From Pirellula sp. SH-Sr6A (GTDB lineage: Bacteria > Planctomycetota > Planctomycetia > Pirellulales > Pirellulaceae): DNA of 64,000 bases. The DNA lies in contig NZ_CP011272.1 in NCBI RefSeq assembly GCF_001610875.1, positions 5,499,988-5,563,987 on the forward strand. Direction: 5' to 3'. The notes under the pieces are model-generated. The model had not been told where the DNA came from, made no database searches, and was given only the letters and a program-made list of their open reading frames with translations. The number at the start of each line of letters is the position of its first letter. Positions within the stretch are counted from its first letter, which is position 1. Both the position numbers and the translations under genes were made by a program. Shown piece by piece: positions 1-64,000 of this stretch.

Positions 1-1
1 A

Positions 2-835
2 ATCGGTTCCGATGTCGCCGTCGTTCGGATCCAGAACAATCTAGCCGCGGTCTTGGATTTGGGAGCCGCTGGGTTAACGACCCTACAGGATCTTCTCTCG
101 TCGCCGGATCTGGAGCGGCTCGCAGTCGAACTGCCGACCCCTGGCGATGCGATGAAACTGGATTCCTTGTGCTGGCTCCCGCCGATCGACCAGCAGGAGG
201 TTTGGGCTGCTGGCGTGACCTACAAACGATCACAAACAGCGAGGATGGAAGAGAGCGAGGCGGCCGCGAGCTGCTATGACCGCGTCTACACCGCAGCCCG
301 ACCGGAGATCTTTTTCAAAGCGACGCCCAACCGGTGCAGCGGCCATCTTGGAAAGCTTCGCATTCGAACCGATGCGACTTGGAATGTCCCTGAACCCGAA
401 TTGGCGTTGGTGATTTCGCGAGTCGGAAAGATTGTGGCGTATACCATCGGCAATGACATGAGCAGTCGAGATATCGAGGGGGACAATCCTTTGTATCTTC
501 CTCAGGCCAAGGTCTACAACGAGTGCTGTGGTTTGGGACCGTGGGTCACACTCGCGTCTGCGATGCCCGAACGTTCGACGATTGGAATTCGACTTGAAAT
601 TCATCGCGATGGTGCGCAAGTCTTCACAGGGGAAACGGGTGTTTCCCAGATGGCGAGGAATTTGGAAGATCTCGTCTCCTGGTTGCTGCGAGACAACGAC
701 ATGCCCAATGGAGCATTTCTCTTAACGGGAACCGGAATTGTCCCCGACAGCAGCTTCACGCTCGCTCCTGGGGACCGAGTGCATATATCGATCGACGGCA
801 TCGGAACGCTATCCAACGTGATCGTTCAGGGGTAG
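2..835 (+). CDS. FAH-family sugar-acid dehydratase, 5' end outside the window
   Basis: The reading frame is open from base 2 without a stop, so the gene begins left of the window and the TTG at 53 is not a convincing start. The visible part is a fumarylacetoacetate-hydrolase fold: the metal-site element PEPELALVI, the signature YTIGNDMSSRDIEG and NPLYLPQAKVY are all present. This signature resembles 2-keto-3-deoxy-pentonate (KDX/KDA) dehydratases, which use this fold to remove water and give alpha-ketoglutarate semialdehyde. The next gene, 62 bp downstream on the same strand, is an alpha-ketoglutarate-semialdehyde-dehydrogenase-like enzyme, which would take exactly that product. The family assignment is firm. 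The substrate is inferred from the motif style and the neighbour; other FAH proteins (hydroxyhepta-dienedioate isomerase, acylpyruvate hydrolase) remain possible. Confidence 0.85.
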   Translation: MGSDVAVVRIQNNLAAVLDLGAAGLTTLQDLLSSPDLERLAVELPTPGDAMKLDSLCWLPPIDQQEVWAAGVTYKRSQTARMEESEAAASCYDRVYTAARPEIFFKATPNRCSGHLGKLRIRTDATWNVPEPELALVISRVGKIVAYTIGNDMSSRDIEGDNPLYLPQAKVYNECCGLGPWVTLASAMPERSTIGIRLEIHRDGAQVFTGETGVSQMARNLEDLVSWLLRDNDMPNGAFLLTGTGIVPDSSFTLAPGDRVHISIDGIGTLSNVIVQG

Positions 836-897
836 CGATTACCCGATTGCCGTTTCTTCATTCAGCTCCCTAACTCATTCAAATCGACGATAACACC

Positions 898-2457
898 ATG
901 GAAAAAGTTCTAATCAACGGTCAGTGGATCGACTCCAACACCAACGGAAGTTTTCAAGCGACCAATCCGATGACCGGCGAATCGATTGCTCGAACCTATC
1001 CGCTGAGCGCTTGGAGCGAGCTCGATCAAGCGCTCGCGGCTGCGAGTCAAGCTTTCAAAGAACTGCGGTCGATTCATCCCAATACGATCGCGGAGTTCTT
1101 GGAAACGTTCGCGGACTTGATCCAGTCTGATAAGGAAACATTGGTTGCCTTGGCACACGAAGAGACCGGCCTGCCCGTTTCACCCAGGCTCGGCGATGTC
1201 GAGCTTCCACGAACAGTGAGCCAGCTCAAGCAAGCGGCGGCCGTAGCGCGCACCGGTTCCTGGGCTATGCCGACGATCGATACCAAGGCCAATATTCGCT
1301 CCTCGTACGAAGCGATCGGGCCGGTCTGCGTCTTCGGCCCCAATAACTTTCCATTTGCCTTCAACAGTTTGGCGGGGGGAGATTTTGCCGCGGCGATTGC
1401 AGCCGGAAATCCTGTGATAGGAAAGGCGAACTCGTCCCACCCAGCCACCACGCAGCGCTTTGCAGAGCTGGCCTTGCAAGCCATCGAGAAAACGGGGATG
1501 CCGCGAGGATTGGTCCAGCTGATTTACCGAACGACCCACGCGGATGGGGAAAAATTGGTGAGCGATCCGCGATTGGCTGCGATTGGTTACACGGGCTCGC
1601 GGCATGCTGGATTGCAGTTAAAAGCGGCTGCCGATCGCGTCGGAAAGCCCTTCTATGCGGAGCTCTCCAGTGTGAACCCCGTCGTGTTCCTACCCGGCGC
1701 CTTGAAAGAGCGTGGGGACAAACTGATCGAGGAATATGTCACGAGCGGCTTGATGGGGGCTGGGCAGTTTTGTACCAATCCCGGGTTGCTGCTGATGATC
1801 GATTCGCCCGAGGCTCGACACTTTGTGGAAGGGGTCGTCGCGAAGTACATGCAGATTCCGCCCGGAACCCTGTTGTCCAAGGGAGTGGAAAGCTCGCTGG
1901 TCAAGAGCATCGGCGTGCTCAAGGACGCAGGTGCCGAGTTGTTGGCTGGTGGAGACAAGATCGCGGGCGGACGATGCGCTGTGGCGAACACCGTCCTTCG
2001 AGTATCCGGTGAAGCGTTCCTTCTCGCACCGTCTCAATTCCAAACCGAAGCGTTTGGCAACGCAGTGCTCATTGTCGTTTGCAAAGACTTGATGGAAATC
2101 CTTCGAGCGATCGAGTCCCTCGAAGGTAACCTGACCGGCTGCGTGTACTCTGCAACCGATGGGAGCGATGACGCGATGTATGGGCCCATCGCTACGGAAA
2201 TGTTGCAGAAGGTTGGGCGTTTGCTCAATGACAAGATGCCAACCGGTGTCGCCGTGAGCCCAGCGATGAACCATGGTGGACCGTTCCCTGCGACGGCCCA
2301 TCCAGGATTTACAGCCGTTGGGATCCCCGCGAGTTTGATTCGTTTTGCGAAGTTGACATGTTACGATGCGGTTCGTCACGACCGTTTGCCACATCTCTTG
2401 CAGGATAGCAATCCGCGAAAAGCATGGCGACTTATCGACGGAGCTTGGACTCTCTAG
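898..2457 (+). CDS. Aldehyde dehydrogenase, alpha-ketoglutarate semialdehyde dehydrogenase type
   Basis: A complete aldehyde dehydrogenase of 519 residues. Visible motifs are the oxyanion/cofactor segment GPNNFPFAFN (about 147-156), the cofactor lysine in VIGKANSSHP (K176), the general base in YAELSSVNP (E255) and the catalytic cysteine in GQFCTNPG (C292). Length and motif wording match the NADP-linked 2,5-dioxovalerate (alpha-ketoglutarate semialdehyde) dehydrogenase subgroup rather than betaine or succinate-semialdehyde enzymes. It would oxidise alpha-ketoglutarate semialdehyde to alpha-ketoglutarate, the last step of non-phosphorylating pentose, glucarate or hydroxyproline degradation. The upstream FAH-type dehydratase supports the sugar-acid route. 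The ATG at 898 has no clear Shine-Dalgarno. The stop is followed directly by the truA ATG, so the two are probably co-transcribed. Family is certain; substrate is inferred. Confidence 0.88.
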   Translation: MEKVLINGQWIDSNTNGSFQATNPMTGESIARTYPLSAWSELDQALAAASQAFKELRSIHPNTIAEFLETFADLIQSDKETLVALAHEETGLPVSPRLGDVELPRTVSQLKQAAAVARTGSWAMPTIDTKANIRSSYEAIGPVCVFGPNNFPFAFNSLAGGDFAAAIAAGNPVIGKANSSHPATTQRFAELALQAIEKTGMPRGLVQLIYRTTHADGEKLVSDPRLAAIGYTGSRHAGLQLKAAADRVGKPFYAELSSVNPVVFLPGALKERGDKLIEEYVTSGLMGAGQFCTNPGLLLMIDSPEARHFVEGVVAKYMQIPPGTLLSKGVESSLVKSIGVLKDAGAELLAGGDKIAGGRCAVANTVLRVSGEAFLLAPSQFQTEAFGNAVLIVVCKDLMEILRAIESLEGNLTGCVYSATDGSDDAMYGPIATEMLQKVGRLLNDKMPTGVAVSPAMNHGGPFPATAHPGFTAVGIPASLIRFAKLTCYDAVRHDRLPHLLQDSNPRKAWRLIDGAWTL

Positions 2458-3276
2458 ATGCGATGGTTTGCCCTTACAGTCGCCTATGACGGTACCACGT
2501 ACGGCGGTTGGCAAGTCCAAAGCAATGCACCTTCCATCCAGCAGCATTTGATCATCGCGATCGAAAAGGCGACTGGGGAGAAGGTGCATGTACAAGGGAG
2601 CGGTCGAACCGATTCGGGAGTCCATGCGACCGGGCAGGTCGCTTCTATTCGATTGCAAAATTGGAGGGCACCGCCCGAACGATTGGTCCCGGCGATCAAT
2701 CGATTTTTGCCGAGGTCCATTGTGGTCCGATCCGTGCAGCACGTCGTCGACGGCTTCGATGCGATTCGCAATGCAAAGAGCAAACGATACTGCTACTCAA
2801 TCTGGAATGCGCGGGTTTCGGACCCACTGCATGCCCGAGTTCACTGGTGGGTGCCGCGACCTCTCGATGTCGAGGCCATGCAACGTGCCGCAGACTTATT
2901 GCTAGGCACGCATGATTTTAAAGCGTTTGAGACCCTAGGCTCTCCTCGCAAATCGAGCATTCGAACGATCTACGATTTACCCGTTCGGTCGGTTCCCTAT
3001 CTCGATGGCCAAAACATCTCCATCGAGATGGAGGCGGATGGGTTTTTGTACAACATGGTTCGCAATATCGTCGGAGCGCTGTGCGAAGTTGGGGTAGGTC
3101 GATTTTCGCCGCGCTGGATCCAGTCCGTGTTGGAGTCCAAGATGCGAGATTCTTCGAGCCAAACCGCTCCGGGCCAGGGGCTTTGTTTGGTTTCTGTCCG
3201 GTATCCCGAAAGTTGTTTTATTCCATTGGGAACCCAGGATTCGCAAGATATTTCCAGCTCCAATCAAAATTCTTGA
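2458..3276 (+). CDS. truA: tRNA pseudouridine synthase A
   Basis: TruA converts uridines 38-40 of the tRNA anticodon stem to pseudouridine. The 272-residue length is usual for the family. The catalytic-loop motif GSGRTDSGVHATGQ carries the nucleophilic aspartate D52, and the N-terminal DGTTYGGWQ and the C-terminal region with GFLYNMVRNIVG are typical. The ATG starts at the base after the stop codon of the preceding dehydrogenase, so translation is probably coupled, although the two products share no pathway. The C-terminal ~20 residues are serine-rich and beyond the conserved core. Confidence 0.95.
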   Translation: MRWFALTVAYDGTTYGGWQVQSNAPSIQQHLIIAIEKATGEKVHVQGSGRTDSGVHATGQVASIRLQNWRAPPERLVPAINRFLPRSIVVRSVQHVVDGFDAIRNAKSKRYCYSIWNARVSDPLHARVHWWVPRPLDVEAMQRAADLLLGTHDFKAFETLGSPRKSSIRTIYDLPVRSVPYLDGQNISIEMEADGFLYNMVRNIVGALCEVGVGRFSPRWIQSVLESKMRDSSSQTAPGQGLCLVSVRYPESCFIPLGTQDSQDISSSNQNS

Positions 3277-3374
3277 GCGGTGGGACCTAACGTGTCCAAG
3301 GGTGGGCGATAAATAGGTTGTCAAGGCGACGGTGGTTGGCGACGAAGCAGACGTCGATCACCTCTGAGCCACAA

Positions 3375-3468
3375 GATCCGAAGGATCGCCCTGACACTCC
3401 CAAAAGCGACCAATCCTCTGCTCCTGGACTCTCCGAGACCCCTCATCTTGAAGGTCACGTCCAGGAGC
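3375..3468 (+). promoter_or_regulatory. Two stem-loops in the leader of the next gene
   Basis: Between truA and the next gene there are two perfect inverted repeats. The first is GATCC-GAA-GGATC at 3375-3387. The second pairs GCTCCTGGAC (3420-3429) with GTCCAGGAGC (3459-3468) across 29 bases. The second ends 60 bases before the start codon at 3529. They could form a structured 5' leader of the small conserved gene, or a read-through or attenuator structure after truA; neither is followed by a T tract. Function is not known. Confidence 0.4.
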
Positions 3469-3528
3469 GGAGGAGTGGTGCCTCCAACCAAGTTGCTGAC
3501 ACACTTACAAGATCAAGGAAGAGAAATC

Positions 3529-3885
3529 ATGGCCAAGTTTTACGTTCAAAGTGGATCGGTTCGAGCTGTCATCGATAGTGTAGATCTGGATCGAGCCGCG
3601 TTGTGGGTTGTGAATCTGGTGATGGGGGACGTGTTACCCCTGGATGAAGTCGATGAGAGTGATGCGGGCGAATGGGGCGAGTCGGATGAAGGACTGGAAC
3701 TGCAGGCATCGAACGAAATCAAAAGTGTCGATGCAGGGCACCACCTTTCGGAGACCATTCGCATCAGCGAACGAGGATTCGATCGCGACGACGCTTGGGT
3801 CGTCGATACTTTGGAATCCTTTCGCCACTGGTATGATTTGTTCCAGGCCGTTTCGGAGATGGCAGATCGTTGGAACCAAAAGTGA
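3529..3885 (+). CDS. Conserved small planctomycete protein of unknown function
   Basis: The frame is open from 3448, but the ATG at 3529 is chosen because an AAGGAAGAG Shine-Dalgarno lies 5-12 bases before it and because the protein then begins MAKFYVQSG, the usual beginning of a small protein family I associate with planctomycetes. The product is about 118 residues, acidic in its middle third (a run rich in Asp and Glu) and cytoplasmic, with no signal peptide or membrane segment. It contains the recurring element RAALWVVNLVMGDVLPLDE near the start and ends with a helix containing the aromatic patch FRHWYDLF. No enzymatic motif is visible. The gene stands alone between truA and an unrelated pair, with a 250-bp leader containing stem-loops. 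Confidence 0.75.
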   Translation: MAKFYVQSGSVRAVIDSVDLDRAALWVVNLVMGDVLPLDEVDESDAGEWGESDEGLELQASNEIKSVDAGHHLSETIRISERGFDRDDAWVVDTLESFRHWYDLFQAVSEMADRWNQK

Positions 3886-3932
3886 TCGCGGCGACGGAAT
3901 CGTCGATACTTATTCCAAAGAGAGGAAGTGCC

Positions 3933-3986
3933 ATGCTCACTTTTGTCATTTTTGCCATGACCGCTTATTGGCTGAGAACCAAATAA
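3933..3986 (+). CDS. Possible 17-residue membrane peptide
   Basis: A tiny frame begins at an ATG 7 bases after a GAGAGGAAG ribosome-binding sequence and encodes MLTFVIFAMTAYWLRTK. The peptide has one hydrophobic stretch and a basic end, like known bacterial small membrane proteins. A good ribosome-binding site in a non-coding gap is the only support. It could be a chance frame; no second copy is present to show selection. Confidence 0.25.
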   Translation: MLTFVIFAMTAYWLRTK

Positions 3987-4084
3987 GAATCTAAACCCAA
4001 TATCGCCCTTGGGTTGCCAGCGGTCTGTTCCCCCTCTATAAAGCCTTCGAGTTGAATTCTTTCCTCGGATAGGCATGTCGATCG

Positions 4085-4564
4085 ATGAACCAGCCCGATC
4101 ACAGAGACTTACTAGAGTCTTCACCCTCCCTTTGCTTTATTTTGACATCGGCCTTCGACGGCGATGTGGATCCCAAAGAACAGAGTCGGTTCGAAGAGTT
4201 GGTGTCGCAGCTGCGTGAACATCGCAATCCTTTGGTGAGCGAGGTGTTTCAGGCAGCGAGCCGGCGACTGTATCGAGACTGCGAAGCCTTGGTGCGGGAG
4301 CTTGGGAATCAAGACATGATGGTATTGCCAGCTCGTCTACTCCTTTGCCGAAACTTCGTTCTCGAACGCTATCCCGAGCACGCTTCGGAATTCTTAAACG
4401 TGCTTTATGAAATGTCCCAGGCGATCGCGAATGCCGCAGGCGGGACGTTTGGATTCGGCAACAAAGTGAATCGATCCGAGCGAGCAGCATTGGCGTTGAT
4501 CGCCGGAGCTCTCGGAATTCACGAAGCAGGAGGGGAGTCTTCCGAAGCGGAAGTGAGGATCTGA
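4085..4564 (+). CDS. Unknown all-helical protein, possibly TerB-like
   Basis: A 159-residue soluble protein without signal peptide. The N-terminal part contains CFILTSAFDGDVDPKEQSRF, which has the look of the acidic helix-loop of TerB/DjlA-like all-alpha domains ('A..DG.vd..E...i'). The remainder is predicted helical and contains a short glycine-rich element, AAGGTFGFGNKV. The last bases overlap the start codon of the lipase-like hydrolase (ATGA overlap at 4562-4566), so the two genes are translationally coupled and probably work together or share regulation. The TerB comparison is an impression from pattern, not established. Confidence 0.6.
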   Translation: MNQPDHRDLLESSPSLCFILTSAFDGDVDPKEQSRFEELVSQLREHRNPLVSEVFQAASRRLYRDCEALVRELGNQDMMVLPARLLLCRNFVLERYPEHASEFLNVLYEMSQAIANAAGGTFGFGNKVNRSERAALALIAGALGIHEAGGESSEAEVRI

Positions 4565-5601
4565 TGTTGCCAGCGATTCGGCTGTTGCTGGCGAGTGTCT
4601 TCGGCCTTGGCGCGGGAATAGGCTCACTATCCGTGGTCGCTCAAGATCAGACATCCGACTTGGAGGAGGTAACGGAAGATATGGAAGACGGAAAGAAGGC
4701 TTGGAACATTCCACTTCCCACGCTGGGGGGAAAGCAGTTTTGGACCGACTTCCGCTGGTGGAATGGATGGAAAGTTCAATACAACAGCACCCTCCATCAT
4801 TGGCGATTGCTGGATCCGAAGGGGATCCGTCGCGCATGGGGTGGAAAGCAAGCCATGCTCGATGAACTCCAAGCGACGAAGCAAACGGCTTCGAATGCTA
4901 ATACACCGGAGGTTGTCGTTCTTCTGGCGCACGGTTTGTTCCGAACCCATGGCAGTATGGTGCCGATTGCCGAAGAGCTTCGTCGTTACGAAGCTGCACA
5001 TCCCGAGCTTCCGACACAAAAGCGTGAATGCGTGTCGATGACTTATGCGAGCACCCGAAATTCGATTGCGCACCACGCAACGGCGATGCGTGAGTTGCTA
5101 GAAAACTTGGAGGGGGAGCCAAAAATTTGGTTCGTCGGACATAGCCTTGGCAATATCGTCTTTCGATACATGATTGGTGACTTGCAGAGATCAGGCGATC
5201 CAAAAGGATTGCTGCCACGCATCGAACGGGCAGTCATGTTAGGGCCTCCCAACAACGGCTCTGCCTTGGCGAAGTCGCTTACGGGATTTGGTGTATTTGA
5301 AACCTTGGCCGGTTCGTCGGGAGTTCATCTCGGGGCGGCTTGGGAAAAGCTTCAAAGTGAACTGGGAACTCCTCCTTGCCCCTTTGCGATTGTGATCGGT
5401 GATATTTCTCAATCTCGATTGCAAAACCCCTTCCTGGAAGGTGCTAGCGACGGGATCGTCACGGTTTCGGAAGCGACCTTGGAGACCGCGTCGGAAATCC
5501 GCACATTTCCGGTCATTCATTCATTTCTCATGAGCGACGAGAACATTACCAGAGCGACGGTATCTTTCCTTTTCGGCGGGAGCCTATCGCCAGCACCCTG
5601 A
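4564..5601 (+). CDS. Secreted alpha/beta hydrolase, lipase-like
   Basis: A 345-residue protein with an N-terminal signal peptide (cleavage near SVVAQ, about residue 27), so it acts in the periplasm or outside. The oxyanion region VVVLLAHGLFRTHGSM and the nucleophile elbow FVGHSLGN (serine 194) identify an alpha/beta hydrolase of the lipase/PGAP1-like type. A late aspartate in EGASDGIVT and a histidine in PVIHSFLM are good candidates for the rest of the triad. An acidic stretch follows the signal peptide. It is coupled to the helical protein upstream. Esterase or lipase activity is likely; the natural substrate cannot be read from the sequence. Confidence 0.85.
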   Translation: MLPAIRLLLASVFGLGAGIGSLSVVAQDQTSDLEEVTEDMEDGKKAWNIPLPTLGGKQFWTDFRWWNGWKVQYNSTLHHWRLLDPKGIRRAWGGKQAMLDELQATKQTASNANTPEVVVLLAHGLFRTHGSMVPIAEELRRYEAAHPELPTQKRECVSMTYASTRNSIAHHATAMRELLENLEGEPKIWFVGHSLGNIVFRYMIGDLQRSGDPKGLLPRIERAVMLGPPNNGSALAKSLTGFGVFETLAGSSGVHLGAAWEKLQSELGTPPCPFAIVIGDISQSRLQNPFLEGASDGIVTVSEATLETASEIRTFPVIHSFLMSDENITRATVSFLFGGSLSPAP

Positions 5602-5856
5602 TCGAACCGACGAGCGGCACGGATCGGTACGTGCCAATCCCGATGGTTGCTTTCGATCTGCGGCTTGGCAAAATCCCACAAAAAAGCAGTCCGCCTTGTG
5701 CAGCGCAACCGTCGCGAGCTACGCTTGCATCACGAAGTGTCGCTCGATCGGATTATTCCGATTGTCCGACCTAGGAGGCGCCGTATTGTGGCAATGCGAA
5801 GTGATGTCGTTTCATCCGCAGTGCTAGGTCCCAAGTACTGCTTCAAGGAACAGTTC

Positions 5857-8800
5857 ATGATCTCGTCCATCCTCGCTGGATTGTTCCTGACGATCTGTAT
5901 GGCCCCCGTTGAGGCGGATTCACTCCTTGACCTGCAGCCGTCCAAGTCGGAGTCCTTACAGACGACTTGCTGCATCCCTGCCACTCTCGCATCGGGAGGC
6001 GTTCGCCGTCCATTTGAAACCGAGGGCGTAAAGACATTCGTCGCCAAGCTTTTCGACACTGGTGACTTTCCCGCCCGGTGGTATTGCGGTGTATGGTCGA
6101 CTGACGTGGGGTGGTTACACATCCTTTCTGATTTAGGCATCTTCACCGCATACTTCGCGATTCCATGTGTTCTTCTTTTCTTCATATTGCGTAAAAAAGA
6201 CCTGCCGTTTCCGAAAGTTATCTGGCTCTTTGCTGCATTCATCCTCGCATGCGGTCTGGGGCATCTGATCGAAGCATCCATTTTTTGGTGGCCCGTCTAT
6301 CGGTTCTCGGGATTGGTGAAATGCCTGACAGCCATCGTTTCTTGGGTAACGGTAATCGTGCTAGTTCGAATCATGCCGATCGCCCTTCGATTGCCGTCGA
6401 GTGCTTTGCTGGCGACCAAATTACTCAAGAGCCAAGAGCGATTGGACATTGCGTTGGGGGCGGCCAAGATCGGTGTTCTCGAAATGGATTTTCGAGCACA
6501 GCAAGCCGTCGCGGATGCGAAGACGCGAGCGATTTTCGGATGGGAGGAGGGTCCATCTTGCGAAAGTTTCCTTGCCATTCAAGAAACGGTGCACCCCGAT
6601 GACAGAAAACGCTTCTCCGCCGCGCTCCAAGCTGCCGTCGACGGTCGCACTACTTTTGAGACAGAGTTTCGCATTGTTCAATCGAACGGTGCAATTCGGT
6701 TCGTTCAATACCAAGGAAGATTTGTAGAAGAGCCAGGGAGCTCATTGCTTCCAGAGCCAGGATTGTTGATCGGTGTGTGCGTCGACATCACCGAAAAGCA
6801 TACCAAGGATGCGGCACTATCTGAGAGCGAACAAAACTTTCGAGGCACTTTCGAAAATGCCGCGATCGGGATCGCTCAGGTATCCGTACAGGGAAGGTGG
6901 ATGAAGGTGAATCCGATCCTATGCTCCATTCTGGGGTATTCTGACTCCGAACTATTGCAGATGTCCTCGCAAACGATCACGTACTTCGAGGACTTGGAAA
7001 AAAGCAATGCGTCGATGCACGCGGCGATTGACGGCGCGATGGAATCGTATTGCTTGGAAAAGCGGTTCGTTCGCAAAGATGGGCACGCGGTGTGGGTGCG
7101 CCTCTCGGCCTCTCTCGTTCGCGACTCGAGCGGCGAACCGAAGCATTTTGTGAAAGTAATTGAGGATATCGATTGTCGAAAGCAAACCGAACTGGAACTC
7201 CAGCAATATCACGATCGAGTAGAAAAGCTTTCCCTAGTCGCGAGCAAAACTCAGCACTCCGTGGTGATCACCGATGCGGAGGGAAAGATCGAATGGTGCA
7301 ACGAAGCCTTTGTTCGATTGACGGGATTTGAAACGAACAGCGTGATTGGGCGCAAGCCCGGCGAATTCCTTCAGGGAGAATTGACGGATCCAGAAGCCGT
7401 AACGAGTATTCGCGAGGCGCTAAGAGCAAGGGTTAGTATCGCAACGGAAATTGTCAATTATCATGCGAGCGGCAGGCCTTATTGGATCGAATTGAAGATT
7501 GATCCTGTGCTCGACGAGGCAGGAAATCTCTCCAACTTTATTGCGACCCAAGTCGATATCTCGGATCGAAAGAGATCGGAGGAGAATCTCCAACAGGCAA
7601 AGCAGGCCGCCGAGCAAGCGAGTAAAGCGAAAAGTGAATTCTTGGCAGCGATGAGCCATGAGTTGCGTACTCCTCTCAATGGTGTCATCGGCATGACAGA
7701 ACTGCTGTCGGACACGGGGCTTGAACCACGTCAACAACGATTTGTCGATGCGTGTCGTAAGAGCGGTCAAAATCTGTTGGTACTGATCAATGATATTCTC
7801 GACTTCTCGAAGATCGAATCTGGCAAATTGGAGCTCGATTCACACCCGTTTGACTTGTTGCAGCTGATCCGAGAGTCGATGGAGTTGATCGGCCACCGGG
7901 CGGAAGAAAAAGATCTGCAATTGCGTCTTCGATTCGAACATCCGTCCCCCTTGTGCTTGCTCGGAGATAGTCATCGGATTCGTCAGGTCTTAACCAATTT
8001 ACTTAGCAACGCTGTGAAGTTTACGGACGAAGGGTTGATCTCCATTATTGTGGATCCCGTGGAAGCCACCGAAGAGCGGGCCCAAGTACGTGTACGGGTC
8101 AAAGATACAGGCATTGGTATTCCAGCAGATCGACTCCGACTTTTGTTCAAAGAGTTTTCCCAAGTGGATCAGTCTGCGAGCCGACGATTCAACGGAACAG
8201 GACTCGGATTGTCGATCAGTAAGAGTATTATTGAGGCGATGGGAGGATCCATCGGCGTCAAGAGCACCGAGGGGTTTGGCTCGGAGTTTTGGTTTCAACT
8301 CGATTTGCCACTAGGAACATTCCCCGAGATCGCTCCTCCAACCGATGATCAAGCCAACCCGATCCCTTCCCGTGTGCTGCACATTCTGTTGGCTGAAGAC
8401 AATCCGACCAACCAAATGTTTGCGGAAGAGGTGATCACCCGGCATGGTTGGGTTTGTGAAGTGGTGGACAACGGCAAAAGTGCAGTTGAAACCTATAAAC
8501 GATCGAAATTCGATGTCCTGCTCATGGATTGCCAAATGCCAGACATGGACGGTTTTGCTGCCACCGCCGCCATTCGAGAGTTTGAACAGAGTACACACGC
8601 TCAGACTCGCGTGCCCATCATTGCGTTGACTGCCAACGCCATCCAGGGGGACCGAGAGCGATGCTTAGCCGCCGGAATGGATGCGTATCTTTCAAAGCCT
8701 TTCACTCCTAAATCTCTCCTCGAAGAGATTGAGTCCGTGATCAAAAATCGTCCATCCGACGAATCGCATTCCGATTTGATCGGCCCCGCGTGCGAGTCTT

Positions 8801-9213
8801 GCGATCCACCCGATTCTACCTTCAACGAGTCGGCCTTCCTTGAAGAGCGATGCATGGGGGAGATGGACTTTGCCGTCTCGCTTTTGGATTCATTCCTCGC
8901 GACAAGCTCGGATCGATTGCGAGCTCTCATCGAACACGTGCAATCCGGAGACTTTGCATCGGCCAGTGCATTCGCTCATTCCTTAAAAGGAAGCGCTGGT
9001 GTTGTATTAGCGTCCCGGCTCGCGCAGTTAGCGGAAAAGGTCGAGATGGCCGCACAAACGGAGGATAGACTCACCATGACGGAGGGCCTCGAACAATTGG
9101 TGCGAGAAGTACATGCCTGCCATCGTTCAATTGGCGAATGCAAACATAGGATTCTTCGACAGGGGCAAGCGATTCAAGAGACTCGCCAGGGAGTTGTAAC
9201 CGATGATGAATGA
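5857..9213 (+). CDS. Hybrid sensor histidine kinase with an ethylene-receptor-like membrane domain
   Basis: About 1,118 residues: signal peptide (1-20); three-helix membrane domain (about 86-175); three PAS domains (about 195-312, 322-440, 455-572); HisKA with [10 protein letters not shown] (H600); HATPase with N-box [11 protein letters not shown] and G-boxes DTGIGIP and GTGLGLS; receiver around [12 protein letters not shown] (D890); and HPt with AHSLKGSAG (about H1040). The membrane domain matches plant ETR1: D92, Y99, I102, P103, I129, C132 and H136 correspond to ETR1 D25, Y32, I35, P36, I62, C65 and H69 with one constant offset. Those are the residues known to bind copper and ethylene. The ATG at 5857 has AAGGA 7 bases upstream. 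An in-frame GTG at 5788 after a perfect AGGAGG is an alternative start. The response regulator gene overlaps the end, giving a complete phosphorelay. Confidence 0.93.
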
Positions 9214-9655
9214 ACGAATGAGTGCATTGATCGTGGACGACGATGAAGTCGTGCGGAAGATGTTGTCTTTTGCTCTCGGACGAATCGGCTTCAGCTGTCT
9301 TTGCGCCACCGATGGTGCTGACGCTTTTGCAACCTTGGATAGTGGCACATTCGATCTCGTGATCACCGATCTCGCGATGCCCAAGACCAACGGATACGCA
9401 CTGGCGTCTACATTGCTAGAAAGCCGAGAAAGGCCGTTTATCGTTGTGCATACAGCGGTTTTGGAACCCAAGCTAACCAAAGACCTTGAGCTGCGTGGAG
9501 TTGACGAGATTGTATTCAAGCCGACCGATTACAACGCGTTTGCGGAGCGGATGCGGACCATGGTCCGCGAACGAAGGATGAGCAAGGCCGAAGTTCCCCA
9601 AGAGTTTTTGGAGCTGGAAATCAAGCGAGTGAATAATCCAGCTTCGATTTCGTAA
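9203..9655 (+). CDS. Single-domain response regulator with C-terminal tail
   Basis: A 150-residue CheY-like receiver: acidic pocket VDDDE (residues 11-15), phosphoacceptor D56 in LVITDLAMP, the conserved threonine in VVHTAV and lysine K106 in VFKP. A tail of about 30 residues without a DNA-binding or enzymatic domain follows. The gene overlaps the last 11 bases of the hybrid kinase, so the two are made together; the kinase's HPt domain is the likely phosphodonor. As an output-less receiver it should act by protein contact. An alternative start two codons in (ATG at 9206) gives nearly the same product. Confidence 0.92.
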   Translation: MMNERMSALIVDDDEVVRKMLSFALGRIGFSCLCATDGADAFATLDSGTFDLVITDLAMPKTNGYALASTLLESRERPFIVVHTAVLEPKLTKDLELRGVDEIVFKPTDYNAFAERMRTMVRERRMSKAEVPQEFLELEIKRVNNPASIS

Positions 9656-9676
9656 TCAGATGGGGACCTCACCACC

Positions 9677-11149
9677 TCAACTCGTAGGGATCAACTCCAA
9701 GCACACGATTCGGTCCGTACCGCGAACATAAAGCAAGCCGTGCGAAACGACAGGGGGCGCCCAGCTTGGAGTATGAACGTAAGGGCGTTGTTCTCCCGGG
9801 ACCTGTTGGTTCGTGAGGTCCATCTCTGCCACCAATTCGAACCGGGATGTGTTGGGCTTCACCAATTGCAGAACTCCTCTTTCTCCCAAAAGGAGCAAGT
9901 GGTTATCGATCACAATCCCTGTCATGCGATCGCGATTGCGAATGGACCAAGTGGTTGTGACTTCCACTTTGCCTTTTTCCTTACTCCATTCCAAGCACCG
10001 CAGATCGGTATCGGGTTCATTCCGACCGCTGCTGACAAACACGTTCGAACCGATGACCAATGGATTGGTCCAGTGGGGGCGGAAAACCTGATCACGGCGC
10101 GACTTGCCGTCGGTCCATATAGCTTGCAGTCCACTGGATCCTATCTTAAGCAGTGAGCCCCCTTTCTCGTACGCTTCACCGATTAAAACATCGCCCTGCA
10201 CCAAAGTGGGTGGCGCCCCGTTCACACTTTCCAGTGATGACGCTCGCCAAGCATAAAAGCGTTCGTCTGAGCCATCGGAGGGATTGAATGCGAGCAACCC
10301 TTCGCGAACGAATGCGAGCAAGACATCCTTGCCATTGATTTCGCGGACTACCGGTGCGGCGTAGCTAGCGAGATAGTTGCCGACACGATGAAGTACATTG
10401 CCGGTTCGCTTATCGAAACCAACCAGCGCACATTGGTTTGGGCGAGAGGAAGGGACATCGTTGACCGAAAGATCCGCGGCGGACCGCCCGTCGGGACGGC
10501 TCCCCCCGACCATTACCCAGAGGATATCGCGATAGACCAAGGGCGAGGCACCCACGCCGAAGAAGTTGGGGATGACCCAAAACTCCTCATTGAGGTTCTT
10601 TTCCCAGATCCGCTTCCCATCGCTTGTGGACACGCAGGCCAGTTTGCCCGCTGCTCCATAAACGTAGACTCGTTCTCCATCGACTACGGGGCTGCAGCGT
10701 GGCCCGTTGTTGTATCCGTAAGCATCGAAATAGGTGACGGGGCTTTCCCAGGTCCAAAGGATCTGTCCAGTCTCGGCGTGGTGGCAAGTCAATCGTTCAC
10801 GATCTTCGAAGCGATCGAATTGAAACCAGCGACCATGGCTCGCGACACCGTTTCCGTAACCTTCCCCCGTCGGTGCCGACCAGACCACGCGCAGGCCTTG
10901 GTCTCCCCAATTGGTCCGTATGCCCTTCTCAGTACTCGTCGAATCATAACGCGCTCCGAGCATGCGGGGCCAATCCTCGCCTTGCGCGCGGGTCCAAAGG
11001 GACTGGGTTTCCCCCGAACCAACCTGGGCCATCACGCCTCTCAACGGGCATACGGTTGTGACGAATCCTAGAATGGCGACAATGAGGAAGTGTTTCAGTC
11101 GTTGGCTGCGGTGGGGTATCGTGAAGGCGAGCATCGTGAAATCGAACAT
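9677..11149 (-). CDS. Exported PQQ-like beta-propeller protein
   Basis: A 490-residue protein with an N-terminal signal peptide (hydrophobic stretch at about 20-35, cleavage near VMAQ). The body is a series of WD/PQQ-like blades with recurring elements such as QILWTWESP, KRIWEKN and GKLACVSTSDG, as in BamB and other PQQ-like propellers. No cofactor-binding enzyme motif is seen, so a scaffolding or binding role is more likely than dehydrogenase activity. Planctomycetes have many such exported propellers of unknown use. An in-frame ATG at 11134 is an alternative start; neither start has a clear ribosome-binding site. The gene is transcribed divergently from arfB. Confidence 0.8.
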   Translation of the reverse strand: MFDFTMLAFTIPHRSQRLKHFLIVAILGFVTTVCPLRGVMAQVGSGETQSLWTRAQGEDWPRMLGARYDSTSTEKGIRTNWGDQGLRVVWSAPTGEGYGNGVASHGRWFQFDRFEDRERLTCHHAETGQILWTWESPVTYFDAYGYNNGPRCSPVVDGERVYVYGAAGKLACVSTSDGKRIWEKNLNEEFWVIPNFFGVGASPLVYRDILWVMVGGSRPDGRSAADLSVNDVPSSRPNQCALVGFDKRTGNVLHRVGNYLASYAAPVVREINGKDVLLAFVREGLLAFNPSDGSDERFYAWRASSLESVNGAPPTLVQGDVLIGEAYEKGGSLLKIGSSGLQAIWTDGKSRRDQVFRPHWTNPLVIGSNVFVSSGRNEPDTDLRCLEWSKEKGKVEVTTTWSIRNRDRMTGIVIDNHLLLLGERGVLQLVKPNTSRFELVAEMDLTNQQVPGEQRPYVHTPSWAPPVVSHGLLYVRGTDRIVCLELIPTS

Positions 11150-11212
11150 CGTGTATTTGTTGGGTAAAGAAGCGGGTGGAGCGGTGGGTGCTGAGAAAGG
11201 TGAGGAGCGGGG

Positions 11213-11635
11213 ATGGAAGACTTAGTCATCAATGAGCACGTCCTGATCCCAGCGAGCGAATTGCAATTTACATTTTCGCGAAGTGGGGGGCCGGGGGGGC
11301 AGAACGTAAACAAGGTCAACTCGAAGGCCACGTTGACGTGGGATCTCGCAGGTACCCAGGCATTGTACCCTGGGACCTTGCAACGGCTAAAGGCGCTCGC
11401 TGGTTCGCGATTGACGGAATCGGGAATGTTGCAGATCACCAGCCAAGTCCATCGCGATCAGCTCAGCAACATTCAAGCGTGTCGCGAACGGCTTCGTCAT
11501 ATGATTCTCGATGCCATGACGCCACCGACGGTCCGTAAGCCGACGCGACCTACTCGAGGATCTCAGCGGCGCCGCATCGAGGGGAAACGTATCCAGAGCC
11601 AGAAAAAACAAGGCAGGGCCGGGGGCTGGGAGTAG
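11213..11635 (+). CDS. arfB: Peptidyl-tRNA hydrolase ArfB (ribosome rescue)
   Basis: A 140-residue protein with the release-factor catalytic loop, RSGGPGGQNVNK (GGQ at 28-30), but without the codon-recognition domain of RF1/RF2. The C-terminal tail of about 30 residues is strongly basic, as needed to sit in the empty mRNA channel of a stalled ribosome. These features together identify ArfB (YaeJ), which releases the peptide from stalled ribosomes. A GAGGAG ribosome-binding site ends 5 bases before the ATG. Confidence 0.92.
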   Translation: MEDLVINEHVLIPASELQFTFSRSGGPGGQNVNKVNSKATLTWDLAGTQALYPGTLQRLKALAGSRLTESGMLQITSQVHRDQLSNIQACRERLRHMILDAMTPPTVRKPTRPTRGSQRRRIEGKRIQSQKKQGRAGGWE

Positions 11636-11798
11636 CCACACGAGAACTCCCAATCCATCGCAAAGCGACGTCTCCTTTTTCGATGCAAACTCCAGACGTT
11701 CCGGTTCCCCGCCTCGTCCCGGATGGATGCCATTTCTCCTGAACTGGTGTATTATAGCGTCTTTGCACCCCTACCTGCCCTTTCTGAGGTTTTCGATC

Positions 11799-13283
11799 AT
11801 GAGCGTGTCCCGTTCCCGACCCAATTCTCGCCGCGAGTTTCTCGAACGATCGATGCTGACCACGGCAGCGCTACTAGCAGCCCAATCTCGGTTCGGATCC
11901 CCAGCCATGGCGCAGGACAATCAGTCGCCCTCGGTGAGTCCCAACGAGCAGATCCACGTGGCGGTGATTGGAGGCGGGGGGAGAGGACAGTCCCACATCG
12001 GTGGTTTCGCGGGCAAAAAAGGAACGATCGTCACTCACATATGCGATTGCGATGAACGGGCTGGGCAGCGATCTTGCGATTCCGCTGCGGAAAAGCAAGG
12101 TGGAATGCGACCGGCTTGGGTAAAAGACGTCCGGAAGCTTTTAGAAGACAAATCTATCCATGCAGTGAGTATCGCGACGCCCAACCATTGGCATTCGCTC
12201 GGAGCGATTTGGGCGGTGCAGGCAGGCAAAGACGTTTATGTCGAGAAGCCTGTGTCCCACAACGTGCTCGAAGGGAGACGATTGGTTCAGGCGGCTCGCA
12301 AGCATAACCGTATCGTACAAACCGGCACCCAAAGCCGATCGAATCCGGGTATGCGTGCGGCGATGGAATTCATCCATTCCGGGGGTATTGGAGAAGTCTC
12401 CGTGGCTCGGGGGCTGTGTTATAAGCGTCGACCCTCCATCGGACCGAAGGGTACCTACGAGGTTCCCAAGGAAGTCGATTACGACCTCTGGTCCGGTCCA
12501 GCTCCCATCCTGCCGGTAACGCGCAAACAGTTTCACTACGACTGGCACTGGCAATGGGCATACGGCAACGGTGATCTCGGCAATCAAGGTATCCATCAAA
12601 TGGATTTGTGCCGATGGGCTCTCAATGCGAATAAGCTTTGCGAACAGACGTTCTCCATCGGTGGACGCCTAGGCTACGAGGACGCAGGTGAGACCGCCAA
12701 TACGCAACTCGTTGTTCATGATTTCGGCGAGAAGCAGTTGGCGTTCGAAGTCCGAGGATTGAAGACGGGTGATTACAAAGGCGCGAGCGTTGGTATCATC
12801 GTCGAAGGATCGAAAGGATACCTTGTCATGACCACCTACCAATCAGGAACGGCATTCGACTTGGACGGAAAACCGATCAAGACCTTTGACGGCGGAAGCG
12901 ATTCCTACCACTACAAGAACTTTGAAGAGGCGGTACGAGCACGCGATCACAAACTTCTCAACGCCGACGTCGAAGAAGGACATCTCTCGAGCGCGTTGTG
13001 CCATCTCGGCAATATTTCCTTGCTCATGGGGGATAAGTTGGAAAAGAAGGACGCGGCCGAACGTGTTGCGAAGATCGCGGGTCCATCCAAGGTTGCGGAG
13101 GCATGGGATCGGACTGTGGACCATTTGAAGGAAAATTCCGTAGAGTCGTTTCAAGTTCAGGTTGGCCCTCATTTGGTCTTTGACCCCATTTCCGAATCCT
13201 TTGTCGGGAACGACCGAGCCAATACCATGCTCTCGCGAGAATACCGCAAAGGATACGAACTTCCTTCCGAACAGTCCGTCTAA
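11799..13283 (+). CDS. Tat-exported Gfo/Idh/MocA oxidoreductase
   Basis: About 494 residues. The frame is open from 11727, but the ATG at 11799 places a twin-arginine signal at the N-terminus (NSRREFLERS, then a moderately hydrophobic stretch ending PAMAQ). The NAD-binding Rossmann motif follows as VAVIGGGGRGQSH, and the family motif DVYVEKPVSHN carries the usual catalytic-site lysine. Such Tat-exported NAD(P)-dependent sugar oxidoreductases are greatly expanded in planctomycetes and carry their cofactor across the membrane folded. The substrate is unknown. A terminator-like hairpin lies about 50 bases after the stop, so it is probably monocistronic. Confidence 0.9.
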   Translation: MSVSRSRPNSRREFLERSMLTTAALLAAQSRFGSPAMAQDNQSPSVSPNEQIHVAVIGGGGRGQSHIGGFAGKKGTIVTHICDCDERAGQRSCDSAAEKQGGMRPAWVKDVRKLLEDKSIHAVSIATPNHWHSLGAIWAVQAGKDVYVEKPVSHNVLEGRRLVQAARKHNRIVQTGTQSRSNPGMRAAMEFIHSGGIGEVSVARGLCYKRRPSIGPKGTYEVPKEVDYDLWSGPAPILPVTRKQFHYDWHWQWAYGNGDLGNQGIHQMDLCRWALNANKLCEQTFSIGGRLGYEDAGETANTQLVVHDFGEKQLAFEVRGLKTGDYKGASVGIIVEGSKGYLVMTTYQSGTAFDLDGKPIKTFDGGSDSYHYKNFEEAVRARDHKLLNADVEEGHLSSALCHLGNISLLMGDKLEKKDAAERVAKIAGPSKVAEAWDRTVDHLKENSVESFQVQVGPHLVFDPISESFVGNDRANTMLSREYRKGYELPSEQSV

Positions 13284-13335
13284 GAGGAATGTTCTCGATC
13301 TTTCCCTGCGAGACGTCTTCATTCTGAATCTTCCA

Positions 13336-13369
13336 AGGCCGATGCTTCCTCGAGCGGTTGCATCGGCCT
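13336..13369 (+). terminator. Hairpin downstream of the oxidoreductase gene
   Basis: AGGCCGATGC (13336-13345) pairs perfectly with GCATCGGCCT (13360-13369) across a 14-base loop, 53 bases after the stop. The bases after it are only moderately T-rich, so it is a weak or factor-assisted terminator candidate. Confidence 0.5.
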
Positions 13370-13468
13370 CGTTCCATTTACCGCTTGAGCATGGTATCTC
13401 TCGTAGAAAAGTCGCGTTATCATTACGAAACGCTACCTGTTCTCTTTCTCACGGCATCGAAGGTCGGT

Positions 13469-14254
13469 ATGTCATCATTGAGGATTCGCATCCAAACATC
13501 TGCACCCAGCGGAACGATTGTGTTGGACAACGCGAAGACCAGGAATGCCTTGTCACGCGAAACCATCGAAGATCTCACCGAGGCGTTTGCCGATTTTCAC
13601 CGTGAGAAAAGCGTGCGCGCTGTCATCCTGACCGCTACGGGCTCAACGTTTTGTTCGGGGATAGACTTGAAGCAATGGAGTGAGATTCAAGGGAGCGAAG
13701 AGTCCTTGGCCGCATGGCAGGATGTGACAACGGAACTTCAGGAGTTGTATGAAACGATGCTTCGATTTCCGAAGCCTATCGTCGTCGCCATCGACGGCCC
13801 GGTGCTAGGGGCGGGGCTCGGTCTGGTATTAGCCTCGGATTTGGTGGTGGCATCGAAACGAGCGAGCTTCGCGTCGCTCGCGTCCCGGGTAGGGTTGGTT
13901 TCGGGATTGGTCGCCCCGCTTCTCGCATTCCGCTCAGGAGCCTCGGTGGCTGCGCGGTTGTTGCTGCATCCCCATCCAGTGAGTGCTGAACAGGCCTACC
14001 ATTGGGGGTTGGTCCATTACTTGGTAGACTCCGGACAGATTTGGGCGAAGGGAAATGAGATTGTTCAGGATATCGCACAGTCCTCGGTGGAGTCCATGCA
14101 AATGACCAAGCGATTGCTCAATGAGATGGTTGGCGAATCGACTTGGTCTCACCTCACCAGTGGAGCCGCCGTGATGGCCACCATCATGAGCACCGAGTCG
14201 GCTTCCGAGGGCTTGAAAGCCTTTGTTGAAAAGCGGCCGACCAAGTTCCCGTAG
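13469..14254 (+). CDS. Enoyl-CoA hydratase/isomerase family protein
   Basis: About 261 residues from the ATG at 13469, which has GAAGG 5 bases upstream; the frame is open further back (from 13358) but those extra residues are not family-like and overlap the terminator hairpin. The crotonase fold is shown by TFCSGIDLKQW (oxyanion-hole loop and CoA site), PKPIVVAIDGPVLGAGLGLVLASDL and the C-terminal helices with KAFVEKRPTKF. The usual catalytic glutamate that follows the second oxyanion segment is not obvious: the region reads SLASRVGLVSG where hydratases have a conserved Glu. The enzyme may therefore be an isomerase, a hydrolase or a non-canonical member. It stands alone, with no beta-oxidation neighbours. 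Confidence 0.85.
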   Translation: MSSLRIRIQTSAPSGTIVLDNAKTRNALSRETIEDLTEAFADFHREKSVRAVILTATGSTFCSGIDLKQWSEIQGSEESLAAWQDVTTELQELYETMLRFPKPIVVAIDGPVLGAGLGLVLASDLVVASKRASFASLASRVGLVSGLVAPLLAFRSGASVAARLLLHPHPVSAEQAYHWGLVHYLVDSGQIWAKGNEIVQDIAQSSVESMQMTKRLLNEMVGESTWSHLTSGAAVMATIMSTESASEGLKAFVEKRPTKFP

Positions 14255-14320
14255 AAGTTACTCGCTCTCCCCCGGCCGAGCACACCGGCCTGCTATTCAC
14301 GTACGCCCAAAGACACAGAA

Positions 14321-15139
14321 ATGACCCAACCGAGCAACGAAGTCAAATATCTGCTATTCGATGTCGAAAGTGTCGCGGATGGTGCCATGATCGCATCGAC
14401 TCGCTACCCAGGTTTGGGGCTCGCACCGGAGGAAGCTTGCGAACGCTTTCGTTTTGAACTGTTGAAGGAGTCAGGGAAGGACTTTATCCCGTACACCTAT
14501 CACATACCCGTCGCTGTCGTGATTGCGAAAATTCGCGACGATTTCAGCTTGATGGAGATTGTTTCTCTCGATGAACCGCAACATCGTCCCCAGGTGATCA
14601 CGAAGTACTTTTGGGTAGGGTGGGAACGGTACGCTCGCCCCACGTTTATCACGTTTAACGGTCGCTCCTTCGATCTACCGCTTATGGAACTGTCTGCCTA
14701 TCGCTATGGAGTAAGCATTCCATCGTGGTTCAACATTTACGACAAAGCGTTTGAGCAATACCGAAATCGGTACAACGTCAGCTCTCACCTTGATCTGCAT
14801 GAGATATTGACCAACTTTGGCAGCAGTTGGTTCCGCGGTGGTTTGAACCTAGCCGCTCAAATTATTCAGAAGCCCGGCAAAATTGATGTTCAGGGGAACA
14901 TGGTTCACGAGCTTTACAATGAGGGGAAACTGGCGGAAATCAGCGAGTACTGCCGCTGCGATGTACTCGACACATACTTCGTTTACCTCCGATCGCTGTT
15001 GGTAATGGGACGGATCACATCGGAACGGGAGTCGCAATTGATCGAGCAAGTCCGAAGTATGCTCGAAGAACAATCCGATTCCCATCCCGCCTACCAACTC
15101 TACCTAAACCACTGGAGCAGGCTCGAACAAACCCAGTGA
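14321..15139 (+). CDS. Predicted 3'-5' exonuclease related to PolB exonuclease domain
   Basis: A 272-residue protein with the three exonuclease motifs of the DnaQ/PolB type: YLLFDVESVAD (Exo I, D14 and E16), ITFNGRSFDLPLM (Exo II) and EYCRCDVLDTYFVYL (Exo III). The middle element SHLDLHEILTNFG is characteristic of the stand-alone PolB-exonuclease-like family (Pfam DNA_pol_B_exo2). It would degrade DNA 3' to 5' with two metal ions, in repair or proofreading in trans. Its stop directly abuts the stop of the convergent universal stress protein gene, with no base between them. Confidence 0.87.
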   Translation: MTQPSNEVKYLLFDVESVADGAMIASTRYPGLGLAPEEACERFRFELLKESGKDFIPYTYHIPVAVVIAKIRDDFSLMEIVSLDEPQHRPQVITKYFWVGWERYARPTFITFNGRSFDLPLMELSAYRYGVSIPSWFNIYDKAFEQYRNRYNVSSHLDLHEILTNFGSSWFRGGLNLAAQIIQKPGKIDVQGNMVHELYNEGKLAEISEYCRCDVLDTYFVYLRSLLVMGRITSERESQLIEQVRSMLEEQSDSHPAYQLYLNHWSRLEQTQ

Positions 15140-15571
15140 TTAGATTTTCAGAACAAGTACGGGGCTCTTCGCTAACCGAACGATCCGCTCGGCAACACTC
15201 CCGAGCAACAGTCGAGTCAGCCCGCTTCGGCCGTGCGATGGGACGATGATCAGACCCGCTTCGATTTGCTCGGCGCGGTCGGCGCAAACGGTTCCTGGAT
15301 CACCGATCATCACCTCTTCCGTGATTCCTCCGTATCGTTTCTCCGCGAATTCCTTCTTAAGCAAGTCCATCGCTTGATCGATTCTTCTCTGGTCGTCACT
15401 CCACTCGATCGGAATCCCCTCGGGGGCGAGAGGTACGAAAATTGGGAGAACGTGCAGCACGTGGACTTGGGATCGATCCTCCACCATCTCCAGAGCCTTG
15501 TCGATCGCGGCATGAGAAGGTTCGGAGAAATCAAAGGGAACCAAAACTGGCTTGTTGATCGACCATGGCAT
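15140..15571 (-). CDS. Universal stress protein, UspA family
   Basis: A 143-residue single Usp domain. The N-terminal VLVPFDFSEPSH and the ATP-binding signature SHGRSGLTRLLLGSVAERIVR-type loop (G-x2-G-x9-G-S) near residue 115 show an ATP-binding UspA protein, followed by the usual SPVLVLK end. It probably dimerises in the cytoplasm and responds to nutrient, redox or other stress. The gene ends exactly where the exonuclease gene on the other strand ends, and its start lies upstream of and divergent from the DNA-repair gene. Confidence 0.92.
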   Translation of the reverse strand: MPWSINKPVLVPFDFSEPSHAAIDKALEMVEDRSQVHVLHVLPIFVPLAPEGIPIEWSDDQRRIDQAMDLLKKEFAEKRYGGITEEVMIGDPGTVCADRAEQIEAGLIIVPSHGRSGLTRLLLGSVAERIVRLAKSPVLVLKI

Positions 15572-15692
15572 GATGAAACGGCCCTTGAGGATGACAGAAC
15601 GGGACGAAGTAGCACGTGCCCAACAGGAGGTTACAACGCTGGATTATACTGTTCCGCTGGCATTCTTTGTAGCAAGCTTCCGAAGGGGTAGG

Positions 15693-16511
15693 ATGAGTCG
15701 AAAAACATTTGAAGAGTGGAAAGATCGCAAACCTGCGAGACGCATGGTGGAAGTCGCTGATGAGGTCCGTGAGGGCTTGTCGTTGGGCGTCTTGGAGTCC
15801 AAGAATTTGGTGGAATGGCTTAGCGTGGATCGCATTCGCTTACTGCAACATCTCTCCGAGGAATTGTCGTTGCCGATCTCTGACGAAGCGATTCGATTGG
15901 TTCAAAATGACACGCGGGAATTGGCAGCGCTCAAAAAGAGCCAATGGATTGGAGCCTATCTGGCGACAGTCGTTCAGGTCGGTGATAACGCTTGGAAATC
16001 GATGTCCATCCACGCCAGCGATGTCGTGCGTGAATGGGCTGCCTTGGTCGTCGGGCACGCTCCGCTGTCGTTCTTAAAGAAACTAGCTTGGATCAAACTC
16101 TTCGCGGATGATTCCAACCCAGGGCTTCGTGAGATTGCTTGGATCTCCCTCCGTAATGACGTTCTCCGCGATACCGAGGAGTGCATCCGGCGCCTCGTGC
16201 CTTGGACGGGAAGCCGAAATGAGCGATTGCGACGCTTCGCCAGCGAACTCACCCGACCGCGAGGTGTGTGGACTTTTCACATCGCGCAACTCAAAAGGTG
16301 CCCGGAGTTGGCTATCGATATCTTGGAACCCTTAAAAGAGGATGATTCCAAATACGTCAAAGACTCGGTTGCGAACTGGCTGAACGACGCCAGCAAAACC
16401 AAACCGGATTGGGTGGTCGAGATCACCGATCGCTGGCAACGCGAGTCCGGCTCCCTTCACACGCAATATATCATCCGCCGCGCATTGCGGACTCTCCGCG
16501 GAAAATCCTGA
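15693..16511 (+). CDS. AlkC/AlkD-like DNA alkylation repair protein
   Basis: About 272 residues from the ATG at 15693 (GAAGGGG lies upstream); the frame runs back to 15552 over the stress-protein start but those codons are unlikely to be used. The protein is a chain of HEAT-like helices, and its C-terminal element YVKDSVANWLNDASKTKPDWV with the ending RRALRTLRGK is the typical AlkC/AlkD-like pattern ('a.hlnDiskd.Pd'). Members excise N3- and N7-alkylated purines without base flipping. It starts 121 bases from the divergent universal stress protein, which may share the promoter region. Confidence 0.82.
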   Translation: MSRKTFEEWKDRKPARRMVEVADEVREGLSLGVLESKNLVEWLSVDRIRLLQHLSEELSLPISDEAIRLVQNDTRELAALKKSQWIGAYLATVVQVGDNAWKSMSIHASDVVREWAALVVGHAPLSFLKKLAWIKLFADDSNPGLREIAWISLRNDVLRDTEECIRRLVPWTGSRNERLRRFASELTRPRGVWTFHIAQLKRCPELAIDILEPLKEDDSKYVKDSVANWLNDASKTKPDWVVEITDRWQRESGSLHTQYIIRRALRTLRGKS

Positions 16512-16546
16512 CGCAATCCGGACCTGCCTCGCTCGCCAACCCGGCG

Positions 16547-16583
16547 AAACTGCAGTCCTCACCCTGCATGCTCCCTGCAGTTT
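16547..16583 (+). terminator. Terminator-like hairpin after the DNA repair gene
   Basis: AAACTGCAG (16547-16555) pairs perfectly with CTGCAGTTT (16575-16583) across 19 bases, beginning 36 bases after the stop and followed by a pyrimidine-rich stretch (CTCCTCT). A plausible rho-independent or assisted terminator. Confidence 0.45.
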
Positions 16584-16688
16584 CTCCTCTGCAGCGCGCG
16601 GAAGCCAGCGATAACGGGCAAATAATTGTGTGAGCGTAAGGTCTTTCCTATTAAGTACTTAGGATATTTGTTTTCTCAGACAGGACAC

Positions 16689-16705
16689 TTGGCACGTTTT
16701 GTGTA
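16689..16705 (+). promoter_or_regulatory. Possible sigma-54-type promoter of the PspA operon
   Basis: TTGGCACG at 16689-16696 is a perfect -24 element of a sigma-54 promoter. The -12 element at the right spacing reads GTGTA instead of TTGCA, so the GC of the -12 box is GT. It lies about 72 bases before the first gene of an operon that contains pspA, a gene controlled by sigma-54 in enterobacteria. The half-good match keeps this tentative. Confidence 0.3.
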
Positions 16706-16776
16706 TTGGGTAGTGATGGTGGACGCAAACGAAGCGACGTCTACCTCCTTCCCCCACGAGTGCAAGGTTCTCTGTT

Positions 16777-19700
16777 ATGCAACATGCAACCCATCAAGAG
16801 GGCGACGACAAGACGACAAGTCGCCCCCTTCTTGAACAGTTCCTTCAAGCCTTCCTGCAAGAACGAAGCATCAAGTGGATGCTCTTGATCGGAGCGGCGA
16901 TTATCGTCGTTTGCTCTTTGAAACTAGTCGCCCAGCAATGGGAAGATTGGCATCTGTCGATCAAGTTCTTTTCGATTCTCGGATACATCGCGACCATCTT
17001 TGGGTTCGCCGAAGCGAGCAATCGATTGTTGGGTTTGAAAGCGACATCCGCAACGTTGCGAGGTATCACTCTCTTTCTGTTGCCGATAAGCTTTCTCTCG
17101 CTTGGGTGGCTCAGTAACCATCAGACCATCAGCCTTTGGGAGTGGCTTCCTACAGTCGTCGTCGGGACTGGGGTTGTTACCTATATCTCGGACTGCATCC
17201 TTCGAGAGCTTCTGTCGGGCAGGCAAATCACCTATCAGATTTGTTTTGTTCTCCTCGGTGTTATTGGGAGCATTCCCGATTCCTTCTCTATCCCGACCAC
17301 AGGAATGGCCATTGCTATCTGGCTCGTGGGAACGGTTGGAATTATCAAGATCAATCGCTATCTCTTTTGGCTCGGTGAACAGCACCGTGCACCGATGAGC
17401 GCATACCAATTCTTCCCCGTCCGCCTGATGGGAATCGAGATGTTGCTTCTCTTCTCTTCTAAGTTGCGATGGGTGGAATCGCAGCATTGGTTTGGTTTCG
17501 CTTTGGTCCTGTGCGCAATTCCTGTCGCCGTCACAGCGCAATCTCTTTTGCATGTTCATCGTGTGCGAACCGGTGGGCTTTTGAAGACCTGGCCTGTTTC
17601 TGCAGGGGTGACGTTGGTGATCTGTCTGCTGATGGCCACCGCAGGGGTGTTTCTATCGAGCAATGTCCTCCTTCATCTCGGTCCGGATCTGAAACTTCTT
17701 GTCCCTGCGAGTCTCCTGGCTGCGGCAATCTATTTCTGGGCGGCATACGAATCGAAACAATCTGTTCTGACTTGGGTGGGACTTGGTCTGGTCGTGATCG
17801 GATACATCATCAGTCCGGTGTGGTTTGCGGATTGGGCACGCGGTGTCGCTTCGACTGCCGCATCGGGATTGAATGAATCCAAACTGCCGATCGCTTTCTA
17901 CGGATTGACCTGTCTCCCATTGATTCTCAGCTGGTCGACCCTCGCGTACGCCTTGAAGTCAAAATCATTACGAATTGCACAGGGTGACTGGCGCGTCTTT
18001 TATATGCCACTCATTTGGGGCGCCAATCTCTTGGGGCTCGCCTTGCTCCTCTTCTCCGCTAGCAATACCAAGGCAATGTTCCTGATTCCGGCGTGTTACG
18101 TTGTCTACTACACCTTTCAAGCGGCGATGTGGAATGATCGTCGATACATGGTTGGAACACTCTTCGCAATGAGTGCGGCGATCTACAGTGCACTTCCGTT
18201 TGGAAATGCTATGTTCGGGTGGCAAATGGATTCGAGCATGTCGTTCGTTCTGCTGGGAGTTTGGTGCAACCTGTTGTTTATTTTACCAGCCGAATGTTTG
18301 CTTCAACGTTTCAGTCTTCCCGATGCAACTGCAAAACTTTGGCCGGTATGGAAAGGGAGACTGGCTCCTCTCGGGCAATTGTTCGCACTGATCTTGCTAA
18401 CCATCCTTTCCCTGACGTTGGCGACACATGCTCTCCGGGTTGGCGGGGCTGGCATGTCGAAACTCGATTGGATTTGGCTCGCTCTCGTGATGATCGGGCA
18501 TGCGTTGAACACAACCATGACGCGCCGATATATCTCGGGTGCAGCTCATTGCATTGCATGGACATTTGCCATTGCTCTTCTCTTCTCGAGAATCGCTCAC
18601 GATGCGAGTGATTGGATGTGGCTAATCTCGGCTGTTTCGACGATCGGCTCCGGTGTGGGGTATTTGCTGACACGCAACTCCCAAATCGGCTTTGGTTGGA
18701 GCGAAATGATTCATTTCCACGCAACAAGTCCAAATCGAAATCGACCCGATTTTGTCTCGGCTGGCACTTTATGGGATGCGTTATGCGTCCCTGCCCGGGA
18801 TTGGTTCTCGATCCTATCCATGGCTTGCTGTGGAATGCATTTCGTCATGTTGTTGGATATCCATTGGAACCTTGATCGAAGTTTTCAATTGTCTCTGATT
18901 CTGACTATCGCTTGGTTGTTGGGCAGTATTGCGGTGCTTCGACTTCCACTCTCGGTATTCATCTTCACGTTGATGGCTCCGCTAGCTATGTCCGGATTCG
19001 CTCTTCACATGAACTGGATTTCTACGAAAGAGGACGCGATCCCGCTCCTATGGGGGCTTGTTGTTGGAGCGTTGGTTTTGCCGATAAGTCTTTGGAATCG
19101 CCATGTCGAGGATGCGAAGCCCTGGGTGAAGTGGTTCGAGCACACGGCGACGGCTTGGTGCGTTTTGCTTCTCTGTCTTTGCTGCATCCCTGTTGTTCCG
19201 CTTTTGGCATGGGCTGGGTTGATCGCGTTGGTTGTCCTGTATGGGGTGAGGCAACCATCCCTTGGTTCCTCGTCTTTTGGGGCCGGGGCAGTAGCTTGCC
19301 ACTACTACGCATTTATGCTGATGTGCCACGGCATGAGAGTGAATCCCTTTGAGATCCTTTTCGTTTCAGGCTGGGTGCAGAGTCGATCCTATGTCTCAAC
19401 CGTTTTGAGCTTCTTTGTGTTCAGTTTGCTCGCCATTCAAACTCTATTGCCGCATCTTGATCGAAGATTCGCCCGTGGTTGGGAAGGAGGCCTGATGCTT
19501 CTTATCTTCAAGATGACCTGGATCGCCTGCGTGAGCACCCGTGCTGATATCCAGTGGTGTTTAGTCGGAACTGCACTCTTGTTTTTGCTCAGCGGCGTTG
19601 AGATGGCCAAGGCGTATTGGGCGAAGAATGAATCCCGTGTCTGGATTTGCCTCGGACTTTTGTTGGGAGCCATTCTTCTAGGCACCGCCAAGATCCCATT

Positions 19701-20481
19701 CGCGGAGTTTGCGGAGTATACGCCGATTGGGTGGACCTGTTTGGCAATCAGCCTCGCATGGTGTGCACAGCGATCTCTCACGAAGGAAGATTGGAAGTTC
19801 ATTGCTCACCCATTCCAGATCGTTGCGATGGGAATCGCATCGTGCTTGAGTGTCTGGTTCGTGATGACGCATCTGTTCGGTATTCACGAGCACGGGAAAT
19901 CCGTTACCACCTTCTGTTTGTTTCTGGCCAGTTTTTATTCCGCGTTCGAAGCGTACGTTACCAAGTCCACTTGGAGCTTTTGGGCGCTCCTAGTTTTACT
20001 CAACGCGGGCCTAACGTCGTGGACTCGAACCGTAGGGTGGAGCGATCTTCAACTTTATTTGGTCCCACTCGGATTTTCGATGGTTGCCATGGTGGAGTTA
20101 CTGAGAGCCAACCTGACAAAGTCGACCGCCTACAACCTGCGTCTAGCCGGTTCGCTCGTTGCGTTGGTCTCCCCCTTGGCCCAGATTGTTCAAGGAAGCT
20201 GGTGGCACCTGATCTCCCTCATGGTCTTAAGCGTACTTGTTGTCCTGCTAGCCATCGGCCTGCGGATCAAGGTGCTGATGGCAACGGGTACGGCCTTCCT
20301 AGCAATCGATCTGATTTCGATCCTGGTACGGACAGCGATGGACAAACCGGGTGGACTGTGGATTGCTGGACTCTCGATTGGAGTCGTTGTCATTGCACTC
20401 GGTGCTGTCTGTGAAATCTATCGCGATCGGATTCGTGCTCGAATTCGAGAGTTGTCGGATGAGTTAGCGACGTGGAATTGA
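16777..20481 (+). CDS. Giant multi-pass membrane protein of unknown function
   Basis: 1,234 residues, nearly all hydrophobic helices separated by short loops; I count well over twenty-five potential membrane spans. The first ~35 residues are cytoplasmic and charged. There is no ABC, RND or MFS signature and no long soluble domain. The general appearance (helix pairs with aromatic ends, basic residues such as KSK and TRR at cytosolic edges) recalls DUF2157/DUF2339-like large membrane proteins, but this is a resemblance only. It is the first gene of a four-gene run; pspA follows after 56 bases, suggesting a role in membrane stress or membrane organisation. Start: the ATG at 16777 lacks a strong ribosome-binding site. 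Confidence 0.8.
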   Translation: MQHATHQEGDDKTTSRPLLEQFLQAFLQERSIKWMLLIGAAIIVVCSLKLVAQQWEDWHLSIKFFSILGYIATIFGFAEASNRLLGLKATSATLRGITLFLLPISFLSLGWLSNHQTISLWEWLPTVVVGTGVVTYISDCILRELLSGRQITYQICFVLLGVIGSIPDSFSIPTTGMAIAIWLVGTVGIIKINRYLFWLGEQHRAPMSAYQFFPVRLMGIEMLLLFSSKLRWVESQHWFGFALVLCAIPVAVTAQSLLHVHRVRTGGLLKTWPVSAGVTLVICLLMATAGVFLSSNVLLHLGPDLKLLVPASLLAAAIYFWAAYESKQSVLTWVGLGLVVIGYIISPVWFADWARGVASTAASGLNESKLPIAFYGLTCLPLILSWSTLAYALKSKSLRIAQGDWRVFYMPLIWGANLLGLALLLFSASNTKAMFLIPACYVVYYTFQAAMWNDRRYMVGTLFAMSAAIYSALPFGNAMFGWQMDSSMSFVLLGVWCNLLFILPAECLLQRFSLPDATAKLWPVWKGRLAPLGQLFALILLTILSLTLATHALRVGGAGMSKLDWIWLALVMIGHALNTTMTRRYISGAAHCIAWTFAIALLFSRIAHDASDWMWLISAVSTIGSGVGYLLTRNSQIGFGWSEMIHFHATSPNRNRPDFVSAGTLWDALCVPARDWFSILSMACCGMHFVMLLDIHWNLDRSFQLSLILTIAWLLGSIAVLRLPLSVFIFTLMAPLAMSGFALHMNWISTKEDAIPLLWGLVVGALVLPISLWNRHVEDAKPWVKWFEHTATAWCVLLLCLCCIPVVPLLAWAGLIALVVLYGVRQPSLGSSSFGAGAVACHYYAFMLMCHGMRVNPFEILFVSGWVQSRSYVSTVLSFFVFSLLAIQTLLPHLDRRFARGWEGGLMLLIFKMTWIACVSTRADIQWCLVGTALLFLLSGVEMAKAYWAKNESRVWICLGLLLGAILLGTAKIPFAEFAEYTPIGWTCLAISLAWCAQRSLTKEDWKFIAHPFQIVAMGIASCLSVWFVMTHLFGIHEHGKSVTTFCLFLASFYSAFEAYVTKSTWSFWALLVLLNAGLTSWTRTVGWSDLQLYLVPLGFSMVAMVELLRANLTKSTAYNLRLAGSLVALVSPLAQIVQGSWWHLISLMVLSVLVVLLAIGLRIKVLMATGTAFLAIDLISILVRTAMDKPGGLWIAGLSIGVVVIALGAVCEIYRDRIRARIRELSDELATWN

Positions 20482-20537
20482 TCTAGTTTCCATTCCCGTC
20501 TTCCCCTGGTTGTTGTTTCCTTTCAAGGAGAATGGTT

Positions 20538-21221
20538 ATGTCTTGGTTATCTCAATTTACCCTGATCATGCGATCGAACGTTACGGCGCTCAAAGAGCAG
20601 ATCGAGGATCCCGAAAAGGTTTTGCATCAACTGTTGATCGACATGCAGAACGAGCTGGATGTCGTTCGATCCAGTGTCGCCGATGCGGTCGCCGACGAAA
20701 TCCTGATGCGAAAACGTATTAACAAGGAGGCCGAAGAGGAAACGAAATGGCAAGAACGCGCGACCCAGGCCATCAAGCGAGGGGACGAATCGGTGGCGCG
20801 AACCGCCTTGGAACAAAGACTGTCCTGCACACAGCGACTCGAGCAGTACAAGTCGGATCATAACAAACAGGTGGTCGAAGTCGAAAAACTCAAAGCAGCT
20901 GTCCGAGATTTGGAAGACAAGATTCGTCAGGCGCAACATAAAAAGACACTGCTGGTTGCGAAGCTTGCGCGCGCCAAGTCGACCAATAAAATTCAATCAG
21001 CGTTGGACCGAACCCACAGCAAATCGGCATTCTCACACTTTCAAAAGCTGGAAGATCGCATCGATCGCCAGGAAGCCAAACTGGAGGCGCTTTCCGAAAT
21101 GGGGGACGACGATGTTCCCAGCGATCTCGAGCAAGAGTTTTTACGGCAGGAACAAAAGGAACGCCTCGAAGCGGAGCTCGACGCCCTTCGAAAAATGACC
21201 TCTGCTGAAAGTTCCCAATGA
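20538..21221 (+). CDS. pspA: PspA/IM30 family membrane-stress protein
   Basis: About 227 residues, almost entirely charged coiled coil. The start MSWLSQFTLIMRSNVTALKEQIEDPEKVL is the amphipathic N-terminal helix typical of PspA/Vipp1 (here at 1-25), followed by long heptad helices with few prolines. Such proteins assemble as ESCRT-III-like polymers on damaged membranes. AAGGAG at 20525-20530 supports the ATG at 20538 rather than the one at 20532, which is too close. The next gene starts within an ATGA overlap, and a membrane histidine kinase follows, so the operon looks like a stress-sensing and membrane-repair unit. Confidence 0.87.
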   Translation: MSWLSQFTLIMRSNVTALKEQIEDPEKVLHQLLIDMQNELDVVRSSVADAVADEILMRKRINKEAEEETKWQERATQAIKRGDESVARTALEQRLSCTQRLEQYKSDHNKQVVEVEKLKAAVRDLEDKIRQAQHKKTLLVAKLARAKSTNKIQSALDRTHSKSAFSHFQKLEDRIDRQEAKLEALSEMGDDDVPSDLEQEFLRQEQKERLEAELDALRKMTSAESSQ

Positions 21222-21655
21222 GAAACGGGCTCATGAAGACAGTCCGAGAGTTGCTCAAGACTTGGTGGGGGCAGGATCGTATCCGCGTCTCCTCACGCTC
21301 GCTGCTCTTGGGGTCTTTACGCCCGGGGGATCATCTGATCTTTCGCGATCATCTTTACTCGCTATTGCGGGTGGAGGAATTGAGGGTTGAGGAATTAAGA
21401 AATGTTCGTGTTTTGCATCTAGGAAATGAAGAGGGGCACCACGCCCGGCCCCTTTTCATTATCTTGGACGCATCGTTGAACAGTGAGCCGGTCTTCCGGC
21501 AATACTGGACTCAGCAAAGGCCGACGTATCAAGATACCTTGATTCTTCCGAGCGATGGCTTCCGTTCGATGCTCCAAGCACGCCCGATTGGACTAGAATG
21601 GGAACTATTGCTCGACGAGGATTGGATGATCCCTTCTCAAAATCTATCTCTTTGA
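21218..21655 (+). CDS. Unknown protein co-encoded with PspA
   Basis: A 145-residue protein with no signal peptide or membrane span. I recognise no family. It has a beta-rich middle (LLLGSLRPGDHLIFRDHLY, then a repeated VEELRVEELR) and an acidic C-terminal part ending in EWELLLDEDWMIP. The first four bases overlap the pspA stop (ATGA), and the kinase gene follows 13 bases after its stop, so it is certainly part of the operon. By position it may be an adaptor between PspA and the kinase or the large membrane protein; that is inference only. An internal ATG at 21233 is an alternative start. Confidence 0.7.
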   Translation: MRNGLMKTVRELLKTWWGQDRIRVSSRSLLLGSLRPGDHLIFRDHLYSLLRVEELRVEELRNVRVLHLGNEEGHHARPLFIILDASLNSEPVFRQYWTQQRPTYQDTLILPSDGFRSMLQARPIGLEWELLLDEDWMIPSQNLSL

Positions 21656-21668
21656 AAACGCCTACAAC

Positions 21669-23810
21669 ATGCTGGAACGGTTGGAGTGGTTATTGGTAGG
21701 GCTGGCAGGGCTCTTTGAGCTGGTGTTGCTCCTCCTGCTTTGCCAACCGATCAATCGAAAGTATGCGGCACCTTGGTTGAAATGGCTCGTCGGTGGCGCA
21801 TTTCTTTTTCACCTAGGTTATTTCGGACGTCTGTTCTTCTTCCATGAAAAGACCGATGCGGCATTTATCGGTGACCGTGGTGCGATGCTCATTCTGTGTA
21901 CCGGGCTGCTTATCATGCCGTCAGCGATGCTCCACGCTGCATTGCACCTGCGCACGAGTCTACGCCACCCCATACCAATTATGTCACGCCACAGTCGATT
22001 GTACTGGGCTCTTTATTTTCCCCTCCTACTACTATTGCCCGCGGTGTACCAAATATTTACCGGTCCACGCGGGAACTTCATGGAAAGCGTCCGGCCCATC
22101 CAACCTCTTTACATCGGCTGGCTTGCTACCGCAAACGGGGTTTGCACGCTCATCTTCGCAACCATCGCCATTACCACCCCCTTTTCGAACAGAAGATGGT
22201 TCTTTGTATGGATTTCATCTCTTCTCGTTTTGTTCACCGTGGCGGCAACCGCTTATGTACTTCTCTCCGACCGGCCGGAATGGGAGTATCCCATTCGTAT
22301 TGGTCTGGCGATCGCTCCGTTGCTCCCCTCAGTTGTCTTGGTCTGGTACGTATTGACCAATCGACTATTACCGGTCGTATTCGAACAGACGACTGTCTAC
22401 GGTGGTTTCTTGATTGCTGGGCTATTTGCACATCAATTGATTGCACAGCCTGTCGCCAATCGATTGCGAGGAATTATCAATGTGGATTTTGTCTTGCTTG
22501 AGTTGGCTATCTTGGTTTTATTGATTTATTGGATTCGGCCTTTTCGACGCCGCGCCAGCGAGTCTCTTCGATTCCTGATGAGTCCAAGAGCATTTGAGGT
22601 TCGCGATGCTATCCGAGAGCTCGCACTGGCAGTCACGCAACAAACATCCCCTGATATCTCAGCTCGATGTGAGTGGTTTGCAGAACAACTGCGCCTCCGT
22701 TTTGAACTGACGTGGGTACGCATTTTGTATTTGGATGCCGGTCAGCCCGCAGAGAACTATCGAGAATTCCGTGTAGTAGATCCTGTCACCTCACGAGTTC
22801 GTATCTCTCCGTACAAGGTCTGGGTGCCCGAAAATGACCCCCATGCACTGGCCCATCTTCTCCGTGCTCTTGTCGATCGGACCGCTCCTCTAGAACGGGG
22901 ATATACAAACAGTTCGGTCCTGGAAGAGGCGATGGATACGTTGGGATGCGACGCCGCTTTTCCCATGAACTACCAGTCCATTCGAGGAGCGATTCTTTTC
23001 GGCAATGATAAAAGCTTCCTGCAGTTAGCAGATGAACAATTGACCTCACTCCTTGTTTTGGTCGATCAATTCGCAGCGACCCTCCAAAACCTTGTCGAAG
23101 AACGAATGCGTCGAACGATGGAGCGAGACCTTTTTCAAAAAGAAAAGCTTTCGACCCTCGGGATGATCTCAGGAACTCTCGCTCACGAGCTTCGCAATCC
23201 TCTTTCTTCCATTCGTACCATCGCATCGCTCGTCGCCGAAGAAACACCGGCTGGTAGCCCTCACCGGCACGACGTCGAAATGATCGTTTCCGAAGTGGAT
23301 CGCCTCCATCTCACACTCCAACGAGTGCTCGACTATGCAAGACTCCCGGAGGATTCCAATTCCCACTCGGAACCCGATGCCGTCATTTCGAAGATTGGAT
23401 CGATCCTCTCTTACTATGCCTTGCAACGCGGCACGGTTCTGGAGTTCGAACTGGGGGCCTCACAAATCGCCGTGGCGGGGAGCGAACAAACACTGAACGA
23501 GGTTTTTATGAACCTCGTCAAAAATGCCATCGAAGCTTGCTCGGAACATCAACATGCCAAAGTCAGGGTCGTTACCGGGGCGAACGAGAAATCATTCCAC
23601 GCATCGGTGATCGATAACGGAAAAGGAATCGAACCTGAGGACCAAGACTTCATCTTTGAGGCGTTTGTTACCTACAAAGAGACCGGTACCGGACTGGGAT
23701 TGTACATTGTCAAAGAACGGGTTCAGGAACTAGGAGGAACGATCTCCCTCCAATCCATTCCAGGACAAGGGGCAACGTTTACGGTCGTCTTACCTCGTTC
23801 AAATCTCTAA
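21669..23810 (+). CDS. Membrane sensor histidine kinase of the PspA operon
   Basis: 713 residues: an N-terminal membrane part of about eight helices (1-290), a soluble GAF-like middle (about 310-480), then HisKA with GTLAHELRNPLSS (H506), an N-box in NEVFMNLVKNAIEAC and G-boxes DNGKGI and GTGLGLYIVK. There is no receiver domain, and no response regulator lies in the operon. The modular plan resembles PrsK, the membrane kinase with GAF domain known from PEP-CTERM/exosortase bacteria. PrsK works with a sigma-54 activator, which fits the possible sigma-54 promoter upstream, but no PEP-CTERM genes are seen here. It ends 16 bases before the stop of a convergent gene. Confidence 0.88.
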   Translation: MLERLEWLLVGLAGLFELVLLLLLCQPINRKYAAPWLKWLVGGAFLFHLGYFGRLFFFHEKTDAAFIGDRGAMLILCTGLLIMPSAMLHAALHLRTSLRHPIPIMSRHSRLYWALYFPLLLLLPAVYQIFTGPRGNFMESVRPIQPLYIGWLATANGVCTLIFATIAITTPFSNRRWFFVWISSLLVLFTVAATAYVLLSDRPEWEYPIRIGLAIAPLLPSVVLVWYVLTNRLLPVVFEQTTVYGGFLIAGLFAHQLIAQPVANRLRGIINVDFVLLELAILVLLIYWIRPFRRRASESLRFLMSPRAFEVRDAIRELALAVTQQTSPDISARCEWFAEQLRLRFELTWVRILYLDAGQPAENYREFRVVDPVTSRVRISPYKVWVPENDPHALAHLLRALVDRTAPLERGYTNSSVLEEAMDTLGCDAAFPMNYQSIRGAILFGNDKSFLQLADEQLTSLLVLVDQFAATLQNLVEERMRRTMERDLFQKEKLSTLGMISGTLAHELRNPLSSIRTIASLVAEETPAGSPHRHDVEMIVSEVDRLHLTLQRVLDYARLPEDSNSHSEPDAVISKIGSILSYYALQRGTVLEFELGASQIAVAGSEQTLNEVFMNLVKNAIEACSEHQHAKVRVVTGANEKSFHASVIDNGKGIEPEDQDFIFEAFVTYKETGTGLGLYIVKERVQELGGTISLQSIPGQGATFTVVLPRSNL

Positions 23811-23826
23811 AACGCGTTGAACCGAA

Positions 23827-24702
23827 TCACTCCGGTGGCGTTGCCGCAACGGGAGTGCGATTCCATGTCGAATGGGCATGGAGCATCACCGAACACAAAA
23901 CGAGCGCATAGGCGAGCAACTCGAAGGGCTCCGGCATATCCTGATCAAAAGCCCATTCGATCGCTGCAATGATCGGGAGCGAAGAAAGTCCAAACGAAGT
24001 CGCTAGGAATGCCGGAAGGCGAGCGTACGCAGCCGTCATCCATAATTGGGCAACCACTCCGCTGATCCCGATACCAAAGAGAACCCAACACTGACTTTCG
24101 GTAGGCAATACCCAGCCTGTGCTGATAAAGCACAAGGCTGTCATCGCCAAAGCTGCCATGAAGAGGAACACCGTAAGACTCATGGGAAAGATCTGACTTA
24201 CCTGCCGCAAAGAAAAGTAGGCGAGCGAGGCAAACAAAGCTCCCAGCAACCCGATTAACCAAGCATCGGTAGGACACGTGCTTGCACCCGGAATTCCCAG
24301 AAGGGACGTGCCCGATAATCCCACTAGCACATATCCCAATTGCCTGTTCGTCGGTCGCTCCCCCAGAAAGCGCCAACCGAGTAAGACGACGAAGATCGGC
24401 GCAACATCGGCGATTGCGCGGGCGTTCGCCACCGTGGTCTTTGCAATCGTTGCAAAATAACAAAGTCCAGATCCAGCACCCGCTACTCCCCGCAACACCA
24501 AATACTTTGACGCAGGATTTCGGAAATGCCCAAACTCATTCCAACACCAAGGAAGCAACAAGATGGCACCGAGAAATCCTCGAAAGAAGACGACCTCTGT
24601 TGAAGGCATCTCGCGACTGAGGTGCTTTGCCCAATAGCCCATAATCGCAAATGCCAATGCGCTCGCGATCGCATACAAAAGACCCGACTTTTTGATCATC
24701 AT
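23827..24702 (-). CDS. EamA-family (DMT) transporter
   Basis: About 291 residues with ten membrane helices arranged as two EamA repeats. The first repeat contains MGYWAKHLSREMPSTEVVFFRG and the second SLAYFSLRQVSQ. Arginine and glycine positions such as GWRFLGERPTN at the end of the first repeat are typical of drug/metabolite exporters of this family. Start at the second in-frame ATG region (24702), directly before the first helix; the frame begins at 24744 but those 14 residues are charged and not family-like. The substrate cannot be inferred. The gene stands alone, converging on the PspA-operon kinase. Confidence 0.87.
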   Translation of the reverse strand: MMIKKSGLLYAIASALAFAIMGYWAKHLSREMPSTEVVFFRGFLGAILLLPWCWNEFGHFRNPASKYLVLRGVAGAGSGLCYFATIAKTTVANARAIADVAPIFVVLLGWRFLGERPTNRQLGYVLVGLSGTSLLGIPGASTCPTDAWLIGLLGALFASLAYFSLRQVSQIFPMSLTVFLFMAALAMTALCFISTGWVLPTESQCWVLFGIGISGVVAQLWMTAAYARLPAFLATSFGLSSLPIIAAIEWAFDQDMPEPFELLAYALVLCSVMLHAHSTWNRTPVAATPPE

Positions 24703-24795
24703 GTGGCGACCGCGGAACCGATTCGGAGCAAAGCTGAGCGACACACCAGTATTGACGATACGGGATATTTGCCAACTCTCAATTCGCTCGTCCCG

Positions 24796-26175
24796 CTACG
24801 GAAACGGTCTTTCCACAATCCGTAGCATCGTTCCGTCCGCCAAACTCCAGACTCCAAATTCCCCGGTACGGCCACCTACTACGACCGTGCCTCGCTCGCG
24901 ATCCACACCAACGGACCCGATGGCCATGGGAACTCGCACCGAACGGGTAATCTTGTTCCCTTTCCAGTCGACTTGATGCCAAGCCTCGTCGGAACATGGA
25001 ACGATGGTCTCCGTATCGGAAACGGCGATCTTTCCCGGATCTCCGCTCAATGCCAACCCGGCTGTTTTCTTCGCTCCAGCTGTGGTCCAGCGATGCCACT
25101 GTCGATCGGCGCCAACCGTTTGCCATTCTCCATTTCCAGCTGCCGCAATGCCTCGCAAAGCAGCCTGGTGACCTGAATAGTTAGCAACCGTTTCCCAACT
25201 CGTCGTATCGAAAACTTTGGCAGTTTTGTCTTGACTCGCGCTCCCCAATTGCTTGCCGTCCGGACTGTACGCAACCTGGGTTACCCAATCCGAATGGCTG
25301 GCTAGAACTTTCTTCGATTGAAGGGATGAGAGTTCCAAAATGCGTATGGTTCCGTCGGTCATCGCGCACGCCAACTCCGTACCTGCTGGGTGGAGTGCGA
25401 CATCGAGAACCAAATCGGTGCCCAAGACCTTGGTTCGGACTACCTCGTGCGTACTCGCTTCCGTAATCCGGATCTCTCCGCTTAAACCAGGGGCACCGCC
25501 CGCTGCGATCCACTGTCCCTCGCGAGTTGGCAGGAGTGCCGTGACCCGCTGAGATTGATGAGCAACGCGTTGCCCCAAACCGTATTCCGGTTTTGGGAAT
25601 ACCAAGAGCTCGTAATACCCTCCAAGCCAGACTTTTTCCCCATCGCTTGACAAGCTTATCGATGTAATAGGTTGTGGCTGAGCATAGCTTTGGGGAGCAG
25701 CTGCCATCTTCGGGGAAATAGACATCCAGAGTGGTGAACGCTCGTCGTCGACATCAAACTTGGCTCCTGATGCGATCCATTTCTTCAGCAGTTCTGTTTG
25801 AGGAGCGCTCAAGGCCTCGCTGTCTGACGGCATCCGAACAGAGGGATCGCTCGAACAAACGCGCGCGAGGATCTCTCCTGGATTGTTTAGATCGCGAGAA
25901 AGAGGGGGTTCCTCGGATTCGCCTGGTAATCGGAGATTCTCGACGGTATCTAGGCGATAACCTCCATCCGCCCGTTTCGCTCCGTGGCAAGCGACACAGT
26001 GCTCTTGAAGGATCGGCGCAATATCGCGTCGGAACGAAATCTCCTTAGGCTCGTCGGCGGAAAGACTTGGAACCGAGGTGCCGAGCCATAATCCAACGAC
26101 GACGAAACTGGATCGATGAACAACAGTAGTAAGCATGGATCGAAGTAGTTCTTTAGTGCTGGAACAGAAATTCAT
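24796..26175 (-). CDS. Cytochrome-c-type and WD40 protein (planctomycete type)
   Basis: 459 residues: a signal peptide (hydrophobic 21-40), then a cytochrome c-like domain with heme motif CVACH (C60, C63, H64) of the planctomycete cytochrome C type, and about 280 residues of WD40-like repeats, clearest in SHSDWVTQVAYSPDGKQLGSA and KVFDTTSWE. Planctomycete genomes carry many such fusions, usually next to DUF1549/DUF1553 and DUF1501 genes, as here. The start overlaps the end of the large PSD1 gene by 23 bases; an ATG at 26136 would give a shorter signal peptide and no overlap. Redox function is inferred from the heme motif. Confidence 0.85.
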   Translation of the reverse strand: MNFCSSTKELLRSMLTTVVHRSSFVVVGLWLGTSVPSLSADEPKEISFRRDIAPILQEHCVACHGAKRADGGYRLDTVENLRLPGESEEPPLSRDLNNPGEILARVCSSDPSVRMPSDSEALSAPQTELLKKWIASGAKFDVDDERSPLWMSISPKMAAAPQSYAQPQPITSISLSSDGEKVWLGGYYELLVFPKPEYGLGQRVAHQSQRVTALLPTREGQWIAAGGAPGLSGEIRITEASTHEVVRTKVLGTDLVLDVALHPAGTELACAMTDGTIRILELSSLQSKKVLASHSDWVTQVAYSPDGKQLGSASQDKTAKVFDTTSWETVANYSGHQAALRGIAAAGNGEWQTVGADRQWHRWTTAGAKKTAGLALSGDPGKIAVSDTETIVPCSDEAWHQVDWKGNKITRSVRVPMAIGSVGVDRERGTVVVGGRTGEFGVWSLADGTMLRIVERPFP

Positions 26176-29100
26176 CGGTGTTGAGCAATACCCAGCAAAG
26201 GTCTTCCAACCCGGCCTCCAAGCTGTCTTTCGACTGGCAATGAGCCACGCATCGCTGTAGCTCTTCTTCGCTAGGTTCCCTGCAAAAACCTGCCAGATAG
26301 AGTTCTTGGATGATTGCCTTCAAATCGCTCCCGGAGTGAAGCATGCGGCGAAAGCGATTCTCGGGGGCTCGCAATTTTTCATAGAGGAACGAACCATTGA
26401 ACAGTTCGATAGCCATTCCCAAATTGGATTCATCCAAACGCTCGCAGGCGCAAACGGTGGAACGCTCTGGTTGACCGAAGACTCGCAGAAATTCGAGCTT
26501 GGCAACGTCCGGTGCGGGCAACTGCGTCGCCTTGGTCCCCTCCGGTAATACCCCAAACCGCTGCTCGGTTCCGAGCAAGTGATTCACCGCATCGAGAAGT
26601 GGCTCCGCCGACAATAACCTTGGCTCTTGATGCGAAAAGTAGAGCGCATCCTCTTCATTGCTAGGATGGGTTGCGAAATCAGCTTGATACGTGCGACTAT
26701 TAAGAATGACTCTCAACAATGCCTTGCGATTGTAACCTTGCTCGACAAAGAATTGCGACAGACCATCAAGCAACGGCTTGTTGGTAGGAGGATTCGAATC
26801 GCGAAAGTCATCGATCGGATCGACAATACCTCTCGCAAAAAGTTGACTCCAAATTCGGTTGGCTTCCACTCGAGCGAAATAGGGATTCTCGGGATTCACC
26901 AACCACTCGACGAATGCTTGCCGACGGTCTGCGTCGGCAGCCAACGCAGCGAGTTCGCCCGGTACCCAAGGCGCCATGATTTTTCCGGTGCGAGGCTGTT
27001 GAATCTCTCCTTGGGCACTAGTCCAAATCCACAGTTCATTGGGGCGCGTCGTGTTCTTGCGCTGCACCCGATTGAAAAACGCGCTCAGCCCATAGTAGTT
27101 GTCCTGAGTCCATCGTTCAAAAGGATGGTTGTGGCATTTGGCGCACTGCAATCTTGCCCCTAGAAACAATTGCGAGACGGTTTCCACGCTCTCCTGTGCA
27201 TCTTTGGCCGTCCGGTAGAAGTTGGCTTCTGGATGAAGAAAGGTACTCCCTTTGGAGAGTAGTAATTCCCTCGCGAACTGATCGTAAGGTTTGTTGGCAG
27301 CGAATGCTTCTTCAATCCATCGGTGGTATTTATAGACCCCTTCTTCGGTCACTCCTTTGGTTGTCACACGAAGGAGATCGCCCCATTTCAGTGCCCAGAA
27401 ACTCGCGTATTCCGGCCGATCCAGAAGCTGATCGATCCATTTGGAACGTTTGCCAGGATCCGTGCTCGCCAGAAACTCTCGCGTCTCGCTCGGCGTCGGG
27501 AGCTGACCGATGACATCGAGCGAGGAACGACGCAAGAATGTCGCATCGTCGCACACGGGAGATGCGTTGATTTGAAATCGCTCGAGCTTTGTATCCACCA
27601 ACCCATCGATCCAATTCAATTCAGGTTGCTTAACCCATTGGAATTCTGGTTGGGAGTCGATAAAGACGAATGGAATCGATTCGATATGTTCCAGGAACCG
27701 AACCAAAATAACCGTTTCCCCTTGTGATTTGGGCGTCACGATCCCTTGCTTGGACACCGTTGCGACAGTGCTGCTCGAACTCTCGTACGAGACCAAGTCG
27801 GTGACGTCTCGCGAGGTGCCATTGGCGAAATGAGCCATGACGATGAGCTTTTGTTGACCAGTCTGGAGCGGAAGGGTTCGCGCATCGTTGGGATAGACTT
27901 CTAGCTTTACGCAGCGCGCTGCATCAGGTGGATCCAGCTTCGCTCCTCCCGCAATCCAGTCATGAAGGACGCGGTAAGCGGCCTCCCCTTTCTTGAGTTG
28001 CATGCCGCCACCATGCGAAACCTTCATCAAGGCTTTTTTGATCAACAGGCTCTCGTCCGGCTCGAGGGTATTAACTCGGCGTGCAGCGTATTCGTTTACG
28101 AGCGTGAGGGAATCTAGTTCTTTGTCAAACGCCCTCAACGAAAGCCGGAACCCCCCTTTGCCACTCGGTGAACCATGGCATGCACCGGAGTTGCATCCCT
28201 GTTTCGACAACGCCACGAGCACTTCGTTCTCGAATTCCACAGACGCCGTTTTGCCTGAGAGTTCGACGGTTACGGGAACACGGATGCTATGCTTGCCAAG
28301 TTTCCCTGTAACGGTACCTGCTCCCGAATCCTTGGGATAGAAAATCCCACCCTTCACTTCTCCCAACTTCGGATCGGAAACCGTCCACTCGACGTAATCG
28401 GACCAATCGCGGACCATGCCTGACGAATCCCATCCGGATAACGAAAGTCGCTGATGGTCCCGGCTCCGATGCACCGCGATGCGTTGAGGAAAAAACTCGA
28501 CGCGCTCCGGGGAGTCGTACCATTCCATCGGGAGCTCGAACGTTCCAAGCCGTCCAATCCCTTGCGTTTCATAATAGAAGGGGACAGAAAACGATTCGGG
28601 ATACACTTTATCAGCGGTCGACTTATCAGCGGTCGACGTTCGAGCGAGGGACAAGTGAACATGTTCCTTGTTAACGCTTCCCTTGACCGTCCAGTGGTTT
28701 GCAATTTCCATGGCTGGAAACTCCGCCCCCGCCGGTAAGGAACCTTGCAATGCAGCCAAGGCAATCTTCCATTCCAACGCTTCGCTTTCTCGACTGCGAC
28801 GCGACACGTCCGGTGCACGAGCCGAAGCGGGTGCGTCTGATGCAGCCGTTGTCAGAACGACTCCACGGTGCTGTTTCCATCGAGCCGGATACGGTTGATT
28901 GGGATGCTTAGCTCGAAGCCAAGACAGATTCGAAACCACTTTCGCTGCCGGGAGGTCGCTTCCGCTGGCCTCCTGGGACACGGGGGATGCAACGAAGCGA
29001 AGCCATTGGACCTCGCCCGCTTCCCAATCTGTGGCTGCTTGGACATAGCACCGTGCACCGACTTGTTTCGCCTCGATGCGTGGATTGAGAACCCGCCAAC

Positions 29101-30463
29101 CTGCAGGTTCTTCGCATCGAATTTCGATCGGACCCTCGTATCCTTGACGCTGAACAACCAAATCAACGGCAATCGCACCCGCTTTCACGTCCGCCAAGCG
29201 TGCTTCCGTCCCTTTCGGATCCACTTTCCACACCACGTCGAAGTCGTTTTTCCACTTGATTTCGATCGCATACCCGTAGTTCGGGCCGCCTCGCCGTAGC
29301 AAATCGTTGACCCGAAGCTGATAGGTCCCCGTTTCCGTGACAGGAAACTCTAATATCCATTCGTCCTGATCCTGGACGGGTGATTCGGCGACCTTGGTCA
29401 TTCCCTCCTTCCAAAGCTCAGCTCTCAACAAAGCGGGTGAGCCGAGGGATCGGGTTTGGGTTGCGATTCGAAGTGTCTTGCCCTTCTCGGCTTGAAACCA
29501 GAAAGAGTCTTGCTCGGAATCTAACTGCAGATGACCGACCAAGGTAAATGGCGGCTTCGGCGCGGCAGGGGAGTTGGATTTGAGCGACGTATCTGTTTCA
29601 TCCAGTACCGATGTGGAAGATTGATAGACAATGGACGGAAACGCAAACGGGTTTGAACTCGGAAGGATCCAATGCGGTGTCCCTTTCGGGTCGCTCAGTT
29701 CGAGCCCATCTTTTGGGGATCGGTGCGCGAGAAGGGGGGAGATGGTTTGGTCATCATAGGCGGGTGAGAGCCTGACGAGGTAATTGCCACCACCAAGGAA
29801 TCGACTGTCTCGTACCGCAAGGGTATACCATCCGCTTTTTTCAATCGCGACGTGGCATTGACTGTCGGGTCCCAGTTCGGTGTCGTCGACCGATGCGATC
29901 TGCTTCCGGTCGGGATCGTACAATTTCACATAGCTGTCCATATTGCTTCCCAATCGCTGTGCAAGCACATCGATGAAAAGCAAATCTCCTTCGAAAGCGT
30001 AGAACCGATAGAAGTCCGTGTGGGATGCCTCCGTTTTGCCTTCGATGACCGAAGGGAACGAGACGGCGATGGCGTTCTCGAACAAGTGATTGTCGGTGCC
30101 CGTTTCGGACGCGTAGGGGAGCGTATCCAAGATCACGTGATGCGCCGAGCTGACTGCCGATTTGCTTGAGAGCCAAACACCCGCTTCGGTCGGAGGCATA
30201 CCTGGTGGAACATCGATTTCCACCTCCAGCTTCTCACTGGTCGACGCGAGGACTTTGCATTGGAGCTTCTCGGTAAAGAGCAACCGAATCTCGTCGGACA
30301 TGCCTTTGCCTGTGAAGGTCACTCGATTCTTGGCGCCGATAGTCCAATCAACGGGAGAGACCGAATGGACTTGAAGCTGCGCTACACATGTTTGGCAGCA
30401 CAACGCGAGCAGCAGGAGCGGTAACCAAGTGAAGGGGGGCATGGAGCGAAACGAACGGGTCAT
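26153..30463 (-). CDS. Large exported DUF1549/DUF1553 (PSD1) protein with PPC, BIG2 and cytochrome-like segments
   Basis: 1,436 residues. Order: signal peptide (1-29, ending CVAQ); a TIG/IPT-like segment; two pre-peptidase C-terminal (PPC) beta domains (about 120-260 and 300-400); a cytochrome-like segment with GCNSGACHG, in which the spacing is C-x4-C-H rather than C-x2-C-H; a BIG2-like immunoglobulin domain (SRDVTDLVSYESSSSTVA); DUF1549 (WIDGLVDTKLERF onward); a true heme motif CAKCH within QCAKCHNHPFERW; and DUF1553 near the end (RVEANRIWSQLFARG). The family is specific to planctomycetes and relatives and is thought to be periplasmic or surface exposed; its reaction is unknown. It is the middle gene of the minus-strand run DUF1501, PSD1, cytochrome-WD40. 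Confidence 0.9.
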   Translation of the reverse strand: MTRSFRSMPPFTWLPLLLLALCCQTCVAQLQVHSVSPVDWTIGAKNRVTFTGKGMSDEIRLLFTEKLQCKVLASTSEKLEVEIDVPPGMPPTEAGVWLSSKSAVSSAHHVILDTLPYASETGTDNHLFENAIAVSFPSVIEGKTEASHTDFYRFYAFEGDLLFIDVLAQRLGSNMDSYVKLYDPDRKQIASVDDTELGPDSQCHVAIEKSGWYTLAVRDSRFLGGGNYLVRLSPAYDDQTISPLLAHRSPKDGLELSDPKGTPHWILPSSNPFAFPSIVYQSSTSVLDETDTSLKSNSPAAPKPPFTLVGHLQLDSEQDSFWFQAEKGKTLRIATQTRSLGSPALLRAELWKEGMTKVAESPVQDQDEWILEFPVTETGTYQLRVNDLLRRGGPNYGYAIEIKWKNDFDVVWKVDPKGTEARLADVKAGAIAVDLVVQRQGYEGPIEIRCEEPAGWRVLNPRIEAKQVGARCYVQAATDWEAGEVQWLRFVASPVSQEASGSDLPAAKVVSNLSWLRAKHPNQPYPARWKQHRGVVLTTAASDAPASARAPDVSRRSRESEALEWKIALAALQGSLPAGAEFPAMEIANHWTVKGSVNKEHVHLSLARTSTADKSTADKVYPESFSVPFYYETQGIGRLGTFELPMEWYDSPERVEFFPQRIAVHRSRDHQRLSLSGWDSSGMVRDWSDYVEWTVSDPKLGEVKGGIFYPKDSGAGTVTGKLGKHSIRVPVTVELSGKTASVEFENEVLVALSKQGCNSGACHGSPSGKGGFRLSLRAFDKELDSLTLVNEYAARRVNTLEPDESLLIKKALMKVSHGGGMQLKKGEAAYRVLHDWIAGGAKLDPPDAARCVKLEVYPNDARTLPLQTGQQKLIVMAHFANGTSRDVTDLVSYESSSSTVATVSKQGIVTPKSQGETVILVRFLEHIESIPFVFIDSQPEFQWVKQPELNWIDGLVDTKLERFQINASPVCDDATFLRRSSLDVIGQLPTPSETREFLASTDPGKRSKWIDQLLDRPEYASFWALKWGDLLRVTTKGVTEEGVYKYHRWIEEAFAANKPYDQFARELLLSKGSTFLHPEANFYRTAKDAQESVETVSQLFLGARLQCAKCHNHPFERWTQDNYYGLSAFFNRVQRKNTTRPNELWIWTSAQGEIQQPRTGKIMAPWVPGELAALAADADRRQAFVEWLVNPENPYFARVEANRIWSQLFARGIVDPIDDFRDSNPPTNKPLLDGLSQFFVEQGYNRKALLRVILNSRTYQADFATHPSNEEDALYFSHQEPRLLSAEPLLDAVNHLLGTEQRFGVLPEGTKATQLPAPDVAKLEFLRVFGQPERSTVCACERLDESNLGMAIELFNGSFLYEKLRAPENRFRRMLHSGSDLKAIIQELYLAGFCREPSEEELQRCVAHCQSKDSLEAGLEDLCWVLLNTDEFLFQH

Positions 30464-30495
30464 AGGGAGGGAATCCAGGTGGGCAGGAGGTGAAA

Positions 30496-31971
30496 CTAGA
30501 TCAGTCCGTCGATGGGCTCACCGTAATAAATCGCATGGGGCCGATCGACGGCGTCCATCCAAACCGCTTCGCGAGGAAGACCGAGCAAGTGGTAAATCGT
30601 CGCTGCAAAACTTTCGGGAGAGACAGGTGAATCGACCGGGAATTCTCCTCTCGCATCCGACTTGCCCACCACGACACCGGGACGTATTCCACCTCCGGCA
30701 AAAAGAACAGACTGGAGCGCTCCCCAGTGGTCTCGCCCAGGAAGTTTGTAATGCTGGGCCAAGTGAGTGATTTTCGGAGTTCTTCCAAATTCGCCAGCCA
30801 TCACAATCAGCGTCTCGTCGAGTTGGCCAGACTCGTGCAAGTCCTCAATCAGCGCCGACAGTGATTGATCCATGGGAGGTAGCAATCGGTCTTTCAAATG
30901 GGGAAAGGCGTTGCCATGGGTATCCCAAGTTTCATTGTTTCCCAAGTTCACTTGGATGAGCGGTACCCCCGCGTCGACTAAATGACGCGCCATCAGCAAG
31001 GACCAGCCGAACGAATGGGGGCCATAGCGCTCCACTTGCTTCGCATCGAACTTGCGAATGTCGAGCGCCTTCTGAACCTTAGGGTCCACCATGAGCGATA
31101 CGGCCGCTTGACGCTGTGCATCGAAACGCTGCGTGACTGCAGCAACCTCGAGTTGTCGCTTTTGTCTATTAAGGTTCTCCAAAAGTTCTAGACGCCCATG
31201 CACGTCTCGCATTCCCAATCCATGAGGAAGAGTCAATTGGGGAGCTTGGAACACGCGATCGTCTGTTCCAGGCCTCTGCTGATGGTCGAATGCGTATTGA
31301 GGAAATGCGCCGTAGGAAGCCTTATGGAATGGTGACGCTTCAAGAAACCAAGGGTCATGGTTCTGTCCCATCTCGCCCGCATGTTGGCCGGGGATTATGC
31401 GTCCGGTGTTATGCACCAATCGCTCGGGAAGAACGACGGCAGGCGGCAAGTTATTTTGGGAGGGAAGAGCATAACCCACGTTGGCGGCAATCGAGGGGAA
31501 ATCGGACCGACTGGGTTGGTTCGGGTTGAAGCCTGTAGGCAAGTTCGATCGACCCGTTAGCAAAATATGATGCCCAGTCGAATGATCATTCGAAGGGTGC
31601 GAAAGCGATCGGCAGAGGGACCAGAGATGACTTGTCGAGGCCAATCTAGGAAGATGCTCGCAGATCTGAAGCCCCGGCGTTTGGGTCGCGATAGGACGGA
31701 ATTCTCCCCGAATATCCTCGGGTGCCTCGGGCTTCATGTCAAAGCTCTCGTGCTGCGACAGTCCACCTGAAAGGAAGATGAAAATGCAAGACTTCGCCTT
31801 GCCGGTGGGGCGCGAATTCTCAGCAGCAGTCGCCGCGCGGAGCCCGAGCAGATGATTGCTCCCCAGCCCTAAAATTCCAACCGCACCCATTTGAAGCGCA
31901 GTCCTCCTGGCGAGTCCAGAATGATGCCAATCAACCGAATCCTTCGGTTTTTCATTGCGAGAGAAAGCCAT
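30496..31971 (-). CDS. DUF1501 protein, Tat-type export signal
   Basis: 491 residues. The N-terminus has a twin-arginine-like signal (GLARRTALQMGAVG, R22-R23, then a hydrophobic stretch). The body shows the DUF1501 hallmarks: FIFLSGGLSQHESFD near the start, MAGEFGRTP and GRDHWG in the second half. DUF1501 belongs to the alkaline-phosphatase/sulfatase-like fold and is usually encoded beside a PSD1 protein, as here: PSD1 begins 32 bases downstream of its stop. The true reaction is not established for the family. The gene starts opposite the second DUF1501 gene, with 271 bases between them that must hold both promoters. Confidence 0.9.
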   Translation of the reverse strand: MAFSRNEKPKDSVDWHHSGLARRTALQMGAVGILGLGSNHLLGLRAATAAENSRPTGKAKSCIFIFLSGGLSQHESFDMKPEAPEDIRGEFRPIATQTPGLQICEHLPRLASTSHLWSLCRSLSHPSNDHSTGHHILLTGRSNLPTGFNPNQPSRSDFPSIAANVGYALPSQNNLPPAVVLPERLVHNTGRIIPGQHAGEMGQNHDPWFLEASPFHKASYGAFPQYAFDHQQRPGTDDRVFQAPQLTLPHGLGMRDVHGRLELLENLNRQKRQLEVAAVTQRFDAQRQAAVSLMVDPKVQKALDIRKFDAKQVERYGPHSFGWSLLMARHLVDAGVPLIQVNLGNNETWDTHGNAFPHLKDRLLPPMDQSLSALIEDLHESGQLDETLIVMAGEFGRTPKITHLAQHYKLPGRDHWGALQSVLFAGGGIRPGVVVGKSDARGEFPVDSPVSPESFAATIYHLLGLPREAVWMDAVDRPHAIYYGEPIDGLI

Positions 31972-32242
31972 GGGAGGGAATCCTAATGGGACGGGTGGGT
32001 GGCTTTGAGGTGGGATGGAGTCCTCGTAAAGTATAGTCGATTTCTCTATACGCGTGGTGTGTTATCGTCTCAAGTGCTCCTCAGTGGGGACATGACGTCA
32101 AGCAGGCGTTGCATTCAAAAATCCGTTACAATGCGGGTCCAGCCTTTGAGTCGCCTATCCCCTTCCTTCCCTCCTTACGATCTCTGAAGACCACGAAACT
32201 TCCCTCGCCTCTGGAAGTGCAACCCGGTCGGAGTCTCCGCCA

Positions 32243-33667
32243 ATGTTATCTTTTCAAGGTCGTTCTGCCCGTCTATGCGATGGCCTATCTCGTCGTGAGT
32301 GGCTGAAAGTGGGTGGTATCAGTGCAGGAGCCTTGTCCCTGGCTGATCTATTACGAATCCAAAACGCCAAGGGGGCCGACCCATTGCAGGGAGATGCGCC
32401 GAAGCGCCTATCTGGATTTGGCCAAGCGAAACACTGCATTGTGCTATTCCTTTTAGGAGGGCCTCCGCAGCATGAGACTTGGGATCCGAAGCCTGAGGCA
32501 CCTGAGGAAGTTCGAGGGCAATTTGGCTCGATCGAAACAGCCACGCCCGGCCTGCGAGTCGGCGAGCTGATGCCTCTCACTGCCAAACTTACGAATAAGA
32601 TCGCAGTCCTAAGAGCATTGGCCACGGACGACAATGCGCACTCTTCGAGCGGCTATTGGATGTTGACCGGGCATCCCCACGCGCCTAAGAATTCGGAGAA
32701 TGCTCTCCCCGGTGCCCCCAACAATTGGCCTTCGATTGCAGCAGTCGTTCGACATCTCAAAGGGGACTCAGGTGCATTGCCTGGTTCTGTTCGGTTGCCG
32801 GAAGAAATCTGGAACACTGGCCGGCTTCTTTGGCCGGGGCAGGACGCGGGCTGGCTCGATAGTCAATCCGACCCCTGGCTTATCACTTGCGATCCTAACA
32901 AACCCGATTTCCGAGTCCCCGACATCGCGCTTCCAAACGATATCTCCAGCGAACGTTTTGCGCAGCGTCGTGACTTTCTCCACGCGCTCAATCGACGACT
33001 CGACCAAATCCAATCGCATGCTTCGGTGCAACGTTGGACCTCTTGGCAATCCAAGGCGGTGGAACTGCTTCAAACTCCTGCTGCACAACGTGCATTCGCC
33101 TTGGACAAGGAGACAGAAGCCGTGCGGGATCGCTACGGAAGAAATCGATTCGGTCAGAGTGTTTTGCTCGCGCGTCGCATGATCGAAGCGGGGGTGTCGC
33201 TCGTTCAAGTTAATTGGACAAGATGGGAAAACGACGAAGATGTCGCCCCCGCCTGGGATTCCCACGCAAAACATAATGAACGGATCAAAAACGCACTGAT
33301 GCCCCCGATGGATCAAGCCTACTCCGCTTTGCTAGAAGACTTGGAGCAAAGCGGTTTATTGGATGAGACGCTCGTGGTATGGATCGGAGAGTTTGGTAGA
33401 ACCCCACGCTTTAATGCCGCCGGAGGTCGCGACCATTGGGGCCATGTCTTCAGTGGGGCACTCGCTGGAGGCGGTGTAAAGGGCGGGACTGTCTTCGGTG
33501 CATCGGATCGTCAAGGAGCCTACCCACTGGAGGGGCGAGTCGAACCCCAAGATTTGGCGGCAACCATCTTTCACTGTCTGGGGTTCGGTCCATCGACTGA
33601 ATTGAAAGACCGATTCGGGAGGCCATTGGCAATTAGCAATGGTACCCCTATTCAAGCGATACTTTAG
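32243..33667 (+). CDS. Second DUF1501 protein, Tat-type export signal
   Basis: 474 residues. The signal LSRREWLKVGGIS (R17-R18) is a clear Tat motif. LFLLGGPPQHETWDPK, WIGEFGRTPRFN and GGRDHWGH mark DUF1501. It is a paralogue of the gene at 30496-31971 on the other strand, but its sequence is quite different, so this is not a recent duplication. No PSD1 partner lies downstream; the last 20 bases overlap the end of the convergent helicase gene. A GGAG ribosome-binding site lies 9 bases before the ATG. Earlier codons are outside the frame. Confidence 0.9.
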   Translation: MLSFQGRSARLCDGLSRREWLKVGGISAGALSLADLLRIQNAKGADPLQGDAPKRLSGFGQAKHCIVLFLLGGPPQHETWDPKPEAPEEVRGQFGSIETATPGLRVGELMPLTAKLTNKIAVLRALATDDNAHSSSGYWMLTGHPHAPKNSENALPGAPNNWPSIAAVVRHLKGDSGALPGSVRLPEEIWNTGRLLWPGQDAGWLDSQSDPWLITCDPNKPDFRVPDIALPNDISSERFAQRRDFLHALNRRLDQIQSHASVQRWTSWQSKAVELLQTPAAQRAFALDKETEAVRDRYGRNRFGQSVLLARRMIEAGVSLVQVNWTRWENDEDVAPAWDSHAKHNERIKNALMPPMDQAYSALLEDLEQSGLLDETLVVWIGEFGRTPRFNAAGGRDHWGHVFSGALAGGGVKGGTVFGASDRQGAYPLEGRVEPQDLAATIFHCLGFGPSTELKDRFGRPLAISNGTPIQAIL

Positions 33668-36107
33668 TGGCCGATCGTGGATGGGGCCGTTTGCTTTCCC
33701 CCTGCAAAATTTCATCCGTCGATTCCGGATCCACGCTGCGGCAGCATTCGACCAATCGATCGGCTAACGCGTAGAGTGGATCCTCCCAATCCTCTTGCTT
33801 GCTTTCGGATGGCGCGATCTGAGCGATCTCCTCGACCAGCAGTATGAATCGAAGCACATGTCGGAACAGCAGTCCTTCGTGTTTCTGAAGCCCTCGTGCG
33901 ACGATGTACTTGTTGAAATCGCCACCGAATTCGAGCAACTCGCCAACGACCCAAACTCCGCGTGTGAAAACATCATGCACGCCAGGAAATTCGTAATCGA
34001 AGACTCGCCGCAATTTCTCTGCGAGCACCAAGGGCCGAGGAGGTGGTTCGTCTCGACTTTCCCAACGTCGATAGCGACCCTTCATCCCTCCAGCCTCCGC
34101 CTGAAGCTGCTCGGCGTCCGGTTCTTCTTCTTCATCCTCCGCTCGCCCGGTGAGCTCTGCGGCGCTGGCCAGTCCCAGAGAGAGGAGTTGAGGATGCAAG
34201 ATCGAGTGGGCGAGCGGACCAGGTGGCAATTGATCCGGAAACGGGACCCGAACAATCTTGGCGATGTTCGCAGGCAACTCAAGAACGCTCTCGAGCGCTT
34301 GGATACGTTCCCCCTCATCTGCGTACTGCAGCATGTTGACTAAATAGAGTCCGTAAATCGGGTTGATGCTGCGGAGCTGCGAAAGGTAGGCTAAACGATC
34401 AGTCGGTACAGCTAATTCCGGACGGTACGATTCGAGATCCAACGCGATCGGTTCCTCTTCACTCAGAGGAGATCCCGCCGTTGGCAGGTCCTCGTCTTCT
34501 TCCGTTTCGGCTTCGGGGAGGTCGATATCGAGCCAACGTGGCTGAGTCGTTTTCTTTTGGGAAGAGGGAGGGGTTGCGGTGGGTTGCAACGGCTGAGGCT
34601 TGGGGGTCAGCTCGATGAAACCTGCTTTCCAGAGGGTAACGAGCATGCGATTGAGGTCCTTTTGGCCCTTGGCAATCTGATCGGCGGTTTGCAATCTCCG
34701 TCCGACAAGATCGCGAAGCGGCTGCACCTGGGAGTCGTTGAGAAGCAGATAGGCGAGCAGCCGCCATGGCAACATGCCGCGACTCTCGAGTTTGGCAGCG
34801 GGGGCATTGCGTAGCTTTTCGAATTGCTCGCGAGTCCAATACGTCTCGCCCGCTCTCTTCGTCGGCATCTTCTTTTTAAGCTGCTTCTTGGCGCGAAGAA
34901 GATTGGGATCCTTGGTGTCCTCAGGAATCTGATCGTACTGCTGCTTCCATCGCAGGTACTTCACGTCGTCTTCATGTGCGAGCACATAAACGAATCCCTG
35001 CGTGTCGTATTGAGGGCGTCCCGCACGCCCAAATATCTGATGCGCAGTGCTGGGCTCGACAATCTTCTTCTTGCCGAACGGACCCTTGACAATGCTTGGT
35101 AGAACGACACTCCGTGCGGGTAGATTGATCCCCGCGGAAAGCGTCTCGGTACATACGGTGACGCTGAGCAATTTCTCTTGAAAAAGCTGCTCGACGAGAC
35201 GGCGGTACTTGGGCATGATGCCCGCGTGGTGCACCCCGACGCCGCGGATGAGGATCTGTTTGAGTTTGGGGCCTGCGCCTTTAGAGAAGTCGAATGTCTC
35301 AATCCGTTTGGTGATGATCGCCTGCCGCTCTTTGTCGATGAGCTTCTTTCCTTTTAGCAGCTCCGAAACTTGCCAGCACTGCTCGCGATTAAAGCAGAAT
35401 ACCAATCCTGGAGTGCGACGTTTTGCTTCGTCACCTTCTGCGATCCGCTCGAGATGTTCATCGAGGTAAGCATCATCGACCCATTCGAATTGCAAGGGAA
35501 CTTTTCTCTCGGTCCCTTGAACAAGTTCCAAATTGCGACCGTGTGACCGAAAAAGCCAACTGCAGAACTCGACGCTGTTCCCAATCGTGGCCGAAAGAAG
35601 CATGGTTCGAACATGCTTGGGCATCAATCCAAGTGTCAATTCCCAAACAATCCCTCGCTCGGGATCATTGAACGAATGGAACTCATCCATGACTACCGAC
35701 GCGACGTCGTCGAAGTTGTCGTTTTCTTGTCCCATCAACCGATTAAGAAGGATCTCAGCGACGACGACCAAAACAGGAGCATCGGGATTCACCCGGCGAT
35801 TGCCGGTAACCAACCCGATCGAATCGATGGGGTAGCCCCATCTCAAAGCCGTTTGTTGGATCTCCAAAAGCTTTTGGTCGGTTAGGGCGATTAGCGGCGT
35901 CGTGTAATAACAACGCTTGCCCGTGCGCAAGGCTTCGTAGATGGCCGCTTCTGCGATGAGCGTTTTGCCGGTGCCGGTCGGAGCGCACACCAAAACTCCC
36001 TGATCGGAGCTGAAGTAAGCGTAAATGGCTTCTTCTTGAACAGGGTAAGGTGTATACGCCAGCTTTTCGAAGTACTCTGCCGCAATATCGAGTCGATCAA
36101 CGCTCAT
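33648..36107 (-). CDS. Ski2-like DEAD/DEAH-box helicase
   Basis: About 819 residues from the ATG at 36107, which overlaps the stop of the upstream gene as ATGA; the frame is open to 36146 but those 13 residues duplicate the end of the neighbouring gene. Helicase motifs: Q-motif region YTPYPVQEEAI, Walker A CAPTGTGKT (45-49 in GTGKT), DEFH in VVMDEFHSFND, motif III LLSATIGNS, motif V TLSAGINLPA and motif VI QIFGRAGRPQ. This is the SF2 Ski2/Mtr4-like pattern. A long C-terminal half contains an acidic linker (about residues 540-580) and unique helices. It probably unwinds RNA. The 3' end overlaps the convergent DUF1501 gene by 20 bases. Confidence 0.9.
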   Translation of the reverse strand: MSVDRLDIAAEYFEKLAYTPYPVQEEAIYAYFSSDQGVLVCAPTGTGKTLIAEAAIYEALRTGKRCYYTTPLIALTDQKLLEIQQTALRWGYPIDSIGLVTGNRRVNPDAPVLVVVAEILLNRLMGQENDNFDDVASVVMDEFHSFNDPERGIVWELTLGLMPKHVRTMLLSATIGNSVEFCSWLFRSHGRNLELVQGTERKVPLQFEWVDDAYLDEHLERIAEGDEAKRRTPGLVFCFNREQCWQVSELLKGKKLIDKERQAIITKRIETFDFSKGAGPKLKQILIRGVGVHHAGIMPKYRRLVEQLFQEKLLSVTVCTETLSAGINLPARSVVLPSIVKGPFGKKKIVEPSTAHQIFGRAGRPQYDTQGFVYVLAHEDDVKYLRWKQQYDQIPEDTKDPNLLRAKKQLKKKMPTKRAGETYWTREQFEKLRNAPAAKLESRGMLPWRLLAYLLLNDSQVQPLRDLVGRRLQTADQIAKGQKDLNRMLVTLWKAGFIELTPKPQPLQPTATPPSSQKKTTQPRWLDIDLPEAETEEDEDLPTAGSPLSEEEPIALDLESYRPELAVPTDRLAYLSQLRSINPIYGLYLVNMLQYADEGERIQALESVLELPANIAKIVRVPFPDQLPPGPLAHSILHPQLLSLGLASAAELTGRAEDEEEEPDAEQLQAEAGGMKGRYRRWESRDEPPPRPLVLAEKLRRVFDYEFPGVHDVFTRGVWVVGELLEFGGDFNKYIVARGLQKHEGLLFRHVLRFILLVEEIAQIAPSESKQEDWEDPLYALADRLVECCRSVDPESTDEILQGESKRPHPRSATKVSLE

Positions 36108-36634
36108 CGTTGGCTGATCACTTCGATCATCGCGGAGGCGAACCAAGGTAAATCGTCGGGTTTGCGACTGCTCACAAAATGACGATCGACAACAACAGGA
36201 GCATCCTCCCAGATCGCTCCGGCGTTCTCCAAATCATCCTTGATTCCAGGAGATCCTGTCACGCGAACGCCGCGATAGACTCCGGCAGAAATGGCCAGCC
36301 AACCACCATGGCAGATCGCCGCCACGCACTTTTGGCTCTCCGCAAACTCCGCAATGAGCGATTTCACTTTTGGCAGCCTTCGCAATCGGTCAGGCATGAA
36401 GCCCCCTGGCAACAGGACCGCGTCGTACTCGCCAGCATTCGCCTGATCGATGCTGATGTCCGATTTGCAGGGGTATCCGTTTTTCCCCTCGTACACTTTT
36501 TGAGCTTCTTCTCCCGCGATGACAAATTCCGCCCCCGCTTCGATTAACCGAAGCTTGGGATACCACAGCTCTAGATCTTCATAGATGTCCCCGACGAATG
36601 CGAGAACTCGTCGGTTAACGAGAGGCTTTTGCAT
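36104..36634 (-). CDS. DJ-1/PfpI family protein
   Basis: A 176-residue single-domain protein of the class I glutamine amidotransferase-like fold. The nucleophile elbow is AAICHGGW (C108, followed by H109), and the partner glutamate is probably in GDIYEDLELWYP near the N-terminus. DAVLLPGGFMPDRLR is typical. Members act as proteases, glyoxalases/deglycases or chaperones of oxidised proteins; the sequence does not decide which. The stop overlaps the start of the helicase gene, so both come from one mRNA. Confidence 0.9.
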   Translation of the reverse strand: MQKPLVNRRVLAFVGDIYEDLELWYPKLRLIEAGAEFVIAGEEAQKVYEGKNGYPCKSDISIDQANAGEYDAVLLPGGFMPDRLRRLPKVKSLIAEFAESQKCVAAICHGGWLAISAGVYRGVRVTGSPGIKDDLENAGAIWEDAPVVVDRHFVSSRKPDDLPWFASAMIEVISQR

Positions 36635-36896
36635 ACGGTGTTTCCCTCAAGGAGTTTCTTTGGTTGGCAAGCGGTAGGGACAATTGGCATCGGTTTCTAG
36701 CTTTTCTCGATCCGCGAGGGCAAAAGCAACGCGAAGACCGCTTTGTCCACCGGATGGGATCAACTAAACTAGCTCCTGTCCAAGTCAATTAGGCACAGGG
36801 ACTCCCTTCCCCCTGGATGACCTTTATGAGGTCGTGACCAGCGGAACCGGAGGGTAGGAATTCTATCGACAGTTCAACCGTTTGAGGAAAGTCTGG

Positions 36897-37763
36897 ATGG
36901 GGCTTCGCGATTATTTTAGTTCTGGAAGAGGTCTTTCGTTCGAGCTTTTTCCTCCCAAGAGCGACGAAGGCGTCGAGCAATTACTGGTGACAGTCGGTGA
37001 ATTGGCAGAGTTCTCGCCCGATTTCTTCACCTGCACCTATGGCGCGGGTGGATCGACCAGGGGAAGAACCTTAGAAATTTTAGAGCGAGTGAAAAAACAA
37101 ACGAGCATCCCCGTGGCCTCGCATTTGACGTGCGTTGGCTCCACGGTGGACGAGCTCCGTGACTATCTTCGTGCCGCGATCGCAATCGGTACGGACTACA
37201 TCGTCGCCCTTCGCGGTGATCCCCCCAAGGGGGAAACTGTTTTTCAGCAAACCGAAGGGGGACTTTGCTATGCGAATGAATTGGTTTCTCTGATCCGATC
37301 CGAGTTCAGCCAATTGGGGATTGCCGTGGCTGGCTACCCGGAGGTGCATCAAGAGGCTCCCAACGCCGAAGTCGACTTGGACAACCTAAAGCGAAAAGTC
37401 GATGCAGGGGCCGACATCATCGTGACGCAGCTTTTCTACAACAACGTGGACTACTTCCGATTCGTTGACAAGTGCAAGGCGAAAGGAATCGAGATCCCCA
37501 TCGTTCCTGGAATCCTACCTGTCACCAATTTGGCCCAAATTCAACGGATCGCATCCCTCTGCAAAGCGTCCCTGCCTGACTCGTTTGTATCACGGCTGCA
37601 GCACAATGCCGACCCAAGCTGGCAATTCCAAGTCGGAGTGGAGTTCGCTCAAGCACAAGTGGATGATCTCTTGAAACGAGGAGTTCCTGGCGTCCACTTT
37701 TATGTGTTGAACAAGTCGCAAGCGACTTCCGAAGTTCTCAAAGCCCACTGGACTGTCGCCTGA
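36897..37763 (+). CDS. metF: Methylenetetrahydrofolate reductase
   Basis: About 288 residues. The start is set at the ATG at 36897, which has GAGGAAAG 5 bases upstream; an in-frame TTG at 36882 lies inside that ribosome-binding site. MetF reduces 5,10-methylene-THF to 5-methyl-THF with FAD and NADH and supplies methionine synthesis. Signature elements are SFELFPPK (active-site E16), YGAGGSTR, ALRGDPPKG (flavin/folate-site aspartate) and TQLFYNNVDYF. The stop overlaps the proC start as TGATG. No SAM, SAH or cobalamin riboswitch pattern is visible in the 262-base leader. Confidence 0.95.
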   Translation: MGLRDYFSSGRGLSFELFPPKSDEGVEQLLVTVGELAEFSPDFFTCTYGAGGSTRGRTLEILERVKKQTSIPVASHLTCVGSTVDELRDYLRAAIAIGTDYIVALRGDPPKGETVFQQTEGGLCYANELVSLIRSEFSQLGIAVAGYPEVHQEAPNAEVDLDNLKRKVDAGADIIVTQLFYNNVDYFRFVDKCKAKGIEIPIVPGILPVTNLAQIQRIASLCKASLPDSFVSRLQHNADPSWQFQVGVEFAQAQVDDLLKRGVPGVHFYVLNKSQATSEVLKAHWTVA

Positions 37764-38566
37764 TGTCAAACACAATCGGATTTCTCGGCGGCGGGCAAAT
37801 GGCCACGGCGATTGCCAAGGGTGTCATCGCTGCAGGGCTCGCAAAGCCCTCGGACTTGGTGATTTATGAACCGAATGCCACGCAACAAACCCGATTGCGC
37901 GAACTATTTCCAGAGTGCACACTCCCCGAGTCAACGCAAGAATTGTTCGACAAGGCCGCGCGCGTGGTGCTGGCTGTTAAGCCGCAAGTCCTTGCGGAGA
38001 TCGCGATCTCGCTGAGACACCACACCCGCAACGAGCATTTGCTCGTATCCATCGCAGCGGGCATTCCCCTAAAGAAGTTGTCGGATTGGTTTGAGAGCGA
38101 ACGCGTAATCCGTGTGATGCCCAACACCCCCTGCCAAAGCCGCCAAGGTGCAAGTGGAATCGCCGTTGGGAAAGGGGTTAGCCCGCAAGACGCCGCGTGG
38201 TGCGAGTCGATCTTCGGTGCTGTAGGGCGCTTTGTCCGGTGCACCGACGACCAATTGCACGCCGTAACCGGGCTCTCGGGATCGGGACCTGCCTATGTGC
38301 TCATGATGATTGAAGCCCTGAGCGACGGTGGTGTCATGAGCGGACTCAGCCGACAAACAGCCTTGGAACTGGCCGTACAAACAGTCCTAGGGGCAGCTAC
38401 CATGGTGCAAGAGACTGGAACCCATCCCGCGGTGCTTCGCGAGCAAGTTACCAGCCCTGCCGGAACAACCGCTTCTGCTCTCGCTGTCCTCGAGCGAGCA
38501 GGATTCCGCAGCGCTCTCATCGACGCTGTCGTGGCTGCTTCCCAACGGTCGCGCGAACTGAGCTGA
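37763..38566 (+). CDS. proC: Pyrroline-5-carboxylate reductase
   Basis: 267 residues. ProC makes proline from pyrroline-5-carboxylate with NAD(P)H. The Rossmann motif is IGFLGGGQMATAIAKG, and the family signature is GLSGSGPAYVLMMIEALSDGG with QTVLGAATM and the C-terminal element EQVTSPAGTTASAL. The start codon overlaps the metF stop, so the two anabolic genes are translationally coupled. It ends 10 bases before the end of a small convergent frame. Confidence 0.96.
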   Translation: MSNTIGFLGGGQMATAIAKGVIAAGLAKPSDLVIYEPNATQQTRLRELFPECTLPESTQELFDKAARVVLAVKPQVLAEIAISLRHHTRNEHLLVSIAAGIPLKKLSDWFESERVIRVMPNTPCQSRQGASGIAVGKGVSPQDAAWCESIFGAVGRFVRCTDDQLHAVTGLSGSGPAYVLMMIEALSDGGVMSGLSRQTALELAVQTVLGAATMVQETGTHPAVLREQVTSPAGTTASALAVLERAGFRSALIDAVVAASQRSRELS

Positions 38567-38576
38567 TTGCGTCTCA

Positions 38577-38717
38577 TTACTCGGGATAACTTCGAGAGGA
38601 TTCTTCCTCCCCTCGTGGTGTGAATCCAGAGGGCTTGTCTTCGTCATACCACTTTGCGAGAAAATGCCAGACGGGGAACAAGCAGAGGACGACAAAAATC
38701 CCTAGCCACCAGTACAT
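38577..38717 (-). CDS. Small single-span membrane protein, 46 residues
   Basis: A short frame starts at an ATG preceded by AAAGGAG at 9 bases, the best ribosome-binding site in this neighbourhood. It encodes one membrane helix (MYWWLGIFVVLCLFPVW) and a charged cytoplasmic tail containing KWYDEDKPSGF and a run of glutamates. The design, with Trp-rich start, one span and an acidic-basic tail, looks like a genuine small protein. It is convergent with proC with only 10 bases between the stops. The function is unknown. Confidence 0.6.
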   Translation of the reverse strand: MYWWLGIFVVLCLFPVWHFLAKWYDEDKPSGFTPRGEEESSRSYPE

Positions 38718-38898
38718 GTTGCAAAACTCCTTTCGCAGCGGCCACCCCTGCGGATTGTGCTTTCTCCTGTCTCCGGTTTATGAACCAACCTTTTGGTACA
38801 TCTTGCCATTAACCTACCAAGGTTGATGTGGAGAGTCGAATGGGCGCGGAATTTTCGAAATCGGTCCGCTTCCGCGAAGAAGTCACCCAAAATGCAAC

Positions 38899-38921
38899 AA
38901 GGCCGCATGAAATGCGGCCTT
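38899..38921 (-). terminator. Perfect hairpin downstream of the unknown minus-strand gene
   Basis: AAGGCCGCAT-GAA-ATGCGGCCTT is a 10-bp perfect stem with a three-base loop, 45 bases after the stop of the gene at 38966-39541. On the minus strand it is followed by GTTGCATTTT, a moderately T-rich run, so it can end that transcript. It also lies about 180 bases upstream of the small membrane-protein gene. Confidence 0.6.
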
Positions 38922-38965
38922 GGAGGGGTCACGAAGAACGCTGAGGGCAGCAATCCAACATGGAC

Positions 38966-39541
38966 TTAGCTAAGGTTGCTGGGGCGACGTGGCATCTTTC
39001 GAGGGTAGGGAGGATCGGACTTTTCCGGTGCCGCCATCCCGTTTTCTTCTTCCCATTGCTGTCGCTCGCAATCCGTCGCATAGTACCTCAACCAACACTC
39101 CATATCGTTCTCCTCCAAGCAATGCCAGTGAAGATAGTTACGATGGTCCGCAATACGCTTCTCGTACGAGGGAAGTATGTCTCTCGCAATGAGACAATAC
39201 AGTTGGCGGTCACTGAGGTGATCGGTCAAGTCAAGTACGACCCGTTGTTCATACAACGCTGTGATCGTCTGCCACAGTAATTGGTGCAATTCCAAATCGC
39301 ACAATGATTCAGGATTGGGAAGCTTCAGCTCGGGCTCAAACCACTGACTGATCGGAAGTGTCGGGGCTCGCTCCCAAGCCAAAATGGAGGCGAGAAACTC
39401 GTTCTCCTCCACGAGCGACATCTGCCGTAGAGAGACTAAGTCAACCGATTCATCGAGGTAAGGCTCCAGCTCGTCGCGCAATTGAGCATTTCGGAGCAAC
39501 AAATCAACTTCGCTTTCGATTGGCACGGGTACTTGCGACAT
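38966..39541 (-). CDS. Unknown soluble protein, 191 residues
   Basis: No family recognised. The protein has no signal peptide, is acidic in its first half and contains many charged helices. The C-terminal third carries an aromatic/cysteine cluster (HRNYLHWHCLEENDMECWLRYY) and ends in a proline-rich tail (DPPYPRKMPRRPSN). The four Cys/His positions in that cluster could bind metal, but they do not form a known finger. A strong hairpin follows the stop. It may be a planctomycete-specific protein; codon use is like its neighbours. Confidence 0.6.
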   Translation of the reverse strand: MSQVPVPIESEVDLLLRNAQLRDELEPYLDESVDLVSLRQMSLVEENEFLASILAWERAPTLPISQWFEPELKLPNPESLCDLELHQLLWQTITALYEQRVVLDLTDHLSDRQLYCLIARDILPSYEKRIADHRNYLHWHCLEENDMECWLRYYATDCERQQWEEENGMAAPEKSDPPYPRKMPRRPSNLS

Positions 39542-39830
39542 TGCTTAGCACGCATTCTTGGAGAGCTGTGAGTCAGGTTGGTGCGAGGTCTCGATCGAGC
39601 AACTCGTCCCCTCCAATGTATCCATGGCAATCTTGGGATTAAAGCTTTGACTTGAGCAAAAGACACGTTGCGATGAAGTTTTCGCGAACGTGAAAATCAG
39701 AAGCCGCATAATCGATACGTCTTACCACGCGAAGACCCTACGATCGATACAACCGTTAAAGTCCAATCGGTATTCGAGGTGGAATTTTCGGGCTTATTGT
39801 CGAATCGCTTTGCGTACCGGGTTTTGTGTC

Positions 39831-41993
39831 CTATGCAGTCGGACCGTCTCGGAACTGAAACCTCAGCGCTGCGTCGACCCACCGCCATAGCGATTGCCAA
39901 CTATTTTCGCTCTCGTTTTCCAGACGCAATGAGCAATGAATGCCGGCAGGAGGAAGGCTTCGAGCCATAGCTGTGTTCCACGCAGATGAAGTGACTGACT
40001 TGGGCTTCAATGCAACGCGAACTTCCAGCCTCGGTTTATCTGTTTTGTACTCTTCCTTCCCCTGCTCATCCTTCTCCGATCGCACTGCGATGGGACCTCC
40101 GAAGATGCCCCCCAAACTTGGAAAGTTCAAGACCTCGGTCGATCTCGGGAGGACTTGAAGCACGGATCCTTCCCAGCGCTCGCCATTCGATAGTCTAACG
40201 ACCATCGGCTCCCCGTTCGTGCACGAAACTCGTTCCCAAGCGTCCTGGGGGATACTGGCTCGAACCTCGAGCTTCGCGGGATCGACGACCAAACCGATCG
40301 AACTGCCTGATTCCAGGTAGTTGCCTTTCAAATTCTGAGACGCTCGGATCATTAAGACGCCATCTCGAGGAGCCTTCACGATGAGCGAATCCAATTTGTC
40401 TTTCAAAGAAGTGCACTGGAATCGCAGAGCCTCCAGAACTGCTTCTTCGGCTTGTAATTCCGATTCTTTCTTTTGCGCGCGGAGCATGTGGCATCGACGC
40501 TCACTGGACTCTTTCATCTGCACCGCGATCTCGTACTCGATTTGCAGCGCAGGATTATCCATTCGAATGATTTCGTCCCCCTCGCGTACCCCTTGTCCAT
40601 CGTGCACCAGAACTTCCTTCACAAACCCTGACGCATCCACGCGGAGCTCCGAGGGTTCGATAAAGTCGACACAGCCAGGCCAGTAGATTTGCAGCGGAGA
40701 GGGAAGGAATCCGAGAACGATGATGCCCGCAAGCAGCAACGCGGCTCGTTTGCATTTGGTTGGATCAAGCTCCCGAAACGATTTCATGATCGCTCGCCAT
40801 CCCAACCCCGGCGATGTTGATTTGCGTGCGAGTACACGCGGTACGATGAACCACAAAAGCGAAAACGCTACGACGACCAGCATGCCGATTCCATCCCAGG
40901 CGACCCAAAGACCCCAGCCCATCGTCAACATGGTCAGCATTCGCGATGCCCAACTTGCAAGTCCATAAAGCAACAACATCGGTGCAATGGGTGTGTTTCG
41001 CTCGGACCGAAAGAACATTCGACGCCCTATCTGTTTCACCGTGGCTTGCGCGTCCTGCCACAGATTTGGACGTCCAATCAAATCGATCAAAATGTAGTAA
41101 CCATCAAATCGCATCAATGGATTACCGTTGAAGACGAGGGTTGAAAAAGTCCCCATCGTCACAATAGAAGCGCACATGTACCGAAGATTGGGTGACTCCA
41201 ACGTGCAAACCCCGATCGCTGCAACCGCTGCAATCGTCCATTCGAAAAGCATTCCCGATGCGCTGACGAGGATCCTAGACCATCGATTGTCAATTCTCCA
41301 AACGCTGGTGACGTTCACATAGGGGGATGGTGCGAAAAACATGAATCCAATGCCTGCGGAACGAGGCTTCGCTCCGACTCGAGTGCATGCGACAGCATGT
41401 CCCAATTCATGCACCGTTTTGAGCACAACCCAGGCAATCAATAACCACCAATAGCTGCCCGGGACAAAGAGCTCCGAACTCAGCGATGTGATCTTATGAA
41501 AATCGGTAATCGCGAAACTGATCCCGATTCCCCAGATCAACGCTGCGACACAAGCTGCGGGAATGGAAAGTAACCACAATAAAGGTTTTGTGATCGCTTC
41601 GAGTTGCTCGGAATTCAGAACCGGTATGCGAAAAAAACTAGGATCAAAAAGCTTCGGAGGAGGTGTTGCTGTCGCAGGCTCGAGCGATGCGACCGAAGAC
41701 TCTTCGTCGGTTCGTTCCAAGATGCCCGCCTGCATTAGCCAGACAAGCGTTTTTTGAACTTTGCTAGGATCTTGCGCTCCGATGACGCGGCTGTGTTTAC
41801 GTCCGATGGCCACGGCTTCCTGCAGTCGCCACTCGCCGTCCAGCAGTGCACATAGCTCGTATTCGAGCGGGCCCAATCGCCAAAACTTGTCCCGGCTCAA
41901 GTCCTCCGCCACATAGCGTACTCCCTGCCGGGTAGGCACGCAGTGAAAGCTCACCTCAGGTCGCAATCGAACAATAGGGTTCTTGTTAGACAT
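39831..41993 (-). CDS. M50 metalloprotease fused to a membrane-fusion (HlyD-like) domain
   Basis: 720 residues in three parts. Residues 1-100 form a PqqD-like winged helix (YVAEDLSRDKFWRLGPLEYEL). Residues 135-440 are a multi-pass membrane domain with the zinc motif HELGHA (H195, E196, H199) and a second site in MRFDGYYILID, as in site-2-protease-like M50 peptidases. Residues 450-700 are a HlyD-type periplasmic arm with a lipoyl-like half (GFVKEVLVHDGQGVREGDEI), a coiled coil and a beta-barrel (LEVRASIPQDAW). It is the last gene of a three-gene operon, 24 bases after the second adaptor. The combination suggests a periplasmic processing-and-export device. No ABC, RND or outer-membrane partner is present in the window. 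Confidence 0.87.
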   Translation of the reverse strand: MSNKNPIVRLRPEVSFHCVPTRQGVRYVAEDLSRDKFWRLGPLEYELCALLDGEWRLQEAVAIGRKHSRVIGAQDPSKVQKTLVWLMQAGILERTDEESSVASLEPATATPPPKLFDPSFFRIPVLNSEQLEAITKPLLWLLSIPAACVAALIWGIGISFAITDFHKITSLSSELFVPGSYWWLLIAWVVLKTVHELGHAVACTRVGAKPRSAGIGFMFFAPSPYVNVTSVWRIDNRWSRILVSASGMLFEWTIAAVAAIGVCTLESPNLRYMCASIVTMGTFSTLVFNGNPLMRFDGYYILIDLIGRPNLWQDAQATVKQIGRRMFFRSERNTPIAPMLLLYGLASWASRMLTMLTMGWGLWVAWDGIGMLVVVAFSLLWFIVPRVLARKSTSPGLGWRAIMKSFRELDPTKCKRAALLLAGIIVLGFLPSPLQIYWPGCVDFIEPSELRVDASGFVKEVLVHDGQGVREGDEIIRMDNPALQIEYEIAVQMKESSERRCHMLRAQKKESELQAEEAVLEALRFQCTSLKDKLDSLIVKAPRDGVLMIRASQNLKGNYLESGSSIGLVVDPAKLEVRASIPQDAWERVSCTNGEPMVVRLSNGERWEGSVLQVLPRSTEVLNFPSLGGIFGGPIAVRSEKDEQGKEEYKTDKPRLEVRVALKPKSVTSSAWNTAMARSLPPAGIHCSLRLENESENSWQSLWRWVDAALRFQFRDGPTA

Positions 41994-42017
41994 AGATTCA
42001 GGACTCCTGCATCTGGA

Positions 42018-43616
42018 CTACCAGACCCATTGGTTTAGAAACCATCGATAAGGGCGCGAGAAAAGCAACCAGCCGACAGATCGCCAACCAGCTGTGATTT
42101 GCGCGCTGGCCTTCATGCCTGGACGCAATTCGAAGTGGGGATCACTGATCACGACATCTGCCACAAAAATCGCTTCGGTATCTTCGATCTTGGCGCGAGG
42201 TTCGATGCGACCAATCTCACCCAGGAACGTATGCCCTCCCGATACATCCGTGCGGATTGCAACCCGATCCCCTACTGTGATCTGGCCCAGATCTTGTGCG
42301 GACAAATGGACTTCCGCGGTCATCGATTCCAATTTTGCAATTTCAAACAGATTTTGTCCCAGTGTCACTGGCATGCCGACACTCTTCTGCCAATCGCCTT
42401 GCACAATCACCCCTTCCGTGGTCGCTCTCACTTCGAGACGTTGCAATTGATCTCGCAGATTATGAATCTTGGCTTCTGATTTTTGTATCTCCACCTTGGC
42501 TAGTCCCAGTTCACCGGACGATTTGGATGCCAGGGCGGAATTGAATTTTTTCTGTGCACCCTCTAATTCCGCTTCGGCTGTTGCGAGCTCTCGCTTCATC
42601 TCTTCGCCGTCGAGATTGGCTAACAACTGACCAGTTTCCACGCGATCCCCAGGTCGCACGAAGCATTTTGCGATACGGCCTTCGACGGGGCTGGGGACAA
42701 ACTGCTTGAACTCGGGCTCGAAAACACATTCCCGTTTGGGGTAATACGGTACCGGACACACTAAGCTCAATACGGCGCAGATCGCTGGAATCGCAAAGGC
42801 TCGCGGGTGTGTCTTGATCCAGTCGGCTCGATGGAACCAACGGATGGCCCATTTGCATCGTTTGATGAGATACCAAGCGTCGAGCTCACGCTCGAGCCGG
42901 ATCAACCTCGCTTCTGTAGGTTGATGGTCGATGATCTGGGCCAATCGGATCTTTTCTTCTGCATCGATCGATGCATCCACAATGAGCATGGCAAAGCCCG
43001 ACGAGTGACGGAGACGCCATACCCACGCCAGAAGCGGTCTCTTTGTGATCTGACTCAATCGATTGAGGTTCACGCAAAAGGAGTTGCTGCTCGAAGCGGG
43101 GATAGTGGGATCATCCTCCGAATCATTTGCAGCGATACTGCTTACGGACAAGAGAACGCTCGAATCGAGTATCGCTTGCTTCGCGATCTTGGTCAGCATG
43201 CCCGATTGCAGCCGCAGCGGCACACTATCAAATCCCTTGAAGTAACTCTCGAGTATCTTCCCGGATGCGTTTACCAAAACGAAACCCGCGGCCGATTCGA
43301 AGACTTGGCTCGCACTTGAAAGCCAACGGTCCAAGAAATGGGGATCCATGGGGTCCAGGCCCGGAGGCGTCGGAGAAGGGATCGCCACCCGATCTCCATG
43401 CTGCTTGACGCCGGATTGCATTTCATCCAGTTGGGAACCAACAGCCAACTCGCGAAGAATTTGCTCGCTCGCGTCGAGGGACTCTTCAAGCATCGCACCA
43501 GCGTCGGATAACCGACTAAGCGTGGTATCCATATCGATCAATGGTGAGCTCAGTACCGAGGACGGAACTGGATGGGACTCGGTGCCCTTTGGTCGGAATG
43601 AGAGAGGATCGGTCAT
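42018..43616 (-). CDS. HlyD-family adaptor with GAF-like N-terminal half
   Basis: About 532 residues from the ATG at 43616, with GGAG upstream; the frame extends to 43652 but those residues overlap the previous gene. Residues 90-240 form a soluble GAF-like segment (FESAAGFVLVNASGKILESYF), one membrane helix lies at about 285-305 (AFAIPAICAVLSLVCPV), and the rest is a periplasmic adaptor: lipoyl half (VEGRIAKCFVRPGDRVETGQ), hairpin coil, and barrel (GQNLFEIAKLES). The cytoplasmic GAF-like part could sense a ligand or contact a partner. It lies between two other adaptor genes with gaps of 14 and 24 bases, so the operon is certain. Confidence 0.85.
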   Translation of the reverse strand: MTDPLSFRPKGTESHPVPSSVLSSPLIDMDTTLSRLSDAGAMLEESLDASEQILRELAVGSQLDEMQSGVKQHGDRVAIPSPTPPGLDPMDPHFLDRWLSSASQVFESAAGFVLVNASGKILESYFKGFDSVPLRLQSGMLTKIAKQAILDSSVLLSVSSIAANDSEDDPTIPASSSNSFCVNLNRLSQITKRPLLAWVWRLRHSSGFAMLIVDASIDAEEKIRLAQIIDHQPTEARLIRLERELDAWYLIKRCKWAIRWFHRADWIKTHPRAFAIPAICAVLSLVCPVPYYPKRECVFEPEFKQFVPSPVEGRIAKCFVRPGDRVETGQLLANLDGEEMKRELATAEAELEGAQKKFNSALASKSSGELGLAKVEIQKSEAKIHNLRDQLQRLEVRATTEGVIVQGDWQKSVGMPVTLGQNLFEIAKLESMTAEVHLSAQDLGQITVGDRVAIRTDVSGGHTFLGEIGRIEPRAKIEDTEAIFVADVVISDPHFELRPGMKASAQITAGWRSVGWLLFSRPYRWFLNQWVW

Positions 43617-43630
43617 CGTCGAATCTCCAA

Positions 43631-44461
43631 CTAGGGCAACACGAGCTCGCAATGAGCAGATCGAATGGTCGAATCAGGATTCTCGATCAAGACGGTCATG
43701 ACGATGGTTCTCCCCTCTGCACTCGCAAAGGGAGATAGGTACTCAATCTTTCCAGAAACCACGGAATGGCTCGGCAACCTGATCTCGGCTTCGACACGGT
43801 TCCGAAATTTGTCGGCCAACTCTTCCGGTAACATAAACGTGGCTCTGAGACGGGAAACGTCGATGAGCCGCACGAAGGATGGAGAATTGCTTGCAATGTA
43901 CTCCCCTTCCCCGCGAAAAATTTCATCGATCACGCCATCATGGGGAGCTCGAATGGTGCGGTCTTTGAGAGAGATCATGGCTTTCTCGCGGCGGACCTTC
44001 GCAATCTGCTTCGACTCCTCCTGCGCTCGGAGCTTTGCCGCAGCAATCTCCCATTCCATGACATAACGTTCCAACTCTCTGGGACTGGCTTTCCCATCCT
44101 CGACAAGCGCTTTGGTGACAGCCACACGCTTCTCGTTGAAATGGACTTCTTTGCGGGCGGTTTCGATCATTCCCGTCGCCAGGGCGTCCGCCTCCGCCTC
44201 TTTCAATGCCACTTTCTGCTGCTCATCGTCTAAACGCCCAAGAGGCATTCCTGCGACGACGGTTTCCCCTCGTTTCACGTAGATTTCACGCACTAAGCCT
44301 ATTTCCGCCGTCGCCACTTCTGTGACTCGGTACGGTTCCAATCCACCCTGCGAATCGATCGAGGATGTGTTCCTCGAAATCACAGACTGAGACAGGAGTG
44401 GCTCGCTGATGCAGAAAAACGCGAATAACAGCGCGAGCGTTTGGAGGCAATGTGAACGCAT
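43631..44461 (-). CDS. RND-type periplasmic adaptor (membrane-fusion protein)
   Basis: 276 residues with a cleavable signal peptide (ends EPLLSQS). It has the lipoyl-type element GLVREIYVKRGETVVAGMPLG, an alpha-hairpin (EKRVAVTKALVEDGKASPREL) and the second lipoyl half IRAPHDGVIDEIFRGEGEYI. It belongs to the acriflavin/heavy-metal efflux adaptor family but is short, lacking part of the membrane-proximal domain. It is the first gene of the adaptor/adaptor/M50-adaptor operon. Confidence 0.88.
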   Translation of the reverse strand: MRSHCLQTLALLFAFFCISEPLLSQSVISRNTSSIDSQGGLEPYRVTEVATAEIGLVREIYVKRGETVVAGMPLGRLDDEQQKVALKEAEADALATGMIETARKEVHFNEKRVAVTKALVEDGKASPRELERYVMEWEIAAAKLRAQEESKQIAKVRREKAMISLKDRTIRAPHDGVIDEIFRGEGEYIASNSPSFVRLIDVSRLRATFMLPEELADKFRNRVEAEIRLPSHSVVSGKIEYLSPFASAEGRTIVMTVLIENPDSTIRSAHCELVLP

Positions 44462-44723
44462 GGCGAATTCGGTGAATGGAAACCAAATCGGACTCTAGGC
44501 ACTATGCCTAAAAATTTGTCCAACCAACAATGTCACCGGAATCGAGTCTAGTCTTCCTATTCCTCAAACTTTCACGAAAAGGGCGTTCCAATTAATTCGG
44601 TTATGCCAATCGTAACGTCGATGGTGCCTCCTCATACCCAATCCTCTTCGCAGTTACGATGGGTGGCCGACTTCGAAACTCCGATGCACCCACAATCCCA
44701 TTCACTCACTGACTCTCATCACT

Positions 44724-47700
44724 ATGCCTGAAAACGCGATCGACATTCGAAGCGAGCTGCTGCGTTTCCAATCCAAACTGCTCGACCTGAGCCTGCGAAA
44801 CCCTTTGCTGAACTACCGCATAGGAAAACGAAAGACGGTCTTGCTGGAAGGCCAACAGCCGGATGCCGTCTTCCATCGATTGGTCGACCAGTTCCGGCCG
44901 ATGAGGCTCACTCCCCTCACCGTCGATAGCGAACCGGAGTGCTTGCATACCCCATATCAAGCCGAGGAGTTAGACGGTTTGTTGAGAAGCGTCTCACGCG
45001 ACGCAAAGACAATTATCGAAGAAACCGGAATCAACTACCTACACCTTGCTGTCGGATTTTTGAAATGGAAAGAGGTCGCTCCAGCGAACGACGATGATCG
45101 CCTCGCTCCTATTCTTCTTATCCCCATCGAAATTCGTTCTCGCGTTCAACCCTCCGGCGAAATCGAGTACTTCGTCGCATGGGATGAAGACGACGTACAG
45201 ACCAATCCGAGCCTTCGGAAAAAACTGGAAACGGACTTTCGCCTCACGCTGCCCGAACGAGCGGAAGATGAGACTCCCTCAGCCTTCTTCGCGTCCATTC
45301 AAGCCGTATTGCAAAGCAAACCGGATTGGCAAATCGCAGAGACTATGCTCCTCGGATTCTTCTCGTTTCACAAACTCTCCATGTACGCGGACATCCATCC
45401 CGAACATTGGGAGCGGACCGATGCTCTCCGTGCGGATGCACTACCCTATCAACTCATCGTCGGATCGATCGGAAACGTCCAGCCCTCTCTGTACGTAGAA
45501 GATTATGCCATCGATGTTCACCCCTCTGCCTCCAAAATCGAACTACCTCTCGATGCCGACAGCTCTCAGCATTCAGCGATCGCCGACATCTCGGAAGGAA
45601 AAAGCTTGGTCATCGAAGGACCACCAGGGACGGGAAAATCCCAGACCATTGCCAATGCAATCGCGCACGCGATCAGCCAAGGGAAACGAATTCTGTTTGT
45701 CGCAGAAAAAATTGCGGCACTCGATGTTGTCGCCAAACGATTGGATAGCATCGGGCTTGGAAACTACTGCCTGGAAATGCACGGACATTCGGTTGCACCG
45801 AAGTACGTCTTCGAATCACTCGCTAGGCGGTTGAACTGCCCGTCCGAACCCCCTAATCCGTTATTGTCCCAAACACGCGAACAAATCCAGTGCGCGAAGC
45901 AGACCATCGAGTCGTATCTGCATTGGACAAACCAGGAGTCAGGTCCCTATCGTGAACCGCTCCATCAGCTGATGTGGCGCATGGTTCCATGGCGACAAAA
46001 AGGACTTGTTCCATTGCAAACGGCCGAATTGGATCTAAATCTTTCCCGAGACGTTCTGGGCGAGTGCAAGTCAGCTCTCAACGCGTTCGCTCGCACGGCC
46101 AATGAATTCGGGGACCCCTCTCAAAGCGAATGGTTTGGGTTCTTTCCCGAGGACTGCTCTGTATCTCGATTGAATACCGTCAAAGAATGCGTCACCCAAT
46201 TACGACTTCTCGCGCATTCGATCGAAGGAGAACGGCAATCCCTCGATTCTCTACTCGGTGCACGCGATCGATCGAATGTCTTTTTGCGAGACCCGCCCAT
46301 CGCTCGCATCCGAGAACTTCAAGCCTCCTATCGGTCAGGTTCGGGAGTCTCTTGCGAAGCTCTTCTTGACCCGGAATTGCAGTCGGTCGCTTTAGAACTG
46401 GAAGCCTGCATCGAAACAATCGATCGATGCGAGGCGAGGCTCGATCGCATTTGGCCTGCGTGGCGAGAACACTCCCGCGACCACTCGAACATCCCGAACG
46501 ACCTCGCTCTGGATCTGTTAAAGAAACTCGATCCCCTTTCACCCGTTCACACCCTGGAGGCCTTTCAAAGCTGGGTTTCGACGACTCGCTCCCTCCAAGA
46601 ACGACTTCGGCATGATGTGCACAAGATCGCTGATGCAATTCAAGAACCCTTGGAGCGGATCGACGAATCGATTCGTAAGGCCAAGATGCTGGCCTTGCTA
46701 GGTGAACCTGTCTGGAACGGACTCGAATCGATACCCGAAGAATGGTTCCTCGAATCCACAAAGAAAACCATCGAGGCGGCTCTCGATAGAAATCAACGAC
46801 TTCGATCCAGTCGACGAGAATTGGAAACGAACTTTGATCTAGAGCAGGCCCCCGGTGCTGACGAACTGAAACACTTGTTGAAGTCACTGCAACCCTACGC
46901 CAGCCGATGGTGGCGTTTCTTCGACTCCACGTATCGCAGAACCCTTCGGTCCATCCAAAGGTTTGCAACCTTTCATCGGTTCTTTGGCATCGCTCGAATC
47001 ATCCACGCATTGGAGTCCCTTCGCCTGTTTGAAGTGGAGCGAACCGAATTTTCCAATCAAAAGGAATGGAAACGATGTTTAGGACCGCTTTTCCAACAGG
47101 ACCAAACCGATTGGGAATTGGTCTCCCAAATTTGGGACCGAGTCGCTCGTTTGCAATCTTTCGGCGCCGATGCCAAACAGGCAAACCGATTTCGCTCGCT
47201 GCAAAGCAAATTGACAGCCCACCTGGATTGGGAGGCGTTTCTCCGCGCGTGGGATCAATGGACTCTCCAGTTTGATTTCCCGGTTGCCCAGCGTCTTCTC
47301 ACACCGGCGATGCCCCATAGCCAAGGGGCATGGGATGACTCCAGTCAACTTCTGGAGCACTGGGCATCGGGTATCCAGCAATTGGAGGCTTTTGCCAACC
47401 TCGCGGGAATTGGAAAGACTTCTCCCTTTTCTGAACTTGAAGAGATCCTCAGCAATCTGGCTGAACATCGCCAAGCTCACGCACGCGCGATGGTTCTTAC
47501 CGACTCGCCGGATCCTACTCGACAAAAGATTTGGGAGTACGTCCGTCAACAACGAGGCGCGATCGGAAGTGAAATCCAGTGGCTTCGGAATTTTCAGCTG
47601 CTAGAGCTGGGAACGGAAGCCATCCGCCAACTCGATCGCATGGGCGCGGAGCAGCTGTGCGAGTCCCTATGTCGCAGCGCGTTGGACGTGGAGATTGCGA

Positions 47701-49580
47701 CGAAACGGTGGGATGAGATCCGCGGTCTCATCGGAACCACCTCGGAGATGAATTCGGATTGGGCTAACTGGACAACTCCCAATACACACGGCGAAAAGAA
47801 TGAGTTCAAAGACGATCTCGTAGGGCCTATGGACCGCCTCGGTTCCCAATTTGGGCGGCTAGAGGCGTGGTTTGGTCTCTGCCGAACCATCGCCCGGTGC
47901 AAACGATGCCAATGCGAAGCCTTTGTCTGGAGGGCTTTTGAGCAAGAGCCCATTACGGAGCAACTGGGGGATGTGTTCGAACTGACTCTCCTCGACAGGA
48001 TTGCATCGGGCGCCGTTTCCAATTCGCATTGGGGAGAAACTTTTACCCGCACCGAACTAGAAGACGCGATTGCCTCCTACCAGAAGCTGGATCACGCGTT
48101 TCAGACGCTCAAGTCTCAAGAGATACAAGGGAATCTCATCCAGTGTCCCATCCCAACCGGTTCGAACCGAGGCCGGGTTGGCGAGTTCACCGAACTGGGG
48201 CTTATCAAGCATGAGGTAAACAAGAAACTGCGGCACTGCAAGATTCGCGATTTGATGAGCCGAGCGGGAAGTGCCGTGCAAGCCTTGAAGCCTTGTTTTC
48301 TCATGAGCCCACTGTCACTCGCACGCTATTTGCCCGCGGAATCGATTTCCTTCGATCTTGTCATCATGGACGAAGCGTCTCAGATCAAACCCGAAGACGC
48401 AATTGGGGCAATACTGCGTGCCAAGCAACTCGTGGTGGTAGGAGATCCTAAACAATTGCCCCCCACCCATTTTTTTGAACGCCAGATTTCTGAAGAGGAG
48501 GAAGCCGACCAAACGCAATTCGATCATGCGGAATCGATTTTAGATGTCGCCATGCGCGCCTTCCAGCCATGTCGCCGATTGCGATGGCACTATCGAAGCC
48601 ATCACGAGCAGTTAATCCGTTTTTCCAACGAGCAATTCTATGACGGAGACTTGATCGTCTTTCCCTCCCCCAAAGGGCCGGATGCTGGCTATGGAATCCG
48701 CAGCCACTTCGTCGAACAAGGGCGTTTCTCTCAAGGGATCAATCAAGTTGAAGGGGAAATGATTGCCCACGCGATTGTCCAGCACGCCTTAGATAATCCT
48801 GACGAGTCCCTCGGTGTCGCCGCATTCAATCAGTTGCAAGCGGAGTGGATCGACGACCAAGTTGCCTTGATTTGTCGCCGTGATCCTCGTGCCGCAGAAG
48901 CAGTGGCCCAGTTGAGTCAACGCCATGACGGGCTCTTTATCAAGAATCTAGAGAGCATACAGGGGGATGAGCGGGACGTGATGTTCCTGTCGTACACCTA
49001 CGGCCCGGATATCACAACGGGCAAGGTGTTTCAGCGATTCGGCCCGATCAATTTCGACGCGGGTTGGCGGCGATTGAATGTTTTGGTAACCCGAGCGAGA
49101 AAGCGGATGGAGGTGTTCTCGTCCCTTCGATTCGACCAAATTGCAGTCGGTGCGAATGCCAGCCGCGGTGTGTGCGCGTTCCGCGAATTCCTCCAGTTCA
49201 TCCAGACAGAGTGCTCGCAGGAGCGGGCGACGCCACCATCTCGATCTCCCGAGTCTCCATTGGAGGATGCCATCGCGAGCGTCGTCCGGTCGATGGGCCT
49301 GGAGCCAGTTTTTCAGGTCGGGGTCTCGGGCTGCTATCTCGATGTCGCGGTCCGGCACCCCAATTCTCCAACCGACTTTCTGATCGCAATCGAATCGGAT
49401 GGTGCCGGTTACCGGGAAGCCAAATCCGCTCGCGATCGCGACCGAATTCGCAACGAGGTTCTCGAAGCACGTGGCTGGCCGGTCCATCGCATTTGGTGCG
49501 TCGATTGGTTTCTCCATCGGTCGGCCGAAGAAGACCGCCTGCGAAAAGCGATCCACCGACTGGTGAACGCCGCTTCCTAG
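44724..49580 (+). CDS. DUF4011 helicase with a Vsr-like nuclease end, probable defence protein
   Basis: 1,618 residues. DUF4011 opens the protein (SKLLDLSLRNPLLNYRIGK). A P-loop GPPGTGKSQ starts near residue 299, in VIEGPPGTGKSQTIANAIAH, and the DEAD motif is VIMDEASQ near 1215, with QLPPTHFF just after it. The AAA_12-like end of the SF1 helicase (LNVLVTRARKRMEVF) lies near 1455. The final ~100 residues (EDAIASVVRSMGLEP, IAIESDGAGYR, RNEVLEARGWPVHRIW) look like a Vsr/MTES-type endonuclease, with the catalytic aspartate candidate in ESDGAGY. DUF4011-helicase-Vsr fusions are known among anti-phage systems (the Hhe type). No methylase is encoded. A tRNA follows directly, a common position for integrated defence genes. 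Confidence 0.85.
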   Translation: MPENAIDIRSELLRFQSKLLDLSLRNPLLNYRIGKRKTVLLEGQQPDAVFHRLVDQFRPMRLTPLTVDSEPECLHTPYQAEELDGLLRSVSRDAKTIIEETGINYLHLAVGFLKWKEVAPANDDDRLAPILLIPIEIRSRVQPSGEIEYFVAWDEDDVQTNPSLRKKLETDFRLTLPERAEDETPSAFFASIQAVLQSKPDWQIAETMLLGFFSFHKLSMYADIHPEHWERTDALRADALPYQLIVGSIGNVQPSLYVEDYAIDVHPSASKIELPLDADSSQHSAIADISEGKSLVIEGPPGTGKSQTIANAIAHAISQGKRILFVAEKIAALDVVAKRLDSIGLGNYCLEMHGHSVAPKYVFESLARRLNCPSEPPNPLLSQTREQIQCAKQTIESYLHWTNQESGPYREPLHQLMWRMVPWRQKGLVPLQTAELDLNLSRDVLGECKSALNAFARTANEFGDPSQSEWFGFFPEDCSVSRLNTVKECVTQLRLLAHSIEGERQSLDSLLGARDRSNVFLRDPPIARIRELQASYRSGSGVSCEALLDPELQSVALELEACIETIDRCEARLDRIWPAWREHSRDHSNIPNDLALDLLKKLDPLSPVHTLEAFQSWVSTTRSLQERLRHDVHKIADAIQEPLERIDESIRKAKMLALLGEPVWNGLESIPEEWFLESTKKTIEAALDRNQRLRSSRRELETNFDLEQAPGADELKHLLKSLQPYASRWWRFFDSTYRRTLRSIQRFATFHRFFGIARIIHALESLRLFEVERTEFSNQKEWKRCLGPLFQQDQTDWELVSQIWDRVARLQSFGADAKQANRFRSLQSKLTAHLDWEAFLRAWDQWTLQFDFPVAQRLLTPAMPHSQGAWDDSSQLLEHWASGIQQLEAFANLAGIGKTSPFSELEEILSNLAEHRQAHARAMVLTDSPDPTRQKIWEYVRQQRGAIGSEIQWLRNFQLLELGTEAIRQLDRMGAEQLCESLCRSALDVEIATKRWDEIRGLIGTTSEMNSDWANWTTPNTHGEKNEFKDDLVGPMDRLGSQFGRLEAWFGLCRTIARCKRCQCEAFVWRAFEQEPITEQLGDVFELTLLDRIASGAVSNSHWGETFTRTELEDAIASYQKLDHAFQTLKSQEIQGNLIQCPIPTGSNRGRVGEFTELGLIKHEVNKKLRHCKIRDLMSRAGSAVQALKPCFLMSPLSLARYLPAESISFDLVIMDEASQIKPEDAIGAILRAKQLVVVGDPKQLPPTHFFERQISEEEEADQTQFDHAESILDVAMRAFQPCRRLRWHYRSHHEQLIRFSNEQFYDGDLIVFPSPKGPDAGYGIRSHFVEQGRFSQGINQVEGEMIAHAIVQHALDNPDESLGVAAFNQLQAEWIDDQVALICRRDPRAAEAVAQLSQRHDGLFIKNLESIQGDERDVMFLSYTYGPDITTGKVFQRFGPINFDAGWRRLNVLVTRARKRMEVFSSLRFDQIAVGANASRGVCAFREFLQFIQTECSQERATPPSRSPESPLEDAIASVVRSMGLEPVFQVGVSGCYLDVAVRHPNSPTDFLIAIESDGAGYREAKSARDRDRIRNEVLEARGWPVHRIWCVDWFLHRSAEEDRLRKAIHRLVNAAS

Positions 49581-49680
49581 CAACTCTGGGCGCAATAAGG
49601 GTCCCGAACTATCGGTCCGAAGGGTGTGCTCACGTGGGGTAAAACCCAATCCGAAACGAACTTTCCGATCCAGAAACGAC

Positions 49681-49720
49681 AAAGACCCAGTGCCAGCTGA
49701 AACGCTAGCACTGGGTCTTT
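49681..49720 (-). terminator. Strong hairpin after tRNA-Cys
   Basis: A perfect 13-bp stem, AAAGACCCAGTGC (49681-49693) and GCACTGGGTCTTT (49708-49720), with a 14-base loop. It starts 7 bases after the 3' end of the minus-strand tRNA and is followed on that strand by TTGTCGTTT, as expected for a tRNA terminator. It could also stop plus-strand transcripts from the helicase gene. Confidence 0.75.
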
Positions 49721-49726
49721 GGAAAG

Positions 49727-49798
49727 AGGCTCCGGTGGGAGTTGAACCCACGATGGCGGATTTGCAATCCGCTGCCTTAGCCACTTGGCTACGGAGCC
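49727..49798 (-). tRNA. tRNA-Cys (anticodon GCA)
   Basis: The 72-base cloverleaf folds without gaps: acceptor arm GGCTCCG with CGGAGCC, D loop GCCAAGTGGCTAAGGC, anticodon arm GCGGA-TTGCAAA-TCCGC with anticodon GCA, and T arm GTGGG-TTCAACT-CCCAC. The unpaired discriminator is T, which is the cysteine identity base. The 3' CCA is not encoded. Confidence 0.96.
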
Positions 49799-50376
49799 GA
49801 GCAATGATTTTGCAGGGTTTTCGATACTGTCGAGCGTGGCCTTTTCGAGGTCACACTCCACATCACACTCGCGACGTCTCAAAACGAGATGTTGTTGAGC
49901 CCGTGTGTTCCGTATCGACGAGGAGTGTAACCGATCAACAAACCACTAATCAACCCCAGTCCGGATTTTCCTTGGAAGCCCCAAAAAATCGGGACCTGAC
50001 TTCCAGGCATCAACGGGATTCTGAATCGCTTTCGCACGAGTCTAGAAACCGGTCTGACGCCCTCAAGGAATTGGTCGCGGCGGAGTGCTGTACTGGCATC
50101 GTATCGACACGCATATGGTTTCGCCTCCAATGAAATTGGAACACCGAATTTGCTTCCCCGCGAAGGACTGCTTTTACCATCGCGGTGCCTTCAAAAGATA
50201 AGTGCGCCAGGTCCTACTCCGCCGGACACGCTTGGTCCGGCCTTGCTGAGATTTACAACGAGGACTTCGACGACCAACGCTTCGTGGTCATCGGTGACTT
50301 GATCGACAAGTGGTTGGGGGATGCAGTCACTCAAAAGCTTCCTTCTCTATCCCAAATTGAAACGTGCGGTAGCTTA
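49799..50376 (+). other. Stretch without a supported gene
   Basis: This 578-base gap lies between tRNA-Cys and the tandem gene cassette. I see no gene with a credible start and ribosome-binding site. A 169-codon plus-strand frame (49624-50133) runs antisense through the tRNA and is not real. The only structured element is a degenerate coding fragment at 50227-50319 that is related to two copies inside the cassette. Confidence 0.6.
50227..50319 (+). pseudogene. Degenerate coding fragment, copy 1
   Basis: The plus-strand frame reads HAWSGLAEIYNEDFDDQRF and then VVIGDLIDKWLG. Two related copies lie at 51471-51587 and 53760-53856 and read EIYNEDFDYQRLVVISEL and EIYNEDLDS-stop. The frame here is open from 50185 (GTG), but no start or domain supports an intact gene. 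The source gene is not in the window and the family is not recognised. Confidence 0.5.
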
Positions 50377-51354
50377 CTATTTTCCAGAAGATTTGGAGGA
50401 TTCTTTAGCGGCTTTCTCCTGAAGCCGTTTGTCTTTTGTGTCGACAAGCGCCTCAAGACGGTCATTCAGATACTGTTCGGAGAAGTAGGATTGAGGAATC
50501 GGTTTGTTATACGATTCCCATTTGAAGGTGTACTCTTGTTTGGATCGCCCGCGAGGCTCAAAGTTCTCAATCTTTACCTTGCTTGGTACCCACCTCTCCC
50601 CTAGATTTTCAAGCTCGATATCCGTTCGGGCAGACACCCGCTCTTTGCCACCACTCCGCGGAATGATCGCCGGGAGAACTGCTTTCGTTAACCAATAATC
50701 CCTCTTCGTGTCTACGAAGTAGTCTCGACTAATGCAACGAAATATTGCGATTCCATCCTCATTCATCCGATAGTTTGTGTACTCTTCCTTCGGGTTCGAA
50801 GACGTGAACTCAACCCGGTGCTGTAAGATCTTCTGCACAGAATCTCGCGCTTGGTGCTCTGAATCCATTGCCCATCCAAGTGTTCGAAAGTCGAAGTCAA
50901 CAACACCTCGCACCCGCCCGTCATTCGAACCTATAGTGCGGATTTCACCTGTTCTTGGGTCAACCACAAGGTGTAAGTCTGGGAGGACCATTCGGATTGC
51001 AGGGTAGGCTGTGTAGCTTTTGGAATTCCGAAGGACATCTTCTTCCTCCAGCTTTGAGCCAGCCAGTACATCAACAATCTCGGTATCCATTTCCATGTAA
51101 TAGGATCCCGCCAGCTCATCACATTTTACCTTGCCCTTGGAGATTTTCAAAACTCCATACTGAGTCGGGTTTGCTGCTGCAGTTTCTGTAAAGGAATTGT
51201 CACGGAGTTCAAAATCAAATTCGTACCGAATCGGCTCCGTTCGTTCTTCGAGAACGCATAGCATGAGATCGCGAGCATTGTCTTGGGCCAGAAGCGGCAC
51301 TGAGCCAAGCAGAAAAGCCACCATCGCCGCAAGGTAGATAAGGATCGGTCTCAT
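50377..51354 (-). CDS. Secreted unknown protein A, copy 1
   Basis: 325 residues with a signal peptide (MRPILIYLAAMVAFLLGSV, cleavage near LLAQ). The rest is beta-rich, with FDFELRDNSF, an acidic-charged middle and a lysine-rich end (DKRLQEKAAKESSK). No enzymatic motif is seen, and the general build is like exported LolA-type beta folds, but this is not established. Copy 2 lies at 52663-53643. The first ~53 codons and a ~120-base stretch near the 3' end (codons 265-305) are nearly identical between copies, while the middle has diverged to roughly 60% protein identity. Confidence 0.75.
   Translation of the reverse strand: MRPILIYLAAMVAFLLGSVPLLAQDNARDLMLCVLEERTEPIRYEFDFELRDNSFTETAAANPTQYGVLKISKGKVKCDELAGSYYMEMDTEIVDVLAGSKLEEEDVLRNSKSYTAYPAIRMVLPDLHLVVDPRTGEIRTIGSNDGRVRGVVDFDFRTLGWAMDSEHQARDSVQKILQHRVEFTSSNPKEEYTNYRMNEDGIAIFRCISRDYFVDTKRDYWLTKAVLPAIIPRSGGKERVSARTDIELENLGERWVPSKVKIENFEPRGRSKQEYTFKWESYNKPIPQSYFSEQYLNDRLEALVDTKDKRLQEKAAKESSKSSGK
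50440..50559 (-). repeat. 120-base exact repeat, copy 1 (in gene A1)
   Basis: Identical base for base to 52729-52848. It codes for the conserved segment between NKPIPQSYF and YLNDRLEALV. The offset, 2,289, equals that of the other identical block. Confidence 0.9.
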
Positions 51355-51502
51355 AGATACACACTCGCTCGATTTAAGGGCTCGTTGCAGGGATAGGAGG
51401 GCATGGCGAACTGAGCCATCGCATGAAGGGCTACTAGGGGTGTCGAATTCAGGCAGTCGACGCTCACAGACATGGTTGGGCCGGCGTTGATGAAATTTAC
51501 AA
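51194..51502 (-). repeat. 309-base near-identical repeat, copy 1
   Basis: Matches 53483-53791 at 306 of 309 positions without gaps. It spans the first ~53 codons of gene A1 and 148 bases of its upstream region, including the start of the degenerate fragment. Confidence 0.9.
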
Positions 51503-51587
51503 CGAAGACTTTGATTATCAACGATTAGTGGTCATCAGTGAGTTAATCGACAAGTGGTTGGTAGAGTGCTTTGAATCAACCGAATGA
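51471..51587 (+). pseudogene. Degenerate coding fragment, copy 2
   Basis: The plus-strand frame reads HGWAGVDEIYNEDFDYQRL, then VVISELIDKWLVECFESTE and a stop at 51585. It has no start codon and follows a TAG upstream. It lies antisense between genes A1 and B1. The first third is within the 309-base repeat; the remainder differs from copy 3, which has an internal stop. Confidence 0.5.
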
Positions 51588-51614
51588 CTTGCAAAACAAT
51601 TACGTTGCCATCAA

Positions 51615-52556
51615 TCACTTTGCCTTAAATGTTTCAACAAGCTCTTCACTTAGAATCTTATTGTGGACGAAGACATCGGGATTAACACCCTTGGCAGTAA
51701 CCAGGCTTGTCTTCCAAACGTAACCAATACTAAAGTTCTCTGTAGTACGGAGATCGTTATCGCCCCAATAGTTCTCAATCCTGCACTCGACGCGGGCCGG
51801 GACAAACCCGTCATTGTAATTAGTCCACTTCGTGTTAATATCACAGCAATACCTCCGACCAATACGAACGAATCTCTTCTCATAGTCTTTTGGGAGTATG
51901 TACCGCGTCAGAACCGGCATTCCACCCTGTGTCTTGTCAAAGTAAACTTGAATATGCGCGCGGTGCTCTCCGGTGCCATATGTCCATTCCCCCCGAGTTA
52001 ATCTCCCATCGGTTTCACACCAAAGCATCTTCTTCATGTCTAGAAGTTCGGACCAAGAGTCACGTTTACCGGCGCCACCGGATGTTGTTAGTTGAGGCTC
52101 GGCGATCGCGACCATGCAAGGGTCTTCTGGAACAGGGGACCGCCCAACGGGGGAGAATTCTCCTTTTTCATTGACAATTGGGAGGTCGCCAATGGATGCC
52201 AAGGTTTTTCCCTTTAGCACAGTAAAGACGCTCCAGCCCCCTAAGGGGACAGGTTGGGAGCCGATGTAACGCATCCAATCCACTCGTTTTGAATTGGATT
52301 TTCGGTCTTCGAAAGCGACCACGTCATACTGAAGACTTTGTGATGGCTCTTGCTTGGCAATATAATTTCTTTCTCGGCAAACCTCCGCAAGGTATCCAAA
52401 TGAATTCAGCCGCTCAGCGTTAATACCAAAATCATAAATCAAAGATTCGATTTCGGACGGATCGCATGAAACGAACTTGTTTTGAGCGTTAGCGATCTGT
52501 GGCACTAGTGCTAAAAGACAAATAAATGTCGCTTTGATCAAAGTGTTTAATGCCAT
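51615..52556 (-). CDS. Secreted unknown protein B, copy 1
   Basis: 313 residues with a signal peptide (hydrophobic run, cleavage near IANAQ). After it comes a cysteine in FVSCDPSEIE, then IYDFGINAERLNSFGY, and conserved blocks GEWTYGTGEHRAHIQVYFD and GMPVLTRYILPKDYEKRF. No family is recognised. Copy 2 at 53902-54846 has the same layout and similar blocks (GEWTLGEGKYKTYVQVYFD) but only about 45% identity. A and B are similar in size and both secreted; they may be two parts of a surface or periplasmic pair. B precedes A on the minus strand in each unit. Confidence 0.75.
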   Translation of the reverse strand: MALNTLIKATFICLLALVPQIANAQNKFVSCDPSEIESLIYDFGINAERLNSFGYLAEVCRERNYIAKQEPSQSLQYDVVAFEDRKSNSKRVDWMRYIGSQPVPLGGWSVFTVLKGKTLASIGDLPIVNEKGEFSPVGRSPVPEDPCMVAIAEPQLTTSGGAGKRDSWSELLDMKKMLWCETDGRLTRGEWTYGTGEHRAHIQVYFDKTQGGMPVLTRYILPKDYEKRFVRIGRRYCCDINTKWTNYNDGFVPARVECRIENYWGDNDLRTTENFSIGYVWKTSLVTAKGVNPDVFVHNKILSEELVETFKAK

Positions 52557-52662
52557 TGTTCATGCAACCCGTGAAAAAATATGTAAGGACAAAATAGTGT
52601 GGTTATAGGGGGCGCCCACGCAGGCGGGCCGATTGGAAGCCAAACGAGAAGGGGGCCGCAAC

Positions 52663-53643
52663 TTACTTTTTTTCAGAATATTTGGAGGATTCTTTAGCGG
52701 TTTTCTCCTGAAGGCGCTTGTCTTTTGCGTCGACAAGCGCCTCAAGACGGTCATTCAGATACTGTTCGGAGAAGTAGGATTGAGGAATCGGTTTGTTATA
52801 CGATTCCCATTTGAAGGTGTACTCTTGTTTGGATCGCCCGCGAGGCTCGAAGTTTTCAATCTTTACCTTGCTTGGTACCCACCTCTCCCCCAGTTTCTCA
52901 AGTTCAATATCCGTTCGGGCTGACACCCGCTCTTTACCACCACTCCGCGGAATGATCGCTGGAATGGTTACTTTCGTGAGCCCGTAATCCCTCTTGGTGT
53001 CCACGAAATAATCCCTACCTATACAACGAAAAGAGGCAATCCCGTCGTCGTTCACCCGGTAGTTTGTGTACTCGTCCTTTGGGTCTGGGGAGCAATTCTC
53101 AATGCGGTGTTGTAATATTTGCCGCAGGGAATCTTTGGATTGGTGTTCGGAGTCCAACGCCCACCCGAGTGTTCGAAAATCAAAGTCAATCATCCCCTTC
53201 ACAGGTCGACCACGAGAACTAACCTGAGTTACCACACCTGCTCTTGGCTCAACCATGAACTGCATATCAGGTAGGATCAATCTCATGGCAGGAAACTCGG
53301 AATAATATTTGGCTTTTTCCGTGATGGCTTCCTCTTCTGACTTAGTCTCGGCTAGCACATCAACTATCTCCGTTTCCATCTCTACGTAGTAAAAGCCAGC
53401 TAGCTCATCCGACTTCAATTTCCCTTTCGTCACCTTTAGCATCCCGTATTCGGTAGGCTTCTCCGAAGCAACCGCAGTAAACGAATTGTCACGGAGTTCA
53501 AAATCAAATTCGTACCGAATCGGCTCCGTTCGTTCTTCGAGAACGCATAGCATGAGATCGCGAGCATTGTCTTGGGCCAGAAGCGGCACTGAGCCAAGCT
53601 GAAAAGCAACCATCGCCGCAAGGTAGATAAGGATCGGTCTCAT
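52663..53643 (-). CDS. Secreted unknown protein A, copy 2
   Basis: 326 residues. Same signal peptide as copy 1 except two residues, same N-terminal 50 residues and same C-terminal 100 residues, with a diverged middle (for example VSSRGRPVKGMIDFDFRTLG where copy 1 has IGSNDGRVRGVVDFDFRTLG). Copy 1 and copy 2 have the same spacing of every block, so no net insertion or deletion occurred between them. Both are probably expressed, since frames are intact. Function unknown. Confidence 0.75.
   Translation of the reverse strand: MRPILIYLAAMVAFQLGSVPLLAQDNARDLMLCVLEERTEPIRYEFDFELRDNSFTAVASEKPTEYGMLKVTKGKLKSDELAGFYYVEMETEIVDVLAETKSEEEAITEKAKYYSEFPAMRLILPDMQFMVEPRAGVVTQVSSRGRPVKGMIDFDFRTLGWALDSEHQSKDSLRQILQHRIENCSPDPKDEYTNYRVNDDGIASFRCIGRDYFVDTKRDYGLTKVTIPAIIPRSGGKERVSARTDIELEKLGERWVPSKVKIENFEPRGRSKQEYTFKWESYNKPIPQSYFSEQYLNDRLEALVDAKDKRLQEKTAKESSKYSEKK
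52729..52848 (-). repeat. 120-base exact repeat, copy 2 (in gene A2)
   Basis: Base-for-base copy of 50440-50559. Confidence 0.9.
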
Positions 53644-53791
53644 AGATACACACTCGCTCGATTTAAGGGCTCGTTGCAGGGATAGGAGGGCATGGCGAAC
53701 TGAGCCATCGCATGAAGGGCTACTAGGGGTGTCGAATTCAGGCAGTCGACACTCACAGACATGGTTGGGCCGGCGTTGATGAAATTTACAA
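53483..53791 (-). repeat. 309-base near-identical repeat, copy 2
   Basis: Matches 51194-51502 with three mismatches; covers the A2 signal peptide region and its upstream sequence. Confidence 0.9.
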
Positions 53792-53856
53792 TGAGGACCT
53801 CGACAGCTAGCGGTTGGTAGTCGCCGGTGAACCGATCTACAAGTGGATTGGGGATA
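53760..53856 (+). pseudogene. Degenerate coding fragment, copy 3
   Basis: The plus-strand frame reads HGWAGVDEIYNEDLDS, then a TAG, then RLVVAGEPIYKWIGD. The internal stop shows it is not a functional gene. It is the 2,289-base partner of copy 2. Confidence 0.5.
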
Positions 53857-53901
53857 GATGCAAGCAACGCAAACTCATTGCGAAACTCACCCTGCAATCA
53901 C

Positions 53902-54846
53902 TTAAGGATCAAACATGCCTGACAACTCCTCACTCGGAATCTTGGCATGTTCAAACACGGTTGGATCGACACCCTTTTCGGTAACTAGCTTAGATTTCCA
54001 AGTGTACTCCACACTGTAATCCATAGTTGATCTGAACACGCCCTTGGTAGAGTAGTTTTCAATCGCTGTCTCTACTAAAAGGGGCATATAGATGTCACCC
54101 TCTTTGAGCCACTTCGTTTTGATTTCGCAACTATATCTTTTCCCAAACTTCGCGAATCGTTTCTCGTAGTCCGTTGGGATGACAAATCGAGTTAAAACGG
54201 GCATTCCATCTTTGGCACTATCAAAATAGACTTGAACGTAAGTCTTGTACTTTCCTTCACCGAGGGTCCATTCCCCCCTTACTAGTCGACCGTTTGATTC
54301 GCACCAGAGTAGCTTGTCCATCGACAACAAATCTGCCCAATAACCAGGGCGCCCCGCTTTTCCCCTCTCCACAAGACGCGGTTCGGAGATAGGGGCCATC
54401 CACGGATCCTCGGCAATCGGCGCAAGCCCAATACTCGGAACTGATTTGTTGTATATGGTCCGGTCGCCCATCGATACATTGAACTTCCCCTTGTGGGTCG
54501 TTGCCACAACCCAATAAGACGTATCCGTTGGATTGGGCAATACAGTTAAAACGTCTTGGCGTTTCGATTTTGACTTTCGGTCTTCAAACCACAGAACATC
54601 CCATGTCGTAGTTCCAGACTCTCTCGGGTCTGTAAAACCATGCTGCTCAAGCTTTACATCGGCTTTGTATCCGAAGTGATGTTTTCGCTCGGCATTGATG
54701 CCAAAATCCATGACCAACGTCTCGATCTCAGATTTATCACAAGGGGAAAAGGCATTTTGACCATTCGATTCCTCCAAGAGAATACAAACAGTTGCTAATG
54801 CCATGGACAGCGTACGGGCAATGGCGGATCTGATCTTGTCTAACAT
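53902..54846 (-). CDS. Secreted unknown protein B, copy 2
   Basis: 314 residues with a signal peptide (cleavage near residue 28). Like copy 1, it has a cysteine at the mature start in FSPCDKSEIETL, then MDFGINAERKHHFGY, and the same order of conserved blocks (PVLTRFVIPTDYEKRF, SVEYTWKSKLV, PSEELSGMF at the end). The identity to copy 1 is far lower than between the A copies, so the two units are not one simple recent duplication. No catalytic motif. The first gene of the run on the minus strand. Confidence 0.75.
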   Translation of the reverse strand: MLDKIRSAIARTLSMALATVCILLEESNGQNAFSPCDKSEIETLVMDFGINAERKHHFGYKADVKLEQHGFTDPRESGTTTWDVLWFEDRKSKSKRQDVLTVLPNPTDTSYWVVATTHKGKFNVSMGDRTIYNKSVPSIGLAPIAEDPWMAPISEPRLVERGKAGRPGYWADLLSMDKLLWCESNGRLVRGEWTLGEGKYKTYVQVYFDSAKDGMPVLTRFVIPTDYEKRFAKFGKRYSCEIKTKWLKEGDIYMPLLVETAIENYSTKGVFRSTMDYSVEYTWKSKLVTEKGVDPTVFEHAKIPSEELSGMFDP

Positions 54847-54962
54847 CGTCTAAACCCTTGCTTGATGGGACTTTCGACAAAAGCCTAACTAGCGGTCAAT
54901 CGATACGCTTGGTTCCGATCATTTCCGAGTTGTACTTCCTCCAAAAATCGTTCGATAAAACC

Positions 54963-55187
54963 TTAGCGGTAATCCTGTTCCGTTGTATTCCGTCGTTCAC
55001 TTGCATCCTGCTTGATGACGAATCCCGCTGGAAGACGTTCTGATGGGATAACTTCCTCGAACATTGATCCGACTTGGCATTTCCCAAGATCAACAGCCTG
55101 ATCGGGCATCTCTCCGAGGAGACAAAGCGTCTGAAATGGTAAACCAATAACAAACGAAAAGAGAAGACTCAGGAGGCGCATGGGCAT
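54963..55187 (-). CDS. Possible small secreted protein, 74 residues
   Basis: From the ATG at 55187 (AAAGGG lies just upstream) the frame encodes a signal-like N-terminus (MPMRLLSLLFSFVIGLPF) and a short hydrophilic mature part that contains DLGKCQVGSMFEEVIPSERL. It lies upstream of protein B copy 2 on the same strand, 116 bases away. Frame length and signal peptide support it moderately; no homologue is known to me. Confidence 0.4.
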   Translation of the reverse strand: MPMRLLSLLFSFVIGLPFQTLCLLGEMPDQAVDLGKCQVGSMFEEVIPSERLPAGFVIKQDASERRNTTEQDYR

Positions 55188-55335
55188 TGGACCCTTTGGG
55201 AAAAGGTGACGCGATGGAAGAAGTGCGTCGTGAAACCTGACGCTCAAATTGTATCGAATCGATATTGGACGCTGCGAACAATGACGAGAATATCCGAAAA
55301 AATCTGACTCGTCTTTCGCCGCCCGAAGATGCGGT

Positions 55336-56256
55336 TCAATCCAACCGCGAGGCTTCCCGGTCAGGAAGGGGAATGTTGCGATAAGGCTCGATGTGGATGA
55401 AGGCGTCAGCGATGCGCATCGATGAGTTCTTCAGCCTGCTTCTTACTTTGCCACCGATGTCATGTCCTTGCTGAACCGTCGCATCGCCATCCACTTCAAC
55501 ATGGATCTCGACAAAATAGGTTGTTCCGCTCTTTCGAATCCGACACTTCTCGACATCGAGTACTCCCGCAACTTCGCGCGCTAGCTGCCGAATTTGATCT
55601 TCGAAGTGTTTGGGGGGAGCTGCATCGAGTAGTTCGCGAACCGCGATTGTCAGCAGCCTTATACCGCTATAGCAGATAACAATGCATGCAACCAAGGCGG
55701 CCCAATCGTCTGCCGGTTCGTAGCCTGGCCCGCCGATCAAACCGATACTGATACCGATGAATGCCGAAAGCGAAGTCAACGCGTCGGAGCGATGGTGCCA
55801 CGCGTCCGCCTGCAACGCGGAACTATCGACCTCGGTTCCAAGATTTCCAACCCACCGTGCAAGGGATTCCTTGACCGCCACAACGAGCAAGAGCACAACG
55901 AGTGTCGACCAGTGGGGTAAGTGATGTGGCGTCCATATCTCACGAATACTCTGAAAGGCGATCGCCGCAGCAGCTCCCAGCAATGCAATCGCCGCAATGA
56001 TTCCTGCCAGCGATTCCGCCTTCCCATACCCATAAGGATGTTTTTCATTTGCTGGAGTGATCGAAACCCGCAGACCACCCCAAACAACTAGCGACGTGAC
56101 AATATCCGCCGTCGATTCGATTCCGTCGGCAATCAACGCATACGAATTCCCGAACACCCCTGCGACGATCTTGAGCGAAGCCAACGCTGCATTGACCGCC
56201 ATGCCAAGAAGTGGCACGGAGGTCAAGTTGGTCGAGTTCCTGTCCGGTGGATTCAT
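55336..56256 (-). CDS. Cation diffusion facilitator (zinc/iron/manganese efflux)
   Basis: About 306 residues from the ATG at 56256 (AGGA 5 bases upstream); the open frame goes back to 56370, but those residues do not belong to the family. Six membrane helices and a cytoplasmic C-terminal domain (VEIHVEVDGDATVQQGHD) identify a CDF exporter. The second metal-site helix reads DAWHHRSDALTS (the H-x3-D pair). The first site is in IADGIESTAD, where a glutamate stands where most CDF members have His or Asp. It exchanges divalent metal for protons across the inner membrane. It lies 117 bases downstream of the beta-propeller gene on the same strand. Confidence 0.88.
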   Translation of the reverse strand: MNPPDRNSTNLTSVPLLGMAVNAALASLKIVAGVFGNSYALIADGIESTADIVTSLVVWGGLRVSITPANEKHPYGYGKAESLAGIIAAIALLGAAAAIAFQSIREIWTPHHLPHWSTLVVLLLVVAVKESLARWVGNLGTEVDSSALQADAWHHRSDALTSLSAFIGISIGLIGGPGYEPADDWAALVACIVICYSGIRLLTIAVRELLDAAPPKHFEDQIRQLAREVAGVLDVEKCRIRKSGTTYFVEIHVEVDGDATVQQGHDIGGKVRSRLKNSSMRIADAFIHIEPYRNIPLPDREASRLD

Positions 56257-56373
56257 TTGTCCTATCCTAGCAACCATTCTCCTGACCGCCACATCGAATT
56301 CGGAGCTAGGATCATACCGACGTTCACTCGTATCCCCCGACAAACGTATCTCCCTAGATTGGGGGGGCAACGC

Positions 56374-57330
56374 CTATTTCAACGTGGGGCCGCGAAGTAC
56401 CTCTCCATTGGTTTTCAAAATCTGAAAGTGGTGGATTCCGACTGGTTGTCCATCGACATAAGTCCACACAACTTCCTTCTCGCGATTCACTTCGATCAGT
56501 TTGGGTCCCTTCGGATCTTTACCACCGGCCGCGTAGCTTGTGATCACGATGTTTCCATTGGGAAGAACTTGGCCTCCGCAAGGATCCTGTAACCACGGTC
56601 CCGGCAAATCCTTGTTGGTCAATTCCCATACGATCTTGCCCGCTGCATCGAAATCGACGACGCGATTCCCATTGGTGCAACAGGCCAGGGTGTGCCCTTC
56701 GCCATGGCGGATAGCGGTGAAAGGCCATGTGTGTATCGTTCGTTCCGTATCCTCTTGGACACTCGTATCGATCACATTCAAAATATCCCCTTTTTTGTCA
56801 TACTGCTTGACGGCGAAATCCAGGAGGTGTGGTACTAGGTACGTGCCGTCATGGAGCTTCCTCGCCATTCGCGTTTGCATATGATGGTTAGGCTTTTGGC
56901 ACTGAAGCGGGAACTCCACCAACACCTTCCCCTCGCTGTCGATCTCAAGCAATCGTGGATTGGGGCCGGCCTCCGTGATGACGAACGTTCCCTCTTCGGT
57001 TGGATGTGCGCTGTTGACTTCGGACTGTGTTCCATTCCATATCAAACGCTCTTTGCCATCTTGGCTGATTTCAATCACCGCACCTGAGGGAAACTTCGGT
57101 GATTTGCTCAGCGTCAAAACAATGCGACCATCCTCGAGCACATATCCATCTCGAGTGCTGTGCGGATAGGTCCAAGATGCCTTTCCATCCGCTTCCATGA
57201 CATATGTCTTCGCTCCACAGGCGAGAAAGCGATGCGTCACGTCATCACACCGAGCGTAGGATCCCATCATTGCTGAGAGCAAGACGAAAGTGGCTGAGGC
57301 GTTTAGCAGTAGACGGAGGCACAAAAGCAT
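56374..57330 (-). CDS. Exported beta-propeller protein, arylsulfotransferase/PQQ-like
   Basis: 318 residues with a signal peptide (hydrophobic 5-25). The body has propeller blades with recurring elements VEFPLQCQKPNHHMQT, KIVWELTNKD, LPNGNIVITSYA and EVVWTYVDGQP. The blade elements GNI/GRIV and W at the end of each strand resemble the arylsulfotransferase/PQQ-like propellers. Cysteines at CGAK and CC in LACCTNG may form disulfides. There is no proof of transferase activity. The CDF gene follows on the same strand. Confidence 0.75.
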   Translation of the reverse strand: MLLCLRLLLNASATFVLLSAMMGSYARCDDVTHRFLACGAKTYVMEADGKASWTYPHSTRDGYVLEDGRIVLTLSKSPKFPSGAVIEISQDGKERLIWNGTQSEVNSAHPTEEGTFVITEAGPNPRLLEIDSEGKVLVEFPLQCQKPNHHMQTRMARKLHDGTYLVPHLLDFAVKQYDKKGDILNVIDTSVQEDTERTIHTWPFTAIRHGEGHTLACCTNGNRVVDFDAAGKIVWELTNKDLPGPWLQDPCGGQVLPNGNIVITSYAAGGKDPKGPKLIEVNREKEVVWTYVDGQPVGIHHFQILKTNGEVLRGPTLK

Positions 57331-57548
57331 AGATGGTCATCCATTTGGAGCATCGGGGAAACAGAGCAAGAACAAACATACCATTTTTAGGTCTCTGCGA
57401 CTTGTGGGGTTTTTGCGTGTTCGGCCAATCTCGCATGCGTCCCATGGAGAGAACGGTTAGCTCGTTCACCGCATTCCCTACAGCGAATGGCAGGTGTCCA
57501 CAGAGTAAGCATCGCAGGTAGGGTCGATGCACCACCGATCGTTGCTCG

Positions 57549-58493
57549 TCATCGCAAACCCTGCAATGTTTGCTGTGTTACGTCGATCTGCCCCTTCACT
57601 ATTTGGCTAGCCAGTAACTCTGCGAGTGGGGCGATCACGCTGAAGTGGTCATGACCAGCGATCTTGTAAAAATGAATTCTCGGATTGGAATTCTCTTTCG
57701 CCATGACCTCAATCGCGCCATCCCAGTTTCCTTCTTCTCCTTCCAGGACGTACATAGGACTCGTAACACAGTGCATCCAGTAGATTGGCGAACGAAGTCG
57801 CATTTCATCCTGATTGTTCGGATCGCAGTACACATATTCACCACCGTATTGCTCTGCCGCGGCGACCGGGCCAAGCGAGAAAATGGCACGGTATCGATCA
57901 GAGCACGCTCCGACCAGCATGACGATCGTTCCTCCTGTACTGTGTCCGCCTAAATAGATTTTTTCTGAATCGACATACGGCAATTTTGCCAAATGTTCGG
58001 TCGCGGCAAGAATGTCATCCACTTCTCCATAGAACCCCTCGCGTTTCCCCGGATTGTCGTTCCCGCCCCGCTGCGAAGGGAACATCATGACGATCCCGGC
58101 CTTGCGAAACGCGCGGGCAGATTGATCGTTGCTCCGATCCTGTGGCGTCCACACATCACCGATTGAATTATTGTCACCCCCTGTAATCCACACGATCGCT
58201 GGGTGTTTCTTGCCGTCACCTGGGTTTGGCGTCACGTAAGCGGATAAGGGGCCGATGGGAGACGGATATTGCGTCAATTCGAATTCGCTCCCATGTGGCT
58301 TGTCCGGGGCGCCCACCGACTCCCCCGACTTGATTATTTTGGTTGCGAATCCCTTCCTCGCCTTGAGTAGCGATTGATGTGGCTTCGACGAAGCGCCCAG
58401 CGACGATGATGATGAATTGAGAGACGACGTCGAAGTTGATGAGGCGTCGCAACCGGCTACAACGAGGGCAAGTATCGTTAGTATGATTCGCAT
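57549..58493 (-). CDS. Lipoprotein with alpha/beta hydrolase domain
   Basis: About 314 residues from the ATG at 58493, which has AAGGAG 5 bases upstream. The N-terminus is a lipoprotein signal with lipobox LVVAGC, then a serine-rich linker, so the protein is anchored to a membrane. The hydrolase core includes HPAIVWITGGDNNS, the nucleophile motif LGGHSTGG and a C-terminal GHDHFSVI histidine, as in dienelactone-hydrolase/prolyl-oligopeptidase-like enzymes. Substrate unknown. A 218-base gap without a gene separates it from the beta-propeller. Confidence 0.87.
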   Translation of the reverse strand: MRIILTILALVVAGCDASSTSTSSLNSSSSSLGASSKPHQSLLKARKGFATKIIKSGESVGAPDKPHGSEFELTQYPSPIGPLSAYVTPNPGDGKKHPAIVWITGGDNNSIGDVWTPQDRSNDQSARAFRKAGIVMMFPSQRGGNDNPGKREGFYGEVDDILAATEHLAKLPYVDSEKIYLGGHSTGGTIVMLVGACSDRYRAIFSLGPVAAAEQYGGEYVYCDPNNQDEMRLRSPIYWMHCVTSPMYVLEGEEGNWDGAIEVMAKENSNPRIHFYKIAGHDHFSVIAPLAELLASQIVKGQIDVTQQTLQGLR

Positions 58494-58742
58494 AAGAACT
58501 CCTTGGTTTAGCATCACGTACTTACACCGAAGTATGATGCTCGGGAATAGACACCATCGCTCGGATATCCGTTTGTGCTTCGTTGTTACTCGATAGTGAT
58601 TCGACGGTCAACCAAATCCTGCCGACGGATGGCCTTATTTCCCACAATTGTTAGCTTCGCCCGAACACTCGTCTTCAACGAAGGTGGGGGCCGTCTAATC
58701 CGTGTGGCACGTGATCGTTGCCTTGAGTCGCATGGAATTTTC

Positions 58743-58826
58743 AACCACGGACGACACGGAATACACGGAAAGGGAACAAGGAATGGGTATGGTTTTATTT
58801 CGGTGTGTTTTGTGTGGTCTGTGGTT
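58743..58826. repeat. 84-bp MITE-like palindromic element in a 374-base gap
   Basis: Two 29-base arms face each other: AACCACGGACGACACGGAAT at 58743 onward, and the inverse (reading AACCACAGACCACACAAAAC) ending at 58826, about 76% matched (22 of 29), with 26 bases between them. The CACGGA/CACAGA repeats are the signature of a widespread interspersed family in many bacterial genomes. The rest of the gap (58518-58891) shows no gene. Confidence 0.65.
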
Positions 58827-58891
58827 CCTTAATCTACGGTGAGGCCGCCATCGCTTAACATCTGGCACGTTTCGATAGGCAGTTTCTCGAT

Positions 58892-59749
58892 TTACGAGGG
58901 CCGTCGACTGAGGGTGGGAATCCAGCAAGAAACTTGTCGGCGATAAACCTCGTAGGGTTCCCCAAAACGCAGCGCCAGATCGCGTTCTTCGGATGGTCGC
59001 ACTACGACATGCCAAACCAAAGCCCCAAGGACGGAGTAGATCAAAATTGGCACCGATTGAAAGATAACGGAAAGTGCCATCCCTTGTCCAATTCCCGCAA
59101 TGGCCATGGGATTGCGAACGTATTGGTAGGGGCCTGAAACAACCAAGTTATTGGTTTGATCAAGTGGGAGTGGAGTCCCGTTTCCGTCTCGAACCATGAA
59201 AAACGCGCTGGTTAAACCCAGAACGCTAAAGCTGCCAAAGAGAAATAGACCGACGCCCAGCGATGGCCCCATGCTCGGGTGCATTAAAGCGTCAAATGCG
59301 TCCAGAATTACATACGGAATGAGCACCAATGCCAGAATCCAGATGCAAACAACCTGGATGAGTGTCTTGATTACATTCCATGTCATGGTGGTTGAGCAGA
59401 CACGGAAGAAGGAAGCATTGAAGGTGAGAAACGAATTGTACGCAAGGCCGATTAGCATCAGTCCGGTCGGCAGGAAACCGCTGGCAGTCAGAATTGTGGC
59501 GTTCAAACAGTAGAGTGTTGCATAGGCAAATGCTCCCAAAATCACATGTTCGATTGAAGTGGTCTGGATGTGAGCGCGAATTGCCGATAGGCCGGCGATC
59601 AAAAGGAGATCGGGGATCAGGAATGCCCAAAACGCAGAGGGCGGTATCTCTTCAAACTGAAAAGCAGAAAAGAAGACTTGGTCGGAAGCGAGTCCGAGCC
59701 ACCAGAGGCTAACCAATACAGATTGCAGTAGGTAAGCGGTCTCTTTCAT
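58892..59749 (-). CDS. Isoprenylcysteine carboxyl methyltransferase-like membrane protein
   Basis: 285 residues with about eight membrane helices. The last third has the ICMT/PEMT signature: LVVSGPYQYVRNPM, a following glycine-rich helix, and EERDLALRFGEPYEVYRRQV near the C-terminus, which together form the AdoMet and substrate site. Bacterial members methylate lipids or membrane compounds; the acceptor is unknown. The N-terminal helices are unlike standard ICMT and may be a separate module. It may once have been followed by the transposase remnant on the same strand side. Confidence 0.8.
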   Translation of the reverse strand: MKETAYLLQSVLVSLWWLGLASDQVFFSAFQFEEIPPSAFWAFLIPDLLLIAGLSAIRAHIQTTSIEHVILGAFAYATLYCLNATILTASGFLPTGLMLIGLAYNSFLTFNASFFRVCSTTMTWNVIKTLIQVVCIWILALVLIPYVILDAFDALMHPSMGPSLGVGLFLFGSFSVLGLTSAFFMVRDGNGTPLPLDQTNNLVVSGPYQYVRNPMAIAGIGQGMALSVIFQSVPILIYSVLGALVWHVVVRPSEERDLALRFGEPYEVYRRQVSCWIPTLSRRPS

Positions 59750-60166
59750 ACGTCTTTCTCAAAGACACACCCCGAACGGAGCACAAGACCCTGCAGCACC
59801 TGCAGGCACAGACCAGTATGTCGAAGCACGAGCGGCAAAGCAATCGCCTACAAAATTCAAGAACCCTAAGAACACGACTCGATCGATCCAGGAGGGCGGG
59901 CGTGAGCAAGTCGACTAGGATATCAAAACAAAATCGAGTCGTTTTCGTCCTCGAAGATTGGCGGGGGGGAATAGTTTTTGAATCAACTGCCATTGCTTGT
60001 CGGATAGGCAACTTGGATAATCCAGTCCACTTATGATCGCTAAGGACCCCTGGTGTCCGGGAAGCTTTTTCGCTTCCTCCAGCCAAAGCGATTTTTTCAA
60101 TTCAGTGCAATTTCAAAACTCGCTCTTAGGGGTGAATTGCACCTTTGCAGTATTAGACGATCATCC
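59750..60166 (+). other. Gene-poor gap with an IS5-type transposase remnant
   Basis: Between the methyltransferase and the DUF2252 gene there is no intact gene. A minus-strand fragment at 59915-60100 codes for the start of an IS5-family transposase. The remaining bases show no structure I can support. Confidence 0.5.
59915..60100 (-). pseudogene. Transposase N-terminal fragment (IS5 family)
   Basis: The frame encodes LSDKQWQLIQKLFPPANLRG and RKRLDFVLIS before a stop, closely like the N-terminal DUF4096 segment of IS5-type transposases ('LtdeQW.lIe.LlPp...GR'). Only about 40 codons of a transposase of ~260 residues remain; no catalytic DDE part and no terminal inverted repeats are seen. It marks an old insertion. 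Confidence 0.55.
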
Positions 60167-61588
60167 ATGCGAAACGATATCTCCAACGCCAATACAAACC
60201 CTGCCGCCGAAGGCGAAGACGCTTCGTTGTTTCGCTCCCGGGATGATCGCATCGCCATCGGCAAAGCTCTTCGAGAGGGAGTAGCACGTGAAAGTCACGC
60301 CGGTTGGAATGCTCCGAGGGATAGACGTTCCCCGATCGAAGTTCTCAAGGAGTCCAACCGGGATCGGATGCCCGAACTTGTACCAATCCGCTACGGACGA
60401 ATGATGCAAAGTCCATTTGCATTCTTACGTGGTTCTGCGGGGATCATGGCTGCTGACTTGGCCAGCACTCCGACGACGGGCGTTCGGGTTCAGGCATGCG
60501 GGGATTGCCACTTGCTCAATTTTGGTTTGTTCGCGACTCCCGAACGTAATTTGATTTTCGATCTGAACGACTTCGATGAAACGCTTCCTGCGCCATGGGA
60601 ATGGGACCTCAAGAGACTGGCGGTCAGTTTTGTCGCTGCCGCGCGTGAAATCGGCCTAACCGATAAGGATGCCGAGGCAATCGCCATCGAGTGCGTTCGT
60701 GCCTATCGAGAGCAGTTGAGGAAGTTCTCGAAGATGTGCCCGCTCGATGTTTGGTATTACAAATTAGATTCCCGCTTGCTCATTGACTCTGCACCCGACG
60801 CCGATATCAAAGACACTCGTCAAAAAGTTGTCTCCAAGGCCAAAGAGCGTATCAGCGATTACCTTTACCCAAAGATTAGTGAAGAGGTCGGAGGACGTAG
60901 GAGAATCATCGACCAACCTCCTTTGATGTTTCATGTCACCCAAGAACAAGATTCCGATCAGCAAGATATCATCCACGATGTATTGGAGCAGTACCGACTG
61001 TCTTTGCCCGATGAACGAAGAATTCTTTTTGATCGATACAGCCTCGCGGATGTCGTCGTGAAAGCAGTGGGGATCGGAAGCGTCGGTACGATGTGTTTTG
61101 TGGGGCTGTTCTTTTCTTCCGAGAATCACCCCTTATTGCTACAATTCAAACAAGCAGGTCCTTCTGTTTTGGAACCCTACGTCGCCAAAAGCTGCTATGA
61201 AAACCATGGCCAGCGCGTCGTGGTGGGGCAACGCCTTTGTCAGTCCGCCAGCGACATCTTCCTGGGGTGGACCCGAAGTCGGCGCGGCCGAGATTTCTTC
61301 GTAAGACAATTGCGAGACATGAAAATGTCCGCGAGCGTCACGGTCGATGTTTCAATTCGGCAGGCGATGCTGTATGCAACAATCTGCGGCCAAACGTTGG
61401 CACACTCACACGCTAAATCAGGCGATGCAGCGACGATTAGCGGCTACATGGGTAAATCGGATGACTTTGATTGTGCGATCGGCGACTTTGCCACGGCCTA
61501 TGCCGACCAAAATGAGCAAGATCATGCAGAGCTCGTCGCTGCCGTCGCAAGTGGCGAAATTGAGGCAACTGTCGAAGAGGAGTCATAA
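60167..61588 (+). CDS. DUF2252 family protein
   Basis: About 473 residues from the ATG at 60167; the frame continues upstream to 60053 but overlaps the transposase remnant. DUF2252 is shown by VPIRYGRMMQSPFAFLRGSA near residue 80, the kinase-like catalytic-loop element GDCHLLNFGLF, and DLNDFDETLPAPWEWDLKRL (acidic metal site). The fold is distantly related to aminoglycoside phosphotransferases, and the residues for ATP and metal binding are present, but no physiological substrate is known. It stands alone on the plus strand. Confidence 0.88.
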   Translation: MRNDISNANTNPAAEGEDASLFRSRDDRIAIGKALREGVARESHAGWNAPRDRRSPIEVLKESNRDRMPELVPIRYGRMMQSPFAFLRGSAGIMAADLASTPTTGVRVQACGDCHLLNFGLFATPERNLIFDLNDFDETLPAPWEWDLKRLAVSFVAAAREIGLTDKDAEAIAIECVRAYREQLRKFSKMCPLDVWYYKLDSRLLIDSAPDADIKDTRQKVVSKAKERISDYLYPKISEEVGGRRRIIDQPPLMFHVTQEQDSDQQDIIHDVLEQYRLSLPDERRILFDRYSLADVVVKAVGIGSVGTMCFVGLFFSSENHPLLLQFKQAGPSVLEPYVAKSCYENHGQRVVVGQRLCQSASDIFLGWTRSRRGRDFFVRQLRDMKMSASVTVDVSIRQAMLYATICGQTLAHSHAKSGDAATISGYMGKSDDFDCAIGDFATAYADQNEQDHAELVAAVASGEIEATVEEES

Positions 61589-62047
61589 TCGCTTTACGTT
61601 GCCAATGCTACCTAGAATCCTCCGCTCGAGTGCGTAACCGGAGTTCAGTAAGATTTGATGTTCTTGACCATCGCGTCCTAAACCGTGAATCGCGCACCGC
61701 GTTAACCCGACAAGCGGATGAGGAAAGCCAATGCGTTGTGACGTGCAATCTTGGCCAGAGTCGGTACGGCGGTCTGTGTACGCCATCAGAAACTCAATCA
61801 CAGCCCTGGGATGACAACTATTGGGAGTTGAACATATGAGCATCCCAAAGCCAGATGTCGAGCACCACAAAGGACCGAGACATTTGTAGCTGCCTTGTCT
61901 TCCCCGAGCTGCGACGAATCCTCGGCGAAGCTCCACAACGACGCGCGAACTCTGTTGGCGTTGAGTACCAACGCCGAGAAGGCGAAGGAACGCTCGTCGA
62001 CCACTACCCATGCCACGCATATGCCCTTGTAAACGAAAACTTTTCGG
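61589..62047. other. 459-base stretch without a supported gene
   Basis: Overlapping frames exist on both strands but none has a ribosome-binding site, domain or signal peptide. Composition and codon use do not favour any of them. It may be a decayed gene; I cannot identify it. Confidence 0.4.
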
Positions 62048-62380
62048 TCAGAGTTGAGATACAACGACGAAGAATAGTACCAGCATCAACGCCAGAATGA
62101 GTAAACCGACGCTCGTCGGGATACTCTTTTTTTCGCCCTCGGTGGAAACTGAATTCTTGTGCCGCGTACGAAGATCGCGAACCGCTAAACCAGCCAGCAC
62201 GGCGACAATCCCAACCCCTATCACGTATAAACTTGGCAGACGTCCAGTAGGTCCACCGTTGGGCGGGAGCGATTTAATAATCCAAAAAGCGATAGCGCCA
62301 TACGCAAGGATCGCGAGTCCTGTCAGAAATAATCCCGTGCCAATGCTTCTTGTTGCGCTGCGATTGTTTTTCGACACCAA
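62048..62380 (-). CDS. Small membrane protein, 110 residues
   Basis: Three hydrophobic spans (GTGLFLTGLAILAYGAIAF; LYVIGVGIVAVLAGLAV; VGLLILALMLVLFFVVV) separated by a glycine/proline-rich loop and a polar loop with TRHKNSVSTEGEKK. A plausible small inner-membrane protein with no known family. It is the last of a row of minus-strand membrane genes, after a 266-base gap without a gene. Confidence 0.6.
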   Translation of the reverse strand: MVSKNNRSATRSIGTGLFLTGLAILAYGAIAFWIIKSLPPNGGPTGRLPSLYVIGVGIVAVLAGLAVRDLRTRHKNSVSTEGEKKSIPTSVGLLILALMLVLFFVVVSQL

Positions 62381-62646
62381 ACAGTTTCCTTAAAGAAATT
62401 ATCCAAACGATCGATTGCAATCTACACATCAATACTCCCGCAATCGACAGAAAATGTGTATTCAAAAACCGTCTTGACCACGCAATAGGTGCAGTCGCAT
62501 GTTAGGCGTTTTGGTGTGTATTACTCAATCGCAGAGTGGCAGTCCTAGCGAGCATTATTCTCTTTGAAGAATGTTAGTCCGTCAACAAATCGGTTTGGCA
62601 ATCTTGTCCGTCAGGCTCATCGGCCAGCTCGTCGGTGGCTGGCCCT

Positions 62647-62994
62647 TCATCCGACCCGCTTACGGGTGCGAAACAAAATCACAGCGCCACTTGCTGCAAT
62701 CATCAATCCGATCCCTGAGACAGTTAGGATCCAAGCCGCCATAGCTCCTGGGTTTGTGTACGCATAGTTGCCATTGGGTTGGTAGCTAACGTTTTCCTTG
62801 CCGACCAATGTTTCAATGCCCAGAATCATTTCCAATCCCGGGAAAACGATGACCCGGCTGAACACGACGATGAAGACGCCGACTCCCATCGAAGCAATAG
62901 CGATTGTCTTGGTGGAAACCGAATTTACGAAGAGCGAACGCAAGCGGAATTGCTTATTAGGGCTTGGATTGAATCCGGTACGTCTTGTTACCAC
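62647..62994 (-). CDS. Small membrane protein with FRLRSLF motif, 115 residues
   Basis: Two hydrophobic segments (AIASMGVGVFIVVFSRVIV and AAWILTVSGIGLMIAASGA) flanked by charged ends. The N-terminus has QFRLRSLFV, a variant of the F-S/R-h-R-x-L motif that precedes the first helix of many planctomycete membrane proteins. Its ATG begins 3 bases after the stop of the CrtO-like gene, so translation is coupled. Function unknown. Confidence 0.6.
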   Translation of the reverse strand: MVTRRTGFNPSPNKQFRLRSLFVNSVSTKTIAIASMGVGVFIVVFSRVIVFPGLEMILGIETLVGKENVSYQPNGNYAYTNPGAMAAWILTVSGIGLMIAASGAVILFRTRKRVG

Positions 62995-62997
62995 CTT

Positions 62998-63504
62998 CTA
63001 CTGGCTCCGCTGCTGCTGGGGGCGGGCATCGGTTCGCTTTGCCTGGCGGTCGATGAACTGGTCGATGCGTCTCTTGTTTTCTTGCTGGAGTAGGGAGGGA
63101 TAGCCGTTGAGTAGGACATTCGGGATCATCATGGAGAGCCCAAAGAGGACGCTCACATTGATGCTCTGATACAGGGCGACGGCTCCCACGAAAAGAAACC
63201 CAATCAAGTGGCCAACTTCGGCAAGAGTCATTTGATGCCGGATCGAGGCCAAGTCGGTATGCTTGCCTTCAATCTTGATGCTCTGATTGAAGAATCGGAA
63301 GAAGCTGTTTTTTACGATCCATTTGAACTGCTCGATTCCAAGAGCTCGGTTCAGGGCTTTGCTGCGAATGAAATTCAGGTGGGAGAGTTTATCGTAGTAA
63401 CTGGTTCTCAGCAAAATGGCATTCCCCACTATTCCGACCATCCATGAAATGACGGAAATCGAAAGTCCGAAGGTAAATCCGGTCAGCAGGTGATTTGTAA
63501 CCAT
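62998..63504 (-). CDS. CrtO-like acyltransferase family membrane protein
   Basis: 168 residues with four hydrophobic segments. The core pattern ALNRALGIEQFKWIVKNSFF, the soluble stretch IRHQMTLAEVGHLIGFLFVG and the C-terminal MIPNVLLNGYPSLLQQENKRR match the glycosyl-4,4'-diaponeurosporenoate acyltransferase (CrtO) family, known from staphyloxanthin synthesis, where it adds a fatty acid to the sugar. No carotenoid genes are near, so members outside that pathway may acylate another lipid. It lies in a row of coupled small membrane genes. Confidence 0.55.
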   Translation of the reverse strand: MVTNHLLTGFTFGLSISVISWMVGIVGNAILLRTSYYDKLSHLNFIRSKALNRALGIEQFKWIVKNSFFRFFNQSIKIEGKHTDLASIRHQMTLAEVGHLIGFLFVGAVALYQSINVSVLFGLSMMIPNVLLNGYPSLLQQENKRRIDQFIDRQAKRTDARPQQQRSQ

Positions 63505-63516
63505 CAGTCTGGTGCT

Positions 63517-63948
63517 TCAAGTGAAGCGAAAGGGAAATGAGAACCAACGACAATTGGGTAAATGCGTTGAACGGTGCGTAAAATACAGATTCAATGACAC
63601 ATATCCAATCTTAAGCGAAAAGGTGAAAATGGCAAATAACGAAACACCGACTATGAAATTTGCAAGTATCGCAATGGGGCGTGTCTTTTTGGAGTAGTAT
63701 ACCATCGACCAGATATTGCCACCTTTATCGTTCTTCCTGATGACATGGGCAAGGCTCTGACGCGAACGCTCGAAAACCTCAAAAGGCCAGCCTTGCGTTC
63801 GCTTTGTGTTCCTCCACGTATCGCCAGTAGGCTCAATCCAGTTCAGGGTTGAATCGAAAGTGACTCGAGTGTAAAGATTGCACTGAAACCCAATCGCAAT
63901 CGCCACAACACAAAGCATTAGCCCGCGGATTGATACTTGTTTCTGCAC
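63517..63948 (-). CDS. Membrane protein with SIRGLM motif, 143 residues
   Basis: Begins with QVSIRGLMLCVVAIAIGF, the short basic-aromatic motif followed by a first membrane helix that is common in planctomycete membrane proteins. A second helix is near residue 100 (PIAILANFIVGVSLFAIFTF). Between them lies a soluble region with conserved tryptophans (DTWRNTKRTQGWPFEVF). It is the first gene of the coupled row; the next starts 12 bases after its stop. No homologous function is known. Confidence 0.6.
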   Translation of the reverse strand: MQKQVSIRGLMLCVVAIAIGFQCNLYTRVTFDSTLNWIEPTGDTWRNTKRTQGWPFEVFERSRQSLAHVIRKNDKGGNIWSMVYYSKKTRPIAILANFIVGVSLFAIFTFSLKIGYVSLNLYFTHRSTHLPNCRWFSFPFRFT

Positions 63949-64000
63949 CGAATCATCTCAATTCATAAATAACTACTTAATTCGATAGCGTTGAATACCA

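What the first reader, a model, noticed from the sequence alone, without database searches (positions are those of the whole stretch)
50377..54846. Tandem two-gene cassette with mosaic identity
Genes A-B are duplicated with a period of 2,289 bp. The A copies share a 120-base block identical at every position and a 309-base block (99%), both at the same offset, yet the middle of A has diverged to roughly 60% protein identity and the B copies to about 45%. This looks like gene conversion between ends with a diversifying middle, or recombination that swaps a variable segment in a secreted protein.
Basis: seen in the sequence. Interest (0 to 1): 0.75.

Follow-up and report, generated by a model that had tools for sequence, protein, structure and literature searches.

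The report
Old gene pair with recopied ends
Two neighbouring copies of an old two-gene unit in a bacterium have drifted far apart, except that the start and the end of one gene look recently copied from one unit to the other; this is a clean example of gene conversion, a known process, in a little-known family of secreted proteins.

Summary
Two B-A units lie head to tail on the minus strand, period 2,289 bases. Tract 1 (309 bases, 3 differences) spans 148 bases upstream of A and codons 1 to about 54. Tract 2 (280 bases, 13 differences) spans codons 229-321 and contains the 120 identical bases. Between them, residues 56-228 are 60% identical; B is 47%.

Silent sites show the history. Synonymous divergence is saturated in the middle and in B (pS 0.86 each), 0.05 in tract 1 and 0.00-0.30 within tract 2: an old duplication whose ends were copied recently, tract 2 perhaps more than once. 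A metagenome protein, P0002, is 97% identical to A1 in the middle and 74% in the tail. Sites separating A1, A2 and P0002 give 63:0 for A1=P0002 in the middle and 1:21 in the tail. B trees put the duplication before the split from a relative. A topology test on the tail alone does not decide.

The 'diversifying middle' is not supported: pN/pS is at most about 0.25, so it is the unconverted part under purifying selection. No further gene copies were found in the genome. A is probably a periplasmic LolA-like lipid-binding protein (weak evidence). Known process, new example.

The parts
50377..51354 (-). A1, 325 aa, apparent signal peptide, weakly LolA-like (copy 1)
   Evidence: ORF; PF17131 LolA_like E 3.5e-4, below its cut-off
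51615..52556 (-). B1, 313 aa, apparent signal peptide, no Pfam or NCBIfam match (copy 1)
52663..53643 (-). A2, 326 aa, 77% identical to A1 overall (copy 2)
53902..54846 (-). B2, 314 aa, 47% identical to B1 (copy 2)
51194..51502 (-). Tract 1 in copy 1: 148 bases upstream of A1 plus codons 1 to 54 (to its second base); 3 differences in 309 to copy 2
53483..53791 (-). Tract 1 in copy 2
50391..50670 (-). Tract 2 in copy 1: codons 229-321, 13 differences in 280; core 50440-50559 identical
52680..52959 (-). Tract 2 in copy 2; core 52729-52848 identical
50671..51193 (-). Unconverted middle of A1 (about codons 55-228), pS 0.86, pN 0.217 to A2; 167/173 protein identity to P0002
52960..53482 (-). Unconverted middle of A2
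50225..50317 (-). 93-base remnant downstream of A1, 83% identical to the B1-A1 spacer and 75% to the B2-A2 spacer: possible relic of a third unit

Best explanation
An old tandem duplication made two B-A units that have diverged under purifying selection until silent sites were saturated. More recently, homologous recombination between the two units copied two short stretches (about 310 and 280 bases) from one A gene and its upstream region to the other (ectopic gene conversion), leaving the middle of A and all of B untouched. Tract 2 carries silent differences at its edges and none in its core, which suggests more than one round. Copy 1 is the likelier recipient (A2 to A1). Shown: saturated middle, near-identical silent and non-coding ends, coinciding switch in P0002, old B duplication. 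Inferred: non-reciprocal transfer, its direction, its mechanism by homologous recombination, and the protein's role as a periplasmic LolA-like lipid- or lipoprotein-binding protein.
For: Nei-Gojobori by block, A1 vs A2: codons 1-54 pS 0.05, 55-228 pS 0.86 / pN 0.217, 229-265 pS 0.30, 266-305 pS 0.00, 306-325 pS 0.16. Upstream non-coding: 1 difference in 148 bases, then 23 in the next 59: selection on the protein cannot give this. A1 vs P0002: 6/173 differences in the middle (residues 56-228), 25/97 in the tail (229-325) (Fisher p 8e-8). Informative sites among A1/A2/P0002, A1=P0002 versus A1=A2: head 0:2, middle 63:0, tail 1:21 (middle versus tail p 5e-19; 0 of 100,000 permutations reached the observed maximum descent). 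Likelihood of the tail: -546.1 free, -639.7 with the scaled branch lengths of the middle. B1+P0007 versus B2+P0006 preferred, alternatives rejected (AU p 8e-6 and 6e-4), so the duplication predates at least the B2/P0006 split. Only two A and two B genes found in the genome.
Against: For the tail alone an AU test of the three topologies does not discriminate (p 0.29, 0.71, 0.29): the quartet is nearly a star there, and the case rests on branch lengths and silent sites. The head (25 residues) favours A1+A2 by AU (others p 0.04) but not by the KH or SH test. P0002's tail is unusually far from P0004 (57/97, against 66/97 for A1 and 68/97 for A2), so P0002 may itself have a replaced tail, and the direction is uncertain. 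P0002 starts at residue 31, and its DNA and neighbours could not be read. No reads were available.
Confidence: 0.82

Rival explanations
1. Middle import: A1 was once fully homogenised with A2, and its middle (about codons 55-228) was then replaced by DNA from a P0002-like relative through homologous recombination; this is the reader's 'swap of a variable segment'.
For: It produces the same switch points in the A1/A2/P0002 triplet. P0002's neighbours are unknown, so its locus may not be the ortholog of this one.
Against: B1 and B2 are as saturated as the middle (pS 0.86) and separated before the B2/P0006 split, so the unit is an old duplicate; the import model needs a full homogenisation of A plus an import. 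GC3 gives no clear sign of foreign origin (A1 middle 0.494, its ends 0.537 and 0.526, A2 middle 0.534).
Confidence: 0.12
2. Protein constraint: both ends of A are very conserved for function and no recombination happened.
For: The first 55 residues are also well conserved in P0004 (48/55), and the topology test of the tail alone does not exclude it.
Against: Identity extends to silent sites and 148 non-coding bases; P0002 and P0004 differ from A1 in 25/97 and 31/97 tail residues.
Confidence: 0.02
3. Assembly or consensus error that copied reads of one unit into the other.
For: Near-identical 300-base stretches are where such errors occur; no reads could be checked.
Against: The tracts keep 3 and 13 differences, 10 of the 13 silent (codons 229-321); the contig is a single 6.53-Mb piece.
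Confidence: 0.04

Closest known systems
mtrA-1/mtrA-2 of methanogens (PMC4632066; abstract, opening and two sections read)
   Same: Two old paralogs in one operon in which one part is homogenised by gene conversion while another part stays distinct; paralogs closer than orthologs in that part
   Different: There the homogenised part is a whole domain and the pattern recurs across many species; here only the two ends of A, with an unconverted middle, seen in one genome
Recurrent concerted evolution of 26 prokaryotic genes, such as tuf and amoA/B/C (PMC6053082; abstract and one results section read)
   Same: Paralogs in one genome kept alike by conversion
   Different: Those are alike over nearly the full length, in at least five species, and mostly of known function; here partial, one genome, function unknown
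DBLMSP/DBLMSP2 of Plasmodium falciparum (PMC10919680; abstract and outline read)
   Same: Conversion between two paralogs confined to part of the gene
   Different: There conversion shares diverged lineages of a surface domain across a population; here no population data and no sign of diversifying selection
LolA/LolB-like fold family (PF17131 and relatives)
   Different: PF17131 score 20.7 against a cut-off of 30, over residues 247-297 only; low-confidence model

Membership tests
Ectopic gene conversion / concerted evolution of paralogs | Duplication clearly older than the similarity of the shared tracts | tested here: met
   pS 0.86 in middle and B versus 0.00-0.30 in tracts; B tree
Ectopic gene conversion / concerted evolution of paralogs | Bounded tracts that include silent and non-coding sites | tested here: met
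   1 of 148 non-coding bases differs, then 23 of the next 59; borders near codon 54 and at codon 228/229, the latter less sharp in silent sites
Ectopic gene conversion / concerted evolution of paralogs | Paralogs closer to each other than to the ortholog inside the tract | tested here: met
   Tail: A1-A2 92/97, A1-P0002 72/97; middle 104/173 versus 167/173; protein level only, and a topology test of the tail alone is inconclusive
Ectopic gene conversion / concerted evolution of paralogs | Non-reciprocal transfer, recurring in other species | not testable with these tools
   No DNA of a relative with both copies was found: family-wide search with the A profile 4 of 241 genomes, own included, the other three with one distant match each
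Antigenic-variation cassette system with silent donor copies | Further or silent donor copies in the genome | tested here: not met
   Two A and two B genes found, all open; only a 93-base spacer piece besides
Antigenic-variation cassette system with silent donor copies | Diversifying selection in the variable segment | tested here: not met
   pN/pS at most about 0.25 between copies, averaged over the segment; 167/173 protein identity to P0002
LolA_like (PF17131) | Score above the curated cut-off | tested here: not met
   20.7 and 20.5 bits for A1 and A2, 24.2 for P0004, cut-off 30; 4 of 7 members match at E up to 1
LolA_like (PF17131) | LolA half-barrel fold | tested here: inconclusive

The most novel reading that the evidence does not exclude
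The two A genes form a constant-variable-constant pair: recurrent conversion keeps the upstream region, signal peptide and C-terminal part alike, so that both products work with the same partners, while selection against converting the middle preserves two different ligand-binding faces. If so, the borders near codons 54 and 228/229 mark functional modules of a LolA-like carrier.
Probability: 0.15. Interest if true: 0.5.

Novelty: new member of a known kind. Interest (0 to 1): 0.33.

Why it matters
It is a clear case, dated by silent sites, of partial gene conversion in a bacterial tandem pair. Such mosaics mislead gene trees and can pass for hypervariable regions. In a family of apparently secreted proteins with no assigned function, the conversion borders offer a testable guess at which parts are shared and which are copy-specific.

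Tried and rejected
Close relatives at DNA level: genome-contig scans with A1 and with the B alignment and a viral-contig scan with the A alignment gave no relative; whole-genome searches gave only distant matches: 3 of 60 genomes for A and 3 of 60 for B, own included in each, 4 of 241 for the A profile, own included. So P0002, P0004, P0006 and P0007 could be used only as proteins.

Island at the tRNA-Cys (49726-49798)? I fetched stretches around the cation-efflux homolog from 6 of the 14 other genomes with a match and around the tRNA-Cys from 6 of 23 (one genome is in both sets). With 18 window ORFs as queries (E up to 1e-8) none of the 12 held A or B, and none held both anchors. One shows some linkage: in G023 a homolog of the gene at 58892-59749 (76% over residues 1-279) lies about 9 kb from the tRNA-Cys, in the opposite relative orientation, and of 34 window ORFs no other has a match in the 26.4 kb read there. 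So order is largely not conserved and no empty site could be defined.

A and B as distant homologs of each other: not supported (profile comparison probability 1.3%). B structure: pLDDT 39, not used. Solved-structure sequences: none for the A profile up to E 1, one weak hit for B (E 0.031). PADLOC and PHROGs: one weak match each (E 0.033 and 0.081), not used. NCBIfam: none of 9 proteins. Spacer remnant as a repeat: in 59 other genomes only 25-39-base matches in 5; in the own genome that search found the remnant and the B1-A1 spacer but missed the 75% B2-A2 spacer, so equally diverged copies elsewhere could have been missed too. Rfam: only the tRNA reached its threshold.

The AU topology test on the tail was expected to support A1+A2 and did not decide. 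In B, one 40-column block (281-320) has B1 closer to B2 (22/40) than to P0007 (18/40), but nothing like tract identity.

Full report
What is there. The window is 64 kb of a single 6,534,136-base contig. On the minus strand lie B2 (53902-54846), A2 (52663-53643), B1 (51615-52556) and A1 (50377-51354). All four begin with what looks like a signal peptide (read from the sequence; no predictor was run). The period is 2,289 bases, with no gap in the alignment through A.

The mosaic. In 50-column blocks the two units are 36-66% identical over B and 50-76% over the middle of A, but 96-100% in the six blocks of tract 1 and 84-100% in those of tract 2. Tract 1 covers 51194-51502 / 53483-53791: 309 bases, 3 differences, made of 148 non-coding bases upstream of A and codons 1 to 54 (to its second base). 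Tract 2 covers 50391-50670 / 52680-52959: 280 bases, 13 differences, codons 229-321, including 120 identical bases. A codon shuffle never reached a 120-base run in 20,000 trials; the longest was 68.

Age of the parts. Counting by Nei and Gojobori, synonymous divergence pS is 0.05 for codons 1-54, 0.86 for 55-228, 0.30 for 229-265, 0.00 for 266-305 and 0.16 for 306-325; pS for B is 0.86. In the 148 non-coding bases of tract 1 one differs; in the next 59 bases 23 differ. Silent saturation means an old duplication; near-zero silent divergence in the tracts means recent copying. The contrast inside tract 2 suggests two or more events of different age, though patchy repair in a single event could also do this. 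In the middle pN is 0.217, so pN/pS is at most about 0.25, and true dN/dS is lower because pS is saturated: the middle as a whole is constrained, not diversifying. Site-wise tests were not run.

An outside witness. P0002, a protein from a JGI metagenome cluster (3 member sequences, 3 contigs), is 167/173 identical to A1 in the middle (residues 56-228) but 72/97 in the tail (229-325), where A1 and A2 are 92/97 identical. Sites that separate the three sequences read 0:2, 63:0 and 1:21 for A1=P0002 against A1=A2 in head (residues 31-55), middle and tail (Fisher, middle versus tail, p 5e-19; 0 of 100,000 permutations as extreme). The switches fall between residues 43 and 57 and between 227 and 230, at the borders of the tracts. 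Fitting the tail with the scaled branch lengths of the middle costs 93.6 log units. The AU topology test for the tail alone does not discriminate (p 0.29, 0.71, 0.29): A1 and A2 sit near the centre of a star, with P0002 and P0004 on long branches. For the 25 head residues AU favours A1+A2 (others p 0.04), KH and SH do not exclude the others.

Direction. If P0002 keeps the original A1 tail, A1 received the A2 tail in one step, which explains why the borders coincide. Against this, P0002's tail is the one that is unusually far from P0004 (57/97, against 66/97 for A1 and 68/97 for A2). I therefore favour A2 to A1 without claiming it. Import of the A1 middle from a P0002-like donor would give the same borders and is kept as the main rival.

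Old duplication, seen from B. B1 groups with P0007 and B2 with P0006; the two other topologies are rejected (AU p 8e-6 and 6e-4). No stretch of B has tract-like identity: at most 33 of 50 in DNA blocks and 22 of 40 in protein blocks. This argues against a recent duplication whose middle was swapped.

Copies and distribution. Searches of the own genome found two A and two B genes (E up to 10). In relatives A is found in 3 of 60 genomes and B in 3 of 60, own included; with the A profile in 4 of 241 of the family, own included. Downstream of A1 lies a 93-base piece similar to the B-A spacer (50225-50317; 83% and 75% identical), probably the relic of a third unit. A search of the own genome showed no copy elsewhere, but it also missed the 75% copy, so this is not a full exclusion.

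Known or new. Partial conversion between old paralogs is known: mtrA-1/mtrA-2 share a homogenised domain and keep different membrane parts (PMC4632066; abstract, opening and two sections read), and a survey lists 26 recurrently converted prokaryotic genes (PMC6053082; abstract and one section read). A Plasmodium pair shows conversion confined to one domain (PMC10919680; abstract read). Paper searches for Pirellula with SH-Sr6A (5 papers, all listed, none with either term in title or abstract), planctomycetes with gene conversion (21, 10 listed), LolA-like with planctomycetes (0) and two on gene conversion in tandem paralogs (44, 15 listed; 29, 10 listed) showed, by the titles and abstract starts listed, nothing on this locus. 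So: new example, known kind.

Noticed in passing
50225-50317: 93-base spacer-like piece just downstream of A1, closer to the B1-A1 spacer (83%) than to the B2-A2 spacer (75%): possible relic of a third unit.
   Followed up: partly
50000-55400: The A-B region has about 47-50% G+C against 50-57% in the flanks shown, and lies next to a tRNA-Cys gene (49726-49798).
   Followed up: partly
L078 (G023:C94:31000-44383), 1236-1282 and 9085-9157: A complete tRNA-Cys and, 7.8 kb away in the same orientation, a second exact copy of its last 47 bases, as an integrated element at the tRNA 3' end would leave.
   Followed up: partly
L004:299-1341 and L009:43-1214: In two relatives the A-like gene (L004) and the B-like gene (L009) stand at the same place, behind a gene of 169 or 214 codons and a cysteine-rich protein of 178 or 175 residues with an apparent signal peptide, although A and B show no sequence similarity.
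   Followed up: no
44724-49580 (+): 1,618-residue protein with DUF4011, AAA helicase-type domains in two places and a C-terminal MTES_1575 nuclease-like domain.
   Followed up: no
P0002 (metagenome protein): Its tail is less like P0004 (57/97) than those of A1 and A2 are, so it may carry its own replaced tail.
   Followed up: partly
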